Positions 1 through 62,654 of a stretch of DNA of 62,654 bases are shown here, in pieces (the first letter of the stretch is position 1; every line of letters starts with the position of its first letter). A program made the translations under genes and the position numbers. Source of the DNA: Clostridia bacterium (GTDB lineage: Bacteria; Bacillota; DSM-521; Neomoorellales; SLTJ01); the NCBI GenBank assembly GCA_024653205.1, contig JANLFO010000013.1, positions 1-62,654 of the forward strand, written 5' to 3'. Under the pieces are notes generated by a model, which saw nothing but the letters and a program-made list of their open reading frames with translations, was not told the DNA's origin and made no database searches.

Positions 1-2
1 TC

Positions 3-50
3 TATGAGCGCGGGAGTTTGGAGGAGTTGAAAGCTAAATCATTGAGATAG
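3..50 (+). CDS. C-terminal end of an unidentified upstream gene (partial)
   Basis: An open frame runs in from the left edge and ends at TAG 48-50, encoding YERGSLEELKAKSLR. Its stop overlaps the AGGAGG ribosome site of the next gene, which is how genes of one operon are usually packed. Given the neighbour it may be the tail of a betaine/choline ABC transporter permease or ATPase, but fifteen residues cannot identify it. Confidence 0.4.
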   Translation, partial: YERGSLEELKAKSLR

Positions 51-62
51 GAGGTATTGGCA

Positions 63-1028
63 TTGATTAAAGCTCGAGGGGGAAAACTCCCGGCATTGTT
101 CCTAGGGCTATTTCTTCTGGTGGGTGCCGTCTCCGGATGCGGCGGCCAACCAGAGCAAGGTCCGGGGACTGTTACCAAATGGACCTTTGCCACCGATCAC
201 GAATTCTCCGTACGGCCCGACGGGCTACCCAAATTGCAGGAGGTCTACGGGTTTGAGTTTGACGAGGTCAAGACCATGGATTTGGGAGTCACCTACGGCG
301 CCCTAAAGGACGGCCAAGTAGCCGCAGCCATGGGTTTTGCCACCGATGGTCGGATTGCAGCTTTTAACCTGGTTAACCTGGAAGACGATAAAAAGTTCTT
401 CCCGGTATACAACCCGGCGCCGGTAGTACGCAAGGAAGTTATAGACCGCTACCCTGAATTAGAAGTGGTCTTAGGAAGGATTAGCTCCTTATTGGATACG
501 GAAACCATGATCAACCTTAACGCTCAGGTGGATGTGGAGCAAAAGAACCCGAAGGAAGTCGCCCGGCAATGGTTGCTAGAAAAAGGGCTTGTAAAGGAAC
601 AGGCGCCCGCACCTACTAAAGGAAAGATCGTGGTGGGCTCCAAGGAGTTTACGGAGCAGCTGATATTGGGAGCTATGACCCTCCAGGCCCTCGCCGATGC
701 CGGATTTGAAGCCGTCGACAAGACCGGTTTGGCCGGAACAGAGGTAGCCCGCAAGGCGCTGGTGAACGGTGAGATTGATTTGTACTGGGAATACACCGGC
801 ACTGCCTGGCTGGTACATCTGGGACACGAAGAGCCTCTTACCGATGCAGAGCAGTGCTTTGCCAAGGTGAAGGAAGAAGATCTGGCCAAACACAACTTGG
901 TGTGGTTGGATTATGCTCCGTTTGACAACACTTACACCATTATGATGCGCAAGTCTGATGCCGAGGCTTTAGGTATCAGAACTATAAGCGACCTGGCACG
1001 AGTTATCAACGAGCAACGGAACAGGTGA
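63..1028 (+). CDS. Glycine betaine/choline-type ABC transporter substrate-binding lipoprotein with permuted lobes
   Basis: The product is an extracytoplasmic solute-binding protein of the OpuAC/OpuBC/OsmX family. TTG at 63 is preferred over TTG at 57 because AGGAGG (49-54) is then 8 bases away. A lipoprotein signal peptide ends in VSGCGG. The mature part is in unexpected order. First comes what is normally the second half of the domain (FATDHEFSVRPDGLPKL, then LNAQVDVEQKNPKEVARQWL, usually the C-terminus). After a short linker (APAPTKGK) comes the normal first half (IVVGSKEFTEQLILG ... DLYWEYTGTAW ... ISDLARVINEQ), and the protein stops at the hinge. The total, about 321 residues, is close to one domain. 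It is either a circularly permuted functional protein or the product of deletions in a tandem two-domain ancestor. Family assignment is firm; ligand is inferred. Confidence 0.85.
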   Translation: MIKARGGKLPALFLGLFLLVGAVSGCGGQPEQGPGTVTKWTFATDHEFSVRPDGLPKLQEVYGFEFDEVKTMDLGVTYGALKDGQVAAAMGFATDGRIAAFNLVNLEDDKKFFPVYNPAPVVRKEVIDRYPELEVVLGRISSLLDTETMINLNAQVDVEQKNPKEVARQWLLEKGLVKEQAPAPTKGKIVVGSKEFTEQLILGAMTLQALADAGFEAVDKTGLAGTEVARKALVNGEIDLYWEYTGTAWLVHLGHEEPLTDAEQCFAKVKEEDLAKHNLVWLDYAPFDNTYTIMMRKSDAEALGIRTISDLARVINEQRNR

Positions 1029-1113
1029 GTGCCTCCATAACCCAGATTAATTACCTATAGCGGAAAGGATAACTGCCCTCTTAGGCCAATATCCTGGAAA
1101 GGAGATGCCTTCA

Positions 1114-2574
1114 TTGGGTGGAGTGATAGCGATACATGGCGAGCACAAATCCACCGAGCCCGAAGAGATGTTGGCCCTTATAAAGCACCGGGGGCCCGCA
1201 GGACAAGGGTTTTGTAACTTCCAATCCCCGGAGGGTGCGGTGGGTTATGTGGCGGCGAATGCTTATGAAGAGGTCTTTTGCGCCGAAGAGGGCGCCGTCA
1301 TTGCCCTGGATGGGCTGGTATACAACCACGGACAGGACGCGACTCCCTCGAACCGGCGGCTGGGCCCGCCTGAACTCTTATCCCTTTACCGCGCGGCCGG
1401 CCAGCAGTTTCTCCCTATCCTGGAGGGGATGTTTGGCCTATGCCTGGTTTCGGCCGAGGGAGAGTTTTTGGTGGCGCGGGATCGCTACGGGTTAAAGCCC
1501 CTCTATTGGGGTCGCCGGGGCCGCACCCTATATTTCGCTTCCGAAATGAAAGCCCTAGTAAACAGGTGTGAAGGCATAGAACCCTTTCCGCCCGGGCACT
1601 ACTTTCATTCCTCGGAGGGGCTAGTGTGCTACAGAGAGAAAGAACAAGAAGAGAAAGCAATAACGCCAACTTCTTTAAATGAGGCGTGCCTCCGCCTGCG
1701 GACTATTTTACAAAAGTCGGTAGCCAAATGTCTACCCGCCAGGGGGAAGGTTGGTATCCTTTTGAGTGGGGGCCTGGACAGCAGTATTGTGGCCGCCATG
1801 GCCTGCAGTTTAGGTGCGGAAGTCAAGAGTTTTGCCGTGGGTCACGAAAGAAGCCTGGACTTGATATATGCCAGAAAGGTGGCCCAAAGCCTCGGATTGG
1901 AGCATCACGAATACATTTATAGACCCGAGGAACTAAAAGACATTCTGCCCACAGTGATTTATCACTTGGAATCCTTTGACTGGTCTCTGGTTCCGAGTGC
2001 GGTGGCCAATTATCTTGCGGCCCGTTCAGTGCGGGAACACGGACTGGACTATGTACTTATGGGTGAGGGCGGTGACGAGCTTTTCGGAGGTTATCACTAT
2101 TTGAAAACCAAATCTCCTCAGGATCAAATCAATGAGATGGAGAAGTTGCTCAAGACCGGACATAGTATGGGTTTTCAGCGGGTGGACCGCATGACTTCCG
2201 CCCACGGCCTGATATGCAATCTGCCTTTCATGGACTACGAACTGATCCGCCTGGCCGTCTCCCTCCCGGTAGAATGGAAGATTAGCCCGGAAGGGACGGA
2301 AAAGTGGATTCTACGGGAGGCCTTCAGGGCTGATTTGCCGGAGGAGATCATTAACCGGCGCAAAGATGAATTTAGCCAGGGATCGGGAATGGCAGAAGTG
2401 ATGGCGCAAATGATTGCCAGCGAAATTACGGACGAGGCATTCACCCGGGAGCGTCAGGTTACCCCTGAAGTTACCTTGTACTCCAAAGAAGAACTTTATT
2501 ACTACCGCATCTTCCGGCAGTTTTATCCTCAACCCGAGCTGGTTCGAATAATAGGCCGTTGGACCCCTTGGTAA
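1114..2574 (+). CDS. Asparagine synthetase-like amidotransferase lacking the catalytic cysteine
   Basis: The protein resembles AsnB: an N-terminal class II glutaminase-like domain (about residues 1-170; motifs RHRGP-like KHRGP and RDRYGLKPLYWG) followed by an ATP-pyrophosphatase domain with the PP-loop SGGLDSSIVAAM near residue 220 and GEGGDELFGGYHY. The best start is TTG 1114, 9 bases after AAAGGAG; the ATG at 1105 touches that ribosome site. The N-terminus then reads MGGVIAI where active enzymes read MCGIAGI, so the glutaminase nucleophile Cys is absent. The adenylating half looks intact. It may use free ammonia or another amine, or act as a beta-lactam-synthetase-like ligase. About 85 bases separate it from the binding protein, suggesting co-transcription. 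The substrate is unknown. Confidence 0.85.
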   Translation: MGGVIAIHGEHKSTEPEEMLALIKHRGPAGQGFCNFQSPEGAVGYVAANAYEEVFCAEEGAVIALDGLVYNHGQDATPSNRRLGPPELLSLYRAAGQQFLPILEGMFGLCLVSAEGEFLVARDRYGLKPLYWGRRGRTLYFASEMKALVNRCEGIEPFPPGHYFHSSEGLVCYREKEQEEKAITPTSLNEACLRLRTILQKSVAKCLPARGKVGILLSGGLDSSIVAAMACSLGAEVKSFAVGHERSLDLIYARKVAQSLGLEHHEYIYRPEELKDILPTVIYHLESFDWSLVPSAVANYLAARSVREHGLDYVLMGEGGDELFGGYHYLKTKSPQDQINEMEKLLKTGHSMGFQRVDRMTSAHGLICNLPFMDYELIRLAVSLPVEWKISPEGTEKWILREAFRADLPEEIINRRKDEFSQGSGMAEVMAQMIASEITDEAFTRERQVTPEVTLYSKEELYYYRIFRQFYPQPELVRIIGRWTPW

Positions 2575-2835
2575 GGCGCTCCGGTGTTCTCGCCAAACGG
2601 GCGTTGTGGACGCTTTGAGAAACTACTACCCGGTAGTAGGAGAAAACCGGCAGCGTGTCGAAGGCTGGTAGCCGTTACGGGTCTTATCCAGTTAGGGGAA
2701 CCTTAGCCTAGGCGCTACCCGGCGAAAACCGCTGCGCCTGCGCCAGTGCCCTGTCCGAGGCCCGGCCGGTATAAGTGAAGTACAGTGAGTAACTATTATT
2801 GTATTATTGTAGAAAGAAAGGAGCTCCGTGTTAAC
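2575..2835. other. Non-coding leader with a 17-base palindrome
   Basis: This 261-base gap before the adenosylhomocysteinase gene has no convincing gene. It contains a near-perfect palindrome at 2623-2639 (CTACTACC, one base, GGTAGTAG), a plausible operator or small hairpin. The ribosome site AAAGGAG for the next gene lies at 2817-2823. I looked for SAH, SAM and cobalamin riboswitch cores and could not identify one. Confidence 0.4.
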
Positions 2836-4083
2836 ATGACCAATGAAGAACTGATCCTCACGGGCGAGCGCCGCATCCGCTGGGCGGAGCGCCATATGCC
2901 GGTCCTGGCTTCCATTGCCCGCCGCTGGGAGGAGGAAAAACCTCTAACCGGCCTGCGCATCGGTGCCTGCCTCCACGTCACCACCGAGACGGCCAACCTG
3001 GTCCGGGTGCTGAAAACCGGCGGGGCGGAAGTGGCCTTGTGCGCCTCCAACCCCCTGAGCACTCAGGACGATGTGGCCGCCGCCCTTAACCAAAGGTACG
3101 GCATACCTACCTTCGCCGTCCGGGGAGAAGATGACGAAACCTACTACCGGCACATCCACCAGGTACTGGACACCAAACCCCACATAACCATGGACGACGG
3201 CGCGGACCTGATCAGCACCCTGCACCGCCAACGGCAGGAACTCCTGGAGGGAGTAATGGCCGGCACGGAGGAAACCACCACCGGGGTGATCCGCCTCCGG
3301 GCCATGGCCGAGGCCGGGGTGTTGCGCTATCCGGTAATCGCCGTCAACGACGCCCTCACCAAACACATGTTTGACAACCGCTACGGCACCGGGCAGTCGG
3401 CGGTGGACGGTATAATCCGGGCTACGAACTATCTTCTGGCCGGCAGCACCTTCGTAGTCGTGGGCTACGGCTGGTGTGGCCGGGGGGTGGCGGCGCGTGC
3501 CCAGGGGCTGGGCGCCAAGGTTATCGTGGTGGAGGTCGACCCGCTGCACGCCCTGGAAGCGGCCATGGACGGTTACCCGGTTACGGACATGCAGGAAGCG
3601 GCCCGTCTGGGCGACATCTTCTGCACGGTTACGGGCAACAGGCACGTAATAGACGAGGAACATCTCCGGCTCATGAAGGACGGGGCCATTCTGGCCAACG
3701 CCGGGCACTTTGACGTGGAAATAAATCTTGAGGCGCTGCGCTCCCTGGCCGCTTCCCGGGAGCGGGTAAGGGAAAACGTGGAGGAATTCCGCCTGGCCGA
3801 CGGCCGCCGGCTCTACCTTTTGGCGGGGGGCCGGCTGGTAAACCTGGCGGCGGCCGAAGGGCATCCGGCCCAGGTCATGGATATGAGCTTTGCCAATCAG
3901 GCCCTGGCCGTGGGATGGCTTTACAAAGGCGGGGCCAAGGAATTGCAGAGGCAGGTCTACCGGGTGCCGGAGGAGATAGACCGGCAGGTGGCGGCGCTAA
4001 AGCTGGCCAGTATGGGCATTAAGCTGGAAAAGTTAACGTCCGCCCAGGAGGAATACCTCCGCTCCTGGCAGGCAGGAACGTAA
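2836..4083 (+). CDS. ahcY: S-adenosylhomocysteinase
   Basis: The enzyme hydrolyses S-adenosylhomocysteine to homocysteine and adenosine using tightly bound NAD. ATG 2836 follows AAAGGAG by 12 bases and gives 415 residues, the length of the shorter bacterial/archaeal form. Visible motifs are the substrate-domain run [12 protein letters not shown]-like [28 protein letters not shown], the Rossmann NAD loop [10 protein letters not shown] and the tail region [16 protein letters not shown] terminator follows it, so it appears separate from the mttB-like operon but adjacent to it. It would remove the product inhibitor made by SAM methyltransferases such as the one at 7035. The call is secure; the functional link is inference. 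Confidence 0.95.
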
Positions 4084-4107
4084 ACAGCGACCTGCTTCCT
4101 GCAACCG

Positions 4108-4147
4108 ACGCTGCCCGGAGGCCAGCTTTCCTGCCGGCAGCGTTTCT
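4108..4147 (+). terminator. Rho-independent terminator after ahcY
   Basis: ACGCTGCC (4108-4115) pairs perfectly with GGCAGCGT (4136-4143) and is followed by TTCTT. It lies 25 bases after the ahcY stop codon. Confidence 0.7.
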
Positions 4148-4216
4148 TGCATCTCGTCCGGTTAGGTGCTGGCGGCTCACTACCCACTACGCCTCTACAC
4201 CGTCTACCAATCCCCT

Positions 4217-4249
4217 AGAGCAAATGCCTTTTTCAGGGTGGATTGCTCT
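4217..4249 (+). promoter_or_regulatory. Inverted repeat, possible operator
   Basis: AGAGCAA (4217-4223) and TTGCTCT (4243-4249) form an inverted repeat with a 19-base centre. Its right arm touches the -35 box of the promoter at 4249-4277. The position fits a regulator-binding site controlling the mttB-like operon; no regulator gene is seen in the window. Confidence 0.4.
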
Positions 4250-4277
4250 TTACAACCAACAACTTATCTGCTAATAT
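4249..4277 (+). promoter_or_regulatory. Sigma-A-type promoter of the mttB-like operon
   Basis: TTTACA (4249-4254), exactly 17 bases, then TAATAT (4272-4277). The predicted start of transcription near 4284 leaves a leader of about 30 bases before TTG 4315. Confidence 0.6.
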
Positions 4278-4314
4278 TGAGTTGTAAGTTGCCTGGTAGG
4301 AGGTGGGGTGCTTC

Positions 4315-5907
4315 TTGCCGCAACCGAGGGGAATTCTGGTGGATCCGGTTCTTAGGCGGCTGAACCAGCAGCAGGTGGAACTTATTCACCGTCTTTCCCT
4401 GGAGATGCTGGAAGAGCCAGGCTTGTTGGTTTTCAACCGGGAAGCCGCAGAGCTGCTGGGTGCTGCCGGAGCGAGGGTGAAGCCCACGGAGGGTTTTGCC
4501 TTTCCGGCCTGGTGGGTCCATATCTCGGAGAAGCTGGTGAACCGGGCCCTGGAATCGGCTCCCCGCCGCGTACGCCTCGGGGCCAGGGAGGAGAGCAATA
4601 TCCTAGAGCTGGATGCCGACCAGCCCAGAGTTTACTTTGGCAGCGGTTCGGAAACTAATCTTTGGCTGGAGATCCAGCCGGAGGTATTTGTAGCTAAAGA
4701 CGACCCCGCACGGGAGATAATCTATCCGACGGTCAGGCGCCGGCGGGGAACGGTGGCTGACCTGGCCCGCGCGGCCCACCTGGCCGAGCAATTGGATAAC
4801 CTGGACTTTTTCCTGCGGCCGGTCAACATTCAGGACGAGGATATCGACGAGGATAACAAAGACGTAAACAAGTTCTTTGCCTGCCTTAACTACACCACCA
4901 AGCACGTCATGGCCGGCCTAACCTCTCTGGGACAACTTGACCCTGTAATCAAAATGGCGGAGATCATTGCCGGCGGGCCGAGGGAACTGCGGAAAAACCC
5001 GCTCATTTCCTTTGTTACCTGTGTAGTAAAAAGCCCGCTGCAGTTGGTGGACGACAGTACCCAGAAAATGCTGGAGATGGTACGTCGCGACATTCCCGTG
5101 GTCATCTCCAGTTCCCCTCAAGGGGGTTCCACCGCGCCCATAGAGGAAGTGGGGATGGTGGCCCAGATCAATGCCGAGATCTTGGCCGGGATTGTCCTGA
5201 GCCAGTTGGCCCGACCGGGGGCCCCGGTGCTTTACGGCAGCGTGCCGGTGCGGGCGCGCATGGATACCCTACACGACATGTACGGGGTGCCGGAGTTCGG
5301 TCACTACAATGTAGACTGCGTGCAGATGGCCCGATTCTACGGGCTGCCTTGTTATTCAACCGCCGGGGTGGCGGATGCCAGGATCCCCGGTATTCAAGCC
5401 ACGGCAGAGAAAATGCTCAGTTATGGTTACATTACCCCCAGCGGTCCGGCCCTTATCCATTATGCCTTCGGCCTCCTGGAAGAAACACAGGCTTTCTGCC
5501 CCGAACAGGCTATTTTGGATAACTGGCATATAGGCATGATCAAAGAGTTGTGGCGACAGCCGGAGGTGACGGAGGAAACCGGGGCGCAGGTACTGGATAC
5601 CGTGCGCCGGGTCATGGCCAGTTCCCACCGCCTTTACGCGCGTTACACCCGCCGACTCGTACACCAGGGGAAGGTTTTCCCTACCTACCCCTTCTCCAGC
5701 CAGGGGCTGACGGACGAGGCCCTCTTACGGGCGCACCAACAACTGCACACCTATCTGGCGCGGCCGCCTCGCTGCCTCCCGCGGGAAATATGTCGGGAGA
5801 TTTTTGCCCGCGTACCGGGCATTTTACCCCGGCTCAATCCCTACACCAAAGAGGCCGTTTTGCCGGCCCCAGAGCCGGAGGTATTAAGGGAGGCTGACCG
5901 GCAGTGA
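4315..5907 (+). CDS. MttB-family (COG5598) trimethylamine/betaine-type corrinoid methyltransferase, copy 1
   Basis: The protein belongs to the MttB superfamily, whose members move a methyl group from a methylated (often quaternary) amine to a corrinoid protein. TTG 4315 lies 9 bases after AGGAGGTG, giving 530 residues. Family runs include the N-terminal helix around QVELIHRLSLEMLEEPGL, STAPIEEVGMVAQINAEIL and YGSVPVRARMDTLHDMYGVPE. There is no in-frame amber codon, so it is one of the non-pyrrolysine members such as the glycine betaine methyltransferase MtgB. Its substrate cannot be read from sequence. The next gene encodes its probable corrinoid partner. A second paralogue lies at 8298. Confidence 0.9.
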   Translation: MPQPRGILVDPVLRRLNQQQVELIHRLSLEMLEEPGLLVFNREAAELLGAAGARVKPTEGFAFPAWWVHISEKLVNRALESAPRRVRLGAREESNILELDADQPRVYFGSGSETNLWLEIQPEVFVAKDDPAREIIYPTVRRRRGTVADLARAAHLAEQLDNLDFFLRPVNIQDEDIDEDNKDVNKFFACLNYTTKHVMAGLTSLGQLDPVIKMAEIIAGGPRELRKNPLISFVTCVVKSPLQLVDDSTQKMLEMVRRDIPVVISSSPQGGSTAPIEEVGMVAQINAEILAGIVLSQLARPGAPVLYGSVPVRARMDTLHDMYGVPEFGHYNVDCVQMARFYGLPCYSTAGVADARIPGIQATAEKMLSYGYITPSGPALIHYAFGLLEETQAFCPEQAILDNWHIGMIKELWRQPEVTEETGAQVLDTVRRVMASSHRLYARYTRRLVHQGKVFPTYPFSSQGLTDEALLRAHQQLHTYLARPPRCLPREICREIFARVPGILPRLNPYTKEAVLPAPEPEVLREADRQ

Positions 5908-6001
5908 AGTTATGGGGGCTAACCGGCGTCTCGGCGTGGGTGAGGGCAGGTGCAGGTATCGAGTTTGGCGCACTAGGAGCGTGGAAAGGGGATACGGTCA
6001 G

Positions 6002-6694
6002 GTGGATTTGCTGGAACGGATTGCGGCCAATGTGGTGCAGGGCCGCCGTACCGCAGAAGACGAAGGTCTGGACGAGGGCTTGGTGGGCCAGCCGGGTGTC
6101 CGGGAGTTGGTCCAGGAAGCCATTGCCGCCGGCCTACCCCTGGAGAGCATAATCCAGAAGGGTCTCAGCCGCGGCATGCAAATCGTGGGCGAGAAATACC
6201 AGCGAGGCGAGTACTTCATCCCGGATATGCTGTCTGCCGCTGAGAGCGTGGCGGCAGCCATGGAGATCATCGAGCCTCTCCTGGTTGGCCAGGACCGGGG
6301 GAGTAAGAGGGCCCGGGTGGTGCTGGCCACGGTAGAGCAGGACCAGCACGACATTGGGAAAAACCTGGTGGGCATCATGCTTAGGGGCGCCGGGTTCCAG
6401 GTAATCGACCTGGGGGTCGGGGTGCCGGCGGCGCGGATCGCAGAGGCCGTAGCCACGGAAGGGGCGCAGATCGTCGGTCTATCCGCTCTGCTGGACACTA
6501 CCATGCGTTTCATGGCCAGCACCGTTACGGAACTGGAACGCCGGGGCCTGCGTTCCCGGGTCAGGGTCATGATCGGGGGAGCCCCCACTTCTCCCGAATT
6601 TGCCCGCCAGATCGGCGCGGACGCCCATGGCAGCGATGCCTTTGCCGCCGTGGCCCTGGCAGAAAAGTTCGCGGCCGAGCTGGTCGCGGGTTAG
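6002..6694 (+). CDS. Corrinoid (methyl carrier) protein, copy 1
   Basis: This is an MttC/MtgC-type methyl carrier of about 230 residues: an N-terminal four-helix B12-binding-2 domain (residues about 1-90, including GEKYQRGEYFIPDML), then a Rossmann-like B12 domain with the base-off histidine motif DQHDIGKNLVG, SALLDTTM and GGAPTSPEFA. GTG 6002 is chosen because it gives the family length and has GGAAAGGGG about 11 bases upstream; the frame is open further upstream but without better signals. It follows the MttB-like gene by 94 bases and would accept the methyl group that MttB releases. Confidence 0.9.
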   Translation: MDLLERIAANVVQGRRTAEDEGLDEGLVGQPGVRELVQEAIAAGLPLESIIQKGLSRGMQIVGEKYQRGEYFIPDMLSAAESVAAAMEIIEPLLVGQDRGSKRARVVLATVEQDQHDIGKNLVGIMLRGAGFQVIDLGVGVPAARIAEAVATEGAQIVGLSALLDTTMRFMASTVTELERRGLRSRVRVMIGGAPTSPEFARQIGADAHGSDAFAAVALAEKFAAELVAG

Positions 6695-6784
6695 AGCTCT
6701 TACCCGCTTTGCCACGGGGTATTTTCGGGGGAATTTTGAGCCCGTCAAGGCGTAAAGAGGCTGAGTTATCCCCAGTTCGTCCCG

Positions 6785-6994
6785 GGGCAGTGCTGGTTTC
6801 CCCCTCGTACCGGTCGCTTAGCCGACCGAACTAGGGTTCGACCTTCGCGCTTCGGCCGGCTTCCCGCGCAAGAACCCGTCCATGGCGCCGGCGCGGCTCC
6901 GGCCATCCTTGGCCTCCGACCGGCCTCCGCGCTCGCTCTCACCCAGTTCGGTACCCGGCACGCTTCAGGTACTCGGGCAAAACCAGCACTGCCC
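6785..6994. repeat. Dispersed repeat, full-length copy A with terminal inverted repeats
   Basis: A 210-base element is bounded by perfect 15-base inverted ends (GGGCAGTGCTGGTTT at 6785-6799 and its complement at 6980-6994). It is followed by a conserved tail ending GGGGATCCGTCAGG (to about 7018). Its interior (6865-6898) matches copy F at 56046-56079 base for base over 34 bases. No ORF of its own is credible. It fills most of the 340-base gap between the corrinoid gene and the methyltransferase gene. Related copies lie at 28517, 47763, 56020, 59112 and 62526. Confidence 0.8.
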
Positions 6995-7034
6995 TCAAAG
7001 AAGTGGGGATCCGTCAGGTAAAGAGGTGGAAGTT

Positions 7035-8273
7035 GTGGAAGCAGGCGCAGCCTATCAGGAGGCCGTAGCCAGCGGTCGTTACGCCAGGCCTACCGGCCTC
7101 CTGGGAAAATACGACAACGTGCGGCTGTACTGGGAGGACTGGGTCACTGCTTATTTTATCACTCCCTTTCTGGAGGAGCTCGTGGCCGACAGGAAGCGCC
7201 GCGGGAGGGGCCTCAGTATCCTCGACCTGGGTTGCGGTAGCGGGGACGGTTACGAACTGCTCGCCAAACTGCCGGCCAGCCGGGTAGCGTGGGAAGACCA
7301 CTGCCCCTCCCTCCTCGGACCGGAGGCCATCGGTTACTACCTAGGCATTGACCTGAACGAGGAACTCCTGGCGGAAGGCCGAGCCTCATACGGCGTACCC
7401 GGGAAGGTGGAATTTGCTCGAGCCAACTTCTGCGAGGGATTGCCCTCCGGGCCGGGCGGCCGCGGATTTGACCTTTATTTCACCTCCTACGGTACTCTCT
7501 CTCATTGTGATGACGCCGAACTGGAACAATTACTGGTGAACATCGCCGCCCAGGCGCCGCCGGGGGCAATTGTGGTGGGCGACTGGCTCGGCCGCTACTC
7601 CTACGAGTGGCAGAGCCTCTGGACCCACGAGGTGGAACAGGTACCCACCATAAACTACGTCATCTCCTACCTGGCTCCTGATGCCAACCGGGAAAAGCAG
7701 CCGTACACTTCCTTCCCGCTCCGGCTGATGAGCCGGCCGGAGGTAACCCGGGTGGTAGAGCGGGCCGGCAAAAGGGGCCACGCCGGGCTGCGCATACTCA
7801 GCTTCTTTGATCGTTCGGTGTTTGTCGGCCGGCACATGGACACCCGGCAGTACAATGCTTACGCCCTTCCCCTCCGACGGGCGGTAAACTCTCTGCTGGA
7901 ACCGGGGGTGCGGACTGATCTCGCGACCCTGAAGCTGGAATGCCATCCCCGGGAGGGCTTCCCGGATCAGAACCGGGTCCTGGCCGGGATGGCCGATAAC
8001 TGGAACCGCCTGGTGGATTTGGCCGCGGCCCTGTTGGGTGCCCTGGAGGCCGGAGCAGACCCCAAGGGGACGGAGCTGCCGGCAGGGGTTCCGGCCCCCC
8101 TGGCAGAGGGGCTGGTGGCTGCGGCCCGGGCGGCGGAGAGGCTGGCCCCCGATGCCAGGGCCTGGTGTTTTGAGCGCCAACTGGCGCTGGCTTTGCGCGG
8201 TTTGGAGATTGAGGGTCAGGTGGGTGAAGGCCTGGGCCACGGCCTGGTGGCCATCCTGCGGGTAGAAAAGTAG
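7035..8273 (+). CDS. Class I SAM-dependent methyltransferase with an extra C-terminal domain
   Basis: The N-terminal half is a Rossmann methyltransferase: motif I ILDLGCGSGDGYELL near residue 60, an acidic motif II at YYLGIDLNEELL, and FDLYFTSYGTLSHCDD as motif IV. The C-terminal part (about residues 280-412), helical and rich in Ala and Leu, was not recognised. GTG 7035 is favoured because AAAGAGG (7020-7026) lies 8 bases upstream; GTG 7026 is in frame but overlaps that site. The gene lies inside the corrinoid methyltransferase cluster and 25 bases before the second mttB-like gene, so translation of the two is probably linked. It may make the methylated amine that the MttB proteins demethylate. 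That role is inference and the acceptor is unknown. Confidence 0.85.
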   Translation: MEAGAAYQEAVASGRYARPTGLLGKYDNVRLYWEDWVTAYFITPFLEELVADRKRRGRGLSILDLGCGSGDGYELLAKLPASRVAWEDHCPSLLGPEAIGYYLGIDLNEELLAEGRASYGVPGKVEFARANFCEGLPSGPGGRGFDLYFTSYGTLSHCDDAELEQLLVNIAAQAPPGAIVVGDWLGRYSYEWQSLWTHEVEQVPTINYVISYLAPDANREKQPYTSFPLRLMSRPEVTRVVERAGKRGHAGLRILSFFDRSVFVGRHMDTRQYNAYALPLRRAVNSLLEPGVRTDLATLKLECHPREGFPDQNRVLAGMADNWNRLVDLAAALLGALEAGADPKGTELPAGVPAPLAEGLVAAARAAERLAPDARAWCFERQLALALRGLEIEGQVGEGLGHGLVAILRVEK

Positions 8274-8297
8274 GTTGCTGGGGAGGAGAGGTTTCCC

Positions 8298-9737
8298 TTG
8301 CTCGAGAGTTACGAGGGAGGACAGTACCAGCCGTTAAAGCCGGAAGATATCCGTGCCATCCACGAGGTGAGCGTGCGGCTGCTGGAGGAAGTGGGGGTTA
8401 AGGTTCCCAATGCCGAGGTGCTAGAGATTTTTGCCGAAAAAGGCGCCCCGGTGGACCGGGAGAGGGCCGTAGTCCGCATCCCCAGGTCCATGCTGGAAGA
8501 CGCCATTGACACCGCCCCTTCCTCGGTCGTCCTTTGCGGTCGGGAAGACCAATACGACCTGCTGCTGGAAGGAAAGCGAACCCATCTGGGCACCGGTGGC
8601 ACGGTGCTGAACGTCCTGGATCTGGAGACCGGGCGGCGCCGTCCGGCCGGCATGGACGACCTGCGGCAACTGGCCCGGCTGGTGGACGCCCTGGAAAACA
8701 TCCAGTTTTACGTCATCCCGGCCTACCCCGACGGGGTGCCGGCCGAGAAGGTAGACGTGAACCGCTTCTTTTCGGCCCTGACCAATACCTCCAAGCACGT
8801 CATGGGCGGCGTATACACCATCCAGGGGATCCGCGACGTAGTAGCCATGGCCGAAGAGATCGCCGGCGGCCGCGAAGCGCTGCGGGAGCGGCCTTTAATC
8901 TCCATGATTACCTGCGTCATGAGCCCTTTGGTTTTAGACGAAACTTACTCGGCCCTGGAGGTGGAGGTAGCCCGCCAAGGGATCCCCCTGGTTTGCCCCG
9001 CCGAACCCCTGGCCGGGGCCACCAGCCCGGTAACCCTGGCCGGCACGATAGCCACCAGCAATGCGGAAACCCTGAGCGGAGTGGTACTGGCCCAATTGGT
9101 GAACCCCGGTAGCCCCACCATCTACGGCACCGTAGCCAGTACCATGGACATGCAGACCGGGTGCTATCTTTCCGGTAGTGTGGAAATGGGGTTGCTCAAC
9201 GCCGCTTCGGCCCAGATGGCCCAATTTTACCGGCTACCCATTTACGCCACCGCCGGCATGAGCGATGCCAAGGTCCCGGACGTGCAGGCCGGGTACGAAA
9301 AGGCGGCTACCGCCATGATGGTGGCCCTGGCCGGAGCCAACTACATCCACGATGCCGCCGGTTTCCTGGAGTTTTGCACCACCATTTCCTACGAGCAACT
9401 GGTGATTGACAACGACATTCTAGGCATGTGTCTGCGGGCCGTACGCGGCATTGAAGTAACCAAGGAAACCCTGGCCGAAGAGGTGGTGAGGAAGGTGGGG
9501 CCGGGCGGGAACTTTCTCGCCGAGGAGCACACGGTACGCAATTTCCGGCGTGAACTCTACTTCCCCACGCTAGCGGACCGGCGCCTGCGCCGGGGATGGG
9601 AGCAGGACGGGGCCAAGGATGCCGCCGCCCGGGCGCGGGAAAAGGCCAGGGAAATCCTGGCCGAGCACCGACCCCGACCCCTGGAGGCCCGAGTGGAGGC
9701 CAACATCCGTAGCCGTCTGGGCCATTTGCTCCTGTAG
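8298..9737 (+). CDS. MttB-family corrinoid methyltransferase, copy 2
   Basis: This is a 479-residue non-pyrrolysine MttB homologue starting at TTG 8298 with GGGGAGGAG 9 bases upstream. It shares with copy 1 the segments DALENIQFYVIPAYP / LDNLDFFLRPVN, NRFFSALTNTSKHVMGG and YATAGMSDAKVPDVQAGYEK, but has a shorter N-terminus. The two copies have clearly diverged, so different substrates or cooperating subunits are both possible. It is followed closely by the methyltetrahydrofolate methyltransferase and the second corrinoid protein, the standard set for sending methyl groups into the folate pool. Confidence 0.9.
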   Translation: MLESYEGGQYQPLKPEDIRAIHEVSVRLLEEVGVKVPNAEVLEIFAEKGAPVDRERAVVRIPRSMLEDAIDTAPSSVVLCGREDQYDLLLEGKRTHLGTGGTVLNVLDLETGRRRPAGMDDLRQLARLVDALENIQFYVIPAYPDGVPAEKVDVNRFFSALTNTSKHVMGGVYTIQGIRDVVAMAEEIAGGREALRERPLISMITCVMSPLVLDETYSALEVEVARQGIPLVCPAEPLAGATSPVTLAGTIATSNAETLSGVVLAQLVNPGSPTIYGTVASTMDMQTGCYLSGSVEMGLLNAASAQMAQFYRLPIYATAGMSDAKVPDVQAGYEKAATAMMVALAGANYIHDAAGFLEFCTTISYEQLVIDNDILGMCLRAVRGIEVTKETLAEEVVRKVGPGGNFLAEEHTVRNFRRELYFPTLADRRLRRGWEQDGAKDAAARAREKAREILAEHRPRPLEARVEANIRSRLGHLLL

Positions 9738-9832
9738 GCTCTTCTTTGGGGCGGGCCTTAGTGAAGGCCCGTGGCATCAATGTCGGGTCGAACAGGATCC
9801 GGCAGACGGAAAAATCAACGGGAGGGATAGGT

Positions 9833-10630
9833 ATCTTAATCATCGGCGAGCTGATAAACGCTGCCCGCCGCCCGGTGCGGGAGGCGGTTCTAAACCGCAA
9901 CCGGCAGGTAATCCAGGAGCTGGCCGCAAACCAGGTCCGGGCCGGTGCTGACTACCTGGACGTGAACGTGGCTGCCGGCTTGGGCGATGTGGAGCGGGAG
10001 GCCGCAGACATAGAGTGGGCTATAGGAGTCATCCGGGAAGTCACGGATAAACCCCTGGCCATTGATACCACGGACCCCACCGTGCTGGAGCGGGGTTTGC
10101 AAGCCGCCGGCCCGGGGGCCATGGTGAATTCCATTAGCCTGGAGAGCAACTGGTTAGAACCCTTCCTCCAACTGGCGGCCCGGTACGAAGCCCTGGCCAT
10201 CGTTCTGCCGGTCTCGGACGCCGGGATACCCCGGGATCCGGAGGAACGGCTGGCCAACTGCCGGGAGCTTTTTGCCGCCGCCCAGAGGGCTGGTATGGCG
10301 GCCAACCGGCTCTACTTTGATCCCCTGGTGATGCCCCTGAGCGTGGCCGCGGACTACGGGCGGACCGCCCTGGAAACCCTTGCCGGCCTCCGCCGGCAGG
10401 GGTGGCAGACCACCATGGGGCTGAGCAACATCTCCTACGGCCTACCGGCCAGGAAGGTCCTGAACCGCGCCTTCCTGAGCATGGCCGTGGCCGTGGGTTT
10501 GGATTCCGTCATCCTCGATCCCCTGGACCGGGGATTGCGCGCCGCACTGGTCGCCAGCCTGGCCCTGGCCGGGCAGGACCCGATGTGTGCCGGTTACCTG
10601 CGGGCGTACCGCCGGGGCGAGCTGGCCTAA
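9833..10630 (+). CDS. mtgA: Methyltetrahydrofolate:corrinoid methyltransferase (MtgA/AcsE family)
   Basis: The enzyme exchanges a methyl group between a corrinoid protein and tetrahydrofolate. It has a DHPS-like TIM barrel with GADYLDVNVA, KPLAIDTTDP, FDPLVMPLS and GLSNISYGLP, all typical of the MtgA/AcsE/MtvA group. No ATG, GTG or TTG is well placed. GGGAGG (9820-9825) is followed 7 bases later by ATC 9833, giving ATC-TTA-ATC-ATC-GGC-GAG, which aligns with the usual MLIIGE N-terminus and yields 265 residues, the family length. GTG 9761 is the nearest ordinary start (24 residues longer, weak ribosome site). The family call is firm; the AUC start is a proposal. Confidence 0.9.
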   Translation: MLIIGELINAARRPVREAVLNRNRQVIQELAANQVRAGADYLDVNVAAGLGDVEREAADIEWAIGVIREVTDKPLAIDTTDPTVLERGLQAAGPGAMVNSISLESNWLEPFLQLAARYEALAIVLPVSDAGIPRDPEERLANCRELFAAAQRAGMAANRLYFDPLVMPLSVAADYGRTALETLAGLRRQGWQTTMGLSNISYGLPARKVLNRAFLSMAVAVGLDSVILDPLDRGLRAALVASLALAGQDPMCAGYLRAYRRGELA

Positions 10631-10656
10631 CCGGAGTTTCTTTGGGGGGTGTTAAG

Positions 10657-11301
10657 GTGGCAGACTTAGAGCGGCTTGCCCGAGCCGTTATTGAGGGGGA
10701 GGCGGCAACGGTCAAACAACTGGTAGAGCAGGCCTTGAGTGAAGGTCTGGCGGCAGACACCATTCTGCAGGAGGGCCTGCTGAAAGGCCTGGGCGTGGTG
10801 GGAGAGAAATTCGGGAAACAGGAAATGTTCTTGCCCGAGGTGATGATGTCCGCTAAGGCCATGCAGGCAGGCCTGGAACTGTTGCGCCCGCACCTGGAGG
10901 CCGGCCAGTCAGGCGCGGGGCTGCGGGGCAAGGTAGTTCTGGGTACGGTGGAGGGTGACATTCACGACATCGGCAAGAACCTGGTGGCAATGATGCTAAC
11001 CGCCAACGGGTTTCAGGTGATCGACCTGGGGGTAAACGTCAAGCCGGAGGACTTCGTGCTGGCCTGCCAGGAACACCAGCCCCAGTTTGTGGGCATGTCC
11101 GCGCTGCTCAATACCACCATGCCGGCCATGGCCCGGACCATAACTGCCCTCGAGGCGGCCGGCCTGAGGAACGGCGGGTTGCAGGTGATGGTCGGTGGGG
11201 CTCCGGTCACCCCGGAGTTTGCCTCCCGCATCGGTGCGGATATTTACGCCGACGATGCCCTGGAAGCCGTGCGCCTGCTCCGGAAAGCCGTGGGGTGGTG
11301 A
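10657..11301 (+). CDS. Corrinoid (methyl carrier) protein, copy 2
   Basis: This 214-residue MttC/MtgC-type protein starts at GTG 10657 behind GGGGGGTG. It has the B12-binding-2 helical cap (GEKFGKQEMFLPEVMMSAKAM), the cobalt-ligand motif EGDIHDIGKNLV, SALLNTTM and GGAPVTPEFA. It is similar to the corrinoid protein at 6002. Its place directly after mtgA and the second mttB-like gene suggests it shuttles methyl groups between these two enzymes. Its last codons overlap the ribosome site of the next gene. Confidence 0.92.
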   Translation: MADLERLARAVIEGEAATVKQLVEQALSEGLAADTILQEGLLKGLGVVGEKFGKQEMFLPEVMMSAKAMQAGLELLRPHLEAGQSGAGLRGKVVLGTVEGDIHDIGKNLVAMMLTANGFQVIDLGVNVKPEDFVLACQEHQPQFVGMSALLNTTMPAMARTITALEAAGLRNGGLQVMVGGAPVTPEFASRIGADIYADDALEAVRLLRKAVGW

Positions 11302-11306
11302 TTTCT

Positions 11307-11969
11307 TTGCGTGGTCTGAAGGAGCTGGAGTTTGACCCCCAGCAGTTGGTGGTGTCCCGGCGGGAGGTCTACCGTTACCTGGGCTGCAAACACGTGGGGC
11401 AGGTTTCCTCTCGTCTCCGCAGGATGGTGGAAGAACAGATGGAGACGGCCCGCGAGTGGCTGGTGCCGCGCGCCGTCTACCGGGTGGTACCGACTGATCT
11501 CCTTTCCTCCCGAGAGATTTTTGCCGATGCCCGGGAAGTGGCCCTGGCGGTGTGCACGGTCGGGGAAAGGGTGGAAGAAAAGATATCAGAGCTTTTTCGC
11601 CGGGGCGATGCCGCCACCGCCTTGGTGGTGGACGCCATCGGCTCGGCGGCGACCGAAGCCGTGGCAAACGCCGCCAACGAGGAAATCGACCGGCTGGCCC
11701 AGGAGCGAGGATGGTACACCACCCGCCGCTTCAGCCCGGGTTACGGCAATTGGCCGGTAGAGGAGCAACAACTGATCTTCCGCCATTTCCCCGGCCAGCC
11801 GGTCGGGGTCCGCCTGACCTGCGGCCACATGATGCTCCCCCGGAAGTCGGTTTCCTTTGCCGTAAAAATGGGGCCGCTGCCCATGGCGGAAGTCAATCCC
11901 GGGCGCTGCCCGGTTTGCAACCACCGGGATAGGTGCGCCTACCGGGACGACCGCCTGTGTGCCGGGTGA
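11307..11969 (+). CDS. Stand-alone MetH activation-domain protein, probable corrinoid reactivator
   Basis: The 220-residue product matches the reductive activation domain of cobalamin-dependent methionine synthase: AVCTVGERVEEKI, VVDAIGSAATEAVAN and the SAM-binding segment RRFSPGYGNWP. It ends in a Cys pair (CPVCNHRDRC) not usual for MetH, which may bind a metal or receive electrons. TTG 11307 is chosen because GGTGGTGA (11294-11301) resembles the anti-ribosome consensus 5 bases upstream; GTG 11295/11298 are alternatives overlapping the previous stop. It probably returns inactive cob(II)alamin in the two corrinoid proteins to cob(I)alamin using SAM. No RamA-type ferredoxin activator is present nearby. 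Confidence 0.85.
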   Translation: MRGLKELEFDPQQLVVSRREVYRYLGCKHVGQVSSRLRRMVEEQMETAREWLVPRAVYRVVPTDLLSSREIFADAREVALAVCTVGERVEEKISELFRRGDAATALVVDAIGSAATEAVANAANEEIDRLAQERGWYTTRRFSPGYGNWPVEEQQLIFRHFPGQPVGVRLTCGHMMLPRKSVSFAVKMGPLPMAEVNPGRCPVCNHRDRCAYRDDRLCAG

Positions 11970-11996
11970 TGGCCGGTCATCCCGGCACACAGGCGG
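11951..11996 (+). terminator. Large hairpin ending the methyltransferase operon
   Basis: A perfect 16-base stem (CCGCCTGTGTGCCGGG at 11951-11966 with its complement at 11981-11996) closes a 14-base loop. The left arm is the coding end of the preceding gene and the stop codon lies in the loop. There is no T run, so it may be an RNA-stabilising or weak terminator structure. Confidence 0.55.
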
Positions 11997-12360
11997 TCAT
12001 ATAGAGCCAAAGCCCGTATCGGGTCCACCCTCGGACTCGTGGCCGCAAGCCAGTTAATCAACGGTATGACGGCCTTGTCTATCACTACCCGCTCATTGCC
12101 CAGGAACCGATTCACTAACTTAATCGACCTGGAACCCAACGGCCACCGAAAACGCCAGCAACCCTTCATTTTCTACGACGCTTGGGACAATGCCGCCGCT
12201 TCTGCCAACTGCGCTTGATTGCAGTCGGGAAGGAATCTTTCGGCTAAAGGCGAAGTGCACCATGGAGGTAAAAGAAAGGCGTCCTTTGCGCATCGCTCAA
12301 AAAAAATATCGGCTTCGGTGGCAAAACCCGTCTGATCTCTAATCTGGAAGGAGTTGTCCC
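11997..12360. other. Gap without a recognised gene
   Basis: The frame on the minus strand through 12169-11942 reads like protein for a stretch (RVVIDKAVIPLINWLAATSP, DPIRALALYDRL) but has no ribosome site and runs into the hairpin. It may be a decayed gene fragment and was not identified. The ribosome site GGAAGGAG for the channel gene is near 12345-12352. Confidence 0.3.
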
Positions 12361-13380
12361 TTGAGCTTCCTGATTCTCTTGTGGCGGCGTCTCTGGCGGG
12401 GCCCACGCCCAGCTTCCCGCTACTGGAAGGTAGCTCTATTCCTCGTAATTCTAGTACTCGCAGGCGCAACGTTAGTCACTTACTTTGAACGGGATGTCAA
12501 CGACCAGTTTCAGGCCTGGAGCGATGGGTTGTGGTGGAGTCTGGTAACAATTACCACCGTTGGCTACGGCGATAAGTTCCCGGTAACTACCGGAGGGCGC
12601 GTAATCGCCCTGCTCACGATGGTAGGAGGCATCGGTGCCTTTGGGTACCTGGCCGGCACCTTCCTGGAACAAATTTTGCGACACGAAAGGGGAAGGCTGG
12701 CGGTGACGTGGCGAGGACACTATGTTATCTGCGACTTTAGCTTTAAGGCCCTCAGTGTCGTGGACGAGCTCTTGGCTCTGAACCCCACGGCGAGGATTGT
12801 CCTGCTTGCCAATTTTGAGGAAAACCCCCTGAGTAATTATCCCCAGGTACACTTCATTAGGGGAAACAGCACCGATGAGGCCGATCTACGCAGGGCCAAC
12901 GTCGGCCAAGCCCGGGGCGTTATCGTCCTGGCCGAGGCCGGTTTGCCTGAGGCCGAAGCCGATGCCCACTCTGCCTTGACCACACTGGCCGTGCGCCACC
13001 TAAACCCGAACTGCTGGATCAGTGCCGAGATTCTCCACCCCAGGAACCGCCAGCACTTGCAACGGGCCGGAGCGGACACCATCATCTGCACTGGAGAGAT
13101 GTCCAGTCGCCTTCTGGTCCAGGCCAGCATTTCGCGTTACGCCATTGAGATGATACGGGAAATTCTCACCACCCAGCGGGGCAACGAGATCTATGAGGCC
13201 ACGTTACCGCAAGAACTGGTGGGCCAGACCTTTGCCAGCGCGCTAAAAAGTCTTTACCGGCGACGGGCCATTCTCTTGGGCCTGGCGCGGGACGGCAAAA
13301 TCCTGACTAATCCCGATCCCAACCTGCTGCTGGCCTCAAATGACGTAATCATTTACCTGGCCGAACAGGCCATCCTTTAG
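12361..13380 (+). CDS. Potassium channel protein, two-helix pore plus RCK (TrkA-N/TrkA-C) domain
   Basis: The protein has a TM helix (about residues 25-45), a pore loop with the selectivity filter TTVGYGDKFP, and a second TM helix (about 75-100), followed by an RCK/TrkA-N domain and a TrkA-C-like tail. It would form a tetrameric K+ channel gated by a cytoplasmic ligand ring. The first strand-loop of the RCK domain reads HYVICDFSFKALSVVDEL rather than the usual glycine-rich nucleotide loop, so NAD binding may be lost. Start TTG 12361 lies about 9 bases after GGAAGGAG. No operon partner is evident. Confidence 0.9.
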   Translation: MSFLILLWRRLWRGPRPASRYWKVALFLVILVLAGATLVTYFERDVNDQFQAWSDGLWWSLVTITTVGYGDKFPVTTGGRVIALLTMVGGIGAFGYLAGTFLEQILRHERGRLAVTWRGHYVICDFSFKALSVVDELLALNPTARIVLLANFEENPLSNYPQVHFIRGNSTDEADLRRANVGQARGVIVLAEAGLPEAEADAHSALTTLAVRHLNPNCWISAEILHPRNRQHLQRAGADTIICTGEMSSRLLVQASISRYAIEMIREILTTQRGNEIYEATLPQELVGQTFASALKSLYRRRAILLGLARDGKILTNPDPNLLLASNDVIIYLAEQAIL

Positions 13381-13454
13381 AGGCAGCAAGGGTAGTCGTG
13401 GCCGGTGGCTTCAGTTTCTGGGGGGAAGGGCTCGAAGGTCCTAGTGCCTCTCCA

Positions 13455-13685
13455 TGGAATCGAATGGAATCGAATGGAAGGGGGCTAGCCCCCGTCCTCT
13501 CGCACTACTGGACATGCGGGTCCGCATCCGGCACTTCGTCAAGCTTGAGGAGTTGCGTCGTGGCATGCGATTAGGCTGAGACCTTGAGTCCGCCAGTAGG
13601 CGTGTTCAGGGCTCTGTTCATTGAGCCATCCGCCATGGCCCTTTGCGGCCATCGGCAAGCTGACTACCCTCCCTCAATAGCAACA
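13455..13685 (-). mobile_element. Decayed 3' end of a group II intron (reverse transcriptase tail plus domains V-VI)
   Basis: Read on the minus strand, 13660-13540 encodes in broken frames the end of an intron maturase (GRKGPWRMAQ, then GLSLIACHDATPQA and stop), resembling the usual SRKGPWRLA ... LGLVSL tail. After it, 13538-13500 can fold as domain V (GTGCCGGATGCGG, CCGCATGTCC, then GTGCGAGAGG). Next comes GACGGGGGCTAGCCCCC (13496-13480), typical of domain VI and the 3' end. The 5' part is absent. A 10-base direct repeat (TTCCATTCGA, twice in tandem) marks the end. It fills the gap between the K+ channel and CLC genes. Confidence 0.75.
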
Positions 13686-13729
13686 ACTCTTTAAGGTATT
13701 AAGGTATAATGGTAACGAGGTGGTACAAG

Positions 13730-15544
13730 ATGCCGGCGCCGGATACAGAAACGGAAGGAAAACCACCGTTGTTTGCGAACCGACTTGCCGGACTTGAACT
13801 GAACCGGACCAACGTTGCGGTCATCCTTGCCGTCATCATCGGAATCGGAGCCGGCCTTTTTGCCTGCATCTTCCGCCAAATGATCGCCCTCGCGCAGGGT
13901 TTGTTTTTCGGTCAGGGCCAGACGTTGGGAGCGTGGCTGGGGGACGCCTGGGTGATCGTGATCCCCGCTCTCGGCGGCCTGCTGGTGGGGCCCCTGACCC
14001 ATTTCCTGGCCCGGGAAGCTAAAGGCCACGGCGTCCCCGAGGTAATGGAGAGCGTCAGCCTGCGCGGCGGGCGCATTCGCCTCCGGGTGATTGCGGTCAA
14101 GGCGCTCGCTTCGGCCACCTGTATCGGTTCGGGCGGTTCGGTGGGCCGGGAAGGCCCTATCATCCAAATGGGCTCGGCCATTGGCTCAAGCATCGGCCAG
14201 ATTCTCCGGGTCCCGGAACCGATGCTGAGAACCCTGGTGGCATGCGGCGCGGCGGCCGGGATCGCGGCCACCTTTAATACTCCCATTGCTGGGGTAATTT
14301 TTGCCCTGGAAATAATCCTAGGTGAATTTACGGCGAGCAACTTTGGCCTACTGGTCGTCTCCTCCGTAACCGCCTCTCTCCTGAGCCGGGTCCTTTTGGG
14401 CGATAACCCTGCTTTCGCGGTCCCCGCCTACTACCAGCTTCACCACCCGGTGGAGCTACTCTTTTACGTCTTCCTGGGTCTGGCGGCCGGGGCAGTGGGG
14501 GCTGCTTTTACCCGCCTTCTTTATTTCTTGGAAGACTTCTTTGATAAGATAAAGTACTTGCCGGCCTACTTACAGCCGGCCGTAGGCGGACTGGCTCTCG
14601 GCCTAATCGGCTGGAAGCTGCCGCAAATCTTCGGGATAGGCTACGAGACCGTAAGCCTTGCCCTCGCCGGTGAGTTAACCCTGGGTCTTTTGATCATCCT
14701 CCTCCTGGCCAAGCTCGTGGCCACCAGTCTCACCCTCGGTAGTGGCGGGTCGGGCGGTATCTTTGCGCCCTCCCTTTTTATGGGTGCCATGCTGGGTGGA
14801 TTATGGGGAACTTTAATCCACACGGTCTACCCGCAGCTTACCGCGCCCAGCGGGGCGTACTCTTTAGTCGGAATGGGCGCGGTGGTGGCGGCTACCACCC
14901 AGGCTCCCATCCAAGCAATTCTCATCGTTTTTGAAATGACAAGAGACTACCGCATCATCCTCCCTCTAATGATGGCTTGCGTAGTCGGTACCTTTATCGC
15001 CCAACGGCTTAGCAAAGAAAGCATCTACACCATGAAGCTGGCACGCCGTGGCATTTCTTTGCGCAGTGGCCACGATCTGAACGTACTCCGCGCTATTACC
15101 GTGGAGCAGGCCATGTCGGCCGAGGTGGTGAGTGTGCGCGTGAACGAAACTCTAAATGAAGTTGTCACCAACATGCAGCGGTATCACTACAACGGCTTCC
15201 CCGTAGTCGACCACGAAGGGTCTCTGTGCGGGATCATTACACTCGCGGACGTTCGTGCCACTTTGCCCGACCAACCCCACGAAAGATTGAAAGTACCCGT
15301 AGCCCGGGTAATGAAGCGCCGGGTCCATACGATTACGCCTCAAGCAAGCCTGGAGGAGGCTTTTCGACAGTTTGCCTTACGCAACGTGGAAAGGCTGATT
15401 GTGGTAAATGATCACGACCCGCGCAAGCCGGCCGGCGTGCTTACCGTGCGCGACGTAATCGGCGCTTATCACCGCGCCCTCCTGGAGCACCCCCGCGGCG
15501 TCCCTCTCGCGGACTCGTGCGCCGGGGCCGGTATTCTCACCTGA
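13730..15544 (+). CDS. CLC-family chloride channel/transporter with C-terminal CBS pair
   Basis: About 600 residues: a membrane CLC domain (to about residue 430) followed by two CBS domains. Signature loops are GSGGSVGREGPIIQMG (with the gating glutamate), AGIAATFNTPIAGVIFALE and GSGGSGGIFAPSLF. After the conserved Glu of FALE comes Ile where the H+-exchanger ClcA has a second Glu, so proton coupling may differ. CBS domains (VEQAMSAEVVSV, VARVMKRRVHTI) may sense nucleotides. ATG 13730 is 6 bases after GAGGTGG; ATG 13709 is in frame but has no ribosome site. Confidence 0.92.
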   Translation: MPAPDTETEGKPPLFANRLAGLELNRTNVAVILAVIIGIGAGLFACIFRQMIALAQGLFFGQGQTLGAWLGDAWVIVIPALGGLLVGPLTHFLAREAKGHGVPEVMESVSLRGGRIRLRVIAVKALASATCIGSGGSVGREGPIIQMGSAIGSSIGQILRVPEPMLRTLVACGAAAGIAATFNTPIAGVIFALEIILGEFTASNFGLLVVSSVTASLLSRVLLGDNPAFAVPAYYQLHHPVELLFYVFLGLAAGAVGAAFTRLLYFLEDFFDKIKYLPAYLQPAVGGLALGLIGWKLPQIFGIGYETVSLALAGELTLGLLIILLLAKLVATSLTLGSGGSGGIFAPSLFMGAMLGGLWGTLIHTVYPQLTAPSGAYSLVGMGAVVAATTQAPIQAILIVFEMTRDYRIILPLMMACVVGTFIAQRLSKESIYTMKLARRGISLRSGHDLNVLRAITVEQAMSAEVVSVRVNETLNEVVTNMQRYHYNGFPVVDHEGSLCGIITLADVRATLPDQPHERLKVPVARVMKRRVHTITPQASLEEAFRQFALRNVERLIVVNDHDPRKPAGVLTVRDVIGAYHRALLEHPRGVPLADSCAGAGILT

Positions 15545-15653
15545 GGCGCGCCGTACGTGGTGTAGGATTATGATGCTCTTAACCCGGCCGCCCGCGCCAG
15601 TGGCCTTGCAACCAAGGCCGGAAGGCCAGCAGCAAGTAAGGGGGTAATGGGAG

Positions 15654-15991
15654 ATGTGGTTTAAGAGCGGGGAGCATGAACAAGCCTTTGCCGAACTGAA
15701 GGCACGGGCGCGGGTGACAGGCGGAAAGAACTTCCTGGCGGCCCTCTACGTCCTGGGGGCGACCGGGAAAAGCCTGAACAAGTACGTCTTTCCTGGAGAG
15801 ATACACTTCGCGGAACTGACCAAAGATGCCGCTCCCTGGTCTAGCCTAGCGGGGAAAAGGCCCTGGTCAAACCGGCGGCCACGCTTTTCAACAGCATGGC
15901 CTGGCCGGTAACGGTGGAGGATGCCTTTTACAGTCTGGACCGGGATAACCTCCAGGTAGCGTTGGAGGCAGTGAGGATGCGCTACAGCTAG
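15654..15991 (+). pseudogene. Frameshifted small gene of unknown function
   Basis: ATG 15654 opens a frame (MWFKSGEHEQAFAELKARAR ... KYVFPGEIHFAEL) that leaves its natural continuation at the GGGGAAAAGG run near 15849-15858. From there the -1 frame continues sensibly (KALVKPAATLFNSMAW, VTVEDAFYSLDRDNLQVAL) to TAG 15989. One missing base in the run would restore about 112 residues. A perfect hairpin (GGCCTTG, CAAC, CAAGGCC at 15602-15619) lies upstream. The run does not fit a standard -1 slippery heptamer, so mutation or a sequence error is more likely than programmed shifting. The family was not recognised. Confidence 0.6.
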
Positions 15992-16024
15992 GCCCCAGGA
16001 CGCGCCAGAAGCCTCCAGGAGCGA

Positions 16025-16056
16025 TAAAAAAGCGGGGGTACATGTTAAACCCGCTC
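16025..16056 (-). terminator. Rho-independent terminator of the coiled-coil gene
   Basis: On the minus strand AGCGGG and CCCGCT form a stem (16050-16055 with 16031-16036) followed by a run of six T (16030-16025), just after the stop of the gene at 16077. Confidence 0.7.
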
Positions 16057-16076
16057 ACTCACAGGGCCAATCTGGT

Positions 16077-16433
16077 TCACCGAAACAGCCAGGACGCCAG
16101 AGCCACGGCTACCCCGACCACGGCCACGATGGTCCCGATTATCCAGCGGGTGGTGTTGTGCAACTCCTGGTGGAGGCCATCAATTTTGGCATCTACTTCC
16201 CGGTGTAAACCGTCAATTTTGGCGTCCATTTCCTGTCGTAACCCGTCGATTTTGGCATCCAGCTTATCAATCTTGGTGTCAATCTTTTCGTTAAGCTTCT
16301 CTAGCTTGTCGTCTAGCTTGCCCAACTGCTGCATGATCATGTTAAAAGGGTCAAAGGAGGTGCGGAAGGTGAATCCCTGCTCCTCGCTGCCCGCAGCCAT
16401 TTGCTTTCTGCTTTCGTCCTCGACCACAGCCAA
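16077..16433 (-). CDS. Small coiled-coil, C-terminally membrane-anchored protein
   Basis: The 118-residue product contains a central coiled coil (about residues 40-95) built from 11-residue units (KLDAKIDGLRQ / EMDAKIDGLHR / EVDAKIDGLHQ) and a single C-terminal TM helix (IIGTIVAVVGVAVALASWLF) with a two-residue tail. TTG 16433 follows GGGAGGGGAGG closely. Similar tail-anchored hendecad proteins are common in Firmicutes and phages without a known role. Its upstream side abuts the truncated IS256 transposase, so it may have lost its original promoter. The repeat units could allow slippage changes in length. Confidence 0.75.
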   Translation of the reverse strand: MAVVEDESRKQMAAGSEEQGFTFRTSFDPFNMIMQQLGKLDDKLEKLNEKIDTKIDKLDAKIDGLRQEMDAKIDGLHREVDAKIDGLHQELHNTTRWIIGTIVAVVGVAVALASWLFR

Positions 16434-16459
16434 GCCGCCTCCCCTCCCTTGCCCATATT

Positions 16460-16747
16460 CTACCACGTTTGCGGGAATTGGGGCAATATACCTTTGGTTA
16501 ACAAACTGGCCTGAGGCACCTCCAGGACCAGCCGGCCAATGCGGGTGGTGAGCGGCTTCTCCCGGTGGCCGTTACGGTACCCTTGCCTCTGGTCCGTGCG
16601 CTCGTAAGGTCTAGCTTTGAGATGCTCGGTGACTTGCACCTCAAGGATCTGGTTCAAAACCTGCTCCACCAGCCGGGCCAGACCATCGTCCCGGGAAAAC
16701 AAGTGTTGCAGCACGTCGTCATCTACGGTAACCTGGTAATGGGCCAT
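16460..16747 (-). pseudogene. Truncated IS256-family transposase (N-terminal fragment)
   Basis: The reading frame begins at ATG 16747 with a good ribosome site (GGGAGGGATGAAGG). It matches the start of IS256 transposases (LARLVEQVLNQILEVQ, then YERTDQRQGYRNGHREK and LTTRIGRLVLEVPQ). After about 80 residues it runs into unrelated sequence (ASLLTKGILPQFPQTW) and stops. The DDE catalytic domain is missing, so it is inactive. Confidence 0.8.
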
Positions 16748-16860
16748 CCTTCATCCCTCCCGGTAGTGTTGGGTTTGACCACTTCTTCATCTACCAGAGG
16801 GCGGGTGGCCCTTCCTGCTTTTGGGCCTGCCCCTTTTTACACAGTATACCGGACACTACT
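16460..16860 (-). mobile_element. Remnant of an IS256-family insertion sequence (transposase 5' end and terminus)
   Basis: The outer end at 16860 reads, on the minus strand, AGTAGTGTCCGGTATACTGT, a typical IS256-group terminal inverted repeat, followed by the transposase start at 16747. The other end is absent; the break lies near 16490-16500. From 16861 to 17087 I see no gene or clear signal. Confidence 0.75.
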
Positions 16861-17087
16861 GAAATCGCACATTTCGCCTGTCATGGCAGGAATCGGCCAA
16901 ACAGACGAGAATATATTTTCCAAGAGATACAGATAGTTCAATGTACATATCTTATCATGGGTGGTTAGATCGGCACCACGTGGGGGGGGTAAAGACAGAA
17001 GGTCCAAGAAATCAAAAGGTGCAGTAGCTTAACGGGCGCTTCTCTTGAACAAAACAGGCGAAAAATCTCGATTGGGAGGTATTTGAC

Positions 17088-17213
17088 ATGAAAAGACTTA
17101 TGTTGCTTTTTCTTGCTTTCTGTTTTCTCGCTATCGACCACAACTATCCTTGGCTTAGCATCAGTGTTTTTGCCGGCGGAATGTCCATCATGACCTCTGG
17201 CATTCACTCTTAA
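17088..17213 (+). CDS. Possible 41-residue hydrophobic peptide
   Basis: ATG 17088 has GGGAGG 8 bases upstream and opens MKRLMLLFLAFCFLAIDH, which resembles a signal peptide or small membrane peptide, ending at TAA 17211-17213. Base composition is AT-richer than the surroundings. It may be a real small peptide or the start of a secreted protein gene cut by a frameshift. It precedes the orphan gene at 17269 by 55 bases. Confidence 0.4.
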   Translation: MKRLMLLFLAFCFLAIDHNYPWLSISVFAGGMSIMTSGIHS

Positions 17214-17268
17214 CACCAGTTCCCGAAAGCAACCGGGTTCTCCCTGTCGAAAGGGCGATTAGATAGAA

Positions 17269-18213
17269 GTGGATATTCGAAGCTTCTTGACTACAAAGTG
17301 GAAATGGTGGGTATTGGCTACGGCAGGGCTTCTTGCCGTAGCCAATACCCTTTTCTTTAAGCTGCACATTGACCGGATTGGGGTCATACCTGTGAACGGC
17401 TACTTCGCAACGTTGCCGGAGGCGGTTATACAGTCATACGGAAAGTACAACTTTGGCGGCGACGGCTTCTGGTTGCAGACGCCATCGGCTGGGGCCATAC
17501 CGTTAAGCGGAGAAACAGACGGATTCCTCTGGGGTCTGCGGGGAGAAAGAATCGCCGTCTCGATAACCCCCAAAACGGGCATTTTCTTCGTCAAACTACC
17601 TACCCGGCCCGCCGAGAGCGGGACTGGGGTGGCGCTTGACCTTCCTGTAGGCCTGCACCATTTTACACACCTAAGTGTTACTGTTCCCGAAGAAGAAACC
17701 AAGGAGTATCCAATTGGCAACATCTGGCTGGAAGTTCTGCCCCAGGAACAAACAGATAGCAAGGTGCCGCTGCATGAGTACCATGCACGTGTTTACAAGC
17801 GTATGGGCTACAACCCGGTGGTGCTAGTACGTTTTCAGAACCGCTCCCATGAGCCGGTCGTCTTTACCGGTATTCATCTGCCCCAGAACTTCCCCTACGG
17901 TATAGACTGGGAAAATTTCCGGGTTGAGAGCGGGGGCCCGGAAGGCCAAAGCCGCGAGGGAGTGGCTATGCAGCTTGATCCGCCAGAGCCTCCACTGCCG
18001 ATGACCAAAAAGGTACTGCCGACAGCAGGTTCCGACTTCCCCGAGCCTGTTGCCGTAGAACCGGGAAAGACCGTCAGCATTTGCTTTGCCCTGGCTGCCA
18101 GGACACGGGCGGCTTTCGGGGCTTTTGTAGCCATTAACCCAGTCGTACTGAGAACCGCAGATGGACGCTACATTGCCGCCTTTTCTCCTCCTCTTGCCCG
18201 TGGGTTGCCCTAA
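17269..18213 (+). CDS. Orphan single-pass membrane/exported protein
   Basis: The 314-residue protein has one N-terminal TM helix (WWVLATAGLLAVANTLFF) and a long extracytoplasmic part predicted to be mostly beta (KTGIFFVKLP, NIWLEVLPQE, PVVLVRFQNRSHEPVVFTGI, VAVEPGKTVSICFAL). The second half looks like an immunoglobulin-like or sortase-free surface module, but no family was recognised. GTG 17269 has only a weak AAGGGCG signal upstream. Moderate GC and isolation between an IS remnant and the conserved minus-strand block suggest acquisition. Confidence 0.7.
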   Translation: MDIRSFLTTKWKWWVLATAGLLAVANTLFFKLHIDRIGVIPVNGYFATLPEAVIQSYGKYNFGGDGFWLQTPSAGAIPLSGETDGFLWGLRGERIAVSITPKTGIFFVKLPTRPAESGTGVALDLPVGLHHFTHLSVTVPEEETKEYPIGNIWLEVLPQEQTDSKVPLHEYHARVYKRMGYNPVVLVRFQNRSHEPVVFTGIHLPQNFPYGIDWENFRVESGGPEGQSREGVAMQLDPPEPPLPMTKKVLPTAGSDFPEPVAVEPGKTVSICFALAARTRAAFGAFVAINPVVLRTADGRYIAAFSPPLARGLP

Positions 18214-18254
18214 GGCTACGCTATATGGGACGTTTGGCCCGTACTTCGTAGTTG

Positions 18255-18297
18255 CTAGGGGGGGCCCCCGAGCCGGTGAGCTCCCAAACGCCCCTAG
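18255..18297. terminator. Inverted repeat between convergent genes
   Basis: CTAGGGG (18255-18261) and CCCCTAG (18291-18297) face each other where the + strand orphan gene and the minus-strand rlmH converge. The right arm includes the rlmH stop codon. It could end transcription from both sides, although no T run is present. Confidence 0.4.
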
Positions 18298-18773
18298 TAG
18301 TGATACGGCTCGCGGCGGAGGATCTTGAAGGCCCGGTAGAGCTGCTCCAGCAGAATAAGGCAGCAAAGCTCGTGAGGAAAGGTGAGGCGCGAGAGCGCCA
18401 GCCGCAGGTCCGCCCGCTCCAGCACCGAAGGGGCCAGGCCCCGCGGCCCGCCGATGACGAAGGCCGCGCGGCTTGCCCCGCCCGCCGTCAGGCGCGCCAG
18501 CCACTCGGCCAGTTGCCGGGAGGTGAAGAGTTCCCCTCTTTCGTCTAGGGCCACGGTCAGGGTATCGCCGCCGATACGGCCCAGGATTTCTTCCCCTTCC
18601 CTGGCCTTTGCCGCTTCCACTTCGGCGGCCGAAGCCCCCGGAGGCAGGGAGACCTCCCGAACTTCCACTACCTCCAAGGGCACGTAGCGCCGGAGGCGGC
18701 GGGCGTAGTCCTCGATGCCGGTCCTGAGGTAGGCTTCGCGCAGCCGACCCACCACTATTACGTCCAGGCGCAA
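18294..18773 (-). CDS. rlmH: 23S rRNA (pseudouridine1915-N3)-methyltransferase RlmH
   Basis: RlmH is a SPOUT-class enzyme that methylates pseudouridine 1915 in helix 69 of 23S rRNA, using SAM on assembled 70S ribosomes. The 159-residue length is standard. FVIGGPRGLAPSV forms the SAM-binding knot, and the C-terminus LYRAFKILRREPYHY is almost invariant in the family. Start is TTG 18773 with GGAGGAGG about 10 bases upstream, located in the end of ubiX, from which it is separated by 5 bases. Confidence 0.96.
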   Translation of the reverse strand: MRLDVIVVGRLREAYLRTGIEDYARRLRRYVPLEVVEVREVSLPPGASAAEVEAAKAREGEEILGRIGGDTLTVALDERGELFTSRQLAEWLARLTAGGASRAAFVIGGPRGLAPSVLERADLRLALSRLTFPHELCCLILLEQLYRAFKILRREPYHY

Positions 18774-18778
18774 GCGGC

Positions 18779-19426
18779 CTAGGCCTCCTCCCCGCCGGCC
18801 GGTGCCTCCGTCCTGCCCGATCCCGCCCTTCTACCCACCCCCGTCTGTCTCCCTGCCGACGGCTCCGGGAGGCTGCCTTCCCAGCGGGGGAAGAGCGCGT
18901 GAGGCAGTCCGAACTGATCCAGCACCTTGCCCAGGGTGTGATCCACCAGGTCCAGCACCGTTTCCGGATGGTGGTAGAATGCCGGTACGGGGGGCAGAAT
19001 CACCGCCCCGGCCTCGGCCGCGGCCAGCATCAGCCGCAGGTGCCCCCTGTGCAGGGGCGTTTCCCGCACCAGCAACACCAGCTTGCGGCCTTCTTTGAGG
19101 CTCACGTCTGCCGCCCGCACCAGGAGATTGTCGTTGTAGGAGTTGGCAATGCCGGAGAGGGTCTTAATCGAGCAGGGGGCTACCACCATGCCGCCCGCTT
19201 GAAACGAGCCGCTGGCCGGTGCCGCCCCCACGTCCCGGGGATCGTAGACGCAGGCGGCGAGGGCGTGGACCCGTTCCGGGCCCAAACCCATCTCTTCCCG
19301 GATGGTGCGCCAGCCGTTCTCGCTGACGATCAGGTGCGTTTCCACGCCCAGCCCGGCGAGCACTTCCAGCAGCCTGACTCCGTAGACGGCACCGCTCGCT
19401 CCGGATATACCTACGATTAGCCGCAT
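18779..19426 (-). CDS. ubiX: Flavin prenyltransferase UbiX
   Basis: UbiX attaches a dimethylallyl group to FMN to make prenylated FMN, the cofactor of UbiD-type decarboxylases. The N-terminus LIVGISGASGAVYGVRLLE is the FMN-binding signature, and VAPCSIKTLSGIANSYNDNL and LVLLVRETPLHRGHLRLM follow as expected. ATG 19426 with GAGG 6 bases upstream is chosen, 25 codons inside the longest frame. The last 25 residues are a low-complexity tail. No ubiD is in the window, so the client enzyme must be elsewhere. Confidence 0.92.
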   Translation of the reverse strand: MRLIVGISGASGAVYGVRLLEVLAGLGVETHLIVSENGWRTIREEMGLGPERVHALAACVYDPRDVGAAPASGSFQAGGMVVAPCSIKTLSGIANSYNDNLLVRAADVSLKEGRKLVLLVRETPLHRGHLRLMLAAAEAGAVILPPVPAFYHHPETVLDLVDHTLGKVLDQFGLPHALFPRWEGSLPEPSAGRQTGVGRRAGSGRTEAPAGGEEA

Positions 19427-19598
19427 CTCGAGCCTCGCTTTTTCCCGCCCGGAGAATCCGGCGAGCACGCTGGTGTGTGCAGATAAAGCATAAAGGGTCA
19501 CCCGCAGGTCCCGGCAGGTGGGCCTGGACGGCGCGGCCCCACAGAAAGCTTATACCATCCGGCCGCGGTCAGGCAATAGGCAACCGGCTCCGCCCTCC

Positions 19599-21515
19599 CT
19601 ACGAGTAGTCCACCGCCATACCCCGCCCCAGGCCGAACAGGCGACAAACGGCCACGGCTAGGCGCACCGGCCAGGGCGCCAGCTGCCGCTTCAGCTCCAG
19701 CCTTTCCTCCTGCAGCTGGGCCAGCAGACGCTGCAGTTCCTGGTTGGCGACCAGCGCGCCCTGCAGGCGCTTTTCCGTTTCGGCCAGCTTCTGCTTCAGG
19801 GCCGCCTGTTCCGCCTGCGTGCGGCTGAGGTTCTTGTTGAAGGAGCCCTGGAGCTGCAGCACCCGATTCTCCAGCTGTTCCACCCGGCCTTCCAAGGCCT
19901 CCTTCTCCGCCTGCAGCCGGTTGATCTCCTCCTCGGCCTGGGCCAACTGCCCCCGCATTTGCTCCCGGCGCCGCATGACTCTCTCCATTTCCGCCCGGAT
20001 TTCCGCTTTTTCCTGTTCCAACTCCTGACAGCGGGCCTGTGCTTCTTCCAGTTCCGCCTCCAGTTCCTCCGCCCGCCGCCGCCAGGTCTCCAGTTCCGCC
20101 TCCAGGTCCCGCTTTACCACCGCCAGCGCCCGGGCCTGCTCCCGGCTGGCCGCCACCTCCCGGCGCTGCTGTTCCAGCTCTTCCCGGGCCTGACGCACCT
20201 GGTCGTTCAACCGGTCGTAGGCCTGCTTCATGGTTTGGTTGAAGTACCAGGTACCGGGAGAAATCTCGTCGAAGAAGGGAAACGCCGCCAGAGTGGCCAC
20301 AACCTTGCCCGCGGCCTCCGGCCGGAGCACCTCTACCAGGCGTAGCAGCGTGTCCTCGGCCAGGCCCTCGGAGAACAGGGTAAGGATTTCCTCCAGCAGC
20401 CTTTCCAACGGCCAGGTGGCCAGATCTTCCTGCTCCCTCAGGGCGGCCACCTGTTCGGCCCTCTTGGCCTCGGCGTATACTTCCGGCTCACGCTCTCCGG
20501 TGGACCGGAGCTGGAACCGGGGCTCGTCTCCCTCGGTGACCCTTCTCAGCTCCAGTTTGCTTCCCGGTACCAGCTCCTGGCTTTCAAACCAGGAGCCCAG
20601 CCCCATCAAGACCTGGGCCTCCCGAAAATACCACACCGGGAGAGGGCCCGAGGGCGTGGCCAGCTTCAGAAAGGCCACCCCGGGCAGGTGGGCGAACATG
20701 CGCTCCAGGCGCTTTACCACCCGGAGGATGCCCAACCGGAGGTCACGGGAAGAGAGAATATAGCGCCGGAGATTGGGGTCGGTGTCCTGGAACGTGAGCA
20801 TGAGCTCCGCCCCCTGAAGGGCGCTGCTTTCCCCTTCCCACAGGAAGTCCAGCGGATCCTCCTCGCCGGGAAAATCCGGCCGGGGCACGCGCGAGCGCAG
20901 CCACCACAGGTTTCCCCCGACCCATGTGAACCTCTGGTCCTCCTCCAGGCATTGCAAGAGGTTGGTCTCCCGCCATCCCACGCCCAGGACCTCGGCGCTG
21001 ATCTGTTCCAGGGTAGGGGGTTCGGCGGCCGCCTCCATGAGCTTGATTATGTGCTCCAGCTCTTTGGACTCGACCGCCCTGACCACCTCCCACGGCACCA
21101 GGAGCCAGCGCCCTCCCTTCAGGCGCAGAAAGCGACCGTCCCGGACCAGCTGCCGCTCCTCCCGGATTTCCTCGCGCCGCTGGCGGGCCAGGTGCTCGTT
21201 CAGTTCACCCAGGCGCAGGGGACGCCCCTCCTTCTTCAGCACCTGGTAGGCGGCGTCGTTCTCTCGCCGGCCCTCGAGGTTCAGCGACCATAGGCCGCCC
21301 TCTACTTCCCGGAAGGCCGGATTCTTCTGCAGGCAGCGCCGCACGTCCTTCTCCAGCCGCGCCGGAGTGGAACGCAGGCCGAGGTGCTGACGGGCGGCCG
21401 GCAGCAACTCGGTTACGCTGCGAGGCTCACACTGAAACAAAAGCTGCTTGAGTACATCGGTAAGAGAGTCCAAACGCCCGGTGACTCGCGGTAGGCCTGA
21501 AGCCGCCTTCTTCAA
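19599..21515 (-). CDS. Large winged-helix (HARE-HTH-like) and coiled-coil protein of unknown function
   Basis: The 638-residue protein starts at TTG 21515. The N-terminal third looks like consecutive winged-helix units, each ending in a similar wing: FREVEGGLWSL (about residue 70), FLRLKGGRWLL (about 130) and FTWVGGNLWWL (about 200). These resemble the HARE-HTH fold of RNA polymerase delta. A middle region without a known motif (about 210-440) is followed by a long charged coiled coil (about 440-605) and a hydrophobic C-terminal stretch (PWPVRLAVAVCRLFGLG). It stands alone between ubiX and an unusual non-coding region. It could bridge DNA or RNA polymerase to a membrane; that is speculation. 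Confidence 0.8.
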   Translation of the reverse strand: MKKAASGLPRVTGRLDSLTDVLKQLLFQCEPRSVTELLPAARQHLGLRSTPARLEKDVRRCLQKNPAFREVEGGLWSLNLEGRRENDAAYQVLKKEGRPLRLGELNEHLARQRREEIREERQLVRDGRFLRLKGGRWLLVPWEVVRAVESKELEHIIKLMEAAAEPPTLEQISAEVLGVGWRETNLLQCLEEDQRFTWVGGNLWWLRSRVPRPDFPGEEDPLDFLWEGESSALQGAELMLTFQDTDPNLRRYILSSRDLRLGILRVVKRLERMFAHLPGVAFLKLATPSGPLPVWYFREAQVLMGLGSWFESQELVPGSKLELRRVTEGDEPRFQLRSTGEREPEVYAEAKRAEQVAALREQEDLATWPLERLLEEILTLFSEGLAEDTLLRLVEVLRPEAAGKVVATLAAFPFFDEISPGTWYFNQTMKQAYDRLNDQVRQAREELEQQRREVAASREQARALAVVKRDLEAELETWRRRAEELEAELEEAQARCQELEQEKAEIRAEMERVMRRREQMRGQLAQAEEEINRLQAEKEALEGRVEQLENRVLQLQGSFNKNLSRTQAEQAALKQKLAETEKRLQGALVANQELQRLLAQLQEERLELKRQLAPWPVRLAVAVCRLFGLGRGMAVDYS

Positions 21516-21852
21516 GTAAGCTCACCGTCCTAATATTGGTTGACCTAGAAAATATTGGCTGCACAATAGATTAGACACCGTCTGTTAGAATCCTGCTAGA
21601 AACCTGCTAGAAAGGAACGAGTTTTTCATCAACTGCCTTGCGCGGGAACGGGTGGGCGGGACCGGTGTTCTCAGAGGACGGGCACCTGTCATCTGGGAGC
21701 TGAGACTCCCCGGCCGGCAAGGCGGCCGGGGCGTGGCAGGACCGGCGCGGGGACGAAATGAGAGCCTGCCGGTGGGTATTGGCCTGGAAGCGCCGAACGG
21801 CGACCGCGGCGGCGCCGGAAACCGGGGGTAACTCGGGCCGGGACGCGCAGGG
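21516..21852 (-). other. 337-base gap with three tandem 11-base repeats and GC-rich hairpin
   Basis: Three consecutive 11-base units (21584-21594, 21595-21605, 21606-21616; consensus GCTAGAAACCT) lie about 70-100 bases upstream of the winged-helix gene and look like a multi-site operator. Nearby AATATTGG occurs twice (21532-21556). Further up, CCCCGGCC (21705-21712) and GGCCGGGG (21726-21733 region) form a strong hairpin that may end the DUF2007 transcript. No gene or known riboswitch was recognised. Confidence 0.5.
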
Positions 21853-22104
21853 CTATTCGCCGGCAGGGGAATCTAGGTCGGGCAGGTCGGACAGGGCGGC
21901 CTTCAGGAGGGCCCGGGCGGCCTCGTAGCGCTCCTCCGGCACCAGAAGCTCCACCTCGGCCAGGGCGCCGGTCGAAAACCCGTACACCGTCCCTGCGGCC
22001 TCCGCCCGGACGATTACCGGGATATCCTCCGACTTAAGCCACCCGGATACCAGTTCCGCCTCCAGGCGGTTGGCCGCCCGGTACACCACCCGCCATTCGC
22101 CCAT
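21853..22104 (-). CDS. DUF2007-family putative signal-transducing protein
   Basis: This small 83-residue alpha/beta protein matches DUF2007: WRVVYRAANRLEAELVSGWL, an exposed VIVRAEAAGTVYG segment and EVELLVPEERYEAARALL. Members are ACT/PII-like in fold and their role is unknown. Its ATG overlaps the rluD stop by one base, so the two are translated together. It is the last gene of the thiD-lspA-rluD block. Confidence 0.85.
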   Translation of the reverse strand: MGEWRVVYRAANRLEAELVSGWLKSEDIPVIVRAEAAGTVYGFSTGALAEVELLVPEERYEAARALLKAALSDLPDLDSPAGE

Positions 22105-23066
22105 CAGGCTTCCTCCTTTCGCCGGGAGACCGCCTCTCGTGGCGGGTCCTGCCGCCGGAGGTGCCGTAGCACCTCTTCGAAGGCGGGAGGCAGGGGGGCG
22201 GTAAACTCCAGGCGTTCGCCGTTCCGTGGATGGCGGAACGCCAGCCGGCAGGCATGGAGTAGCTGCCCCGGTACGGGAAGGGGCGGGCGCCGTCGCCCGT
22301 AGAGGGGATCCCCCACCACCGGATGGCCCAGGGAGGCCAGGTGTACCCGTATCTGGTGGGTGCGGCCGGTTTCCAAACTGACCTCCAGGAGGGCGTAATC
22401 GGGAAAGTATTCCCGAACCCGGTAGTGGGTTACCGCTTCCTTACCTCCTTCGGTTCGTACGGCCATCTTCTTCCGGTCCCTCTGGTGCCGTCCGACAGGG
22501 GCACGCACCGTGCCGGTCAGCGGCGGCCGGCCGTGCACCAGGGCGAGGTAGACCCGGCGCAGCGTGCGCTCCTGGAGCTGCCGGGCCAGTTCCAGGTGGG
22601 TGAAGTCGTTCTTGGCCACCACCATCAGGCCGGAGGTATCCTTGTCCAGCCGGTGCACCACCCCCGGCCGCAGGGAGCCGCCGATGCCGCTGAGATCCGG
22701 GCAACGCCTGAGCAGGGCATTGACCAGGGTCCCACGAGGGTGACCCGGGGCCGGGTGGACAACCAGCCCCTGGGGTTTATTGATCACCAGCAGATCGGAG
22801 TCTTCGTAGACGACCTCCAGAGGGATGTCCTCGGGTACCAGGACGGAGGGCTCCGGCGGCTCCAAGTGTACGGAGACCCGATCCTTGGGCCGCAGCCGAT
22901 ATCCGGCCTTGACCCTCACCCCGTTGACCGTGACCCGCCCGGCGGCAACGGCCTTCTGCGCCTGAGCGCGGGAGGGGAAAAGGCCCTGCTCGAACAGAAA
23001 CACGTCCAGGCGCCGGCCCCGTACTTCCGGCCCGGCCGTCACTTCTTTCTCACTTCTGCCCTCCAC
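22104..23066 (-). CDS. rluD: 23S rRNA pseudouridine synthase, RluD family
   Basis: The enzyme isomerises uridines to pseudouridine in 23S rRNA (helix 69 positions for RluD itself). An S4 RNA-binding domain (residues about 15-75, SRAQAQKAVAAGRVTVNG) precedes the catalytic domain with the Asp-containing motif HRLDKDTSGLMVVAKN and the RTHQIRVHLASLGHPVVGDPLYG block. Length 320 is normal. GTG 23066 lies behind GGAGGGGG. The start overlaps lspA by 17 bases, the classic Firmicute lspA-rluD pairing. Close paralogues RluA/RluC cannot be fully excluded. Confidence 0.93.
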   Translation of the reverse strand: MEGRSEKEVTAGPEVRGRRLDVFLFEQGLFPSRAQAQKAVAAGRVTVNGVRVKAGYRLRPKDRVSVHLEPPEPSVLVPEDIPLEVVYEDSDLLVINKPQGLVVHPAPGHPRGTLVNALLRRCPDLSGIGGSLRPGVVHRLDKDTSGLMVVAKNDFTHLELARQLQERTLRRVYLALVHGRPPLTGTVRAPVGRHQRDRKKMAVRTEGGKEAVTHYRVREYFPDYALLEVSLETGRTHQIRVHLASLGHPVVGDPLYGRRRPPLPVPGQLLHACRLAFRHPRNGERLEFTAPLPPAFEEVLRHLRRQDPPREAVSRRKEEA

Positions 23067-23511
23067 AGTCTGCCCCCTCCTGCCGTGCCTGCCGCAACGT
23101 CTCCCAGGCCATCAGACCAATCCCCGCCACCAGGGCTATGTCCGCCACGTTAAACACCGGCCAGACGCGCAGGTCCAAGAAGTCCACCACATAGCCCAGG
23201 CGCACCCGGTCCACCAGGTTGCCCGCCGCGCCTCCCCAGGCCAAGGCCAGGGCCCAGCCCAGCAGCCGGCTCCGGTGACGTACCACCTGCACGTAGGCCA
23301 GGCCGATCCCGGTAAGTACCGCCAGGCCCACCAGCACGAAAAAGCCGGTTTGATAATTGAGAATTCCGAAGGCGCCGCCGTAGTTGTGCACCCGGGTAAG
23401 GTACAGGATGCCGGGCAACAGGGGTATCGCCTGCCCCTCGGTCAGCCGGAGACTGACCAGCGCCTTGGTTATCTGATCCAGGGCCAGTACCGCCAGGGCA
23501 ATCCAGGGCAA
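23050..23511 (-). CDS. lspA: Lipoprotein signal peptidase (signal peptidase II)
   Basis: LspA is the aspartic membrane protease that removes signal peptides from diacylglyceryl-prolipoproteins. Its 153 residues and four TM helices are typical. Conserved catalytic segments are GNLVDRVRLGYVVDFLD and FNVADIAL. The TTG 23511 start directly follows the thiD stop and uses GGGAGAGG within thiD. It would process lipoproteins such as the binding protein at 63. Confidence 0.95.
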   Translation of the reverse strand: MPWIALAVLALDQITKALVSLRLTEGQAIPLLPGILYLTRVHNYGGAFGILNYQTGFFVLVGLAVLTGIGLAYVQVVRHRSRLLGWALALAWGGAAGNLVDRVRLGYVVDFLDLRVWPVFNVADIALVAGIGLMAWETLRQARQEGADCGGQK

Positions 23512-24318
23512 CTACCTCTCCCCCCCGACGCCGGCCGGCGCCGCCAGTGGATTGACCGGTCCGCAACCCCGGCCGAGCGCCAGGCCCCCGGCTATGGCCC
23601 GGGTGACCAATTCTTTGGCCCGTTCTGCTGCCTTTGGCACCTCCAGCCCCAGGGCCAGGTAGGCGGCCAGGGCGGCGGAGAGGGTGCAGCCCGTGCCGTG
23701 GGTATTCCGGCCATCCAGCCGGGGTCCGGCAAACGGGGTGAATTCCCTGCCGTCGTACAGCCAGTCGGTGGAACCGGTACCGGTCAGGTGACCGCCCTTG
23801 GCCAGAACGTACTGCACACCGCTTTGTTCCCAAAGCAAGGCGGCCGCCGCCCGCAGATCCTCCTCGCCGCCGATCTGGCTTCCGGTCAGGACCGCCAGTT
23901 CCGGCACGTTGGGGGTGACCACTCTGGCCAGGGGCAGCAGCCGCTCTTTGAGACGGGTAATCGCCTCCGGCTCCAGAAGGGGTGCCCCGCTCTTGGCCAC
24001 CATTACCGGGTCCACCACCAGGTTCGGTACCCGGGCTTCCCGCAGAACCTCGGCCACGGCCTCCACGATTTCTTTCCCACCCAGCATGCCGGTCTTTGCG
24101 GCATCGGTGCCGATGTCCTCCAGCACCGCCTCCACCTGGGCCCTGACCATTTCCGGGGGAAGATAGTGCACGGCCCGCACTCCGCAGGTATTCTGGGCCG
24201 TAACCGCCGTAAGGGCCACGGTGCCGTAGACGCCCAAGGCGGCAAACGTCTTGAGATCGGCCTCAATACCCGCCCCTCCGCCGGAATCCGAGCCGGCAAC
24301 GGTTAAAACCCTCTTCAC
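23512..24318 (-). CDS. thiD: Hydroxymethylpyrimidine/phosphomethylpyrimidine kinase ThiD
   Basis: ThiD phosphorylates HMP and HMP-P for thiamine synthesis. The N-terminus RVLTVAGSDSGGGAGIEADL is the signature, with DPVMVAKSGAPLL and the anion-hole motif GTGCTLSAALAAYLALG toward the end. GTG 24318 with GGGGAGAAG upstream is chosen; the longest frame extends 24 codons further without signals. No other thiamine genes are near, and no TPP riboswitch was seen upstream. Placement directly before lspA is unusual and means lspA depends on its transcript. Confidence 0.93.
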   Translation of the reverse strand: MKRVLTVAGSDSGGGAGIEADLKTFAALGVYGTVALTAVTAQNTCGVRAVHYLPPEMVRAQVEAVLEDIGTDAAKTGMLGGKEIVEAVAEVLREARVPNLVVDPVMVAKSGAPLLEPEAITRLKERLLPLARVVTPNVPELAVLTGSQIGGEEDLRAAAALLWEQSGVQYVLAKGGHLTGTGSTDWLYDGREFTPFAGPRLDGRNTHGTGCTLSAALAAYLALGLEVPKAAERAKELVTRAIAGGLALGRGCGPVNPLAAPAGVGGER

Positions 24319-24447
24319 CGTGGCTTCTCCCCTCTCGGACGATCGCCCCGTTCGCTTCGGCTCGGGGAAGCTACCAAACCAAGGAAACACCGATCCGCTC
24401 CGCCGGGGACGCCGCAGCCGTACCCCGGCGCCGCCCTTGTCCTGCGT

Positions 24448-25137
24448 TCACAGCCGCCGGGGCGGCCGGCAATCAGGTTTCCCGGAATAGTCCTGATAGA
24501 GTGCGCCGTCCCGGCGGTCCCGGTAGTAGGGCAGGGAGTCTACCTGCTCTACCGCCCCCCGGTCCTCGTCGTAGTCGGCGTATACCCGGGGGTATTCGCT
24601 GGTCCCGGGCAGGTCGGATATGCTCTCCGAGGTGCCGTGGCGGGCCGCATCCTGCCAGGCATCCTCCCCGTCATAGGCCGCCCGTTCCCCCGGTTCGCGG
24701 CCGGGACCGTAAAGGCCGCCGTAGGGCGGGGCCACTACCTCCTCCTCCACCGGTCGCCGCCGGTGCCCACGCCGGGCCTCAAAGGCCCGTCGGCAGTCCA
24801 GGCATAGAGTCGTCTCCGGTAGGGCTTCCAGCCGCTCCTCCTCTACCGGCCGGCCGCAGCTTCGGCAGTAGCCGTAGCCTCCGGTCTCCAGCGACTTGAG
24901 GGCTTCCTCTACCGCTTCCAGGCGGCGCCGGGCCAACTCCCGCAGAGCAAGGTCCTTGCTACGTTCGAATACCTCGGTTCCTAAATCCGCCGGATGATTG
25001 TCGTAACCGGATAGCTCCTGGAGCGCTTCTCTTTGGCTTTGGTCTAGACCGCCTTCCAGAGCCCTTAACTGCGCCGTCAGTTCTTCCCGTAACCGTCGGA
25101 GACGGCCGGCGAAGTACTCCCGCCGCGACGGGTCCAA
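24448..25137 (-). CDS. DksA/TraR-type zinc-finger protein, YteA family
   Basis: The 229-residue protein has a coiled-coil hairpin (about residues 1-85, with SGYDNHPADLGTEVFERSKD), a zinc finger YCRSCGRP ... CLDCRR (about 95-125), and a long acidic C-terminal tail. YteA proteins are sporulation-linked DksA relatives thought to act at the RNA polymerase secondary channel. TTG 25137 is preferred, since GGAGGG is just upstream and DPSRREYF matches the usual N-terminus. The frame extends 43 codons upstream but that part is low-complexity. Confidence 0.85.
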   Translation of the reverse strand: MDPSRREYFAGRLRRLREELTAQLRALEGGLDQSQREALQELSGYDNHPADLGTEVFERSKDLALRELARRRLEAVEEALKSLETGGYGYCRSCGRPVEEERLEALPETTLCLDCRRAFEARRGHRRRPVEEEVVAPPYGGLYGPGREPGERAAYDGEDAWQDAARHGTSESISDLPGTSEYPRVYADYDEDRGAVEQVDSLPYYRDRRDGALYQDYSGKPDCRPPRRL

Positions 25138-25275
25138 CTTTTTCCCTCCTGCCTTTCCCCCTGCCGCCTCCCCGGTTGCTCTTGAAGACCGGTCTCGGCT
25201 CCGGCCCGTGCCTCTCTCGGCTTCCCGCGCTGACGGCGGCTCGCACAAAAGGCCATGGGCGGGCAATACCGGTCC

Positions 25276-25575
25276 TTATAATTCCTGACGCACCAGGCGC
25301 ACGATGGTGGCGATGAAGCTGCTGATGCCGGGGAGATTAAGCACTACCAACAGGCGCAGGATGTACAGCACCAGGGCTCCCAGAACGGTGAAGCCCACCG
25401 CCATTCCCAGGCCCCGGGCCAGGCCGGCCACGAAGTTCACGTAGATCAGGCGCCGGGGACGGTGCAGCAGATCGCCTACCACCAGTTCCTCCCGGCGGGC
25501 CAGGTGCTCGGCTAAGGCCTCTACCCTCTCCCCCAGCGCTTGTAGGTCCCTGGGCTCCACCCGTTCATTTTCCAC
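25276..25575 (-). CDS. DUF5665 membrane protein
   Basis: The 99-residue protein has a charged N-terminal helix (LGERVEALAEHLARREELVVG), then HRPRRLIYVNFVAGLARGLGM and a single long hydrophobic span (VGFTVLGALVLYILRLLVVL). This is the layout of DUF5665, common beside ileS and divIVA in spore-forming Clostridia and of unknown function. Start is GTG 25575 with GAGGTG about 12 bases upstream, 34 bases after ileS, so it is likely transcribed from the ileS promoter. Confidence 0.8.
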   Translation of the reverse strand: MENERVEPRDLQALGERVEALAEHLARREELVVGDLLHRPRRLIYVNFVAGLARGLGMAVGFTVLGALVLYILRLLVVLNLPGISSFIATIVRLVRQEL

Positions 25576-25609
25576 CCGACCGGCACCTCACCATTATTAT
25601 GGCGCCGGC

Positions 25610-28402
25610 CTAGGCGGATATGCGGGAGACCACCTCCGAGCACCGGGGGCAGAGATCGGGATGGGAGGGATCTCGGCCTACTTCCGGGTTGAACAGCCAG
25701 CAGCGGGCACACCGCCTTCCCTGCGCCGCGCCCACCTTCAACCACAGGCCGTTCATGTTTTCCGCCGGCCGGACCTCGCCGCCCGCCGGTGCGGGACCCG
25801 GGTATACCTCCACCCGGGAGACGATAAAGGCCGGGGCCAGTTGGGGCTTCATGGCGTCCAGCAGGGAGAGAAGCTCGCCCTGGGCGTAGAGCTCCACCGC
25901 CGCCTGGGAAGAGTGCTGAACCGTCTTCCGGCGCCTGGCCTCTTCCAGGGCCTTGCTGACCTCTTCGCGCACCGCCAGCACCGTCTCCCATCGCCTCTCC
26001 AGGGCCTCGTCCAGGTATTCTTCCCGGACCTCGGGCCAGGTGGTGAGCTGCACGCTGACCGGCGCCCCCTCTTCCCGCGGCAGGTAGCGCCATATTTCCT
26101 CGGTGGTAAAGGCCAGGATAGGGGTCAGCAGCCGCACCAGCACGTGCGCCAGGCGGTAGAGCGCGGTTTGCGCCGACCGGCGCCCGGTGCTCTCCCGCGC
26201 CTCGCAGTAGAGGCGGTCCTTCAGCACGTCCAGGTAGAAGGCGCTCAGGTCCAGCACGCAGAAATTGTAGATGTGCCGGTACACCTGGTGGAATTCGTAT
26301 TCCCGGAAGGCCTCGGTAACCCGCCGGACGAGCCGCTGCAGCCGGGAGAGCATGAAACGGTCGATTTCCTCCATCTCCGCGTACGCCACCGCGTCGCGAC
26401 CGGGAGCGAAGTCGTAGAGGTTGCCGATCAGGAAGCGGAAGGTGTTGCGTATCTTCCGGTAGGCGTCGGCCGTCTGCTGGAATATCTTGGGCGAGGCGGC
26501 CACGTCCCGGCGGTAATCGGCGGAGGCCACCCACAGCCGCAGGACGTCCGCCCCCAGCTCTTCGATTACCTCCGAGGGCTCGATGCCGTTGCCCAGGGAC
26601 TTGGACATCTTCCGGCCTTCCTCGTCCACCACGTAGCCGTGGCTCAGCACCGTCCGATAGGGCGGCTGCTCGCGCACGGCCACCGAGGTGCAGAGCGAGG
26701 AATTGAACCAGCCCCGGTACTGGTCGCTACCCTCCAGGTACATGTCTGCCGGCCAGCGCAGGTCCCGACGGGTCTCCAGTACCGCCAGGTGGCTGCACCC
26801 GGAGTCGAACCAGACGTCCATGATGTCCGTTTCCTTCCGGAATTCGGCGCCCCCGCAGTGAGGGCAGCGGTATCCCGGCGGGAGGAGCGCGGCCGCCGTC
26901 TCTCCGAACCAGGCGTCCGAGCCCTTTTCCCCGATGAGCCGGCGCACGTGCTCGATGCTCTCCTCTTCCATGATCGGCTCCCCGCACCCGGTGCAGTAGA
27001 AGATGGGTATGGGCACCCCCCATACCCGCTGCCGGGAGATGCACCAGTCGCCGCGCTCGGCGATCATATGGCTCATGCGCTCCTGCCCCCACTCCGGCAC
27101 CCACCTGACCCGCTCCACGGCGGCCAGGGCCTGCCTCCTGAAGCCCTCCACCGAGGCGAACCACTGCTCCGTGGCCCGGAACAGGATCGGCCGCTTGCAG
27201 CGCCAGCAGTGGGGATACTGGTGCTCGATACTTTCCTCGCGGAGCAGGAACCCCGTTTCCGCCAAGCGGGCCACGATGGCCGGATTGGCCTCGTCGGTGA
27301 GGCGGCCGGCCCAGTCCCCGGCTTCGGCGGTGAAGCGCCCCTCGTCGTCTACCGGGGAGAGCACGGGCAGGCCGTAGCGCTGTCCCACCTCGTAGTCCTC
27401 CAGCCCGTGCCCGGGCGCAATGTGCACGCAGCCCGTGCCCTGCTCCAGAGTCACCAGCTCTCCCACGATAACCAGGCTCTCCCGTTCCAGGAGCGGGTTC
27501 CGGCACCTGGCTCCTTCCAGGTCCGCGCCGCGGAAACTACTCACCACCCGCCCCCGGCGGCCGACCAGCTCCAGTACGCCGGCCCACAGGGCTTCGGCCA
27601 TAACCAGCTTTTCCCCCTCCGACTCCACCAGCACGTAGGTGTAGTCGGGGTGCAGGGCAATGGCCAGGTTGGCCGGCAGGGTCCAGGGAGTGGTGGTCCA
27701 GATGACAACGTAAGTGCTTTCTTCCGGCACCACCCCCCTACCGTCCAGCACCGGGAACTTCACGTAGATGGAGGGGGAGACCTCGGGGCCGTACTCCACT
27801 TCCGCGTCGGCCAGCGCCGTCTGGCAGGTGGTGCACCAGTACACGGGCTTGAGGCCGCGGTAAATGTAGCCCTTCTTCACCATGTCGCGGAAGACGCCGA
27901 TCTGCACCGCTTCGAACCGGGGGTCCAGGGTGAGGTAGGGGCGATCCCAGTCTCCCCGGACTCCCAGGCGCTGAAACTGCTTCTTTTGTATCTCCACGTA
28001 TTTGAGCGCGTAGTCCCGGCAGTAGCGGCGGAACTCTACCGGCCCCATGCCCCGGCGGTCGAGGCCCAAATCCTTTATGGCCTGCTGCTCTATGGGAAGC
28101 CCGTGGGTGTCCCACCCGGGGACGAAGGGGGCATCGTAGCCGTTCATGGAGTAGAACTTTACGATAAAGTCCTTGAGGACCTTGTTCAGGCTGGTACCCA
28201 GGTGAATGTCCCCGTTGGCGTAGGGCGGGCCGTCGTGAAGGATGAACTGGGGGCGGCCGGCGCTCTTCTCCTGCACCCGGCGGTAGAGATCGATTTCTTC
28301 CCAGAAGCGCAGGATCTCCGGCTCCCGCTTAGGAAGTTGGGCCCGCATGGGGAACTCGGTTTGGGGAAGGTTGACCGTCTGGCTGTAATCCAATCCGTTC
28401 AC
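25610..28402 (-). CDS. ileS: Isoleucyl-tRNA synthetase
   Basis: IleS charges tRNA-Ile and edits valine. The 930 residues show the class I HIGH motif (DIHLGTSLNK), the CP1 editing domain (TTPWTLPANLAIALHP), KMSKS (EEGRKMSKSLGNGIEP), and the C-terminal zinc site CARCWLFN ... CPRCSE. GTG 28402 or TTG 28393 (with GGGGGTGA upstream) is the start. A near-consensus promoter lies only 50 bases away, leaving a leader too short for the T-box element that often controls this gene in Firmicutes. Confidence 0.98.
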   Translation of the reverse strand: MNGLDYSQTVNLPQTEFPMRAQLPKREPEILRFWEEIDLYRRVQEKSAGRPQFILHDGPPYANGDIHLGTSLNKVLKDFIVKFYSMNGYDAPFVPGWDTHGLPIEQQAIKDLGLDRRGMGPVEFRRYCRDYALKYVEIQKKQFQRLGVRGDWDRPYLTLDPRFEAVQIGVFRDMVKKGYIYRGLKPVYWCTTCQTALADAEVEYGPEVSPSIYVKFPVLDGRGVVPEESTYVVIWTTTPWTLPANLAIALHPDYTYVLVESEGEKLVMAEALWAGVLELVGRRGRVVSSFRGADLEGARCRNPLLERESLVIVGELVTLEQGTGCVHIAPGHGLEDYEVGQRYGLPVLSPVDDEGRFTAEAGDWAGRLTDEANPAIVARLAETGFLLREESIEHQYPHCWRCKRPILFRATEQWFASVEGFRRQALAAVERVRWVPEWGQERMSHMIAERGDWCISRQRVWGVPIPIFYCTGCGEPIMEEESIEHVRRLIGEKGSDAWFGETAAALLPPGYRCPHCGGAEFRKETDIMDVWFDSGCSHLAVLETRRDLRWPADMYLEGSDQYRGWFNSSLCTSVAVREQPPYRTVLSHGYVVDEEGRKMSKSLGNGIEPSEVIEELGADVLRLWVASADYRRDVAASPKIFQQTADAYRKIRNTFRFLIGNLYDFAPGRDAVAYAEMEEIDRFMLSRLQRLVRRVTEAFREYEFHQVYRHIYNFCVLDLSAFYLDVLKDRLYCEARESTGRRSAQTALYRLAHVLVRLLTPILAFTTEEIWRYLPREEGAPVSVQLTTWPEVREEYLDEALERRWETVLAVREEVSKALEEARRRKTVQHSSQAAVELYAQGELLSLLDAMKPQLAPAFIVSRVEVYPGPAPAGGEVRPAENMNGLWLKVGAAQGRRCARCWLFNPEVGRDPSHPDLCPRCSEVVSRISA

Positions 28403-28453
28403 CCCCGGGTTTGGAATGGCTCCCGGCCCGATCGAGCCGCTCTTTTCCTGCTC

Positions 28454-28482
28454 ATTATATGGTTTCCGCCCGGCCGAGTCAA
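28454..28482 (-). promoter_or_regulatory. Strong sigma-A promoter of ileS
   Basis: On the minus strand TTGACT (28482-28477), exactly 17 bases, then a perfect TATAAT (28459-28454). Transcription would start near 28447, about 45 bases before the ileS start codon. Confidence 0.8.
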
Positions 28483-28516
28483 ACCTTGCCGGCGCTGAGG
28501 CATCCCTGTCCCCAGA

Positions 28517-28554
28517 GGGCAGTCCTGGTTTTCCCCGAGTACCTAAAGCGTGCC
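28517..28554. repeat. Dispersed repeat, partial copy E
   Basis: The segment GGGCAGTCCTGGTTTTCCCC (28517-28536), continuing to CTAAAGCGTGCC, is the inverted right half of the repeat seen complete at 47763-47842. On the minus strand its GGCACGCTTTAG supplies the stop codon and last residues (LGTL) of the DUF167 gene. It lies just upstream of the ileS promoter. Confidence 0.75.
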
Positions 28555-28806
28555 CAGGCGTCGGAGCACGGCCTCCTCGTCCACCCCTTCCAGGCCCAGA
28601 AGCTTTTCCCGGTGGCGCTCACCCTGGAGGAGTTTCACCCGGCTCCGGGGCACTCCCAGCCATTCGGCCACCAGCTCCAGGCAGGCCTCGTTGGCCGCCC
28701 CCTTATGCGGCGGGGCGCTCACCTTCACCTTCAGCGCCCCGTTCTCCCAACCGCAGATCTCGTCCCTACCCGCCCGCGGCTGCACCCTCACCTTCAGGCG
28801 CACCAT
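28543..28806 (-). CDS. DUF167/YggU-family protein
   Basis: This 87-residue YggU-like protein (VRLKVRVQPRAGRDEICGW, VKVSAPPHKGAANEACLELVAEWLGV, SRVKLLQGERHREKLLGLEG) has the full conserved core; its function is unknown. The start ATG 28806 overlaps divIVA by 41 bases and has GGAGG 10 bases upstream. The last codons and TAG come from the repeat element at 28517-28554, so the native C-terminus was probably replaced by insertion of the repeat. Confidence 0.88.
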   Translation of the reverse strand: MVRLKVRVQPRAGRDEICGWENGALKVKVSAPPHKGAANEACLELVAEWLGVPRSRVKLLQGERHREKLLGLEGVDEEAVLRRLGTL

Positions 28807-29254
28807 CGGTGTGTGCCTCCTCCGCCCCCAGGGCTTCCAGTTCCGCCGCCAGTAAGGCCCGCCACCTCCGCCGGAAGGCCGCCGTCCGCTCGCGCAGTTG
28901 TTCGTACTCCCGCCACTGCTTCTCCACCTCTGCCTGGGCCCGGGCCAGGGTTTCCTCGGCCCGGCGCCGCGCCTCCTGAAGGATCAGTTCGGCTTCTTTC
29001 TCCGCATTTTGCCGGGCCTCCTCGGCCGCCTTCTGGGCCATCACCAGGGTCTCCTTGATGGTCTCCTCCCACTCCCGATACTTCTTCAGGGCCTGTTCTA
29101 GCCCCAGTACCTGCTCCCGCAGTTCCTGGTTTTCCCGGTATAACTCCTCGTATCCCTTCACCACCTGCTCCAGGAAGGCCCTTACCTCGGCAGGTCGGTA
29201 GCCCCGCCAACCGCGGGCAAACTCCTTATTGTGGATGTCCAGCGGGGTGAGCAT
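28766..29254 (-). CDS. divIVA: DivIVA cell-pole/septum protein
   Basis: DivIVA senses curved membrane at septa and poles and recruits division and sporulation factors. The N-terminal lipid-binding domain is clear (MLTPLDIHNKEFARGWRGYR, then EVRAFLEQVVKGYEELYREN), followed by a long coiled coil to about residue 140 and a short low-complexity tail. ATG 29254 has GGAGG just upstream. It sits in the usual place between yggT and ileS, except that ylmH is missing and a DUF167 gene is present. Confidence 0.93.
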   Translation of the reverse strand: MLTPLDIHNKEFARGWRGYRPAEVRAFLEQVVKGYEELYRENQELREQVLGLEQALKKYREWEETIKETLVMAQKAAEEARQNAEKEAELILQEARRRAEETLARAQAEVEKQWREYEQLRERTAAFRRRWRALLAAELEALGAEEAHTDGAPEGEGAAAGG

Positions 29255-29340
29255 ATACGCCTCCTTCTCCAAGCCGCCCCACCTCCGGATGGGCCGCCCG
29301 GCCGCCAACGCGCTCAATCGGCCGGCCGCGCCACCTCCCT

Positions 29341-29610
29341 CTAGAAAAGCAGGCGGTAAAGGGCGGGCATTACAACCCAGTTTTCCACCACGTAAAGCAG
29401 CAGCAGGGCCACCAGCGGAGAGAAATCCACCATGCCCGTGGCCGGCATCAGCCGGCGGACGGGCGCCAGGATCAACTCGGTGAAGTCGTACACGAAGCGG
29501 ACGGCAGGGTTGGCCAGACTGGGACGAAACCAGGACAGAAGCACCCGGATCAGTATCAGGAGTTCCAGGAGGCGAAAGGCAATATGTACGCTATCCAGTA
29601 CCAGGTTCAT
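29341..29610 (-). CDS. YggT-family membrane protein
   Basis: The 89-residue protein has two hydrophobic spans joined by the family segment LSWFRPSLANPAVRFVYDFTELILAPVRRLMP, typical of YggT/YlmG. Homologues affect septum or nucleoid organisation; the exact role is unsettled. ATG 29610 overlaps the proC stop by 4 bases and follows GGAGGAAC. Confidence 0.92.
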   Translation of the reverse strand: MNLVLDSVHIAFRLLELLILIRVLLSWFRPSLANPAVRFVYDFTELILAPVRRLMPATGMVDFSPLVALLLLYVVENWVVMPALYRLLF

Positions 29611-30422
29611 GTTCCTCCTTCCCTGCCCAGTTCTTCCGCCCGCCGCCAGGCCGCCTCTACCGCCCGGATGAGAGCACCCCGCAGCCCGGCCTCCTCCATC
29701 ACCGCCAGGCCGTAGGCGGTTGCCCCACCGGAAGACACCACCGCGTCCTTTAGCTGCGCCGGGTGGGCGCCGGTTTCCTGCAGCATGGCCGCCGCCCCCT
29801 GTACCGTACGCAGGGTGAGCCGCCGCGCCACTTCCCGCGAGAGACCCAATTTGACACCCGCTTCAATCAGGGACTCAAGGATCAAAAAGGTATAGGCTGG
29901 ACCGCAGCCGCTCAGAGCCGTTACCGCATCCAGGCAGGATTCGGCCAGGTCCACTACTTCCCCCACCGCCCCGAAGATTCTCCGGGCCTCCTCCTTCCTG
30001 GCCTCCGGGACTGCCGGCCCGTAGCTGAGGGCGGTAATGCCTTGACCGACCAGACAGGGCATGTTCGGCATGGCCCGGATGACCAGGGCCTCTCGGGAGA
30101 TGAGGCTCTGCAACCGGGCGATCTTCCACCCGGCCACCACCGATATGAGCAGTTGGCCCGGGGAAAAAGCCGAACCCACCTCGGCCAGCACTTCGGCGGC
30201 CACCTGGGGCTTGACCGCCAGCACCACCGTGGGGCAGGTCTCCACCACCTGCCGGTTCTCCGCGCAGATTCCGATACCGTACCCGTCTTGCAGGTAATGC
30301 CGTCGCTCGGCACTGGCATCTGCGGCCAGGATTTCCGGCGCCGGCGCCTCTCCGGCCCCGATCAGGCCCCGGATCAGCGCCTCCCCCATGGCTCCGGCCC
30401 CGATGAAACCTACTTTGGGCAC
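29607..30422 (-). CDS. proC: Pyrroline-5-carboxylate reductase
   Basis: ProC reduces pyrroline-5-carboxylate to proline with NAD(P)H. The Rossmann start VGFIGAGAMGEALIRGLI, RAMPNMPCLVGQGITAL and the C-terminal signature around LKDAVVSSGGATAYGLAVME are all present in 271 residues. GTG 30422 has AGGAGGCG upstream. proC lies between sepF and yggT, an arrangement seen in several Clostridia and probably reflecting operon membership rather than a division role. Confidence 0.96.
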   Translation of the reverse strand: MPKVGFIGAGAMGEALIRGLIGAGEAPAPEILAADASAERRHYLQDGYGIGICAENRQVVETCPTVVLAVKPQVAAEVLAEVGSAFSPGQLLISVVAGWKIARLQSLISREALVIRAMPNMPCLVGQGITALSYGPAVPEARKEEARRIFGAVGEVVDLAESCLDAVTALSGCGPAYTFLILESLIEAGVKLGLSREVARRLTLRTVQGAAAMLQETGAHPAQLKDAVVSSGGATAYGLAVMEEAGLRGALIRAVEAAWRRAEELGREGGT

Positions 30423-30434
30423 CGCCCTCGCCTC

Positions 30435-30818
30435 CTAAAGTGCGTCGGTTCCGTCTTCCCGGCTGATTTCCACGTTCGGAGGGGTGACCACGAAGATCCC
30501 CTCTCTTATCTTCTGCACGCTCCCTCCCAGGGCATATGCCACCCCGCTCAGGAAGTCCAGTACCCGGCGGGCCACTTCCACCTCGCGACCCTCCAGGTTA
30601 AGCAGGATGGGGTGCTTGTCCTTAAGGTAGTCGGCTATGTCGGCCGCCTGTTCATAGGAAACCGGCCGGGCGACAATCAGCCGGAGTCTCGGCGCCGAGG
30701 GCAGGCTGACCACGTTGTTCTTTACCAGCCGTGGGGGCGGAAACGTGGGGTCGACGGGCGGCTCGCCTTCTTCCTCGAACCCCAAGAAACCCAAAATTCT
30801 CTCCACCAATCCTCCCAC
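30435..30818 (-). CDS. sepF: Cell division protein SepF
   Basis: SepF bundles FtsZ filaments and tethers them to the membrane. The N-terminal amphipathic anchor (LVERILGFLGFEE) is followed by an acidic linker and the globular domain with RPVSYEQAADIADYLKDKHP and DFLSGVAYALGGSVQKI. GTG 30818 gives the usual N-terminus. 127 residues is somewhat short, mainly in the linker. It pairs with the FtsZ tail at 35872. Confidence 0.95.
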   Translation of the reverse strand: MGGLVERILGFLGFEEEGEPPVDPTFPPPRLVKNNVVSLPSAPRLRLIVARPVSYEQAADIADYLKDKHPILLNLEGREVEVARRVLDFLSGVAYALGGSVQKIREGIFVVTPPNVEISREDGTDAL

Positions 30819-30884
30819 TTTACCCTTCTGGCGGGAGGCAGGGTTCGAACTCCCGGCCAGAGGCTGTCCCCCCTTTCCTTTATC

Positions 30885-31577
30885 TCACCCCGTGCGGGGT
30901 CCGAAGATGGCGGTACCCACCCGCACCATGGTGGCTCCCTCTTCTACCGCCACCTCGAAATCGCCACTCATCCCCATAGAAAGGTGCTCCATGCTTACAC
31001 CCGGCCAGCGTTCGCCGGCGATTGCCTCCGCCAGGAGGCGCAGCCGCCGGAAGACGGGTCTGGCCTCCTCCGGCTCCGCCACCGCCGGGCCGATGGTCAT
31101 CAGCCCCAGCACCCGGAGGTGCCTGTACCCGGCTACGCGCTCCAGGAAGGGGCGAACCTCGGCCTCGGCCAGGCCGAACTTGGTGCCTTCTCCGGCAAGG
31201 TTAACCTGAAGCAGGACCGGCCATACCCTTCCGGTCCGGGCGCCCTGCTTCTCCAGTTCCTCCGCCAGGCGAATGCGGTCCAGGGAGTGAATGAGGTCGA
31301 CCCAATCCGCCAGGTACTTCACCTTATTGGTCTGCAGGTGCCCGATAAAGTGCCACTCTGCCGCCCGACCCAGCGCGGCCACCTTAGCCCTGGCCTCCTG
31401 CACCCGATTCTCGCCCAGGGCCGTAATGCCTTCCGCCAGGCCTGCCCGGATGATTTCCACCGGCACGTTCTTGGTCACGGCGATGAGCTTTACCGCCTCC
31501 GGTCGGCGTCCGGACCTCTCGGCCGCCCGGGCCAGCCGCTCCCGCACCCGGCGTAGGTTGGCCCCGATATCGGTCAT
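30885..31577 (-). CDS. PLP homeostasis protein, YggS/YlmE family
   Basis: This single-domain alanine-racemase-fold protein binds pyridoxal phosphate (Lys in KLIAVTKNVP) and buffers PLP and amino-acid pools. Other markers are GENRVQEA, EWHFIGHLQTNKVKYL and GLMTIGP near the phosphate site, ending with VRVGTAIFGPR. ATG 31577 is taken because AGAGGG lies at a normal distance; ATG 31586 touches it. Position before sepF is standard. Confidence 0.94.
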   Translation of the reverse strand: MTDIGANLRRVRERLARAAERSGRRPEAVKLIAVTKNVPVEIIRAGLAEGITALGENRVQEARAKVAALGRAAEWHFIGHLQTNKVKYLADWVDLIHSLDRIRLAEELEKQGARTGRVWPVLLQVNLAGEGTKFGLAEAEVRPFLERVAGYRHLRVLGLMTIGPAVAEPEEARPVFRRLRLLAEAIAGERWPGVSMEHLSMGMSGDFEVAVEEGATMVRVGTAIFGPRTG

Positions 31578-31808
31578 GGTGTCCATCCCTCTGCCGAGGA
31601 AATTGTCCGTGAAGGGACGAAAAGCCCCTTTCCCCCCGGGCCACGGCTTTATTATTCGCCGGCAGGAGTGTCTTTCCTTCTGCGGACGGGCAGCCCTGGC
31701 AGGTTTTGCTTGCGGCCGACCTTCGCGATTTCCGGCCGACAGATGTTTGGCCATCCGGCGGAAAGGGACGAGGGCAGAATGGCAGCAATTGGAAGGCGGG
31801 GCGGGGCA

Positions 31809-32072
31809 CTAGCGCTTGGTGTGCACGGGCTCGACGAAGCCCTCCAGCTCTACCAGGATCACGTCTACGCCTAGTCTCTTAATCTGTTCCCAGGGGATTA
31901 CCACATCCTCGGCGCGGCCCAGGAGGCCGAGGAGGCGAGTGGCACCCGGCAGGATTATGGCCTTCACCTTTCCGTTCTCCACGTCCAGCTCGAGATCCTT
32001 TATCAGGCCCAAACGCCGGCCGTCCCGGACGTTAACCACGTCCCGCAGCCGGAGCTCGGAGGCGCGGACCAT
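31809..32072 (-). CDS. ylmC: PRC-barrel protein, YlmC/YmxH sporulation family
   Basis: The 87-residue PRC-barrel domain protein (RASELRLRDVVNVRDGRRLG, DLELDVENGKVKAIILPG, VVIPWEQIKRLGVDVILVEL) matches the YlmC/YmxH family found in spore formers; function is undefined. ATG 32072 follows GGGGGTGG. The 231 bases between it and yggS hold no recognised gene. Confidence 0.9.
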   Translation of the reverse strand: MVRASELRLRDVVNVRDGRRLGLIKDLELDVENGKVKAIILPGATRLLGLLGRAEDVVIPWEQIKRLGVDVILVELEGFVEPVHTKR

Positions 32073-32150
32073 TGCTTCCACCCCCCGACCGATCCGCCCC
32101 AAAATGACCTCATAAAAGTATATGAGGCCCGGCGGGGGATGTGTCCGATC

Positions 32151-32792
32151 TCAGGACTCCGGCCACAGCCGGGCCAGGTGCCGCTGAGAACTTCGCCACC
32201 ACTCTACCAAGCGCCACCGCTTCTCTATCGGCGGGCGTTGTTGACCTTGAAGCTCCCGGCCGCCCGGCGAGGCCATTACCTCCTGCACCGGCGCCGCCGG
32301 AACCTCTCCGCTGCCGGCAATGTCCACGAAGCACAGGGGCGGGAAGAGCACGCACCACCAGTTGGCACCTTCCCCTTCCCCGAGCACCACGCGCACCGCC
32401 CGGTAGGATCCGGCCGGAAGCACGGTCTCGTAGTACGCGCGGGTGGGGAATTCAAATACCCCCATCTCTATCCGGGCCGGGTACGGGGCGCCGGCCAAGG
32501 CCAGGCAGCGGTCGGCCGCCTCTTGCAGCCGGGGCAGCGAGGCCCGTACGGCCTTCTCCGCGTCCTCCCACCCCTGCACCCGCCCCAGGTCGGGCAGCAA
32601 TTCCCATAACAGGGCGTCCCGCACCCGGTACTTCAGGGCCTGATCCTCGGGGCGGTCGCTGTTGGCCACCACGTGAAGCCGGATGAGGTTGTCCGGCGTG
32701 TAGGCCTCCTGACAGGGGTGGCTGAAGACCCGATACGCCACTGCTCCCGCCGCCAGGGCGAGGATTATCAGGACCGCAATAAGTTTTTGCAT
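32151..32792 (-). CDS. spoIIR: Stage II sporulation protein R
   Basis: SpoIIR is made in the forespore and secreted to activate the protease SpoIIGA, which then matures sigma-E in the mother cell. ATG 32792 (GGAGG upstream) gives 213 residues with an N-terminal signal/TM helix (LIAVLIILALAAGAVAY) and the family core IRLHVVANSDRPEDQALKYR, plus EMGVFEFPTRAY and WWCVLFPPLCFVD. It lies 14 bases after sigG, so all components of the sigma-E activation relay are within 3.3 kb. Confidence 0.94.
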   Translation of the reverse strand: MQKLIAVLIILALAAGAVAYRVFSHPCQEAYTPDNLIRLHVVANSDRPEDQALKYRVRDALLWELLPDLGRVQGWEDAEKAVRASLPRLQEAADRCLALAGAPYPARIEMGVFEFPTRAYYETVLPAGSYRAVRVVLGEGEGANWWCVLFPPLCFVDIAGSGEVPAAPVQEVMASPGGRELQGQQRPPIEKRWRLVEWWRSSQRHLARLWPES

Positions 32793-32806
32793 CCCAGCAC
32801 CTCCTT

Positions 32807-33583
32807 TCACATGTGCTTGCGCATGTGGTTCAGGGCTGCCTTCTCCAGTCGCGAGACCTGCGCCTGAGAGATGCCGATCTCGTCTGCCACCTCCATCTGC
32901 GTCTTGCCCTCGAAGAAGCGCAGGGTGAGGATGGTGCGCTCCCGTTCGCTCAGCTTCTGCAGCGCCTCCCTCACCGCGATCCCCTCCAGCCAGTTGGCGT
33001 CCTGGTTCTTCTCGTCTCCGATTTGGTCCATCACCAGGATGGGGTCGCCTCCGTCGTGGTACACGGGTTCGAACAGTGACACCGGCTCCTGGATGGCATC
33101 CAGGGCGAAGACCACCTCTTCTCGTTCGAGCTTCAGTTCTTCGGCAATCTCCACCACCGTGGGCTCGCGTCCGTACTTGTTCACCAGGGCGTCCCGCGCC
33201 TGCAGGGCCTTGTAGGCGGTATCCCTGAGGGAACGGCTGATACGTACCAGGTTGTTGTCGCGAAGGTAACGACGGATCTCGCCGATAATCATGGGCACCG
33301 CGTAGGTAGAAAAGCGCACGTTCTGCTCCAGGTCGAAATTGTCGATGGCCTTGATCAGGCCCACGCAGCCCACCTGGAAGAGATCGTCCACGCATTCCCC
33401 CCGGTTGGTGAACCTTTGAATGACGCTCAATACCAAACGCAAATTGCCCCTGATCAACTGTTCGCGAGCCGAAGCGTCGCCCTGGCGCAGGGCCCGGAAG
33501 AGGGAGCGCATCTGTTCGTTGGTCAACACGGGAAGCTTGGCGGTATTCACCCCGCAGATCTCCACTTTATTGACCAAACCCAT
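32807..33583 (-). CDS. sigG: RNA polymerase sigma-G factor (late forespore)
   Basis: This sigma-70-family factor directs late forespore transcription. The N-terminal VEICGVNTAKLPVLTNEQM is specific to SigG. Region 2 (DDLFQVGCVGLIKAIDNFDL, FSTYAVPMIIGEIRRYLRD) and region 4 (EVADEIGISQAQVSRLEKAAL) are complete; length 258. ATG 33583 follows GGGGGG. A terminator and a possible forespore promoter separate it from sigE. The SASP gene at 62161 is a likely target. Confidence 0.97.
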   Translation of the reverse strand: MGLVNKVEICGVNTAKLPVLTNEQMRSLFRALRQGDASAREQLIRGNLRLVLSVIQRFTNRGECVDDLFQVGCVGLIKAIDNFDLEQNVRFSTYAVPMIIGEIRRYLRDNNLVRISRSLRDTAYKALQARDALVNKYGREPTVVEIAEELKLEREEVVFALDAIQEPVSLFEPVYHDGGDPILVMDQIGDEKNQDANWLEGIAVREALQKLSERERTILTLRFFEGKTQMEVADEIGISQAQVSRLEKAALNHMRKHM

Positions 33584-33600
33584 GTACCCCCCTTCGGGCT

Positions 33601-33631
33601 TAATTATTGCCAGGCCTCCCGGCTTTTATAC
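33601..33631 (-). promoter_or_regulatory. Possible forespore-sigma promoter of sigG
   Basis: On the minus strand GTATA (33631-33627), 17 bases, then CAATAATTA (33609-33601), resembling sigma-F/sigma-G sites. It follows the terminator of sigE, so sigG would need its own promoter. The match is loose. Confidence 0.4.
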
Positions 33632-33632
33632 G

Positions 33633-33661
33633 AAAAAGGGCCGCGGCTCCGGCCGCAACCC
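33633..33661 (-). terminator. Terminator between sigE and sigG
   Basis: On the minus strand a GC-rich hairpin (GCGGC, loop CGGA, GCCGC, with flanking GGG/CCC pairing) is followed by TTTTT (33637-33633). It would separate mother-cell sigE from forespore sigG transcription. Confidence 0.6.
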
Positions 33662-33769
33662 TTTATGAAAGCACGCCCCAACGGGGGTAAACGTTTGCCT
33701 TCGGCCTACGCCTCCCGGCCCTCGGCCTCACTGCCTTGTTTCCAATCGGCAACAATGTATTCCAGGGAT

Positions 33770-34489
33770 TTACTCCAAACGCAGCATTTCCTTCCGCAGT
33801 CGTTTGATAATGCGTTTCTCCAGCCGGGAAATATAGGACTGGGAGATACCCAGCATATCCGCTACTTCTTTTTGGGTCTTTTCCACCCCGTCTACCAGCC
33901 CGAAGCGGAACTCCATGATCTTCCTCTCCCGGGGGGAGAGCTTCTTCATGGCCTGATACAGAAGTCTTTTTTCCACCTCTTCTTCTATGGACTTGTAGAT
34001 TATGTCTCCCTCGGTGCCCAGCACGTCGGAAAGCAGGAGCTCGTTTCCGTCCCAGTCCGTGTTTAGGGGCTCCTCGAACGAAACCTCGCACCGCTGCCGG
34101 CTGCTACGACGAAGATGCATCAGAATCTCGTTTTCTATACACCGGGAGGCATAGGTGGCCAGCTTTATACGCTTGCGCGGATCAAAAGTGTTTACCGCTT
34201 TGATCAATCCGATGGTCCCGATGGAAACCAGATCCTCAATACCCACCCCCGTATTCTCGAACTTCCGGGCGATGTACACTACCAGCCGCAGGTTCCGCTC
34301 GATGAGAGTGGTCCGCACCCGGTCGTCTCCCGCCTCCAGCCTCTCCAGCAACAACCCTTCTTCGTCACTGGTCAAGGGAGGCGGCAGGGCTTCACTGCTA
34401 CCGACGTAGTGTATGGGCAAAATTTCTAGAAAAGAAAGCAGACGCATCGCCCACAGACGCGCCGCCAACAAGGCCGACCCCTCCCCCAT
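33770..34489 (-). CDS. sigE: RNA polymerase sigma-E precursor (early mother cell)
   Basis: Pro-sigma-E has an N-terminal inhibitory extension ([10 protein letters not shown]) just before the processing region [15 protein letters not shown], close to the Bacillus sequence. Region 2 ([39 protein letters not shown]) and region 4 ([20 protein letters not shown]) are complete; 239 residues. ATG 34489 follows GGAG and lies 9 bases after spoIIGA, the gene for the protease that cleaves it. Confidence 0.97.
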
Positions 34490-34498
34490 GCCGCTCCT

Positions 34499-35425
34499 TC
34501 AGCCCAGGACTGCCTGCAACACGTCCGGGTGCAGCAGGGCCCGGTAGCTCCCTTGCGGAGACAGCCGCTGCCGGTAAATGCCCACCAAGACCTCCCTCAC
34601 CCGCACCATCCGGTCCTCGGTGATCACCACCAGTTCATCCGGCCGGAAGCACAGCAGCATGCCCCGCGGCCGGCCCAGAGAGGTGAACGGTACCAAGTGC
34701 ACCCGCGCCGCCCAGGCGGTTCCCCGCAGTTCCTCGGCCAACCGGCCCAGGTCGGGCTCTTCGCCTGCCTCAACCGCCTGCCGCAGGGACGGGGGCAGGA
34801 GCGGGCGCAGGGCATCGTACTCCACGATCACCACCGGCCGGCCGGTTATGGGGTCCCGAAGCTGGTTTCCCGTATCCACCAGGGCCCGGACGGCCAGCCT
34901 CTTCTCTCCCCAACGGATAACCATCGGCACCTGGAAGAACCCCGCCAACAGGCTGCGCCTGAGCCAGGGCGCGCCCCACCGGGCCAGAAGCAGGGCCGCC
35001 GCCACCGCCGCCAGCAGCCAAGGATACGGGAGACGGCTCAGGAAGGCGACCAGGCCTCCCAGGAGGGCGTAGGCGTCGAGTCGGGCATTGAACACGTACA
35101 TGGCCCCCAGCACTGCCCCGGCCATGGCGAAGGCGACCAGGTACAGGTAGAATACCGCCTGGCAAAACCGGCGCAGGTTCAGGCGCCGGTAGGCCAGAGC
35201 CACCAAAAGAAGGGAAACGCCCAGGCGCCCCCCTGCGCCCAGCACCGCCTGGTTGTTCAGGGTAAAGGGCAGCAGGGCGTAGATCGCACCGCAGGTGGCC
35301 GCGACGATCAATCGCCACGCGCTGGTAGATAGTTGCGCAAACCTGGCCGTAGCCCAGAGGAGCAGGTAATCCATCACCCAGTTAATGGTGAAGACTACGT
35401 CCAGGTACACTACCGGGGGCGGCAT
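34499..35425 (-). CDS. spoIIGA: Sporulation sigma-E factor-processing peptidase SpoIIGA
   Basis: SpoIIGA is a membrane-embedded aspartic protease that removes the sigma-E prosequence after the SpoIIR signal. The N-terminal half has about five TM helices (starting VVFTINWVMDYLLLWATARF). The C-terminal half has the catalytic ALVDTGNQLRDPITGRPVV motif, with VPFTSLGRPRGMLLCFRPDE near the end. Length 308 is standard. ATG 35425 follows GAGGCGAGG. It begins the spoIIGA-sigE pair downstream of ftsZ. Confidence 0.95.
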   Translation of the reverse strand: MPPPVVYLDVVFTINWVMDYLLLWATARFAQLSTSAWRLIVAATCGAIYALLPFTLNNQAVLGAGGRLGVSLLLVALAYRRLNLRRFCQAVFYLYLVAFAMAGAVLGAMYVFNARLDAYALLGGLVAFLSRLPYPWLLAAVAAALLLARWGAPWLRRSLLAGFFQVPMVIRWGEKRLAVRALVDTGNQLRDPITGRPVVIVEYDALRPLLPPSLRQAVEAGEEPDLGRLAEELRGTAWAARVHLVPFTSLGRPRGMLLCFRPDELVVITEDRMVRVREVLVGIYRQRLSPQGSYRALLHPDVLQAVLG

Positions 35426-35506
35426 CGGGCCTCGCCTCTTCTAATTATTGCCATAGACATAGATATGCCGGGCCTCTGCCCGCCTATGCCGGCAGAACCC
35501 GCTATG

Positions 35507-35539
35507 ATTATACTCGTTCGGGATGGGGATATATGTCAG
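35507..35539 (-). promoter_or_regulatory. Long-spacer promoter upstream of spoIIGA
   Basis: On the minus strand CTGACA (35539-35534) is followed after 21 bases by a perfect TATAAT (35512-35507), about 80 bases before spoIIGA. The Bacillus spoIIG promoter has the same unusual spacing (22 bases) and is activated by Spo0A. I could not find a clean Spo0A box. Confidence 0.5.
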
Positions 35540-35871
35540 ACTGGGGACGACCTGGAAGGTCAAGAAACCAGAAAAGGCCGGCACCCGACCGCCAGAGCAA
35601 GCGAATCCCGGCCTCCGCCGGCGTTCCGGTTTTCCGGGTGGGAAGACTCGGAGGGTGTTTAGGCGGATAGAGACAGCAGCCCCCGGGTCAACCCTCAAGA
35701 TGCCCGTAACGGAGCCAGCGCCCGAAACGGATGCGGCCCGGAGACCGCAGTCCCAAGGCACAAGCCCGTTAGGTGGGCGAAGCCGCCGCTACGAGGAAGC
35801 TCGGGACCACGGCAGGGGCTGACCTCCGGGGGTGCACCGGCAGGCGCGGCGTGGTACTGGGTTAGCCGCCC
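35540..35871. other. Gap between ftsZ and the spoIIGA promoter, no gene seen
   Basis: About 330 bases with GC-rich inverted segments (for example CCGGCCTCCGCCGGCG near 35605-35630) but no frame with a ribosome site or protein-like composition. A small hairpin (CGCCC, GTAA, GGGCG) overlaps the ftsZ stop. It may hold regulatory DNA or a decayed repeat. Confidence 0.35.
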
Positions 35872-36930
35872 TTACGGGCGCCGCCGCAAGAAGGCGGGGA
35901 TATCCAGGTCGGCCAGGTCAAAGGCCTTGGTCTCGATCTCCCTGGTTCCGGCTGCCTGCTGGCGGCCAAGGACATGGTCGAACCCCGTGGCGATCACCGT
36001 GATGCGCACCTCGTCCTTGAGGTTCTCGTCGATTACTGCCCCGAAGATTATGTTGGCGTTGGGGTCGGCGGCCGCGGCAATGATCTCCGCCGCCTCGTTC
36101 ACCTCAAACAACCCCAGATCGGGGCCGCCGGTTATGTTCATGAGTACCCCCCGCGCCCCTTCGATGGAAGTCTCCAGCAACGGGCTGGAGATAGCCATCC
36201 GCGCCGCCTCCACCGCGCGCTTGTCGCCCGTGCCCCGACCGATGCCCATGAGGGCGGTGCCGGTATCCAGCATGATGGTCTTCACGTCGGCAAAGTCCAG
36301 GTTGATCAGCCCCGGCACCGCGATGAGGTCGGAAATACCCTGTACTCCCTGACGGAGGATATCGTCGGCCAGCCTGAAAGCCTCGGTGATGGAAGTCTGC
36401 TTGTCCGCCACCTGAAGCAGGCGGTCGTTGGGGATGATGATTAGACTGTCTACCCGGTTACGGAGCTCGTTGATACCCGTTTCCGCCTGTTCGGCCCGCT
36501 TGCGCCCCTCGAAGGTGAAGGGCCGGGTGACCACCGCCACCGTCAGGGCCCCGGCCTGCTTGGCCACTTCCGCCACTATAGGGGCGCCCCCGGTTCCCGT
36601 GCCTCCCCCCATACCGGCAGTCACGAACACCATGTCTGCCTTGTCCAGCGCCTTGACCAGATCCTCGCGGCTTTCCTCCGCCGCCCGCCGGCCCACCTCC
36701 GGATTGGCACCTGCCCCCAGCCCTTTGGTAAGCTTGGCTCCTATCTGGATCTTGACCTCCGCCTTGGACATCTGCAGGGCCTGGAGGTCGGTATTAATGG
36801 CGATGAATTCCACCCCCTGCAGCCCGGCGGCGATCATCCGGTTGACCGCGTTGCTGCCTCCGCCGCCCACCCCAACCACCTTGATGGTGGCAAACTGCGT
36901 GTTGCTGCCCTCTTCCAGTTCCAGGACCAT
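35872..36930 (-). CDS. ftsZ: Cell division GTPase FtsZ
   Basis: FtsZ is the tubulin homologue that forms the Z ring. Its 352 residues show the GTP loop [27 protein letters not shown] and the T7 region [11 protein letters not shown]. The C-terminal peptide [15 protein letters not shown] is the docking site for FtsA and SepF, both encoded in this window. The variable linker is short ([12 protein letters not shown]). ATG 36930 follows GGGGGAGG and lies 13 bases after ftsA. Confidence 0.98.
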
Positions 36931-36943
36931 TTACCTCCCCCTC

Positions 36944-38179
36944 CTAGAAGAAGTCTCTAAACCAGGACCAAATCCTAGCCCACCAGCCGCCTGCCGACGG
37001 TTCCAGGGCCCCGGCCGCCTGGGCCCGGGCCAGATAGCGGGCGCCGTAAACCAGCAGGCCCACGGCGGTAGCGTACTCCGTTCCCCTCACCATGTCCCCC
37101 ACTCCGTCGAGCACTACCGGGTATCCCACCCGGACCGGCATTTCCAGGATATCGGCGGCCATCTGCGCCAGCCCGGCCAGTCCCGCAGTTCCCCCGGTAA
37201 GAACCGCCCCTCCCGGCAAGAGGTAGGCCCGGCCGCTACCCAGCCGCTGACGGACGAGGTTCAGAATCTCCTGGATACGGGGCTCAATAATGGTGGCCAG
37301 CATGCGCCGGGAAACGGTCTTGAGACCTTCTCCGGCAATGTCCGGGACTTCCACAAACTCGTCGTCCGGCTGCAGCCCGGCCAGGACACACCCGTGACGG
37401 CACTTGACCTCTTCGGCGCTGGCCAAAGGGATGCGCAGACCTACGGCCAGGTCGCTGGTGATATAGTCCCCGCCGGCGGGAACCACCCCCGCCTCCCGGA
37501 GGTTCCCCCGCTGGAAGACGGCGTACTCGGTAGTGCCACCCCCGATATCCAGCAGCAGAACCCCCAGTTCCCTTTCCGCCGGCAGCAGTACCGCCTCTGC
37601 CGAGGCCAAGGCGCTGAAGACCGGTTCGCGCACGGGAGGATTGATCCCCGCCCGGCTTACCACCTTGCCCAGGTTCTGCACCGAGCTGCTGCCGGCCAGC
37701 ACCAGAGTAGCCTCCACTTCCAGCCGATTCCCGGTCATGCCCGTCGGATCCACTATTCCCTCGTAGCCGTCTACCACGTACTGGCAAGGAAGTACGTGCA
37801 ACAACTGCCGGTCCGAAGGAACGTTGACCACCTGCGCGGTCTGAAGAACCCGGAAAACGTCTTCCGGCCCGATTTCCCGGTGGGGATTGACTACCGCCAC
37901 CACCCCCCGGTTCTGCAGGGTGAGAACGTGCGGGCCGGTAAGGCTGACCATAACCGCCTCGGGCTCTACCCCGGCCATTTGCCGCGCCTGGGCCATGGCC
38001 CGAGCCGCCCCTCGGGCCGCCTCCTCGATGTCCACCACCATGCCGCGTCTGAGGCCGGCAGACCGCACCTGCCCCACGCCCACAACGGCGAGGCCTGCGT
38101 CCGGGCCGATTTCCGCCAATACGGCCACCGTTTTGCTGGACCCGAGGTCCAGGGCTGCTACCACGTTGCGGCCTGCCAA
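36944..38179 (-). CDS. ftsA: Cell division protein FtsA
   Basis: FtsA is an actin-fold ATPase that links FtsZ to the membrane. Visible are the phosphate loop ALDLGSSKTVAVLAEIG, LLDIGGGTTEYAVF, LTGGTAGLAGL and a C-terminal amphipathic helix WWARIWSWFRDFF for membrane binding. The frame opens at TTG 38203, but TTG 38179 has GTGAGG at the proper distance and is preferred. The cluster thus keeps both FtsZ anchors, FtsA and SepF. Confidence 0.95.
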   Translation of the reverse strand: MAGRNVVAALDLGSSKTVAVLAEIGPDAGLAVVGVGQVRSAGLRRGMVVDIEEAARGAARAMAQARQMAGVEPEAVMVSLTGPHVLTLQNRGVVAVVNPHREIGPEDVFRVLQTAQVVNVPSDRQLLHVLPCQYVVDGYEGIVDPTGMTGNRLEVEATLVLAGSSSVQNLGKVVSRAGINPPVREPVFSALASAEAVLLPAERELGVLLLDIGGGTTEYAVFQRGNLREAGVVPAGGDYITSDLAVGLRIPLASAEEVKCRHGCVLAGLQPDDEFVEVPDIAGEGLKTVSRRMLATIIEPRIQEILNLVRQRLGSGRAYLLPGGAVLTGGTAGLAGLAQMAADILEMPVRVGYPVVLDGVGDMVRGTEYATAVGLLVYGARYLARAQAAGALEPSAGGWWARIWSWFRDFF

Positions 38180-38245
38180 GGTGTCAACCTCACTTCTTGG
38201 CAAATAATACCAAATCTTAATCTAAACTTTCCACGTCCTTCTGAC

Positions 38246-38605
38246 CTATTCCTGCTGCCGGTCCCGGCGGCGGCGCCACCTTCCCAGCAGGTGCCGGCGG
38301 ATAATGGCCAGATTCTGAAAGATGCGCACCCCAAAGGCAAAAACCGCAGCCAGATAAAGGTCTATCCCCAACTGGTCTCCCAGGTAGGCCAGGACACCGG
38401 CGAGCAGCATATTGCCGAAGAATCCGGTTATGAAAACCCCGGAATCGAAGTTCTCCTCCAGCCCCGCCCTCAGGCCGCCGAAGATGGAGTCCAGGGCCGC
38501 CAATACCCCCACGGAGAGGTACTTGGCGTAGGCCAGAGGGATGGTCAGGGGAAACCAGAGACCGATCAGGATACCGATCGCCAAACCTAACGCCGGCAGC
38601 CACAT
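38246..38605 (-). CDS. sbp: Small basic family membrane protein (DUF1290)
   Basis: The 119-residue protein has three hydrophobic helices (WLPALGLAIGILIGLWFPLT; KYLSVGVLAALDSIFGGLRA; FITGFFGNMLLAGVLAYLGD) and a strongly basic C-terminus (RRHLLGRWRRRRDRQ). It matches the small basic protein found between ftsQ/divIB and ftsA in Bacillus and Clostridia; no function is established. ATG 38605 (family start MWLP) is preferred over ATG 38632. It overlaps nothing but lies within 8 bases of ftsQ. Confidence 0.9.
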   Translation of the reverse strand: MWLPALGLAIGILIGLWFPLTIPLAYAKYLSVGVLAALDSIFGGLRAGLEENFDSGVFITGFFGNMLLAGVLAYLGDQLGIDLYLAAVFAFGVRIFQNLAIIRRHLLGRWRRRRDRQQE

Positions 38606-38612
38606 ACGCTCT

Positions 38613-39338
38613 TCATTCGCCTCCACTTGCATAGCCCAAGGTAGGCGCCTTGGGCCGACTTACATCGATATACGCCAGCCGAGCAGCGCTCCCCCGGACC
38701 TGTTCCTCCCGGTATATGGCCCAGAAGAGGGCCAGCTTCTGCTCCACTTCTCCCGCGTCTCCCAGGATCACCCTTACTCCCTCCCGGGTATAAAGACAAA
38801 TCCCTCCCGGGTTGGCCAGGTGTAATTCCTGAACCTCTTCCCTGATGCCCGGCGGCAAGGCCTGCGCCACCGCCAGCAGGGGTCCGAGTTCCGGGAGGGC
38901 AAGTATCCTGCCGGGTACCAACTGTTCCCGCGGCACGGTCACGCCGGTCAGCAGTAAGGGATCGGCCGGTGACCAGGCCTTTCTGGCGCCCAGCACCCTA
39001 CCCTCCTGATCTACCTCCCAAAAAGCGCCGGCCGCAGGAATCAGCACCAAAGCTACCCGCTCCCGAACTTCCACGAGCACCGTATCCGGGAGGTCCCGCC
39101 GAAGCTCTACCTCGCGGATGCGCGGGTGTCGGAGCAGGTTCTCTTTAACCGCCTGCTTGTTCAGGCGGAGGAGGTTCTCCCCGGGTAACAGCCCGCTCAG
39201 GCGAATAATCTCTTCGCCGCTTACGGTGACATTTCCTCTTACCTTGATGGCCTCCAGCTCCCAAAAGCTCGATCGGGCGAAAAGCCACGAAGCCAGGGCC
39301 AGCACCGCCGCCAAGAGGAGCCAGTACCTCAACCGCAT
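38613..39338 (-). CDS. ftsQ: Cell division protein FtsQ/DivIB
   Basis: This single-pass divisome protein has a short cytoplasmic start, one TM helix (YWLLLAAVLALASWLFA), a POTRA domain (ELEAIKVRGNVTVSGEEI ... LLRLNKQAVKENLLRHP) and the FtsQ beta domain (VELRRDLPDTVLVEVRERV). Length 241 is normal. Together with FtsL it stabilises the septal synthase FtsW with its PBP. ATG 39338 lies 34 bases after fmt. Confidence 0.94.
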   Translation of the reverse strand: MRLRYWLLLAAVLALASWLFARSSFWELEAIKVRGNVTVSGEEIIRLSGLLPGENLLRLNKQAVKENLLRHPRIREVELRRDLPDTVLVEVRERVALVLIPAAGAFWEVDQEGRVLGARKAWSPADPLLLTGVTVPREQLVPGRILALPELGPLLAVAQALPPGIREEVQELHLANPGGICLYTREGVRVILGDAGEVEQKLALFWAIYREEQVRGSAARLAYIDVSRPKAPTLGYASGGE

Positions 39339-39372
39339 CTCCGCCCGCCTCGTGTCATACTTCCGGGCTGCC

Positions 39373-40311
39373 TTACGCCCAGGCTTCTCCTACCTGCGGG
39401 CGATAGCCCCGGATAAAGTCTGCCGCCCCCATCACCGCCTTCCCCTCGGGCTGCAGCCGCCGGATGGCTACGGCTTGTCCGTCGCCGCAGGCCACCTTGA
39501 TCCCCTGTTCGCCCACGGCGGCTATTTGACCCGGCTCCAGGCCTTCCGCCTCGAGGGGTTCCGGCGGATCTACCCACCAGATCTTTACCCTCCTTTCGCG
39601 CCACTGCCCGTAAGCGCCCGGCCACGGATTCAGGCCGCGCACCCGGTTGTAAACGGCCAGGGCCGGGCGAGTCCAGTCAATCCGCTCATCCTCCGGCCTG
39701 AGGGGAGGGGCGTAGGTGGCCGAAGCCGGATCCTGGGGCCGCCGGGGAGCCCTGCCCTCCCCCAACAGGTCCAGGGTCTTCACCAGCAGTTCCGCTCCCA
39801 GGACCGCCAGGCGATCGTGAAGTTGGCCCGCAGTCTCGCGTGCCCCGATCTCGACCGCCTCCTGCAATATGATGTCCCCCGCATCCAGCTCCGGAGTCAC
39901 GAACATGGTAGTGACGCCGGTCTCCCTCTCGCCGTTGATGATGGCCCAGTGAATGGGAGCCGCTCCCCGGTACCGGGGCAGAAGGGAGGCGTGAAGGTTG
40001 ATGCAGCCCCGAGAGGGCAGTTCCAGCAGGGCCCGCGGCAGGATTCTCCCGTAGGCCACCACCACCAGCGCCTCGGGGGCCAGGCCTTCCAGCCAGGCCA
40101 GGAAGTCCGGATCCTTCAGGCTTTCCGGCTGGCGCACCTCCAGCCCCGCCTCCCGGGCCAGTTCCTTGACCGGAGGCGCCTGGGGCAGCCGACCCCGCCC
40201 CTTGGGCCGGTCCGGCTGGGTAATTGCGGCCAGGACCCGGTGGCGGCTGGCCAGCAGGGCGCGAAGGCTGGGCAGGGCGAAGTCCGGGGTACCGCAGAAT
40301 ACCAGGCGCAT
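39373..40311 (-). CDS. fmt: Methionyl-tRNA formyltransferase
   Basis: Fmt formylates initiator Met-tRNA using 10-formyl-tetrahydrofolate. The 312-residue protein has the catalytic segment CINLHASLLPRYRGAAPIHW, the TPELDAGDIILQ region, and the C-terminal tRNA-binding domain (VRGLNPWPGAYGQW). The position inside the division cluster, between murA and ftsQ and without the usual def neighbour, is unusual. It is 1 base from murA, so it is firmly in the operon. Confidence 0.97.
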   Translation of the reverse strand: MRLVFCGTPDFALPSLRALLASRHRVLAAITQPDRPKGRGRLPQAPPVKELAREAGLEVRQPESLKDPDFLAWLEGLAPEALVVVAYGRILPRALLELPSRGCINLHASLLPRYRGAAPIHWAIINGERETGVTTMFVTPELDAGDIILQEAVEIGARETAGQLHDRLAVLGAELLVKTLDLLGEGRAPRRPQDPASATYAPPLRPEDERIDWTRPALAVYNRVRGLNPWPGAYGQWRERRVKIWWVDPPEPLEAEGLEPGQIAAVGEQGIKVACGDGQAVAIRRLQPEGKAVMGAADFIRGYRPQVGEAWA

Positions 40312-40312
40312 C

Positions 40313-41593
40313 TCAGACTCTCACCCCTCCTGCTACCTGCGGAAGTTCCTCGCGCACTATCTTGGCACCCAGAGCGCGGTACTTGCGATCCAGGTCTTCA
40401 TAGCCCCGGTCGAGATGCTCCACTCCTTCGAGAACCGTGGTGTTTTCCGCCACCAACCCGGCCAGTACCAGCGCCGCCGCCGCCCGCAGATCGGTAGCCT
40501 CCACCAGCGCGCCGCTGAGACGGGGCACTCCGTACACCACCGCCACCCGACCTTCCACCTTTATCTGCGCTCCCATTCGCCGCAGTTCGTCGACGTGCTT
40601 GAACCGACTCTCGAAAATGCTCTCGGTAATCACGCTGGTCCCTTCGGCGGTGGTCAACAGGGCCATCATCTGGGGCTGCATGTCGGTGGGGAACCCCGGA
40701 TAGGGCAGCGTTTTGCAGTCCACGCCCCGCAGGCGACCGGAGGCTTCCACCAGCAGGGCCGAATCCAGGGGCTCAACCCTCACCCCCGCCTCCCGCAACT
40801 TGGCTACCAGGGCCTCCAGATGCTCGGGTATTACGTTTCGCACCACCACCCGGCCCCGGGTAATGGCGGCGGCCACCAGGTGAGTGCCGGCCTCGATCCG
40901 GTCCGGGATGACCTGATACTCGGCGCCGGTCAGGCTCTTGACTCCGGTGACGCGGATGACGTCCGACCCCGCGCCCTTGATCCGGGCGCCGATACGATTA
41001 AGGAAGTTCTGGAGGTCCACTATTTCCGGCTCTTTGGCCGCGTTGCGGATAACCGTATTACCCTCGGCCAGCACCGCCGCCATCATGATGTTCTCGGTGG
41101 CCCCCACGCTGGGAAAATCGAGGTGGACATCCGCTCCCCGCAACCGCCCGGCCCTTGCCTCGATGAAGCCGTGATCTTCCCTGATTTCCGCCCCCAAGGC
41201 GACAAATCCTTTCAGATGCAGGTCCATGGGCCGGCTGCCGATGGCACATCCCCCGGGATAGGCCACCCGCACCTCCCGGAACCGCCCCAGGAGGGGACCC
41301 ATTACCAGGTTGGAGGCCCGCAGGCGCCGCATGAGGCCGGGCGGCACCTCCCGGGGAACCGCCTCCCGGGCGTCCAGCCACAAATTCCTCCCCGCCTGGC
41401 CGACCCTGGCCCCCAGGAACTCCAGCACCTCCTGCATGGTTCTTACGTCCGCCAGGCGCGGAACCTCCAGCAGACAGCAGGGCTCCGGCGTGAGCAGGCT
41501 CGCGGCCAGGATGGGCAGGATGGAATTCTTGGCGCCGCTTACTTCTATTTCTCCTTCCAGCCGGATACTGCCGGCAATTTCCAGTCTGGCCAT
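40313..41593 (-). CDS. murA: UDP-N-acetylglucosamine 1-carboxyvinyltransferase MurA
   Basis: MurA transfers enolpyruvate from PEP to UDP-GlcNAc, the first committed peptidoglycan step. The 426 residues include the substrate-binding start SGAKNSILPILAASLL, the catalytic cysteine in YPGGCAIGSRPMDLHLKGF (the Cys form, so fosfomycin-sensitive type), and DRGYEDLDRKYRALGAKI near the end. ATG 41593 follows GGGGGTGA. It lies 4 bases after murB. Confidence 0.97.
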   Translation of the reverse strand: MARLEIAGSIRLEGEIEVSGAKNSILPILAASLLTPEPCCLLEVPRLADVRTMQEVLEFLGARVGQAGRNLWLDAREAVPREVPPGLMRRLRASNLVMGPLLGRFREVRVAYPGGCAIGSRPMDLHLKGFVALGAEIREDHGFIEARAGRLRGADVHLDFPSVGATENIMMAAVLAEGNTVIRNAAKEPEIVDLQNFLNRIGARIKGAGSDVIRVTGVKSLTGAEYQVIPDRIEAGTHLVAAAITRGRVVVRNVIPEHLEALVAKLREAGVRVEPLDSALLVEASGRLRGVDCKTLPYPGFPTDMQPQMMALLTTAEGTSVITESIFESRFKHVDELRRMGAQIKVEGRVAVVYGVPRLSGALVEATDLRAAAALVLAGLVAENTTVLEGVEHLDRGYEDLDRKYRALGAKIVREELPQVAGGVRV

Positions 41594-41597
41594 GTTT

Positions 41598-42524
41598 TCA
41601 CCCCCGGGTTTCTCCCAGGACCAGGACTTCCGGCTCCAGGTCGATTCCGAACCTATCCTTTACCCTCCGCCTGACTTCGGCAATCAGCCACAGCACATCC
41701 TCCGCCCGGGCCCCGCCGGTATTGATGATGAAGTTGGCGTGCTCGAGGGCTACCATTGCGCCCCCCCGCCGCAGCCCCTTGGCGCCCACCTGCTCGATCA
41801 GCCATCCGGCCGGCGGGCCCTGGGGAGGGTTCTTGAACACGCTCCCCGCGCTCGGCCCCTGCGGCTGCGTACGCCGGCGCGCCTCCAGCCTCTCCCGGAT
41901 CTGGCGCTCCAGGGCCGCCGGTTCCTCTCCGGGTTCCAGGGCCAGCACGACTTCCACCACCAGGCCGTCGCGGGGGAGGCTGGAGCTTCGATAGGAGAAA
42001 ACCATTTCCCCCGCCTTCAGCCGCCGCAGTTCTCCCCGGCCGTCTATCAGGCTGACCTCGCGCACCCGGGAGCCGACGGAGCCCTCCCTGGTACCGGCGT
42101 TCATCAGCACCGCACCGCCCACGGTGCCGGGAATACCGGCGGCGAACTCCAGACCCCGCCAGCCCAGACGCGCCGCCCGCCGGAGCGCCCTTGCCAGCAG
42201 GGTTCCCGCACCCAGGCGCAGGCTATCCTCTCCTACCTCTATATGCTTGAGGCCGGGGACGGTGCGGAGCACCAGCCCGCGAATGCCCCCGTCCGGCACC
42301 AGAACGTTAGACCCCGCACCCAGCGCGGTTACTTCCAGGCCCCGGCTCCGAGCCCAATCCAGACACGTCCGGACCTCGGCCATCGATCGCGGCGCCACCA
42401 CCAGATCCGCCGGGCCGCCGATACGCCAGGTCGTGCAGCGGGCCAGGGATACGTTGGTGGCCACCGGCCGGCCCAGGCGTGCCCCCAGGTCCGCAGCTAG
42501 ACGCTCGACTTCGGAGGAGGTCAT
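41598..42524 (-). CDS. murB: UDP-N-acetylenolpyruvoylglucosamine reductase MurB
   Basis: MurB is an FAD enzyme that reduces the MurA product to UDP-MurNAc. Motifs are TTWRIGGPADLVV, GAGSNVLVPDGGIRGLV, GIPGTVGGAVLMNAG, YRSSSLP and the proton-donor serine in AGSVFKNPP. This spacing fits the type IIa form common in Firmicutes. ATG 42524 overlaps the murC stop by 4 bases. Confidence 0.96.
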   Translation of the reverse strand: MTSSEVERLAADLGARLGRPVATNVSLARCTTWRIGGPADLVVAPRSMAEVRTCLDWARSRGLEVTALGAGSNVLVPDGGIRGLVLRTVPGLKHIEVGEDSLRLGAGTLLARALRRAARLGWRGLEFAAGIPGTVGGAVLMNAGTREGSVGSRVREVSLIDGRGELRRLKAGEMVFSYRSSSLPRDGLVVEVVLALEPGEEPAALERQIRERLEARRRTQPQGPSAGSVFKNPPQGPPAGWLIEQVGAKGLRRGGAMVALEHANFIINTGGARAEDVLWLIAEVRRRVKDRFGIDLEPEVLVLGETRG

Positions 42525-43918
42525 ACCCGCCTCTCCTCTTCCGCTCCCGACCAGCGGGCCAGAAGTTGCCGACCCAGATCGGTGATGTCCCCGGCTCCCA
42601 GCGTCAGGACCAGGTCGCCGGGACGGGTGAGTTCCTCCACCAGGCCCGCCAGCCGGTGCCGTTCGGGACAGTAGTATACGGGCGGACCCTGGCGGCGCCG
42701 GAATTCTTCGGCGATCAACCCGCCGTGTACGCCCGGCAGAGGCGTTTCCCCGGCACCGTAGACGTCGGTGAGGATTACCAGATCGGCGGGCATAAGTGCC
42801 GAAGCAAACTCGCGGAAGAGTCTGCCGGTCCGGGTGTAGCGGTGGGGCTGAAAGACCGCCACCACCCTGCGGCCCAGCCTGCGGGCTGCCTCCAGGGTGG
42901 TCCTGATCTCCGTCGGGTGGTGGGCATAGTCGTCCACCACCAGCCGGCCGGCCGCCTCCCCCAGAAGCTGAAAACGACGGGCCACGCCGGCGTAATCCGC
43001 CAGGGCACGGGCCGCGACCTCGAAGGACAACCCCAGCGTTCGCGTTACCGCCACTGCGGCCAGCGCATTACTGACGTTGTGCCTTCCCGGGACGGCCAGT
43101 TCGAGCACTCCCAGATGCCTTCCTCCTTCGTATACCCGGGAACGCGACCCCAGCGCGTTCAACTCTACCGTCTCCGCCCGGTAGAAGGCTTCCCCGCCGA
43201 GGCCGTAGGTGATAACCTGACTCTGCTCTGAGGCGAGGGCCATCAGCACCGGGTCGTCGGCGCAGACCACCGCCCGGCCCCGAGAATCGACCTGCGCCAG
43301 GAAACGCCGAAATGCTTCCCTCAGAGCCTCGGGCCGGCCGTAGTGGTCCAGGTGGTCGTCCTCCACGTTGGTCACCACGGCCAGGGCAGGCCGCAGCCGC
43401 AAAAAGGAGCCGTCACTCTCGTCGGCTTCCGCCACCATGAACTCGCCCCGCCCCAGCCAGGCGTTCGTACCCTCGCTCACCAGCCTGCCGCCCACCACTA
43501 CCGTGGGATCCAGCCCGGCCTGCTTCAACACCGTAGCGATCATGGCCGTAGTAGTGGTCTTGCCGTGGGTCCCGGCCACTGCGATCCCCCGGTAACCCTC
43601 CATGAAGCGGGCCAGGAACTCGCCCCGGGATATGACTTCCAGCCCCCGTCGCCCGGCTTCCAATAGTTCGGGGTTGTCGGGTTTTACCGCCGAAGAATAT
43701 ACTACCAGGTCGGTGTCCGCTTCCAGGTAGGAGACATGGTGACCGCGGTAGACCCGGGCGCCCAGGGCTTCCAGGCCGGCGGTGCTGTCCCCGGCCTTGA
43801 GGTCTGATCCGGTAACCCGGTAACCCGCCTCCAGGGCCAGTCTGGCCAGGCCGCTCATGCCGCTGCCGCCGATGCCGATAAAGTGGATTTTGCTTGCCCG
43901 GTCGCTAATGGCTATCAT
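42521..43918 (-). CDS. murC: UDP-N-acetylmuramate--L-alanine ligase MurC
   Basis: MurC adds L-Ala to UDP-MurNAc with ATP. Its 465 residues show the N-terminal Rossmann IHFIGIGGSGMSGLA, the Mur ligase P-loop VAGTHGKTTTTAM, DDYAHHPTEIRTTLEAA and the C-terminal FQPHRYTRTGRL. ATG 43918 directly abuts AAAGGAG, tighter than normal. It belongs to the continuous murG-murC-murB-murA run. Confidence 0.97.
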   Translation of the reverse strand: MIAISDRASKIHFIGIGGSGMSGLARLALEAGYRVTGSDLKAGDSTAGLEALGARVYRGHHVSYLEADTDLVVYSSAVKPDNPELLEAGRRGLEVISRGEFLARFMEGYRGIAVAGTHGKTTTTAMIATVLKQAGLDPTVVVGGRLVSEGTNAWLGRGEFMVAEADESDGSFLRLRPALAVVTNVEDDHLDHYGRPEALREAFRRFLAQVDSRGRAVVCADDPVLMALASEQSQVITYGLGGEAFYRAETVELNALGSRSRVYEGGRHLGVLELAVPGRHNVSNALAAVAVTRTLGLSFEVAARALADYAGVARRFQLLGEAAGRLVVDDYAHHPTEIRTTLEAARRLGRRVVAVFQPHRYTRTGRLFREFASALMPADLVILTDVYGAGETPLPGVHGGLIAEEFRRRQGPPVYYCPERHRLAGLVEELTRPGDLVLTLGAGDITDLGRQLLARWSGAEEERRV

Positions 43919-43948
43919 CTCCTTTGAGGCCGGGCCCTCCGACGATGT

Positions 43949-45082
43949 TCATCTTATGCCCGCGTCGAAACCGGTGTTACCGGCCACCTCCCACAGGACC
44001 TCCAGGATCCTCTGCCCGGCCTCCGGCCGACCCAGAGCCCGCGATCTGGCGGCCATGTCCTCGCGTTTCCGGTCATCCATAACCAGGGCCCGGACCTTTT
44101 CCAGCAACCCCTGCGGGGTCAGGTCCCTTTCCAGGATCATCTCGCAGGCCCCGGCCCGGAGCAAGGCCCGGGCGTTGTACTCCTGGTGATTTTCGGCCGC
44201 AAAGGGATAGGGCACGAGCACCGCCGCTACCCCCCGGGCGGTTACCTCGGCCAGGAAGCTCGCCCCGGCCCTGGCCACCACCAGGTCGGACGCGGCCAGA
44301 GCCTGGGGCAGGTGATGGAGGTAGGAGACGACGGTAATATTACCACTTTTAGCCGGATATATTCCCGCTTCCTTTAGCCGGCGCAGGAAATCGGCATGAT
44401 CCGCCTCTCCGGTAACGTGCAGGATCTGAACCTCCCGGCTGCCCTGCCAGTAGCGGTGCACGGCCAGCATGGCCTCGTTCAGCCGCCGGGCCCCCAGGCT
44501 CCCCCCTACCGCCAGGACGGTCTTCTTTAACGGGTCGAGACCCAGACGGGTCACGGCCTCCTCCCGGGTCAGCTGCCATACCTCCCTCCGGACGGGCAGT
44601 CCGGTGTGGCAGGTCTGGGTTCCGGGAGGAAACCGCCGGGCGGACTCGTCGAAGGTAGTGCACACCACGCTGACGAAGGAAGCCAGCAGGCGATTGGTCA
44701 GGCCGGGCACGGCATTTTGCTCGTGCAACACCGTGGGGATGCCGCTCAGGGAGGCGGCCAGCACCACGGGCGCGCACACGTATCCGCCGGTACCTACTAC
44801 CACCTGGGGCCGGAAGCGGCGCAGCAGGCGGAAGGCCTGTCCAAATCCTGCCGCCACTCCCCCTGCCGCCGTCAGGAGATCTCTCTTGCGCCCGCGCGAG
44901 AACTTGCGGGCGGTAACCACGGCAAACGGCAGGCCCGCCGCCGGCACCAGCCTGGCCTCCATCCCCTCGGCCGTGCCCACATACAGCAGATCCTCTACCC
45001 CCCTTGCCCGCAACTCCTCGGCCAGGGCCAGGGCGGGGTAGATGTGACCCCCCGTTCCTCCGCCGGTTAGCAGAACCCGCAA
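43949..45082 (-). CDS. murG: Lipid II synthase MurG
   Basis: MurG transfers GlcNAc from UDP-GlcNAc onto lipid I at the inner membrane face. This GT-B enzyme has LTGGGTGGHIYPALALAEEL, VVGTGGYVCAPVVLAA, HEQNAVPGLTNRLLA, and the donor site AVGGSLGARRLNEAM and ARAGASFLAEVTARG. 377 residues; TTG 45082 follows GGGGGTGA. Confidence 0.97.
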   Translation of the reverse strand: MRVLLTGGGTGGHIYPALALAEELRARGVEDLLYVGTAEGMEARLVPAAGLPFAVVTARKFSRGRKRDLLTAAGGVAAGFGQAFRLLRRFRPQVVVGTGGYVCAPVVLAASLSGIPTVLHEQNAVPGLTNRLLASFVSVVCTTFDESARRFPPGTQTCHTGLPVRREVWQLTREEAVTRLGLDPLKKTVLAVGGSLGARRLNEAMLAVHRYWQGSREVQILHVTGEADHADFLRRLKEAGIYPAKSGNITVVSYLHHLPQALAASDLVVARAGASFLAEVTARGVAAVLVPYPFAAENHQEYNARALLRAGACEMILERDLTPQGLLEKVRALVMDDRKREDMAARSRALGRPEAGQRILEVLWEVAGNTGFDAGIR

Positions 45083-45104
45083 GCTTTCACCCCCTCCACC
45101 GCGC

Positions 45105-46199
45105 TCAGGTGGCGGGCGCGGTGTGGCGGGAAAGGTTCAGGAGCACCCCCACCGCTGCCAGCGTTACCAGAAGAGAAGAACCTCCGTAACTCACGAAGGG
45201 AAGGGTAATGCCGGTAACCGGCAAGGTTCCGGTTACCACGCCCAGGTTGATCAAAGCCTGGAAGGCCAGCATGGAAGTGATCCCGCTGGCCAGCAGGCGA
45301 CCGAAGGCGTTCGGGGCCAGGAGGGCCACCCGCGTACCCCTCCAGATCACCACGAAGAGCAGGATCAGTACCGCCAGACAGCCCACGAATCCCAACTCCT
45401 CGCCCAGGATGGCGAAGATGAAGTCCGTATGTTGCTCGGGCACGTAGAGGAACTTCTGGCGGCTGAATCCCAGGCCTACTCCGAAAAGCCGGCCCGAACC
45501 CAGAGCCAGAAGCGACTGAAGGGTTTGAAATCCTGCCCCCTGGGGGTCGGCTTCGGGATTCCGAAAGGCCAGCAGGCGCTCCAGGCGATATTCCTCACCC
45601 ACAATGGCCGCAAGGGTGGCGGCAATACCCGCCACCGCCAACAGCGACAGGTGGGAGGGGCGGGCTCCCGCGGCGAAGAGCATCAGGTAGGTGGTTCCCG
45701 CCAGAATGATGGCCGTACCCAGGTCGGGCTGGGCCAGGACCAGCCCCGCCGCCACACCCAGTACCACCAGGGGAGGCAGTATTCCTTCCTTGAAGGACTC
45801 CAGGCGGTCCTGTTTGCGGGCCAGACCCCGGGCCAGGTACAATACCAGGGCGAGCTTGACCAGCTCTGAGGGTTGAAAGGTGAGCGGGCCCAGGCTCAAC
45901 CACCGCACCGCGCCCTTGGTGGCCAGTCCCCCGACCAATACCAAGACCAGCAGGAAGAGGCTCAGGAGAAAGAAGCTGTTGGCCCAGCGTTCCAGGCGGA
46001 AGTAGTCCACCCTGGCGGCGAAGAACATGGCTGCCAGGGCCAAGACCGCCCACATCCCCTGCCGCTTTAGATAGTAGAAAGGATCGTGATGGCTGAGCAT
46101 GGCCGCGTAGGAACTGGAGCTGAATACCATCACTATCCCGATCACGGTTAGGGCAACGGCCGCCAGGAACAGAAAGAAGTCCGGAGCCTGCGTGCGCAC
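45105..46199 (-). CDS. ftsW: Septal peptidoglycan glycosyltransferase FtsW
   Basis: This SEDS-family polymerase of 364 residues has about ten TM helices. Conserved segments are VMVFSSSSYAAML, ALVLYLARGLA (after KL in LVKLALVL), DLGTAIILAGTTYLML and GITLPFVSYGGSSLLVTL. It works with a class B PBP, probably SpoVD's vegetative counterpart or SpoVD itself, since only one PBP gene is in the cluster. It could equally be called SpoVE, its sporulation paralogue. GTG 46199 overlaps the murD stop. Confidence 0.94.
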   Translation of the reverse strand: MRTQAPDFFLFLAAVALTVIGIVMVFSSSSYAAMLSHHDPFYYLKRQGMWAVLALAAMFFAARVDYFRLERWANSFFLLSLFLLVLVLVGGLATKGAVRWLSLGPLTFQPSELVKLALVLYLARGLARKQDRLESFKEGILPPLVVLGVAAGLVLAQPDLGTAIILAGTTYLMLFAAGARPSHLSLLAVAGIAATLAAIVGEEYRLERLLAFRNPEADPQGAGFQTLQSLLALGSGRLFGVGLGFSRQKFLYVPEQHTDFIFAILGEELGFVGCLAVLILLFVVIWRGTRVALLAPNAFGRLLASGITSMLAFQALINLGVVTGTLPVTGITLPFVSYGGSSLLVTLAAVGVLLNLSRHTAPAT

Positions 46200-47572
46200 T
46201 ACGATTCCCCCTCGGTTTCTTTACGGCCGCGTACCAGCCGCTTGAAGAGTTCCCCGCGCTCCTCGTAATTGGCAAACATGTCCCAGCTCGCACAGGCCGG
46301 ACTGAGGAGTACCACCTCGCCGGGCCGGGCGATCCTGCCGGCCTCGGTTACGGCCTCCGCCAGATCTGCCACCCGGGAGACGGTCTTCAGGCCGGCGGCG
46401 CGGGCCGCGGCTTCGATGGCCGGTGCGGCCTCCCCGAGAAGAATCAGGTGGCGCACCCGGCCCCGCATCTTGTCTGCCAGTTCCTCAAAGGAGGCTCCCT
46501 TGTTGCGCCCGCCGGCGATCAACACGATGGGACGGTCAAAGGCCTCGAGGGCCTTGATGGCGGCGTCCGGATTGGTGGCCTTGGAGTCGTTATAGTAGGC
46601 CACTCCCCCTATTACCCCTACCGGCTCCAGCCGGTGGGGCACCCCCGGAAAACTGCGCAGGGTGCGGGCGATACTTTCGGGGGAAACCCCGAAGACCCAG
46701 GCCGCGGCCGCGGCCGCCAGTGAGTTCTCCCAGTTGTGCCGACCCGGCAGGGAGAGCTCGCGCACCGGGAGCAGCCGCACCTGCTCGGCTCCCCGGGATA
46801 ACACCACCCAATCATCCGAAAGGTAGGCTCCCTCCCCCAACTCGTGGCGGGTGCTGAAGTACAGCACCCGTCCGGGCGTCTCCGCTGCCAGGCTCCGAAC
46901 CAGGGGATCGTCGAAGTTCAATACGATCCAGTCCTCCGGTCGCTGCCGCCGGAAAATCCGGGCTTTCGCCGCCCGGTAGCTGGCCAGATCGGGGTGCCGG
47001 TCCAGGTGATCCGGCGTGAGGTTCAGAAGCACCGCCACCCGAGGGGCAAAGGTCTCCACGGTTTCCAGCTGAAAGCTGCTGACTTCGGCCACTACCACCG
47101 CGTCCTCCGGAGCCTTTACCACCTCGCCCACCAGGGGCACCCCGATGTTTCCGGCCACCACCGTGGTCCGACCGGCGTCCCGGAACATCTGCCCCAAAAG
47201 CGCGGTGGTGGTGGTCTTTCCGTTGGTGCCCGTGACCGCCAGGACGGGCTGCCGGGCCAGGCGGTAGGCCAGCTCGATCTCGCTCCACACCGGCAGCCCC
47301 ACCTCCCGGGCCGCCCGCAGCGGCGGCTCGCTCGGCGGTACTCCGGGGCTGGCGATCACCAGGTCGTACTCTTCCCGGGATACCGGGGCATATGCTCCCG
47401 CTACCACCCTCACCCGGGAACCCAGTCCTTCCCGGGCCAGGGCCGAAGCCGGCTTCAAATCCGTGAGGGTGACGCTGGCTCCCAGTTCGTCCAGCACCCG
47501 CGCGGCTGCCAGGCCGCTGCGGCCGGCACCCACCACCAGCACCCGTTTTCCCACCCATGCCTCGGGCTGCAT
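46199..47572 (-). CDS. murD: UDP-N-acetylmuramoylalanine--D-glutamate ligase MurD
   Basis: MurD adds D-Glu to UDP-MurNAc-L-Ala. Motifs include RVLVVGAGRSGLAAARVL, VTGTNGKTTTTALLGQMF, PDHLDRHPDLASYRAAKARI, YNDSKATNPDAAIKALEAF and LLSPACASWDMFANYEERG. ATG 47572 with GGAGGC just upstream is used; the longer frame back to 47713 is low-complexity. A dispersed repeat separates it from mraY. Confidence 0.96.
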   Translation of the reverse strand: MQPEAWVGKRVLVVGAGRSGLAAARVLDELGASVTLTDLKPASALAREGLGSRVRVVAGAYAPVSREEYDLVIASPGVPPSEPPLRAAREVGLPVWSEIELAYRLARQPVLAVTGTNGKTTTTALLGQMFRDAGRTTVVAGNIGVPLVGEVVKAPEDAVVVAEVSSFQLETVETFAPRVAVLLNLTPDHLDRHPDLASYRAAKARIFRRQRPEDWIVLNFDDPLVRSLAAETPGRVLYFSTRHELGEGAYLSDDWVVLSRGAEQVRLLPVRELSLPGRHNWENSLAAAAAAWVFGVSPESIARTLRSFPGVPHRLEPVGVIGGVAYYNDSKATNPDAAIKALEAFDRPIVLIAGGRNKGASFEELADKMRGRVRHLILLGEAAPAIEAAARAAGLKTVSRVADLAEAVTEAGRIARPGEVVLLSPACASWDMFANYEERGELFKRLVRGRKETEGES

Positions 47573-47762
47573 CCTCTTGCCTCCTGCCCCGGCGCACTCC
47601 CCGCCGGGTGCGGAATTTGTTCCGCCGCCCGGGCCGGGCTCCTGCGCCCCTGATGGATTCCTGCGCTTCTCTCGCGCCAATCCCGGTTTCTCCGGGCACC
47701 TGAGTCCCGGCACAACCGGGGGTCAACCCCCTCTGCCTCCTCCGTCGTCCGCAGCTTGCTGA

Positions 47763-47842
47763 GGGCAGTCCTGGTTCCCCCTCGTACCGGTCGCTTAGCC
47801 GACCGGCACGCTTTAGGTACTCGGGGAAAACCAGGACTGCCC
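47763..47842. repeat. Dispersed repeat, compact complete copy D
   Basis: An 80-base element begins GGGCAGTCCTGGTT (47763) and ends AACCAGGACTGCCC (47842), so its ends are perfect 14-base inverted repeats. Inside are two short hairpin arms (CCGGTCG and CGACCGG around 47787-47805). It lies between mraY and murD in the middle of the essential operon, so it must allow read-through. Confidence 0.85.
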
Positions 47843-47857
47843 AAAGGTGCGTATCAC

Positions 47858-48823
47858 TCAGGCCCTGCTCCCCAGTACCAGCAGCGTCACGCCCAGGCCA
47901 GCCAGCACTGCCGCCGCCAGCCAGAGGCCCGCCACCACCCGGGGCTCCGGCCAGCCCTTGAGCTCCAGGTGGTGGTGGTAGGGAGTCATGCGCCACAGCC
48001 TCCGCCCGCCGATCCGGTAAGCTGCCACCTGCAGGATCACGGTAAGCGTTTCCCAGGCGTACACCCCGCCCACCACCAGCCACAGCAGCTCGGTGCGGGT
48101 GAGCACGGCCAAGGCGCCCAGAACGGCACCGATGCCCAGGGCGCCGGTATCGCCCATGAATACCCGGGCCGGGTGGCGGTTGTAGACCAGAAAGCCGGCA
48201 CAGGAGCCGGCCAGGGCGGCCGCGGCCACGGCCAGCTCCGTGTAGCCCAGCCAGAGGGCAATCAGGGTGTAGGCCGCCGCGGCCAGAACCGCTATTCCCG
48301 CCGCCAGACCGTCCAGGCCGTCGGTCAGGTTAACCGCGTTGCTGCTGGCCACCATCACCAGCAGGGCAAAAAGGTAGTATACCCATCCCAGATCCCAATG
48401 CCGGCCGAAAGGAAAGAGTTCTACCTCCGTACCCCGGCCCCAAAAGGCTACCGCCGCCACCGCCAGGCTGAGGCTCAACACAACCTGCCCAAGGATCTTC
48501 TGCCGGGCCCTCAGACCCAGTGAACGCCGCCGGCAAACCTTGAGATAGTCGTCCCCGAATCCCAGCAGCCCGAAGCCCGCCCCCGCCGCCAGCACCAGGA
48601 ACACCGGCAGGCTCCAACCGGCCCAGGCGCAGGTGGCCAGCCCCCAGGCGGGCAGGAAAATCAGGCCGCCCATGGTGGGCGTACCAGCCTTGGCCACGTG
48701 GCGGGCCGGCCCGTCATCGCGGATGGTCTGCTGCACCTTGAGGCGCCGCAGCACCGGTATGAGGAGCGGCCCCAGGGCCAGGCTGACAATCAGAGCGGTT
48801 AAGAAGGCCATGAGTACGGTCAT
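47858..48823 (-). CDS. mraY: Phospho-N-acetylmuramoyl-pentapeptide-transferase MraY
   Basis: MraY makes lipid I on undecaprenyl phosphate. The 321-residue protein has about ten TM helices and the catalytic blocks KAGTPTMGGLIFL, GFGDDYLKV, NAVNLTDGLDGLAAG, FMGDTGALGIGAVLG and TPYHHHLELKGW. ATG 48823 overlaps the murF stop by 4 bases. Confidence 0.97.
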   Translation of the reverse strand: MTVLMAFLTALIVSLALGPLLIPVLRRLKVQQTIRDDGPARHVAKAGTPTMGGLIFLPAWGLATCAWAGWSLPVFLVLAAGAGFGLLGFGDDYLKVCRRRSLGLRARQKILGQVVLSLSLAVAAVAFWGRGTEVELFPFGRHWDLGWVYYLFALLVMVASSNAVNLTDGLDGLAAGIAVLAAAAYTLIALWLGYTELAVAAAALAGSCAGFLVYNRHPARVFMGDTGALGIGAVLGALAVLTRTELLWLVVGGVYAWETLTVILQVAAYRIGGRRLWRMTPYHHHLELKGWPEPRVVAGLWLAAAVLAGLGVTLLVLGSRA

Positions 48824-50202
48824 GACGGTGCCTGCAGGGCTCGGACCAGGCTTTCCAGGCCCAGCGATCTGGAAGCCTTAACCAGTACCAGGTCTCCCTC
48901 CTTTAAATTCCATCGTAAAAACTCCAGAGCTTCTTCAGCGGTAAGGAAGGAATGCACCCTGTTCTCCTTCAGACCTCCGGCGAGCGCGCCCGCGGCGATC
49001 TCCCGGGCGGCAGCCCCTACGGTCACTACCAGGTCGATGCCCAGGCGGGCGGCGATCTCTCCCACCTCCCGGTGCGCCGCCGGGGCGAGATCACCCAGCT
49101 CCAGCATGTCGCCCAGTACGGCCACCGCCCGTCCGGTGCGCCGTTCGGCCAGCACCTCCAGAGCGCCGCGCACGGAAACCGGGTTGGCGTTGTAGGCGTC
49201 GTTCAGAATGAGCCAGCCCCCCGCGCCCCGAACCGGCTCCAGGCGCATACCGCTGATCCGCACCTCGGCGAGGGCCCGGGCCATTAACTGCGGCTCCAGG
49301 CCCAAACAGTAGCCCACGGCCAGGGCGGCCAGGGCGTTGGGCACGTTATGCCGGCCCCACAGGGGCAGGTGAACGGGCTGGGTCCGATCACCGAGAAGGG
49401 CCGAAAACCGGTAACCGTCGGGCGTTACCTCTACCCCCTCCGCCCGCACCTCCGCGCCCCTTCCGTAACCGTAGTAGCACACGCGGCAGACGCACCTTTC
49501 GCCCAGGCGCCGGCAGTACGGATCGTCGTAGTTGAGGACGGCCAGCCCCTGCGAACCCAGGCACTCCAGGAGTTCGGCCTTGGCCGCGGCGATGTTTTCC
49601 ATGGAGCCCAGCCTTTCGATATGGGCGGGCCCGATATTGGTGATGACCCCGACCCGGGGCCGGGCCAAGGAGCAGAGAAAGGCAATCTCTCCCCGACCGC
49701 GCATGCCCATCTCCACCACCAGCGCCCCGTGTTCCGGCCCCAGTTCGAGAAGCGTCAGGGGCAGCCCGATTTCGTTATTGAAATTGCCCCGCGTGGCCGC
49801 CGTGGGCCACCGCGTGGCCAGCACTCGGGCCACCAGGTCCTTGGTAGTGGTCTTGCCGGTACTCCCGGTGACGCCCACCGCCACCACGGAGAACTGCGAA
49901 CGGTAGAACCCAGCCCACTGCTGCAGGGCGGCCAGCGTATCCGCCACCAACAGGAGGGAATAGTCGCCCGGCGGCAGCTCCGCCGGCAGCCGGGAGACTA
50001 CCGCTCCCGCCGCTCCCCGGCGCAGGGCGTCGGCAAGGAAGTCGTGCCCGTCGAAGCGGGGCCCCCTCAGGGCAAAAAAGACTTCTCCCCGCCTGATAGT
50101 GCGGCTGTCGGCAGACACTCCCCGCACCCAGTGGTGGTCGTCGCCGCGCACCAGGCGTGCACCTATGGCCCTTCTCATGCTACCGAGCTGTACCGCCTGC
50201 AT
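48820..50202 (-). CDS. murF: UDP-MurNAc-tripeptide:D-Ala-D-Ala ligase MurF
   Basis: MurF completes the pentapeptide by adding D-Ala-D-Ala. It shows SADSRTIRRGEVFFALRG (uridine-binding domain), the P-loop GVTGSTGKTTTKDLVARVL, MGMRGRGEIAFLCSLARP, NDAYNANPVSVRGALEVL and AVLGDMLELG. ATG 50202 lies inside the end of murE (23-base overlap) with GGGAGAGG upstream. No ddl gene for its substrate is in the window. Confidence 0.97.
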   Translation of the reverse strand: MQAVQLGSMRRAIGARLVRGDDHHWVRGVSADSRTIRRGEVFFALRGPRFDGHDFLADALRRGAAGAVVSRLPAELPPGDYSLLLVADTLAALQQWAGFYRSQFSVVAVGVTGSTGKTTTKDLVARVLATRWPTAATRGNFNNEIGLPLTLLELGPEHGALVVEMGMRGRGEIAFLCSLARPRVGVITNIGPAHIERLGSMENIAAAKAELLECLGSQGLAVLNYDDPYCRRLGERCVCRVCYYGYGRGAEVRAEGVEVTPDGYRFSALLGDRTQPVHLPLWGRHNVPNALAALAVGYCLGLEPQLMARALAEVRISGMRLEPVRGAGGWLILNDAYNANPVSVRGALEVLAERRTGRAVAVLGDMLELGDLAPAAHREVGEIAARLGIDLVVTVGAAAREIAAGALAGGLKENRVHSFLTAEEALEFLRWNLKEGDLVLVKASRSLGLESLVRALQAPS

Positions 50203-51676
50203 TGCCTCTCCCGCTCAGTATCTCCCTGACCACCTGACGGTCGTCAAAGGGCAGGATCCGATCTCCTATAATCTGGCAGGTCTCGTGCCCCTTCCCGGCG
50301 ATGAGAACCACATCATCCCGGTCGGCCAGGCCCAGCGCCAGCTCGATGGCCCGGTAGCGGTCCGGTTCCACCCGGTAACCGTCCCGCCGGACGCTCACGT
50401 ACCCGGCCCGGATTTCCTCAATTATGGCCAGGGGGTCCTCACTGCGGGGGTTGTCGGAGGTGATCACGCTCAGGTCGCTGTGGCGGGCGGCTACGGCCCC
50501 CATCTGGGGCCGTTTGGTGCGGTCGCGGTCCCCCCCGCAGCCGAAAACCAGGATCACCCGCCCCCGGGTTAGGCCTCGGGCCGCCTCCAGCACCTTGAGC
50601 AGCCCGTCCGGGGTGTGGGCATAGTCTACCAGCACGGTGAAGTCCTGCCCCGCCTCCACCCGCTCGAAGCGGCCGGGAACGCCCCGCACCGTGGCCAGGG
50701 CCCGGTTGACCGCCTCGGGCTCCATACCTTCCTGCCAGCCCACGACCCAGGCAGCCAGGGCATTATAAACGTTGAAGCGGCCGGTGAGGGCCAGCCGCAC
50801 CCGGCAGCGCCCCCCGGGCCAGTGCAGGTCAAACGCTACCCCTGCCGGATCCAATCCCAGGTTCTCCGCCCGCACCTCGGCCCGGCTCTGAAGCCCGTAG
50901 GTGATTACCGGCACCCGGGTCACGGCTGCCAGTTCGGTGCTGGCCGGATCGTCGGCGTTGAGCACCGCATACTGGCTGCCGGACCGCTCCGGGTCCAGCA
51001 GCCGGAAGAGCTTGGCCTTGGCCGCCAGATAGCTCCCCATGTCACGATGGAAGTCCAGATGATCCGGAGTAAGGTTGGTAAATACACCCACGTCAAAGGC
51101 ACACCCACGCAGCCTCTCCAGCTCCAGGGCGTGGGAGGAAACCTCCAGCACCGCCCCGCTCAGGCCCCGGTCGCGCATCCGGGCCAGCAACTCCTGCAGA
51201 TCGCTGGCCTCGGGAGTGGTACGGGCCGCCCCCAGTTGTTCCTCGCCTATCTGCGCCCCCACCGTACCCACCAGCCCGCAGGTACGACCACCTGCCTCCA
51301 GAACCGCCCGGATAAGGTGGGTAGTGGTAGTCTTGCCGTTGGTGCCGGTAACGCCGTACAGGCGCAGCCTGGCGGCCGGATGGCCGTAGAACGCTGCCGC
51401 CAGTTCTCCCAAGGCCCGGCGGCTGCTCGCCACCTCCGCCCAGGCTACTCCCGCCGGTACCGCCTCGCGCCTTTCCACCACCACCGCCGCTGCCCCGCGG
51501 GCCACGGCGTCGGCAAGAAACCGGTGCCCGTCCGTGCGAAAGCCGGGCACGGCCACAAAGAGGCCGCCCGGCCTTACCGCGCGGGAATCGTAGTATATGC
51601 CGCTGACCGGCACCTCAAGGTCGCCGCCGGCAGCCTCTACCGGCGTGGCGGACAGGAGTTCGGAAAGAGGTTTCAT
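50180..51676 (-). CDS. murE: UDP-MurNAc-L-Ala-D-Glu:meso-diaminopimelate ligase MurE
   Basis: MurE adds the third stem-peptide residue. Motifs are YYDSRAVRPGGLFVAVPG, GVTGTNGKTTTTHLIRAVL, PEASDLQELLARM, LTPDHLDFHRDMGSYLAAKA and the specificity loop TSDNPRSEDPLAIIEEI. The DNPR form indicates meso-diaminopimelate rather than lysine, so the cell wall is mDAP type. ATG 51676 with GGGAGGGCGGC upstream. It has its own promoter at 51725-51753. Confidence 0.97.
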   Translation of the reverse strand: MKPLSELLSATPVEAAGGDLEVPVSGIYYDSRAVRPGGLFVAVPGFRTDGHRFLADAVARGAAAVVVERREAVPAGVAWAEVASSRRALGELAAAFYGHPAARLRLYGVTGTNGKTTTTHLIRAVLEAGGRTCGLVGTVGAQIGEEQLGAARTTPEASDLQELLARMRDRGLSGAVLEVSSHALELERLRGCAFDVGVFTNLTPDHLDFHRDMGSYLAAKAKLFRLLDPERSGSQYAVLNADDPASTELAAVTRVPVITYGLQSRAEVRAENLGLDPAGVAFDLHWPGGRCRVRLALTGRFNVYNALAAWVVGWQEGMEPEAVNRALATVRGVPGRFERVEAGQDFTVLVDYAHTPDGLLKVLEAARGLTRGRVILVFGCGGDRDRTKRPQMGAVAARHSDLSVITSDNPRSEDPLAIIEEIRAGYVSVRRDGYRVEPDRYRAIELALGLADRDDVVLIAGKGHETCQIIGDRILPFDDRQVVREILSGRGNAGGTAR

Positions 51677-51724
51677 GCCGCCCTCCCGCTTATCTGCCCG
51701 GCGGTGCCACCGCCGTTCGCCATG

Positions 51725-51753
51725 ATTTTATCCCACCATCTAGACGGCGTAAA
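51725..51753 (-). promoter_or_regulatory. Sigma-A-type promoter of murE
   Basis: On the minus strand TTTACG (51753-51748), 17 bases, then TAAAAT (51730-51725), about 45 bases before the murE start. It allows the mur genes to be transcribed apart from spoVD. A degenerate piece resembling the repeat arm (GGGGAACCGGGACTGCC, 51786-51802) lies just upstream. Confidence 0.6.
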
Positions 51754-51843
51754 GGCCGCCCGAGTTCGAGTAATCTCCACTTTCTGGGGAACCGGGACTG
51801 CCGGAAGAAGCCGGGTTCGGCCGCACGCGAGGCCGAGGCTCGG

Positions 51844-53955
51844 CTAGGGACCGACCGTGGCCGCCGCCTCATCTTCCCGCAGCACTGCCTTCACCCGGCT
51901 CCCTTTCGGAACCGGGGTGTAGGGCACCGGGTCCTGCTCCATTACCCGGCCGCTGCCCTGAGCCTCCAGGTTGAGATGCAGCGAGCCCAGGAGGGCCAGG
52001 GCCTGGCTGAGACTTAGACCCGTCAGGTCCGGAACCAGTACCTCCTCTTTGGCTTCCGCCTGAAGCAGAACCCGGCTCCCCCTGGCGACCGACGCCCCGG
52101 CTACCGGGACCTGATCCCAGACCTGAACGCCGGTCCCGGCCACCTGGGCCTCCAGGCCGGCCTCCCGCAGCCGGGCCGCGGCTTCCTTTACCGGTAAGGC
52201 CACTACCGAGGGCACCCGTACTTCCTGGGTTTCCCGTGAACCCGGCTCGGCCGGAGGCACGCCCAGGTACCGGAGCACGGCTTCCGCCAGGCGCTGAAAG
52301 ATCGGTGCCGCCACCGTGCCGCCGAAATAGGGGTAACCCTGGGGTTCGTCCACCACCACCAGGGCCACCACCCGCGGGTCGTTTACCGGCGCATAGCCGA
52401 TGAAGGAAGCCACGTACTTGTCCGGCAGGTATCCGCCCGGCCCGGGCTTCTGGGCGGTTCCGGTTTTTCCCGCGGCGCGATAACCGGGGATATAGGCGTT
52501 ACGGCCGGTCCCGTCCTTTACCACCTGTTCCAGGAGCGCTCCCAACCGCGAGGCGGTCTCTTCGGAGATTACCCTCCGCACCGGCTCCGGGTCCAGGCGC
52601 TTCACCGTTCGCCCCTCGGCGTCCCGGATCTCCCTCACCAGGTGGGGGCGCATCCAGACGCCGCCGTTGGCCACTGCCGCCGCGGCGGCCGCCAGCTGAA
52701 TGGGGGTCACGGCAATAGACTGGCCAATAGATATGGCCGCCACCTGGATCTCCCGCAGGCTCTCCTGGGGGATGAGCTGGCCGGTGGCCTCACCGGGAGT
52801 ATCGATGCCGGTCCTGGCGCCGAAACCGAAGGCCTTAATGTAATCGTAGAAGCGGGCGGGGTGGCCCTCGTAGAGCCTCAGGCCCAGGGTGACGAATACC
52901 GGGTTACAGGAATTCTTCACTCCCTCGATCAGGGTTTCGCTGCCGTGGCCCCGGGGATACCGCCAGCACCGGACGCGGTGGCTGCCCACCATTATGTAGC
53001 CGGGATCGTAGAACTTTTCCCCCTCCTTGGTCAGACCTTCTTCCAGCGCCGCCGCGGCGGTGACAATCTTGAAGGTAGACCCCGGTTCGTAGGTATCGCT
53101 CACGTTGGGGTTCCGCCAGGTGGCGGCAGGAAAGCTGGCGTACCGGTTGGGATCGAAGGAAGGCCGGCTGGCCATGGCCAGGATTTCACCCGTACGCGGG
53201 TCCATCACGATTATGGCCGCGCGGGTGGGAGCGGTAGGGCTTTCCATCAGGGCGTCCAGTTCCCTTTCTGCCAGGTACTGGACGGTGCTGTCGATCGTCA
53301 GCACCAGGCTCAGGCCGTCTTGCGGCGGCTCGTAGGCGTGGGTGGCCTGGGGTATCTCCCTCCCCACCGCGTCGGCCTCCACCTTTAGGGCACCGTTGCG
53401 ACCGCGTAACTGCTGATCGTAGAAATACTCTAAGCCCTCCAGGCCCTGGTTATCGATGCCGGCAAAGCCCAGCACGTTGGCCGCCAGCGTACCCTGGGGA
53501 TAGTAGCGCTGGTTCTCCTCGATTATCTCTATGCCCGGCAGCTCCAGACTGCTGATGCGGTCGGCCTGCGCGAACTCCACCCGGCGCCGGACGTAGGCAT
53601 AGAGGGTGTTCGAGGTAATACGCCGGTATATGTCTTCCTCCTCGGCCCCGAGGATGGCCGCGAGCTTGGCCGCGATCTCCCGCTCCCGACCGGACGACCT
53701 CACTTCCGGCGGGAAAGCCACTACCGTCGGTGCACTTACGCTGATGGCCAACTCTCGCCCCTGCCGGTCGAAGATCTTTCCCCGGCGGGCGGGGATGACC
53801 ACCTGGCGCAGGCGCAGTTCCGTCGCCTCGGCCTCCAGCTCTCGCCCGCGCACCAGCTGTATCCAGGCCAGCCGCGCGCACACCAGCGACAGGCAAAAGC
53901 AGAATACGAAGAACAGGGCCAAGATGCGGCGTCGCATCGTCAGGTTGGACGTCAC
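51844..53955 (-). CDS. spoVD: Class B penicillin-binding protein SpoVD/FtsI with PASTA domains
   Basis: This 703-residue transpeptidase has an N-terminal TM helix (LALFFVFCFCLSLVCARLAW), a dimerisation domain, and a penicillin-binding domain with the active-site YEPGSTFKIV, the SCN motif in GVKNSCNPVF, and AGKTGTAQKPG. Two PASTA domains follow (VRVPSVVALPVKEAAARL from about residue 580; VLVPDLTGLSLSQALALL from about 645). The layout fits SpoVD (spore cortex), but as the only class B PBP here it may also serve division. GTG 53955 follows GAGGCGG. Confidence 0.94.
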   Translation of the reverse strand: MTSNLTMRRRILALFFVFCFCLSLVCARLAWIQLVRGRELEAEATELRLRQVVIPARRGKIFDRQGRELAISVSAPTVVAFPPEVRSSGREREIAAKLAAILGAEEEDIYRRITSNTLYAYVRRRVEFAQADRISSLELPGIEIIEENQRYYPQGTLAANVLGFAGIDNQGLEGLEYFYDQQLRGRNGALKVEADAVGREIPQATHAYEPPQDGLSLVLTIDSTVQYLAERELDALMESPTAPTRAAIIVMDPRTGEILAMASRPSFDPNRYASFPAATWRNPNVSDTYEPGSTFKIVTAAAALEEGLTKEGEKFYDPGYIMVGSHRVRCWRYPRGHGSETLIEGVKNSCNPVFVTLGLRLYEGHPARFYDYIKAFGFGARTGIDTPGEATGQLIPQESLREIQVAAISIGQSIAVTPIQLAAAAAAVANGGVWMRPHLVREIRDAEGRTVKRLDPEPVRRVISEETASRLGALLEQVVKDGTGRNAYIPGYRAAGKTGTAQKPGPGGYLPDKYVASFIGYAPVNDPRVVALVVVDEPQGYPYFGGTVAAPIFQRLAEAVLRYLGVPPAEPGSRETQEVRVPSVVALPVKEAAARLREAGLEAQVAGTGVQVWDQVPVAGASVARGSRVLLQAEAKEEVLVPDLTGLSLSQALALLGSLHLNLEAQGSGRVMEQDPVPYTPVPKGSRVKAVLREDEAAATVGP

Positions 53956-53969
53956 CGCTACCGCCTCGC

Positions 53970-54485
53970 CTAGTCACCCGCCAGTGCACTTTGGCCCTCC
54001 ACCCTCGGCCCCAGCCAGCGGGAAACGGCCCGGGCCAACTCCCTCCAGAGCGGAGTCGGTTCCTGGGCCTGCGCTAGCTCCGCTCCCGGTCTGAGGCCCA
54101 CCTCGGCCTCGGCCCGGGCCAGGCTGGTAACGGGAAGCGGCCGCACGTGGGCGAGATCGGGCTCCACCAGTCCCAGCCTGTCTTGCGCCAGTTGGGCCAA
54201 TCGCGACGGGTCCTTGAGCCTCGCCACTTCCAGCTCCAGCTTCTGGGTGGTCCTCTCCAGCGACAGGTTCTCGCCTCGAACCTGTGCCAGCCGGTAGCCC
54301 AAAGCGTTCAGCCGGGCGGTCTGCGCTACCACCACCACCCCGGACAGAAATACCAGGGCCACCAGGGCGAGGCCCAAGATCTTGGCCCGGGCGTTCGGTC
54401 GGGGACGGACGGCAGTCCGCTCCCGCGGTGATTCCGCAGGTTCAACCTCGACCGTGGGAAGAGGCGCTACTAGCAAATTATTCAT
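53970..54485 (-). CDS. ftsL: Cell division protein FtsL
   Basis: This small single-pass divisome protein of 171 residues has a cytoplasmic proline-rich start, a TM helix ([19 protein letters not shown]) and a leucine-zipper-like coiled coil ([20 protein letters not shown], then [20 protein letters not shown]) ending in a DRLGLVEP motif typical of FtsL. A low-complexity C-terminal tail of about 50 residues is longer than in most homologues. ATG 54485 overlaps the rsmH stop by 4 bases. Confidence 0.88.
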
Positions 54486-55450
54486 GTGCCCACCCCGCCA
54501 GAACCCAGTTTTTCCGCCGCCCGCAAGCGGGCACTTCGGGCCCGGGGATTGCGGGCGACCTCCTCCTTACCGGGGCGAAGCGGGCGCGGGGTCAATACCC
54601 GTAAGGTAGCCGCACCGCCCCCGCAGACGCACACGGGCAGCGAGGGAGGACAAGTACACCCCCGGCTCCGCGCCCGCAGGAAAGTCTTTACCGTCCTGTC
54701 CTCCAGCGAATGGTAGGCCAGCACTACCAGACGGCCGCCGGGCTTGAGCACCGCTTCCGCCTGGGCCAGGCCTTGCTCCAGGCTCTCCAGCTCACGGTTT
54801 ACGGCTATGCGCAGGGCCTGGAACGTGCGGCGGGCCGGGTGCGGGCCGCGACGGCGGGCCGCCGCCGGGATGGCATCCTTTACCACTGCCGCCAGTTGGG
54901 TAGTGGTAAGGATGGGTTGGCGGCGACGGTGCTCCACGATCGCCCGCGCGATGCGCCTGGCCCACCGTTCCTCCCCGTACCGGGCGATAATGCGCGCCAA
55001 TTCCTCTTCGGACAGGCGGTTTACCAGTTCGGCCGCACTGATTCCTCGGCCGGGGTCCAGGCGCATGTCCAGAGGCGCCTCCTGCCGATAGCTGAAACCC
55101 CTCTCCGGCCGGTCCAGCTGCAGGCTGGACACTCCCAGGTCGAAGAGCACTCCGTCCGCCCGGTCTACCCCGGTCTCCCCCAGCACTTCTCTTAGATCCC
55201 GAAAGTCCGCCTGTGCCAAGATTACCCGCTCCCCGAAGGGTCTGAGATTCTCCCGAGCGGCGGCCAGGGCGTGAGGGTCGCGGTCCAGCCCGATCAGGAG
55301 CCCCTGCGGCCCCAGACGCTCCAGGATCGCGCGGCTGTGCCCCCCTGCTCCCACCGTGGCATCCACGTAGACCCCGCCCGGCCGCACCGCCAGCGCCTCG
55401 ATCACCGCCTCCGGCAGTACCGGAACGTGAACTGCAGTCGGCCGTCCCAC
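54482..55450 (-). CDS. rsmH: 16S rRNA (cytosine1402-N4)-methyltransferase RsmH
   Basis: RsmH (MraW) methylates C1402 in the 30S P site using SAM. The 322 residues show [13 protein letters not shown], the SAM motif [56 protein letters not shown] and [20 protein letters not shown] 55450 immediately follows the mraZ stop with GGAGGC 8 bases upstream. Confidence 0.97.
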
Positions 55451-55876
55451 CTATAGAGCCTCCAGCTTTCCGGCCAAGACCTCAAAATCCGCCTGAGCCT
55501 TCCGGGTATATTCTTGCCACAAAGTGGCATTCCATATCTCCACCCGGGCAGAGACGCCTATGACCGCTGCCTCGCGCTCCAGCTGGGCGTACTCGCGCAG
55601 GGATGGGGGAATGAGGACTCTGCCCTGACGGTCGAATTCACATTCCGCCGCCCCGGCAAAGAACAGCCGCGTAAACGCCCGCGCTTCGGGGTTAACGAAG
55701 GGCAGGGACTTGAGCTTCTCCTCCAGCCCCTTCCACTCCGAGAGGGGATAGAGAAACAGGCAGCGGTCCAGTCCCTTGGTCATGATAAACCTGGGCCCGA
55801 GACCCTCGCGCAACCGGGCGGGTATGATCAGCCGGCCTTTTTCGTCCAGGCTGTGCTGAAACTCCCCCAGGAACAC
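55451..55876 (-). CDS. mraZ: Transcriptional regulator MraZ
   Basis: MraZ is an AbrB-fold ring-shaped DNA-binding protein that represses the division cluster. The two repeated SpoVT-AbrB motifs are visible (GEFQHSLDEKGRLIIPARLR and CEFDRQGRVLIPPSLREYAQ). GTG 55876 gives the standard FLGEFQH start and 141 residues, with GGGAGGC upstream. It is the first gene of the cluster and its own operator lies just upstream (55891-55920). Confidence 0.96.
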   Translation of the reverse strand: MFLGEFQHSLDEKGRLIIPARLREGLGPRFIMTKGLDRCLFLYPLSEWKGLEEKLKSLPFVNPEARAFTRLFFAGAAECEFDRQGRVLIPPSLREYAQLEREAAVIGVSARVEIWNATLWQEYTRKAQADFEVLAGKLEAL

Positions 55877-55890
55877 CTCCTGCCTCCCCT

Positions 55891-55920
55891 CTCCACCACT
55901 TGTCCCCACTACCCTCCACC
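55891..55920 (-). promoter_or_regulatory. MraZ-type operator: three TGG boxes at 10-base spacing
   Basis: On the minus strand TGGAG, GGTAG, TGGGG, ACAAG, TGGTG follow one another: three TGGNN boxes separated by exactly 5 bases. This is the arrangement of known MraZ-binding repeats (TGGGN, N5). It ends about 15 bases before the mraZ start codon, so bound MraZ would block initiation or elongation of its own operon. Confidence 0.75.
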
Positions 55921-55959
55921 CAATACTTCAACGCCCCGGGAAAAATTCCTGCCGGCAGT

Positions 55960-55995
55960 AGGCAAAAAATTATAAAGAGCGCCCGCAGGCGCTCT
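55960..55995 (-). terminator. Rho-independent terminator before mraZ
   Basis: On the minus strand AGAGCGCC (55995-55988), TGCG loop, GGCGCTCT (55983-55976), then TTATAATTTTTT. It ends the transcript of the core-MetE-like gene. The tail also contains TATAAT with TTAGAG 17 bases upstream, so it may double as a weak promoter for mraZ. Confidence 0.75.
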
Positions 55996-56019
55996 AAGGC
56001 CCCAGTGAAAACTGCGGCT

Positions 56020-56175
56020 CGAGCTTCGGGCTCCGGCGGGCTCGCCGCGCAAGAACCCGTCCATGGCGCCGGCGCGGCTTCGGCCGTCCAGAGGCCTGGC
56101 GCCCGCCTCCACCCTTGCTCTCACCGAGTTCGGTGTCCAGCGAGGCTTGGCTTTAGGTACCCGGGGAGAAGGAAT
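56020..56175. repeat. Dispersed repeat, partial copy F
   Basis: About 150 bases match the interior of copy A: 56046-56079 is identical to 6865-6898, and the similarity continues through TTGCTCTCACCGAGTTCGGT to CTTTAGGTACCCGGGGAGAA. The left arm is missing. On the minus strand the segment CCCGGGTACCTAAAG provides the last residues (SPGT) and the TAG stop of the core-MetE-like gene. Confidence 0.7.
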
Positions 56176-57247
56176 CGCGCAGCAGTTCCCCCGTGGCCGC
56201 GGTCAGTTCGTAGATGTGCACCGCCAGGTCCGGCTCCAGAAGTCCGGTACCGCAGCTGGGGGTGAGAATGCACTGCCGGCGGAGAAGTTCTCCGTCCAAC
56301 CCTCGCTCTTCCAGCATCCTAACCCCCCCGCGCCAACGCCTGGCCAGCGAGGACGGAGTCTCCTCCCATGCCTGCGGGGAGGTGGGCACCAGACCCCAGG
56401 CCAGCACCCCGCCTGCGGCGAGGAACGGCGCCAATTCCCGGCTATGGGCCAGAAGCGGGGAGAAAAAACCGTAGGCGTCAAAGCTCAGTACGACGAAGCC
56501 TGCGGCCAGGGGGATGGACCAGTCCACCCCGGCGCAGCAGTGGATTCCCGGCACCGCCCCTGCCTCCCGGACGGCCCGGGCTATTTCCGCCAGATCGGCA
56601 ACTATGGCTTCCCGGTCCAGGCCTACGTGCTGCGAGGTGCCCCAGGCGCCTACCGCCGGATCGTCCACGAAGATCACCACCGGACGGCGGCACCTTTCGG
56701 CCAGCATCCGGGCCTGCCAGGCCGCACTCCGGGCCAGACAATTTACCACCAGCTCGCGCAGCTGAGGATCGTAGTAGGCCGGCTTTCCCTCCCGGTCGAA
56801 AAGGCTCAGGCCGACCGAGAGGGGCCCGGCAACCTGGCCCTTGACCGTTTCCGCGGCCGCAAACCGTCCGGACGCGAAAGCCTCGGCGAAAGCGTAGAGG
56901 CCGCCCGCCGCCTCCGGCGAGGGGGCAAACTCCCGGTCGGCGGCTTCCTCCCCGGATGCCGAGGCCAGGTACCGCTCGTAAAAGGCGGTGAGGCCGGGAA
57001 CCCAACCGGGGGAATCCGGCGCGAAATGCCAGCCTTCCGGCGCCTCCCGCAAAAGACCCAGGCGGACGAGCAACCCCAGGAACTGATTGGTAAAGAATTC
57101 TTGGCGGCTCCGGCGGGGCAGCTGCGGCCAGTGCGGAACTACGGGCATGCACCGGGCGATGAGTTCCAGGGCCGCATCCGGAGTGGAAAAAGGAAGGCTG
57201 CCGATACCGGTAACCGTGAAGGGCCTCAGCTTACCGTCTGAGGGCAT
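56153..57247 (-). CDS. Core-MetE-like methionine synthase (C-terminal MetE domain only)
   Basis: The 364-residue TIM-barrel protein resembles the catalytic half of cobalamin-independent methionine synthase. It starts like the domain (FTVTGIGSLPFSTPDAALEL), and has GIHCCAGVDWSIPL, FDAYGFF and LTPSCGTG, which supply the expected zinc ligands (His, Cys and a later Cys). The folate-binding N-terminal half is absent. Short core-MetE proteins in anaerobes are thought to take methyl groups from corrinoid proteins instead of methyl-folate. That would tie it to the corrinoid proteins at 6002 and 10657; this link is inference. The C-terminus has been altered by a repeat element. Confidence 0.75.
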   Translation of the reverse strand: MPSDGKLRPFTVTGIGSLPFSTPDAALELIARCMPVVPHWPQLPRRSRQEFFTNQFLGLLVRLGLLREAPEGWHFAPDSPGWVPGLTAFYERYLASASGEEAADREFAPSPEAAGGLYAFAEAFASGRFAAAETVKGQVAGPLSVGLSLFDREGKPAYYDPQLRELVVNCLARSAAWQARMLAERCRRPVVIFVDDPAVGAWGTSQHVGLDREAIVADLAEIARAVREAGAVPGIHCCAGVDWSIPLAAGFVVLSFDAYGFFSPLLAHSRELAPFLAAGGVLAWGLVPTSPQAWEETPSSLARRWRGGVRMLEERGLDGELLRRQCILTPSCGTGLLEPDLAVHIYELTAATGELLRDSFSPGT

Positions 57248-57250
57248 GGC

Positions 57251-58444
57251 TCACCGCCCCGATTCGTCCTGAAGATAGTCCCAGCAAATCTGCGCCAGGA
57301 GGGCCGCACCCAAGGGAAGCGCCTCCTCGTCCAGATCAAAGCAGGGGTGGTGCCAGGGGTAGTTGGGACCCTGAGGCTTACCCACACCCAGGTCGAAGTG
57401 CACCGCCGGCCGCGCCTGGGCGAAGTAGGCAAAGTCTTCGCTGCCCATGGCCGGCAGGGGTAGGCGCAGGGCGCGCTCCCCGCCCACCACCTGACGGCAC
57501 GAGCGCTCCACCAAGCCCAGCAGCTCGGCATCGTTGACCAGAAGGGGATAACCTTCCTGGTAGTCCAACTCATATGAGGCTCCGTAGGCCAGGGCCACGC
57601 CGTCCAGAAGCCGCCGCATGAGTTCGGGCACCTGGCGCCGCACCTCCGGGGAAAGGGCGCGCACGGTCCCGGTCATCACCACTTCTTCCGCTACCACGTT
57701 GCTCTTTACCCCGCCCCGCACGGTTCCGATGCTCAGTACCACCGGCTCCAGGGGATTGATGAGCCGGCCGGGAAGGCTCTGCAAGGCCAGTACCGCGTGC
57801 GCGGCCACCACAATGGCGTCCACCGCCAGGTGGGGAGAGGAGCTGTGACCGCTCTTTCCCCGCACCGTGAGGGTGAAACTGTCCACCGAGGCCATGGCCA
57901 CCCCTGCTTTCAGCCCCACCGCCCCTACCGGCAGGTGAGGATTGACGTGCAGGGCCACCACCGCGTCTACCGCCGGATTGGAAAGCACCCCTGCCCGGAG
58001 CATGGCCAGGGCCCCTCCCGGCGGGGTTTCCTCGCAGGGTTGAAAGATCAGCTTCACCGTGCCCGGCAACTCCTGACGCACTTCGGCCAGCAGGCAGGCC
58101 GCCCCCAGGGCTATGGCTACGTGGGCGTCGTGGCCGCAGGCGTGCATTACCCCCGGCCGCACGGAGGCAAAGGGCAGGTCGGTCCTTTCCGTAATCGGCA
58201 GGGCGTCCATGTCTGCCCGAACGGCTATCCCCTTTGCCCGCCGGTTTCCCCACAGCACGCCCACCACACCGGTACCGGCAATACCGGTCTGCACCTCCAG
58301 GCCGGCTTCCTTCAATACTTCGGCCACCAGCCGGCCGGTCTCCCACTCCTGAAAGCCCAGTTCCGGGTGCTGGTGGATACGACGACGCCACGCGATTATC
58401 TGCGGTTTCAGTTTCTCCGCCTGGAACCGAAACCGGGAACCCAC
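57251..58444 (-). CDS. M20-family amidohydrolase (N-acyl-amino-acid hydrolase type)
   Basis: This 397-residue dinuclear metallopeptidase-like hydrolase is of the HipO/AmaA group. Metal and catalytic segments are RRRIHQHPELGFQEWETG, RADMDALPITE, MHACGHDAHVAIALGAA, FQPCEETPPGGALAML and GSEDFAYFAQARPAVHF. It probably removes an acyl or carbamoyl group from an amino acid; the substrate is unknown. GTG 58444 follows GGTGGTGAG and it lies 3 bases from the core-MetE-like gene, so the two are co-transcribed. Confidence 0.9.
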   Translation of the reverse strand: MGSRFRFQAEKLKPQIIAWRRRIHQHPELGFQEWETGRLVAEVLKEAGLEVQTGIAGTGVVGVLWGNRRAKGIAVRADMDALPITERTDLPFASVRPGVMHACGHDAHVAIALGAACLLAEVRQELPGTVKLIFQPCEETPPGGALAMLRAGVLSNPAVDAVVALHVNPHLPVGAVGLKAGVAMASVDSFTLTVRGKSGHSSSPHLAVDAIVVAAHAVLALQSLPGRLINPLEPVVLSIGTVRGGVKSNVVAEEVVMTGTVRALSPEVRRQVPELMRRLLDGVALAYGASYELDYQEGYPLLVNDAELLGLVERSCRQVVGGERALRLPLPAMGSEDFAYFAQARPAVHFDLGVGKPQGPNYPWHHPCFDLDEEALPLGAALLAQICWDYLQDESGR

Positions 58445-58450
58445 GTTCTC

Positions 58451-59047
58451 TCACCACCGCTCATAGCCTTCGGCTCCTCGACGGTACTCCCGCTTCTCTT
58501 TACCGCTCAGCTCCAACAGGTAGAGGATCTTGCTCGCCGCCTCCAGGCAGGTGGTCCACTGGAGGGCCTCTTCAAGAAACTGGCCCACGGCGAAGGTGCC
58601 GTGGCCCCGGAGGACGACGATCTTGTAGTCGCGGAGGGCCGGGGCTACCAGGGCGGCTGCCTCGCCCGAACCTATGGTCCTCTCCGCGCTTACCACCGGC
58701 ACCCGGTGTAAGAGGTAGGAAGCCTCGGAGTCTACCGGAACTATCGCCTCCCGGGTAAGGGAGAGCACCACGGTGTAGGGGGGATGGGCGTGCACCACCG
58801 CCAGGGCGCTGGTCTCCTGGTAAATGGCCCGGTGTACCCGGATCTCGGAGGAGGCCAGGGCGATCCCGCTGTCGTTTTCAAAAAGCCCGGTTTCTACCAC
58901 ATCCTGCCGGCGAAGATGCCCCAGACGGGCCCCGCGGCGGGTAATAAGCACGCGGTCGCCCAGACGCACGCTGAGGTTGCCGGCGTGAGAACTTACCAGA
59001 CCGGAAAGAAAAAGGTCCCGACCCACGCGCCTGAACTCGTCTAACAC
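58451..59047 (-). CDS. Class II aldolase/adducin-family protein
   Basis: The 198-residue zinc-dependent aldolase-fold protein is related to fuculose-phosphate aldolase, ribulose-phosphate epimerase AraD and methylthioribulose-phosphate dehydratase. Key segments are SSHAGNLSVRLGDRVLITRRG, the catalytic acid in ASSEIRVHRAIY, the zinc histidines in VVHAHPPYTVVL and LRGHGTFAVGQFLEEAL. The precise reaction cannot be assigned. GTG 59047 follows AAGGAGAAGG; it lies 6 bases before the M20 gene. Confidence 0.88.
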   Translation of the reverse strand: MLDEFRRVGRDLFLSGLVSSHAGNLSVRLGDRVLITRRGARLGHLRRQDVVETGLFENDSGIALASSEIRVHRAIYQETSALAVVHAHPPYTVVLSLTREAIVPVDSEASYLLHRVPVVSAERTIGSGEAAALVAPALRDYKIVVLRGHGTFAVGQFLEEALQWTTCLEAASKILYLLELSGKEKREYRRGAEGYERW

Positions 59048-59111
59048 CTGTCCTTCTCCTTATCCTAACGACTTCCCACCCGGTGCACCCGGCAGTTCGG
59101 GTTCGCGCGCC

Positions 59112-59150
59112 AAACCAGCACTGCCCTCGAAAAAGTGGGGATCCGTCAGG
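59112..59150. repeat. Dispersed repeat, right-end copy B
   Basis: AAACCAGCACTGCCCTC (59112-59128), followed by GGGGATCCGTCAGG (59137-59150), matches the right arm and tail of copy A (6980-7018). The left half is missing. It lies in the gap between AOR and the class II aldolase gene. Confidence 0.75.
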
Positions 59151-59164
59151 CAATCTGGTCCTGG

Positions 59165-60937
59165 TTATGGAGCCAACAGGCCTTCCAGACCCAACTGCCG
59201 GATCTTCGCTGGCGCAGGGGATCCGTCCGGCCCCCAGTTACGGAAGCGGTAGTACTCCTGCAGCATGGCCGACAACTCTACCGGACGACCCCGGCCCGGC
59301 TCCGCCAAAAGCCGGGGAGGCAGGGTGTCGTCCCGGGGCCCGAAGCCCACCCTCAGATTATATGCTCGCTCCAGGTTCCAAATCCTCTCTCCCACCAGCT
59401 GAAGATCCTGAGCCCTCCAGTCCAGGCCGGTGGCCGCGCGCAGCAAGCGCGCAAAGTGTTCCTCGCTCAGGGCGAGCGCGGCGAATTTGCACACCACCAG
59501 GGAATCCAGGGCGGCGTGGTTATGCTGAAGATAGATGAGCAGCCCGGCCTTACCGACGGCCTGCAGCCGGTCCACCAGCTTGGGAATACCCAGGATTTCG
59601 GGTCCCAGCATGTTGGCCCGCAAGTGGCACCCGCCGCGATTGGAGGTGGCAAAGCCCAGTCCCTGGCCCTGAAGACCCCTGGGGTCGTAAGCGGGCAGTT
59701 CCATTCCCTTCACCTGCATGGCCAGTTCCGGCGCACCCCGGCGCGCGGCCAGAACCCGAGAACCCAGGGCCAGTTCCTCCCCCTCTGCTTCCCGGCGCGC
59801 AATCCGGGGGATGAGCTGCAGCACCTTGTCTCCCGCACCGAAGGTCAGGCCCTCCGGACCCAGGCCCCGGGAGGAGAGTTCCATGGCGCAGGCCAGGGTG
59901 CCACCGGTAGAAATGGTATCCAAACCGAGACGGTTGCACAGAGCATTGGCCCGGATGACCGTTTCCGGGTCCTCGATCCCCAGGTCTGCGCCCAGGGACC
60001 AGATGCTCTCGTACTCCGGTCCCTCCCACTCCTGTCCGGCCATGGCCAGAACCCGGCCGCAGCCGATACCGCACCCCCAGCAGGCAGAACGGCGCCGGAA
60101 GAAGCGCGCCCGGAAATTCTCCCCGGAAAGAGCCTCTGCCGTCTCGAAGTATCCGTCTTGAAAATTGCGTACCGGAAAACTGCGGGCCTGGTTAACCAGG
60201 TGCACCAGTACTGCCGTGCCGAACTCGGGGAGGGCCTGCGCGGTCACGGGATTGGCGGCCAGGAGCTTCTCCGCCTCATAGCGCACGGCGAGGAAGTTCT
60301 CCTCGTCTGCCAGCTCTATCCGTCCCCGGCCGCTCACCACCACCGCCTTGAGGTTCTTGCTGCCCATTACCGCGCCCAGGCCACCCCGGCCGAAATGGCG
60401 CCGACCGTCCACCGAGGCGCAGGCGTAGGGAACGAGCCGTTCTCCGGCCGGGCCGATGGCCACCACACTGCTCAGGGCACCGGCCCGGGCCCGAATCCGG
60501 GCCACCGCTGCCGGCACCTCTAATCCCCACAAGTCCCCGGCCTCTTCCAGCCGTACCTCCTGCGGCGTGATTTCCAGATATACCGGTACCGGAGCGCGGC
60601 CGCGCACGATCAGGGCGTCGTACCCGCAGTGCTTCAGCCGCACGCCGAAGGCCCCCCCGGCGCTGCTGTCGCAAACCGTACCGGTTAACGGCGACCGGGT
60701 CACCGCCGTTATCCGCCCCGCCCCGGGTGCCACGGTGCCGGTAAGAGGCCCGGTGGCCAGCACCACCAGATTCTGCGGTCGCAGGGGTTCGGCGCCTAAG
60801 GCCTCGCTATAGAGCCAGTAAACGCCCAGCCCCCGGCCGCCCAGGAAGCGGCCGGCCAATTCCTCGGAGAGCGGCTCCGGGCACGCCGAACCGCGATCGA
60901 GGTCTACCCTCAGTATTCGTCCCCGCCAGCCCTTCAC
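59165..60937 (-). CDS. Aldehyde:ferredoxin oxidoreductase (tungsten/molybdenum-pterin enzyme)
   Basis: This 590-residue AOR-family enzyme oxidises aldehydes to acids with ferredoxin, or reduces acids, using a bis-pterin metal and a 4Fe-4S cluster. Visible are the N-terminal LRVDLDRGS, FLGGRGLGVYWL, DSSAGGAFGVRLKHCGYDAL, the cluster motif CWGCGIGCGR, and LDTISTGGTLACAMEL. GTG 60937 follows GGAGGGTAGGCG. The adjacent MoaD/ThiS-like gene is a regular AOR companion for pterin cofactor synthesis. The aldehyde substrate is unknown. Confidence 0.93.
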   Translation of the reverse strand: MKGWRGRILRVDLDRGSACPEPLSEELAGRFLGGRGLGVYWLYSEALGAEPLRPQNLVVLATGPLTGTVAPGAGRITAVTRSPLTGTVCDSSAGGAFGVRLKHCGYDALIVRGRAPVPVYLEITPQEVRLEEAGDLWGLEVPAAVARIRARAGALSSVVAIGPAGERLVPYACASVDGRRHFGRGGLGAVMGSKNLKAVVVSGRGRIELADEENFLAVRYEAEKLLAANPVTAQALPEFGTAVLVHLVNQARSFPVRNFQDGYFETAEALSGENFRARFFRRRSACWGCGIGCGRVLAMAGQEWEGPEYESIWSLGADLGIEDPETVIRANALCNRLGLDTISTGGTLACAMELSSRGLGPEGLTFGAGDKVLQLIPRIARREAEGEELALGSRVLAARRGAPELAMQVKGMELPAYDPRGLQGQGLGFATSNRGGCHLRANMLGPEILGIPKLVDRLQAVGKAGLLIYLQHNHAALDSLVVCKFAALALSEEHFARLLRAATGLDWRAQDLQLVGERIWNLERAYNLRVGFGPRDDTLPPRLLAEPGRGRPVELSAMLQEYYRFRNWGPDGSPAPAKIRQLGLEGLLAP

Positions 60938-60940
60938 CGC

Positions 60941-61183
60941 CTACCCTCCGGCCAAAGGCGGGAAGATACTCACTTCCGCCCCCTCTTCCAGGGAAGAGCT
61001 CCGCGGCGCCACCATGCCGTTGACCATTACCACCGCCACCGCCTGCTCCGGCACGCGCACCAGGCGAAGCAGGTCCGCTACCGTGGGCCGCTCCCCGGGC
61101 ACTTCCACTTCGAACTCCCCTTCCCGCGCGCCCAAGGGCGCGCAGCGCCGCAGACCGGCAAAGAGCTTAACCTTCAGCTTCAA
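60941..61183 (-). CDS. MoaD/ThiS-family sulfur-carrier protein
   Basis: This 80-residue ubiquitin-fold protein has a C-terminal Gly-Gly (FPPLAGG), the site where thiocarboxylate forms for molybdopterin synthesis. LKVKLFAGLRRCAPLG and VAVVMVNGMVAPRSSSLEEG are typical of MoaD next to AOR genes. TTG 61183 overlaps the ROK gene by 17 bases. Dedicated service to the AOR cofactor is inferred from position. Confidence 0.88.
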   Translation of the reverse strand: MKLKVKLFAGLRRCAPLGAREGEFEVEVPGERPTVADLLRLVRVPEQAVAVVMVNGMVAPRSSSLEEGAEVSIFPPLAGG

Positions 61184-62141
61184 CTCCTTCCTCCCCCGCT
61201 TCCGGCCGCACCAGATAGGCGGCCCCCAGAATGCCCGCCCGGTTCCCCAGTTCGGCGGGAAGGATGAGCGGCGTCGGGTAGGCCATACCGGAGGCCCGGC
61301 GCGCCGTCTCCCGGCGCAGGTCCTCCAGGAACACCTCGGCCGCCTCCGCCACCCCTCCCCCCAGCAGAATAACCTCCGGATCTAGCGTTACCACCGCGTT
61401 CGCCAAGCCCACCGCCAGGTAGTATACGAGCCGGCCGACCACTTCCTCGGCCACGGGGTCGTGCTCCGGTGCCAAGGCCAGTATCTCTCGGATCCCCCAA
61501 TCACCTTCGGCGGGCAGGCGCGTCGGCCGGCCGCTTCCGGCCAGTTCCCGCGCCAGCGCCTCCAGGGCCCCGGCACCCACGAACGCCTCCAGGCAACCCC
61601 GGTTGCCGCAGCCGCACACCGGACCGTCCGGGTCCACGGTCATGTGTCCCAACTCGCTGCCCAGCCCGCTCCTGCCCCTTGAGATCTCCCCTCCGATCAG
61701 GAGGGCGGAGCCCACGCCGGTACCCAGGGTAATCATGAGCAGGCGGTCAAATCCCCTGCCGGCGCCGAGCCAATACTCGCCGAGGGCGGCCACATGGGCG
61801 TCGTTATCTACCCGCACCGGCACCGGAAGCGCCGCGGCCAGGGCCGCGGCCAGGGGTACGCGCTCCCAGCCCAGATTGGGCGCAAACACCACCTCGCCCT
61901 GGGGCAGCCGTACCGTGCCCGGCACCCCCACCCCCACTCCGGCCACTGCCTCCCACCCCAGGCCTGCCCCTGCCAGCAGGGCCGCCGCGCTCTCGCACAC
62001 CTGCTCCACTACGCCGGCATAACCCTGCCTCAGCCAGGTGGGTCGGCTCGCCGTTCGCAGCAGTACCCCGTCCGGCCGCACTATCCCCGCCTTGAGGAAG
62101 CGCCCCCCGATATCAACGCCCAGGAGGTATTTGCCTTCGAT
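61167..62141 (-). CDS. ROK-family sugar kinase (glucokinase-like)
   Basis: The ROK protein has the ATP-binding start LLGVDIGGRFLKAGIV, VDNDAHVAALGEYWLGAGRG (catalytic Asp), TLGTGVGSALLIGG, LGHMTVDPDGP and the zinc site CGCGNRGCLEAFVG. This fits glucokinase or a related hexose kinase; there is no N-terminal DNA-binding domain. No ATG/GTG/TTG lies after the perfect GAGGAGG (62155-62149). ATC 62141 is 7 bases downstream and gives a normal N-terminus (XEGKYLLGVDIGG). TTG 62174 is the nearest ordinary start but lacks a ribosome site. Confidence 0.88.
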   Translation of the reverse strand: MEGKYLLGVDIGGRFLKAGIVRPDGVLLRTASRPTWLRQGYAGVVEQVCESAAALLAGAGLGWEAVAGVGVGVPGTVRLPQGEVVFAPNLGWERVPLAAALAAALPVPVRVDNDAHVAALGEYWLGAGRGFDRLLMITLGTGVGSALLIGGEISRGRSGLGSELGHMTVDPDGPVCGCGNRGCLEAFVGAGALEALARELAGSGRPTRLPAEGDWGIREILALAPEHDPVAEEVVGRLVYYLAVGLANAVVTLDPEVILLGGGVAEAAEVFLEDLRRETARRASGMAYPTPLILPAELGNRAGILGAAYLVRPEAGEEGVEAEG

Positions 62142-62160
62142 GATCCGGCCTCCTCGACTC

Positions 62161-62451
62161 TCATTCGGAGACAAATTCGTCGCCTTTGGCCGGCTTCCCT
62201 TCCGGCCCGGCGGCCTTTGTTTCCCCTCGGGCCAGGTCCTTCTCGGCCTGACGGACCAAACGCCTTACCATCTGGCCCCCGATCTTGCCTACCTCCCGGG
62301 TGGTAAGGTTCTCCCAGCCCCGGCGGGCAATGTCGTCATCCAGGTGAAGTTCCCGGGCCACCTCTTCCTTGAGCCCTTCCATTTCCTCCTTGGCCTGGGG
62401 CACCAGAATTCTGCCCCGCCGCCGTTCCTTGGCGTCGCCTGCTTTCGGCAT
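62161..62451 (-). CDS. Alpha/beta-type small acid-soluble spore protein
   Basis: SASPs coat and protect spore DNA and are degraded at germination. The 96-residue protein has the family helices LVPQAKEEMEGLKEEVARE (containing the likely GPR protease cut site) and LTTREVGKIGGQMVRRLVRQ with the conserved GG. N- and C-terminal extensions are longer than in Bacillus SASPs. ATG 62451 follows AGGAGG. Its expression would depend on sigma-G, encoded at 32807. No clear sigma-G promoter was identified upstream. Confidence 0.88.
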   Translation of the reverse strand: MPKAGDAKERRRGRILVPQAKEEMEGLKEEVARELHLDDDIARRGWENLTTREVGKIGGQMVRRLVRQAEKDLARGETKAAGPEGKPAKGDEFVSE

Positions 62452-62525
62452 GTCCTGTCCCTCCTAGAGAGCGGATCTTTGGCTTCCCTTCTTAGCTTTT
62501 CCGCCGCCAGGGCAAGCAAACCGAA

Positions 62526-62580
62526 ACCCGCTTACTCGGGTAAAACCAGCAGTGCCCTCGAAAAAGCGGGGGTCCGTCAG
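62526..62580. repeat. Dispersed repeat, right-half copy C
   Basis: From CCCGCTTACTCGGG (62528-62541), through AAAACCAGCAGTGCCCTCG to GGGGGTCCGTCAG (62568-62580), this matches the right half and tail of copies A and B with a few substitutions. It lies upstream of the SASP gene. The remaining bases to 62654 hold nothing recognised. Confidence 0.7.
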
Positions 62581-62654
62581 AAGCCCACCCTGGTGGATTC
62601 CCACTTTCCCACGGGCGGTACCGGGTGCTCCCCGTTCGTACTGTCACCTCGCCG

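What the first reader, a model, noticed from the sequence alone, without database searches (positions are those of the whole stretch)
19599..21515. Membrane-associable winged-helix repeat protein with long coiled coil
Three similar wing motifs (EGGLWSL, KGGRWLL, GGNLWWL) suggest repeated HARE-type winged helices, known in RNA polymerase delta and in restriction/chromatin proteins. Here they are joined to a 165-residue coiled coil and a hydrophobic end. I do not know a named protein of this build.
Basis: partly seen in the sequence, partly recalled or inferred. Interest (0 to 1): 0.6.

Follow-up and report, generated by a model that had tools for sequence, protein, structure and literature searches.

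The report
Conserved four-winged-helix, coiled-coil protein
[quoted passage not shown] in our sample it occurs only in genomes that lack the ordinary delta subunit, so it may be a membrane-linked partner of transcription or of the chromosome.

Summary
The 638-aa ORF (19599-21515, minus strand) is an intact gene under purifying selection. WH2 and WH3 are HARE-HTH/RNA polymerase delta-type (profile-profile 97% and 96%). No curated family names the whole protein.

It is a single-copy core gene of its order (21 of 22 genomes) and occurs in 49 of 398 sampled genomes of the phylum, in 16 families. The SLTD-type N-terminus, WH1-WH2, coil and tail are shared; the middle varies. It never co-occurs with canonical delta (104 genomes; overlap 0, 12.8 expected), although phylogeny contributes. 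It is not delta: it lacks the acidic tail, the pyrG neighbour and delta's RNAP-contacting WYP segment (0 of 37 against 7 of 7).

Best reading: a dimeric nucleic-acid- or RNAP-binding factor on a stalk, peripherally anchored at the membrane; delta-like docking is possible but unproven. A new architecture built from known modules; function is inferred, not shown.

The parts
19599..21515 (-). the gene, 638 aa, TTG start
   Evidence: intact ORF, single-copy orthologs in 21 of 22 genomes of the group, dN/dS ~0.14 against L006
21521..21526 (-). Shine-Dalgarno-like GGTGAG, 5 nt before the TTG start
   Evidence: sequence read
21282..21488 (-). WH1 (residues 10-78), begins with the family signature DSLTDxLKxxLF; wing EGGLWSL
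   Evidence: AF2 secondary structure; profile matches to WH3 87% and WH4 87%; invariant positions
21075..21281 (-). WH2 (residues 79-147), HARE-HTH / RNAP delta-type, DGRFLRLKGGRWLLVPW
   Evidence: Pfam HARE-HTH 28.8 bits, over the cut-off; PDB profile search best hit RNAP delta 8x6g_E E=0.0017; delta profile 96.7%
20880..21074 (-). WH3 (residues 148-212), wing GGNLWWL
   Evidence: AF2; delta profile 95.7%, WH2 94.9%
20448..20852 (-). B domain (residues 222-356), uncharacterised, mixed alpha/beta, with the family motif TGEREAEVY (TGEREPEVY here)
   Evidence: no Pfam or PDB match worth trusting; found only in this family's long form; AF2 confidence too low for fold assignment
20232..20438 (-).
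   Evidence: profile match to WH1 86.9%, to the WH4 of mid-form relatives 99.0%; charge
19680..20231 (-). long coiled coil (residues 429-612)
   Evidence: period-3.5 power above all 2000 shuffles, 52% E/K/R/Q, no proline
19626..19679 (-). conserved basic hydrophobic C-terminal segment (residues 613-630), probable amphipathic membrane-contacting helix
   Evidence: present in all 37 members scored, mean net charge +2.6, almost no acidic residues, moment peaks at 100 degrees; lowest dN of all segments

Best explanation
It is a core-genome, probably dimeric accessory protein of transcription or the nucleoid. The N-terminal tandem winged helices are the nucleic-acid- or RNA-polymerase-binding head: WH1 and WH2 are basic, and WH2 is delta-like. 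The B domain and the acidic WH4 are probably protein-protein modules that only some lineages carry. The ~184-residue coiled coil is a dimerising stalk of roughly 27 nm if fully extended (inferred). The conserved basic amphipathic C-terminus makes a weak peripheral contact with the membrane or a partner. The most likely job is to hold transcribed or otherwise engaged chromosomal DNA close to the envelope, in lineages that lack RNA polymerase delta. Shown here: domain architecture, conservation, single copy, non-overlap with canonical delta. Inferred: dimerisation, DNA or RNAP binding, membrane contact and the biological role.
For: Four related winged helices; WH2 and WH3 match delta profiles at 97% and 96%; the PDB profile search returns delta chains as its six best hits, best E=0.0017. 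Structural hits are to tandem winged-helix arrays and to nucleoid or forkhead DNA-binding domains (Rok 5zuz, FOXN1, SelB of Moorella), all weak with E > 0.001. WH1 and WH2 net charge +4 and +5. Single copy in all sufficiently complete genomes of the order and present in 16 families. Zero overlap with delta across 398 genomes, p = 1.1e-7 per genome, about 0.003-0.01 per family. Coil periodicity and a tail conserved in all 37 members scored. Noc is a precedent for a DNA-binding protein recruited to the membrane by a weak terminal amphipathic helix (PMC4331003).
Against: Delta's RNAP-crosslinked segment (Y82, P83, Y85 in B. subtilis, PMC7749165) is absent: WYP 0 of 37 against 7 of 7 in delta. There is no acidic disordered tail and no pyrG neighbour. 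The non-overlap with delta follows large clades, so the independent evidence is weaker than the per-genome p value. Amphipathicity of the tail is only moderate (column shuffles reach it in 7.9% of cases). Winged helices also serve as pure protein-protein modules.
Confidence: 0.45

Rival explanations
1. [quoted passage not shown]
For: WH2 matches delta best among solved structures and the protein occurs only where canonical delta is absent. The DGRF...W....W core motif is shared in 37 of 38 members scored.
Against: WYP docking segment 0 of 37; no acidic tail (coil net charge -4); different genomic locus; more than half of the sampled genomes have neither protein, so the niche need not be filled at all.
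Confidence: 0.22
2. A DNA-membrane tether acting in chromosome organisation or nucleoid occlusion without contacting RNA polymerase, functionally like Noc.
For: Basic tandem winged helices, coiled-coil stalk and basic amphipathic foot. Noc is a precedent.
Against: No ParB/CTPase fold; coil length and head composition differ between lineages; no direct evidence for DNA or membrane binding; no conserved division or segregation partner gene.
Confidence: 0.25
3. An RNA-binding tandem winged-helix protein, like the C-terminus of SelB or Egalitarian.
For: Foldseek lists SelB (1lva, Moorella) and Egalitarian-BicD among its best matches.
Against: These matches have E > 0.001 and reflect the tandem winged-helix shape; no sequence similarity to SelB was found by profile.
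Confidence: 0.08
4. A defence or modified-DNA-sensing protein, as in winged-helix restriction fusions.
For: HARE-HTH or winged-helix domains occur in such systems (PMC11037411, abstract).
Against: No nuclease or ATPase domain, single-copy core gene, no defence-type neighbours recognised. PADLOC was not searched.
Confidence: 0.03

Closest known systems
RNA polymerase delta subunit (RpoE, TIGR04567)
   Same: WH2 and WH3 share the delta N-terminal winged-helix fold; WH2 has the DGRFxxL..G.W.L..W core motif
   Different: no acidic disordered C-terminal region, no WYP docking segment, not beside pyrG, has four winged helices and a coiled coil, below the family cut-off (26.2 against 42 bits)
HARE-HTH domain (Pfam PF05066)
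   Same: WH2 is above the gathering score when scanned as a segment
   Different: no curated family found with this SLTD N-terminus, B domain, coiled coil and amphipathic tail
Noc nucleoid occlusion protein
   Same: proposed plan of DNA-binding part plus weak terminal amphipathic helix
   Different: unrelated sequence; no ParB-type CTPase; the helix is C-terminal and beyond a long coil
249-aa delta-like WH proteins beside a pgsA-like gene (L103-L105) and alphaCTD/sigma4-like/HARE proteins (L101-L102)
   Same: delta-like winged helix, same phylum
   Different: no coiled coil or amphipathic tail; the middle of the 249-aa proteins does not match the B domain (3.8% probability)
SMC/Rad50 coiled coils
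   Same: coiled-coil composition gives high-ranking but trivial hits
   Different: no ATPase head

Membership tests
HARE-HTH superfamily (PF05066) | Profile match above the gathering score | tested here: met
   WH2 segment 28.8 against 25.9 bits; whole protein 23.3, just below
HARE-HTH superfamily (PF05066) | winged-helix fold | tested here: met
   AF2 gives winged-helix secondary structure in all three N-terminal units, pLDDT 67
RNA polymerase delta (RpoE) | TIGR04567 score over the curated cut-off | tested here: not met
   26.2 against 42 bits
RNA polymerase delta (RpoE) | RNAP-contacting segment WYP after the winged helix | tested here: not met
   0 of 37 family members, 7 of 7 delta; contact data from PMC7749165
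RNA polymerase delta (RpoE) | acidic disordered C-terminal region | tested here: not met
   coil net charge -4 over 184 residues, tail +2
RNA polymerase delta (RpoE) | usual locus beside pyrG | tested here: not met
   pyrG motif in 0 of 21 family loci, 10 of 12 delta loci
RNA polymerase delta (RpoE) | physical association with RNAP core | not testable with these tools
   needs pull-down or structure
Noc-like DNA-membrane tether | conserved terminal amphipathic helix | tested here: inconclusive
   basic hydrophobic tail in 37 of 37; moment peaks at 100 degrees, but column shuffles reach it in 7.9%
Noc-like DNA-membrane tether | sequence-specific DNA binding | not testable with these tools
   basic WH1/WH2 only

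The most novel reading that the evidence does not exclude
A large set of Bacillota lineages uses, in place of the RNA polymerase delta subunit, a membrane-anchored, coiled-coil, multi-winged-helix protein, so that RNA polymerase or transcribed DNA is physically tethered to the envelope.
Probability: 0.15. Interest if true: 0.8.

Novelty: new variant of a known kind. Interest (0 to 1): 0.5.

Why it matters
It is a conserved, single-copy, unnamed gene in lineages that include the Moorella group. Its anatomy predicts a link between transcription or chromosome and membrane, and its distribution does not overlap that of RNA polymerase delta. If it binds RNAP, it would show how bacteria without delta handle RNAP recycling, and would be a direct transcription-membrane tether. 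It also contains a conserved domain (222-356) that no Pfam model or PDB sequence covers.

Tried and rejected
SMC/Rad50-type hits rejected: coiled-coil composition only. PHROGs gave no match. A B3-like pseudobarrel reading of the 222-356 domain, suggested by eye, found no support in Pfam or PDB sequence searches, and the AF2 model of that part (pLDDT 53) gave no structural match of E below 0.5; left open. A shared middle domain with the 249-aa pgsA-linked proteins was tested and not supported (3.8%). A link to sporulation was tested with Spo0A and is uninformative. Conserved operon partners: none across all lineages; two recurrent settings only (lspA-rluD side, guaB side). An attempt to name one anonymous genome by a PDB match of a neighbour failed.

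Full report
Observation. The ORF 19599-21515 on the minus strand encodes 638 aa from a TTG preceded by GGTGAG. Segment profiles from 12 long-form homologs show that the units are related to each other (WH2-WH3 94.9%, WH1-WH3 87.0%, WH1-WH4 86.9%, WH3-WH4 75.1%, WH1-WH2 53.3%), while the 222-356 domain, which serves as an internal negative control, stays at or below 4% against all WHs.

Gene reality and constraint. Against L006, dN is 0.234 and dS about 1.64 (ratio about 0.14); the C-terminal tail, WH1 and WH2 have the lowest dN, and WH3 and the B domain the highest. In its taxonomic class 21 of 22 genomes hold exactly one copy; the exception is 58% complete.

Family and architecture. A profile of WH1-WH2 finds 49 strong single-copy members among 398 genomes sampled across the phylum, in 16 families. 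The shared parts are the SLTDxLK N-terminus, WH1, WH2 with DGRFxxL..G.W.L..W, a long coil, and a terminal PxVRLA..LF-type segment. The B domain is found in no other protein of 378 genomes searched and has no credible Pfam or PDB match.

Relation to delta. Pfam HARE-HTH fits WH2, and a WH1-WH2 profile search of the PDB returns RNA polymerase delta chains as its six best hits, the best at E=0.0017. Delta profile matches are 96.7% for WH2 and 95.7% for WH3. Canonical delta (TIGR04567 above cut-off) occurs in 104 of the same 398 genomes; none of these has this family (expected 12.8; hypergeometric 1.1e-7 by genome, 0.003-0.01 by family). Because both characters follow large clades, I treat this as suggestive of alternative solutions, not as proof of replacement. 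Membership in delta fails four tests: profile cut-off, WYP docking segment (0 of 37 against 7 of 7), acidic tail and pyrG neighbour (0 of 21 against 10 of 12 loci). In B. [quoted passage not shown]

Coil and tail. The coil (429-612) has period-3.5 hydrophobic power above all 2000 shuffles. The tail is not transmembrane (Kyte-Doolittle 1.37). It is basic (mean net charge +2.6 over 14 residues in 37 members), nearly free of acidic residues, and its hydrophobic moment peaks at 100 degrees, although column shuffles match the moment in 7.9% of trials. I therefore call it a probable, not a demonstrated, amphipathic membrane-contacting helix.

Mechanism. Taken together, a basic winged-helix head, a coiled-coil stalk and a basic amphipathic foot suggest a tether between chromosome or RNA polymerase and the membrane. 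Noc shows that a weak terminal amphipathic helix can recruit DNA to the membrane (PMC4331003). Whether the head binds DNA, RNAP or both is open; confidence values are given with each explanation.

Limits. The host genomes in the genome search are anonymous; structure prediction was restricted to two sequences; the literature searches made found no paper on this protein, in an open-access library only.

Noticed in passing
L101:2318-4117 (-), L102:581-2374 (+): ~600-aa proteins with RNAP alpha-CTD-like repeats, a sigma region 4-like segment and C-terminal HARE-like winged helices (domain names by eye); another transcription-linked HARE architecture in the phylum.
   Followed up: partly
L103:966-1715 (-), L104:1524-2273 (+), L105:1606-2355 (+): 249-aa proteins beside a pgsA-like gene with a delta-like N-terminal winged helix (97% to the delta profile), an unknown middle and a second winged-helix-like C-terminus.
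   Followed up: partly
L076:6270-7205 and 7172-7645 (+): The homolog in one single-contig genome is split into two overlapping frames, while its two genus mates keep an intact ORF; apparent frameshift or assembly error.
   Followed up: no
L015 (G016): The homolog in a 1.4 Mb genome of the sister family carries one internal TAG stop.
   Followed up: no
window 16460-16747 (-) with 16077-16466 (-): A short ORF resembling the N-terminus of an IS256-type transposase (by eye) is followed directly by a small coiled-coil ORF with a C-terminal hydrophobic segment; looks like a truncated insertion element.
   Followed up: no
window 20448-20852 (-): The B domain (family motifs TGEREAEVY, LSSxDLxxGxLRxxKR) has no Pfam or PDB counterpart and may deserve a domain entry of its own.
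   Followed up: partly
L058, L060, L063, L065 and the window: In these lineages the gene lies near lspA-rluD; in the mid-form lineages it usually follows guaB instead.
   Followed up: partly
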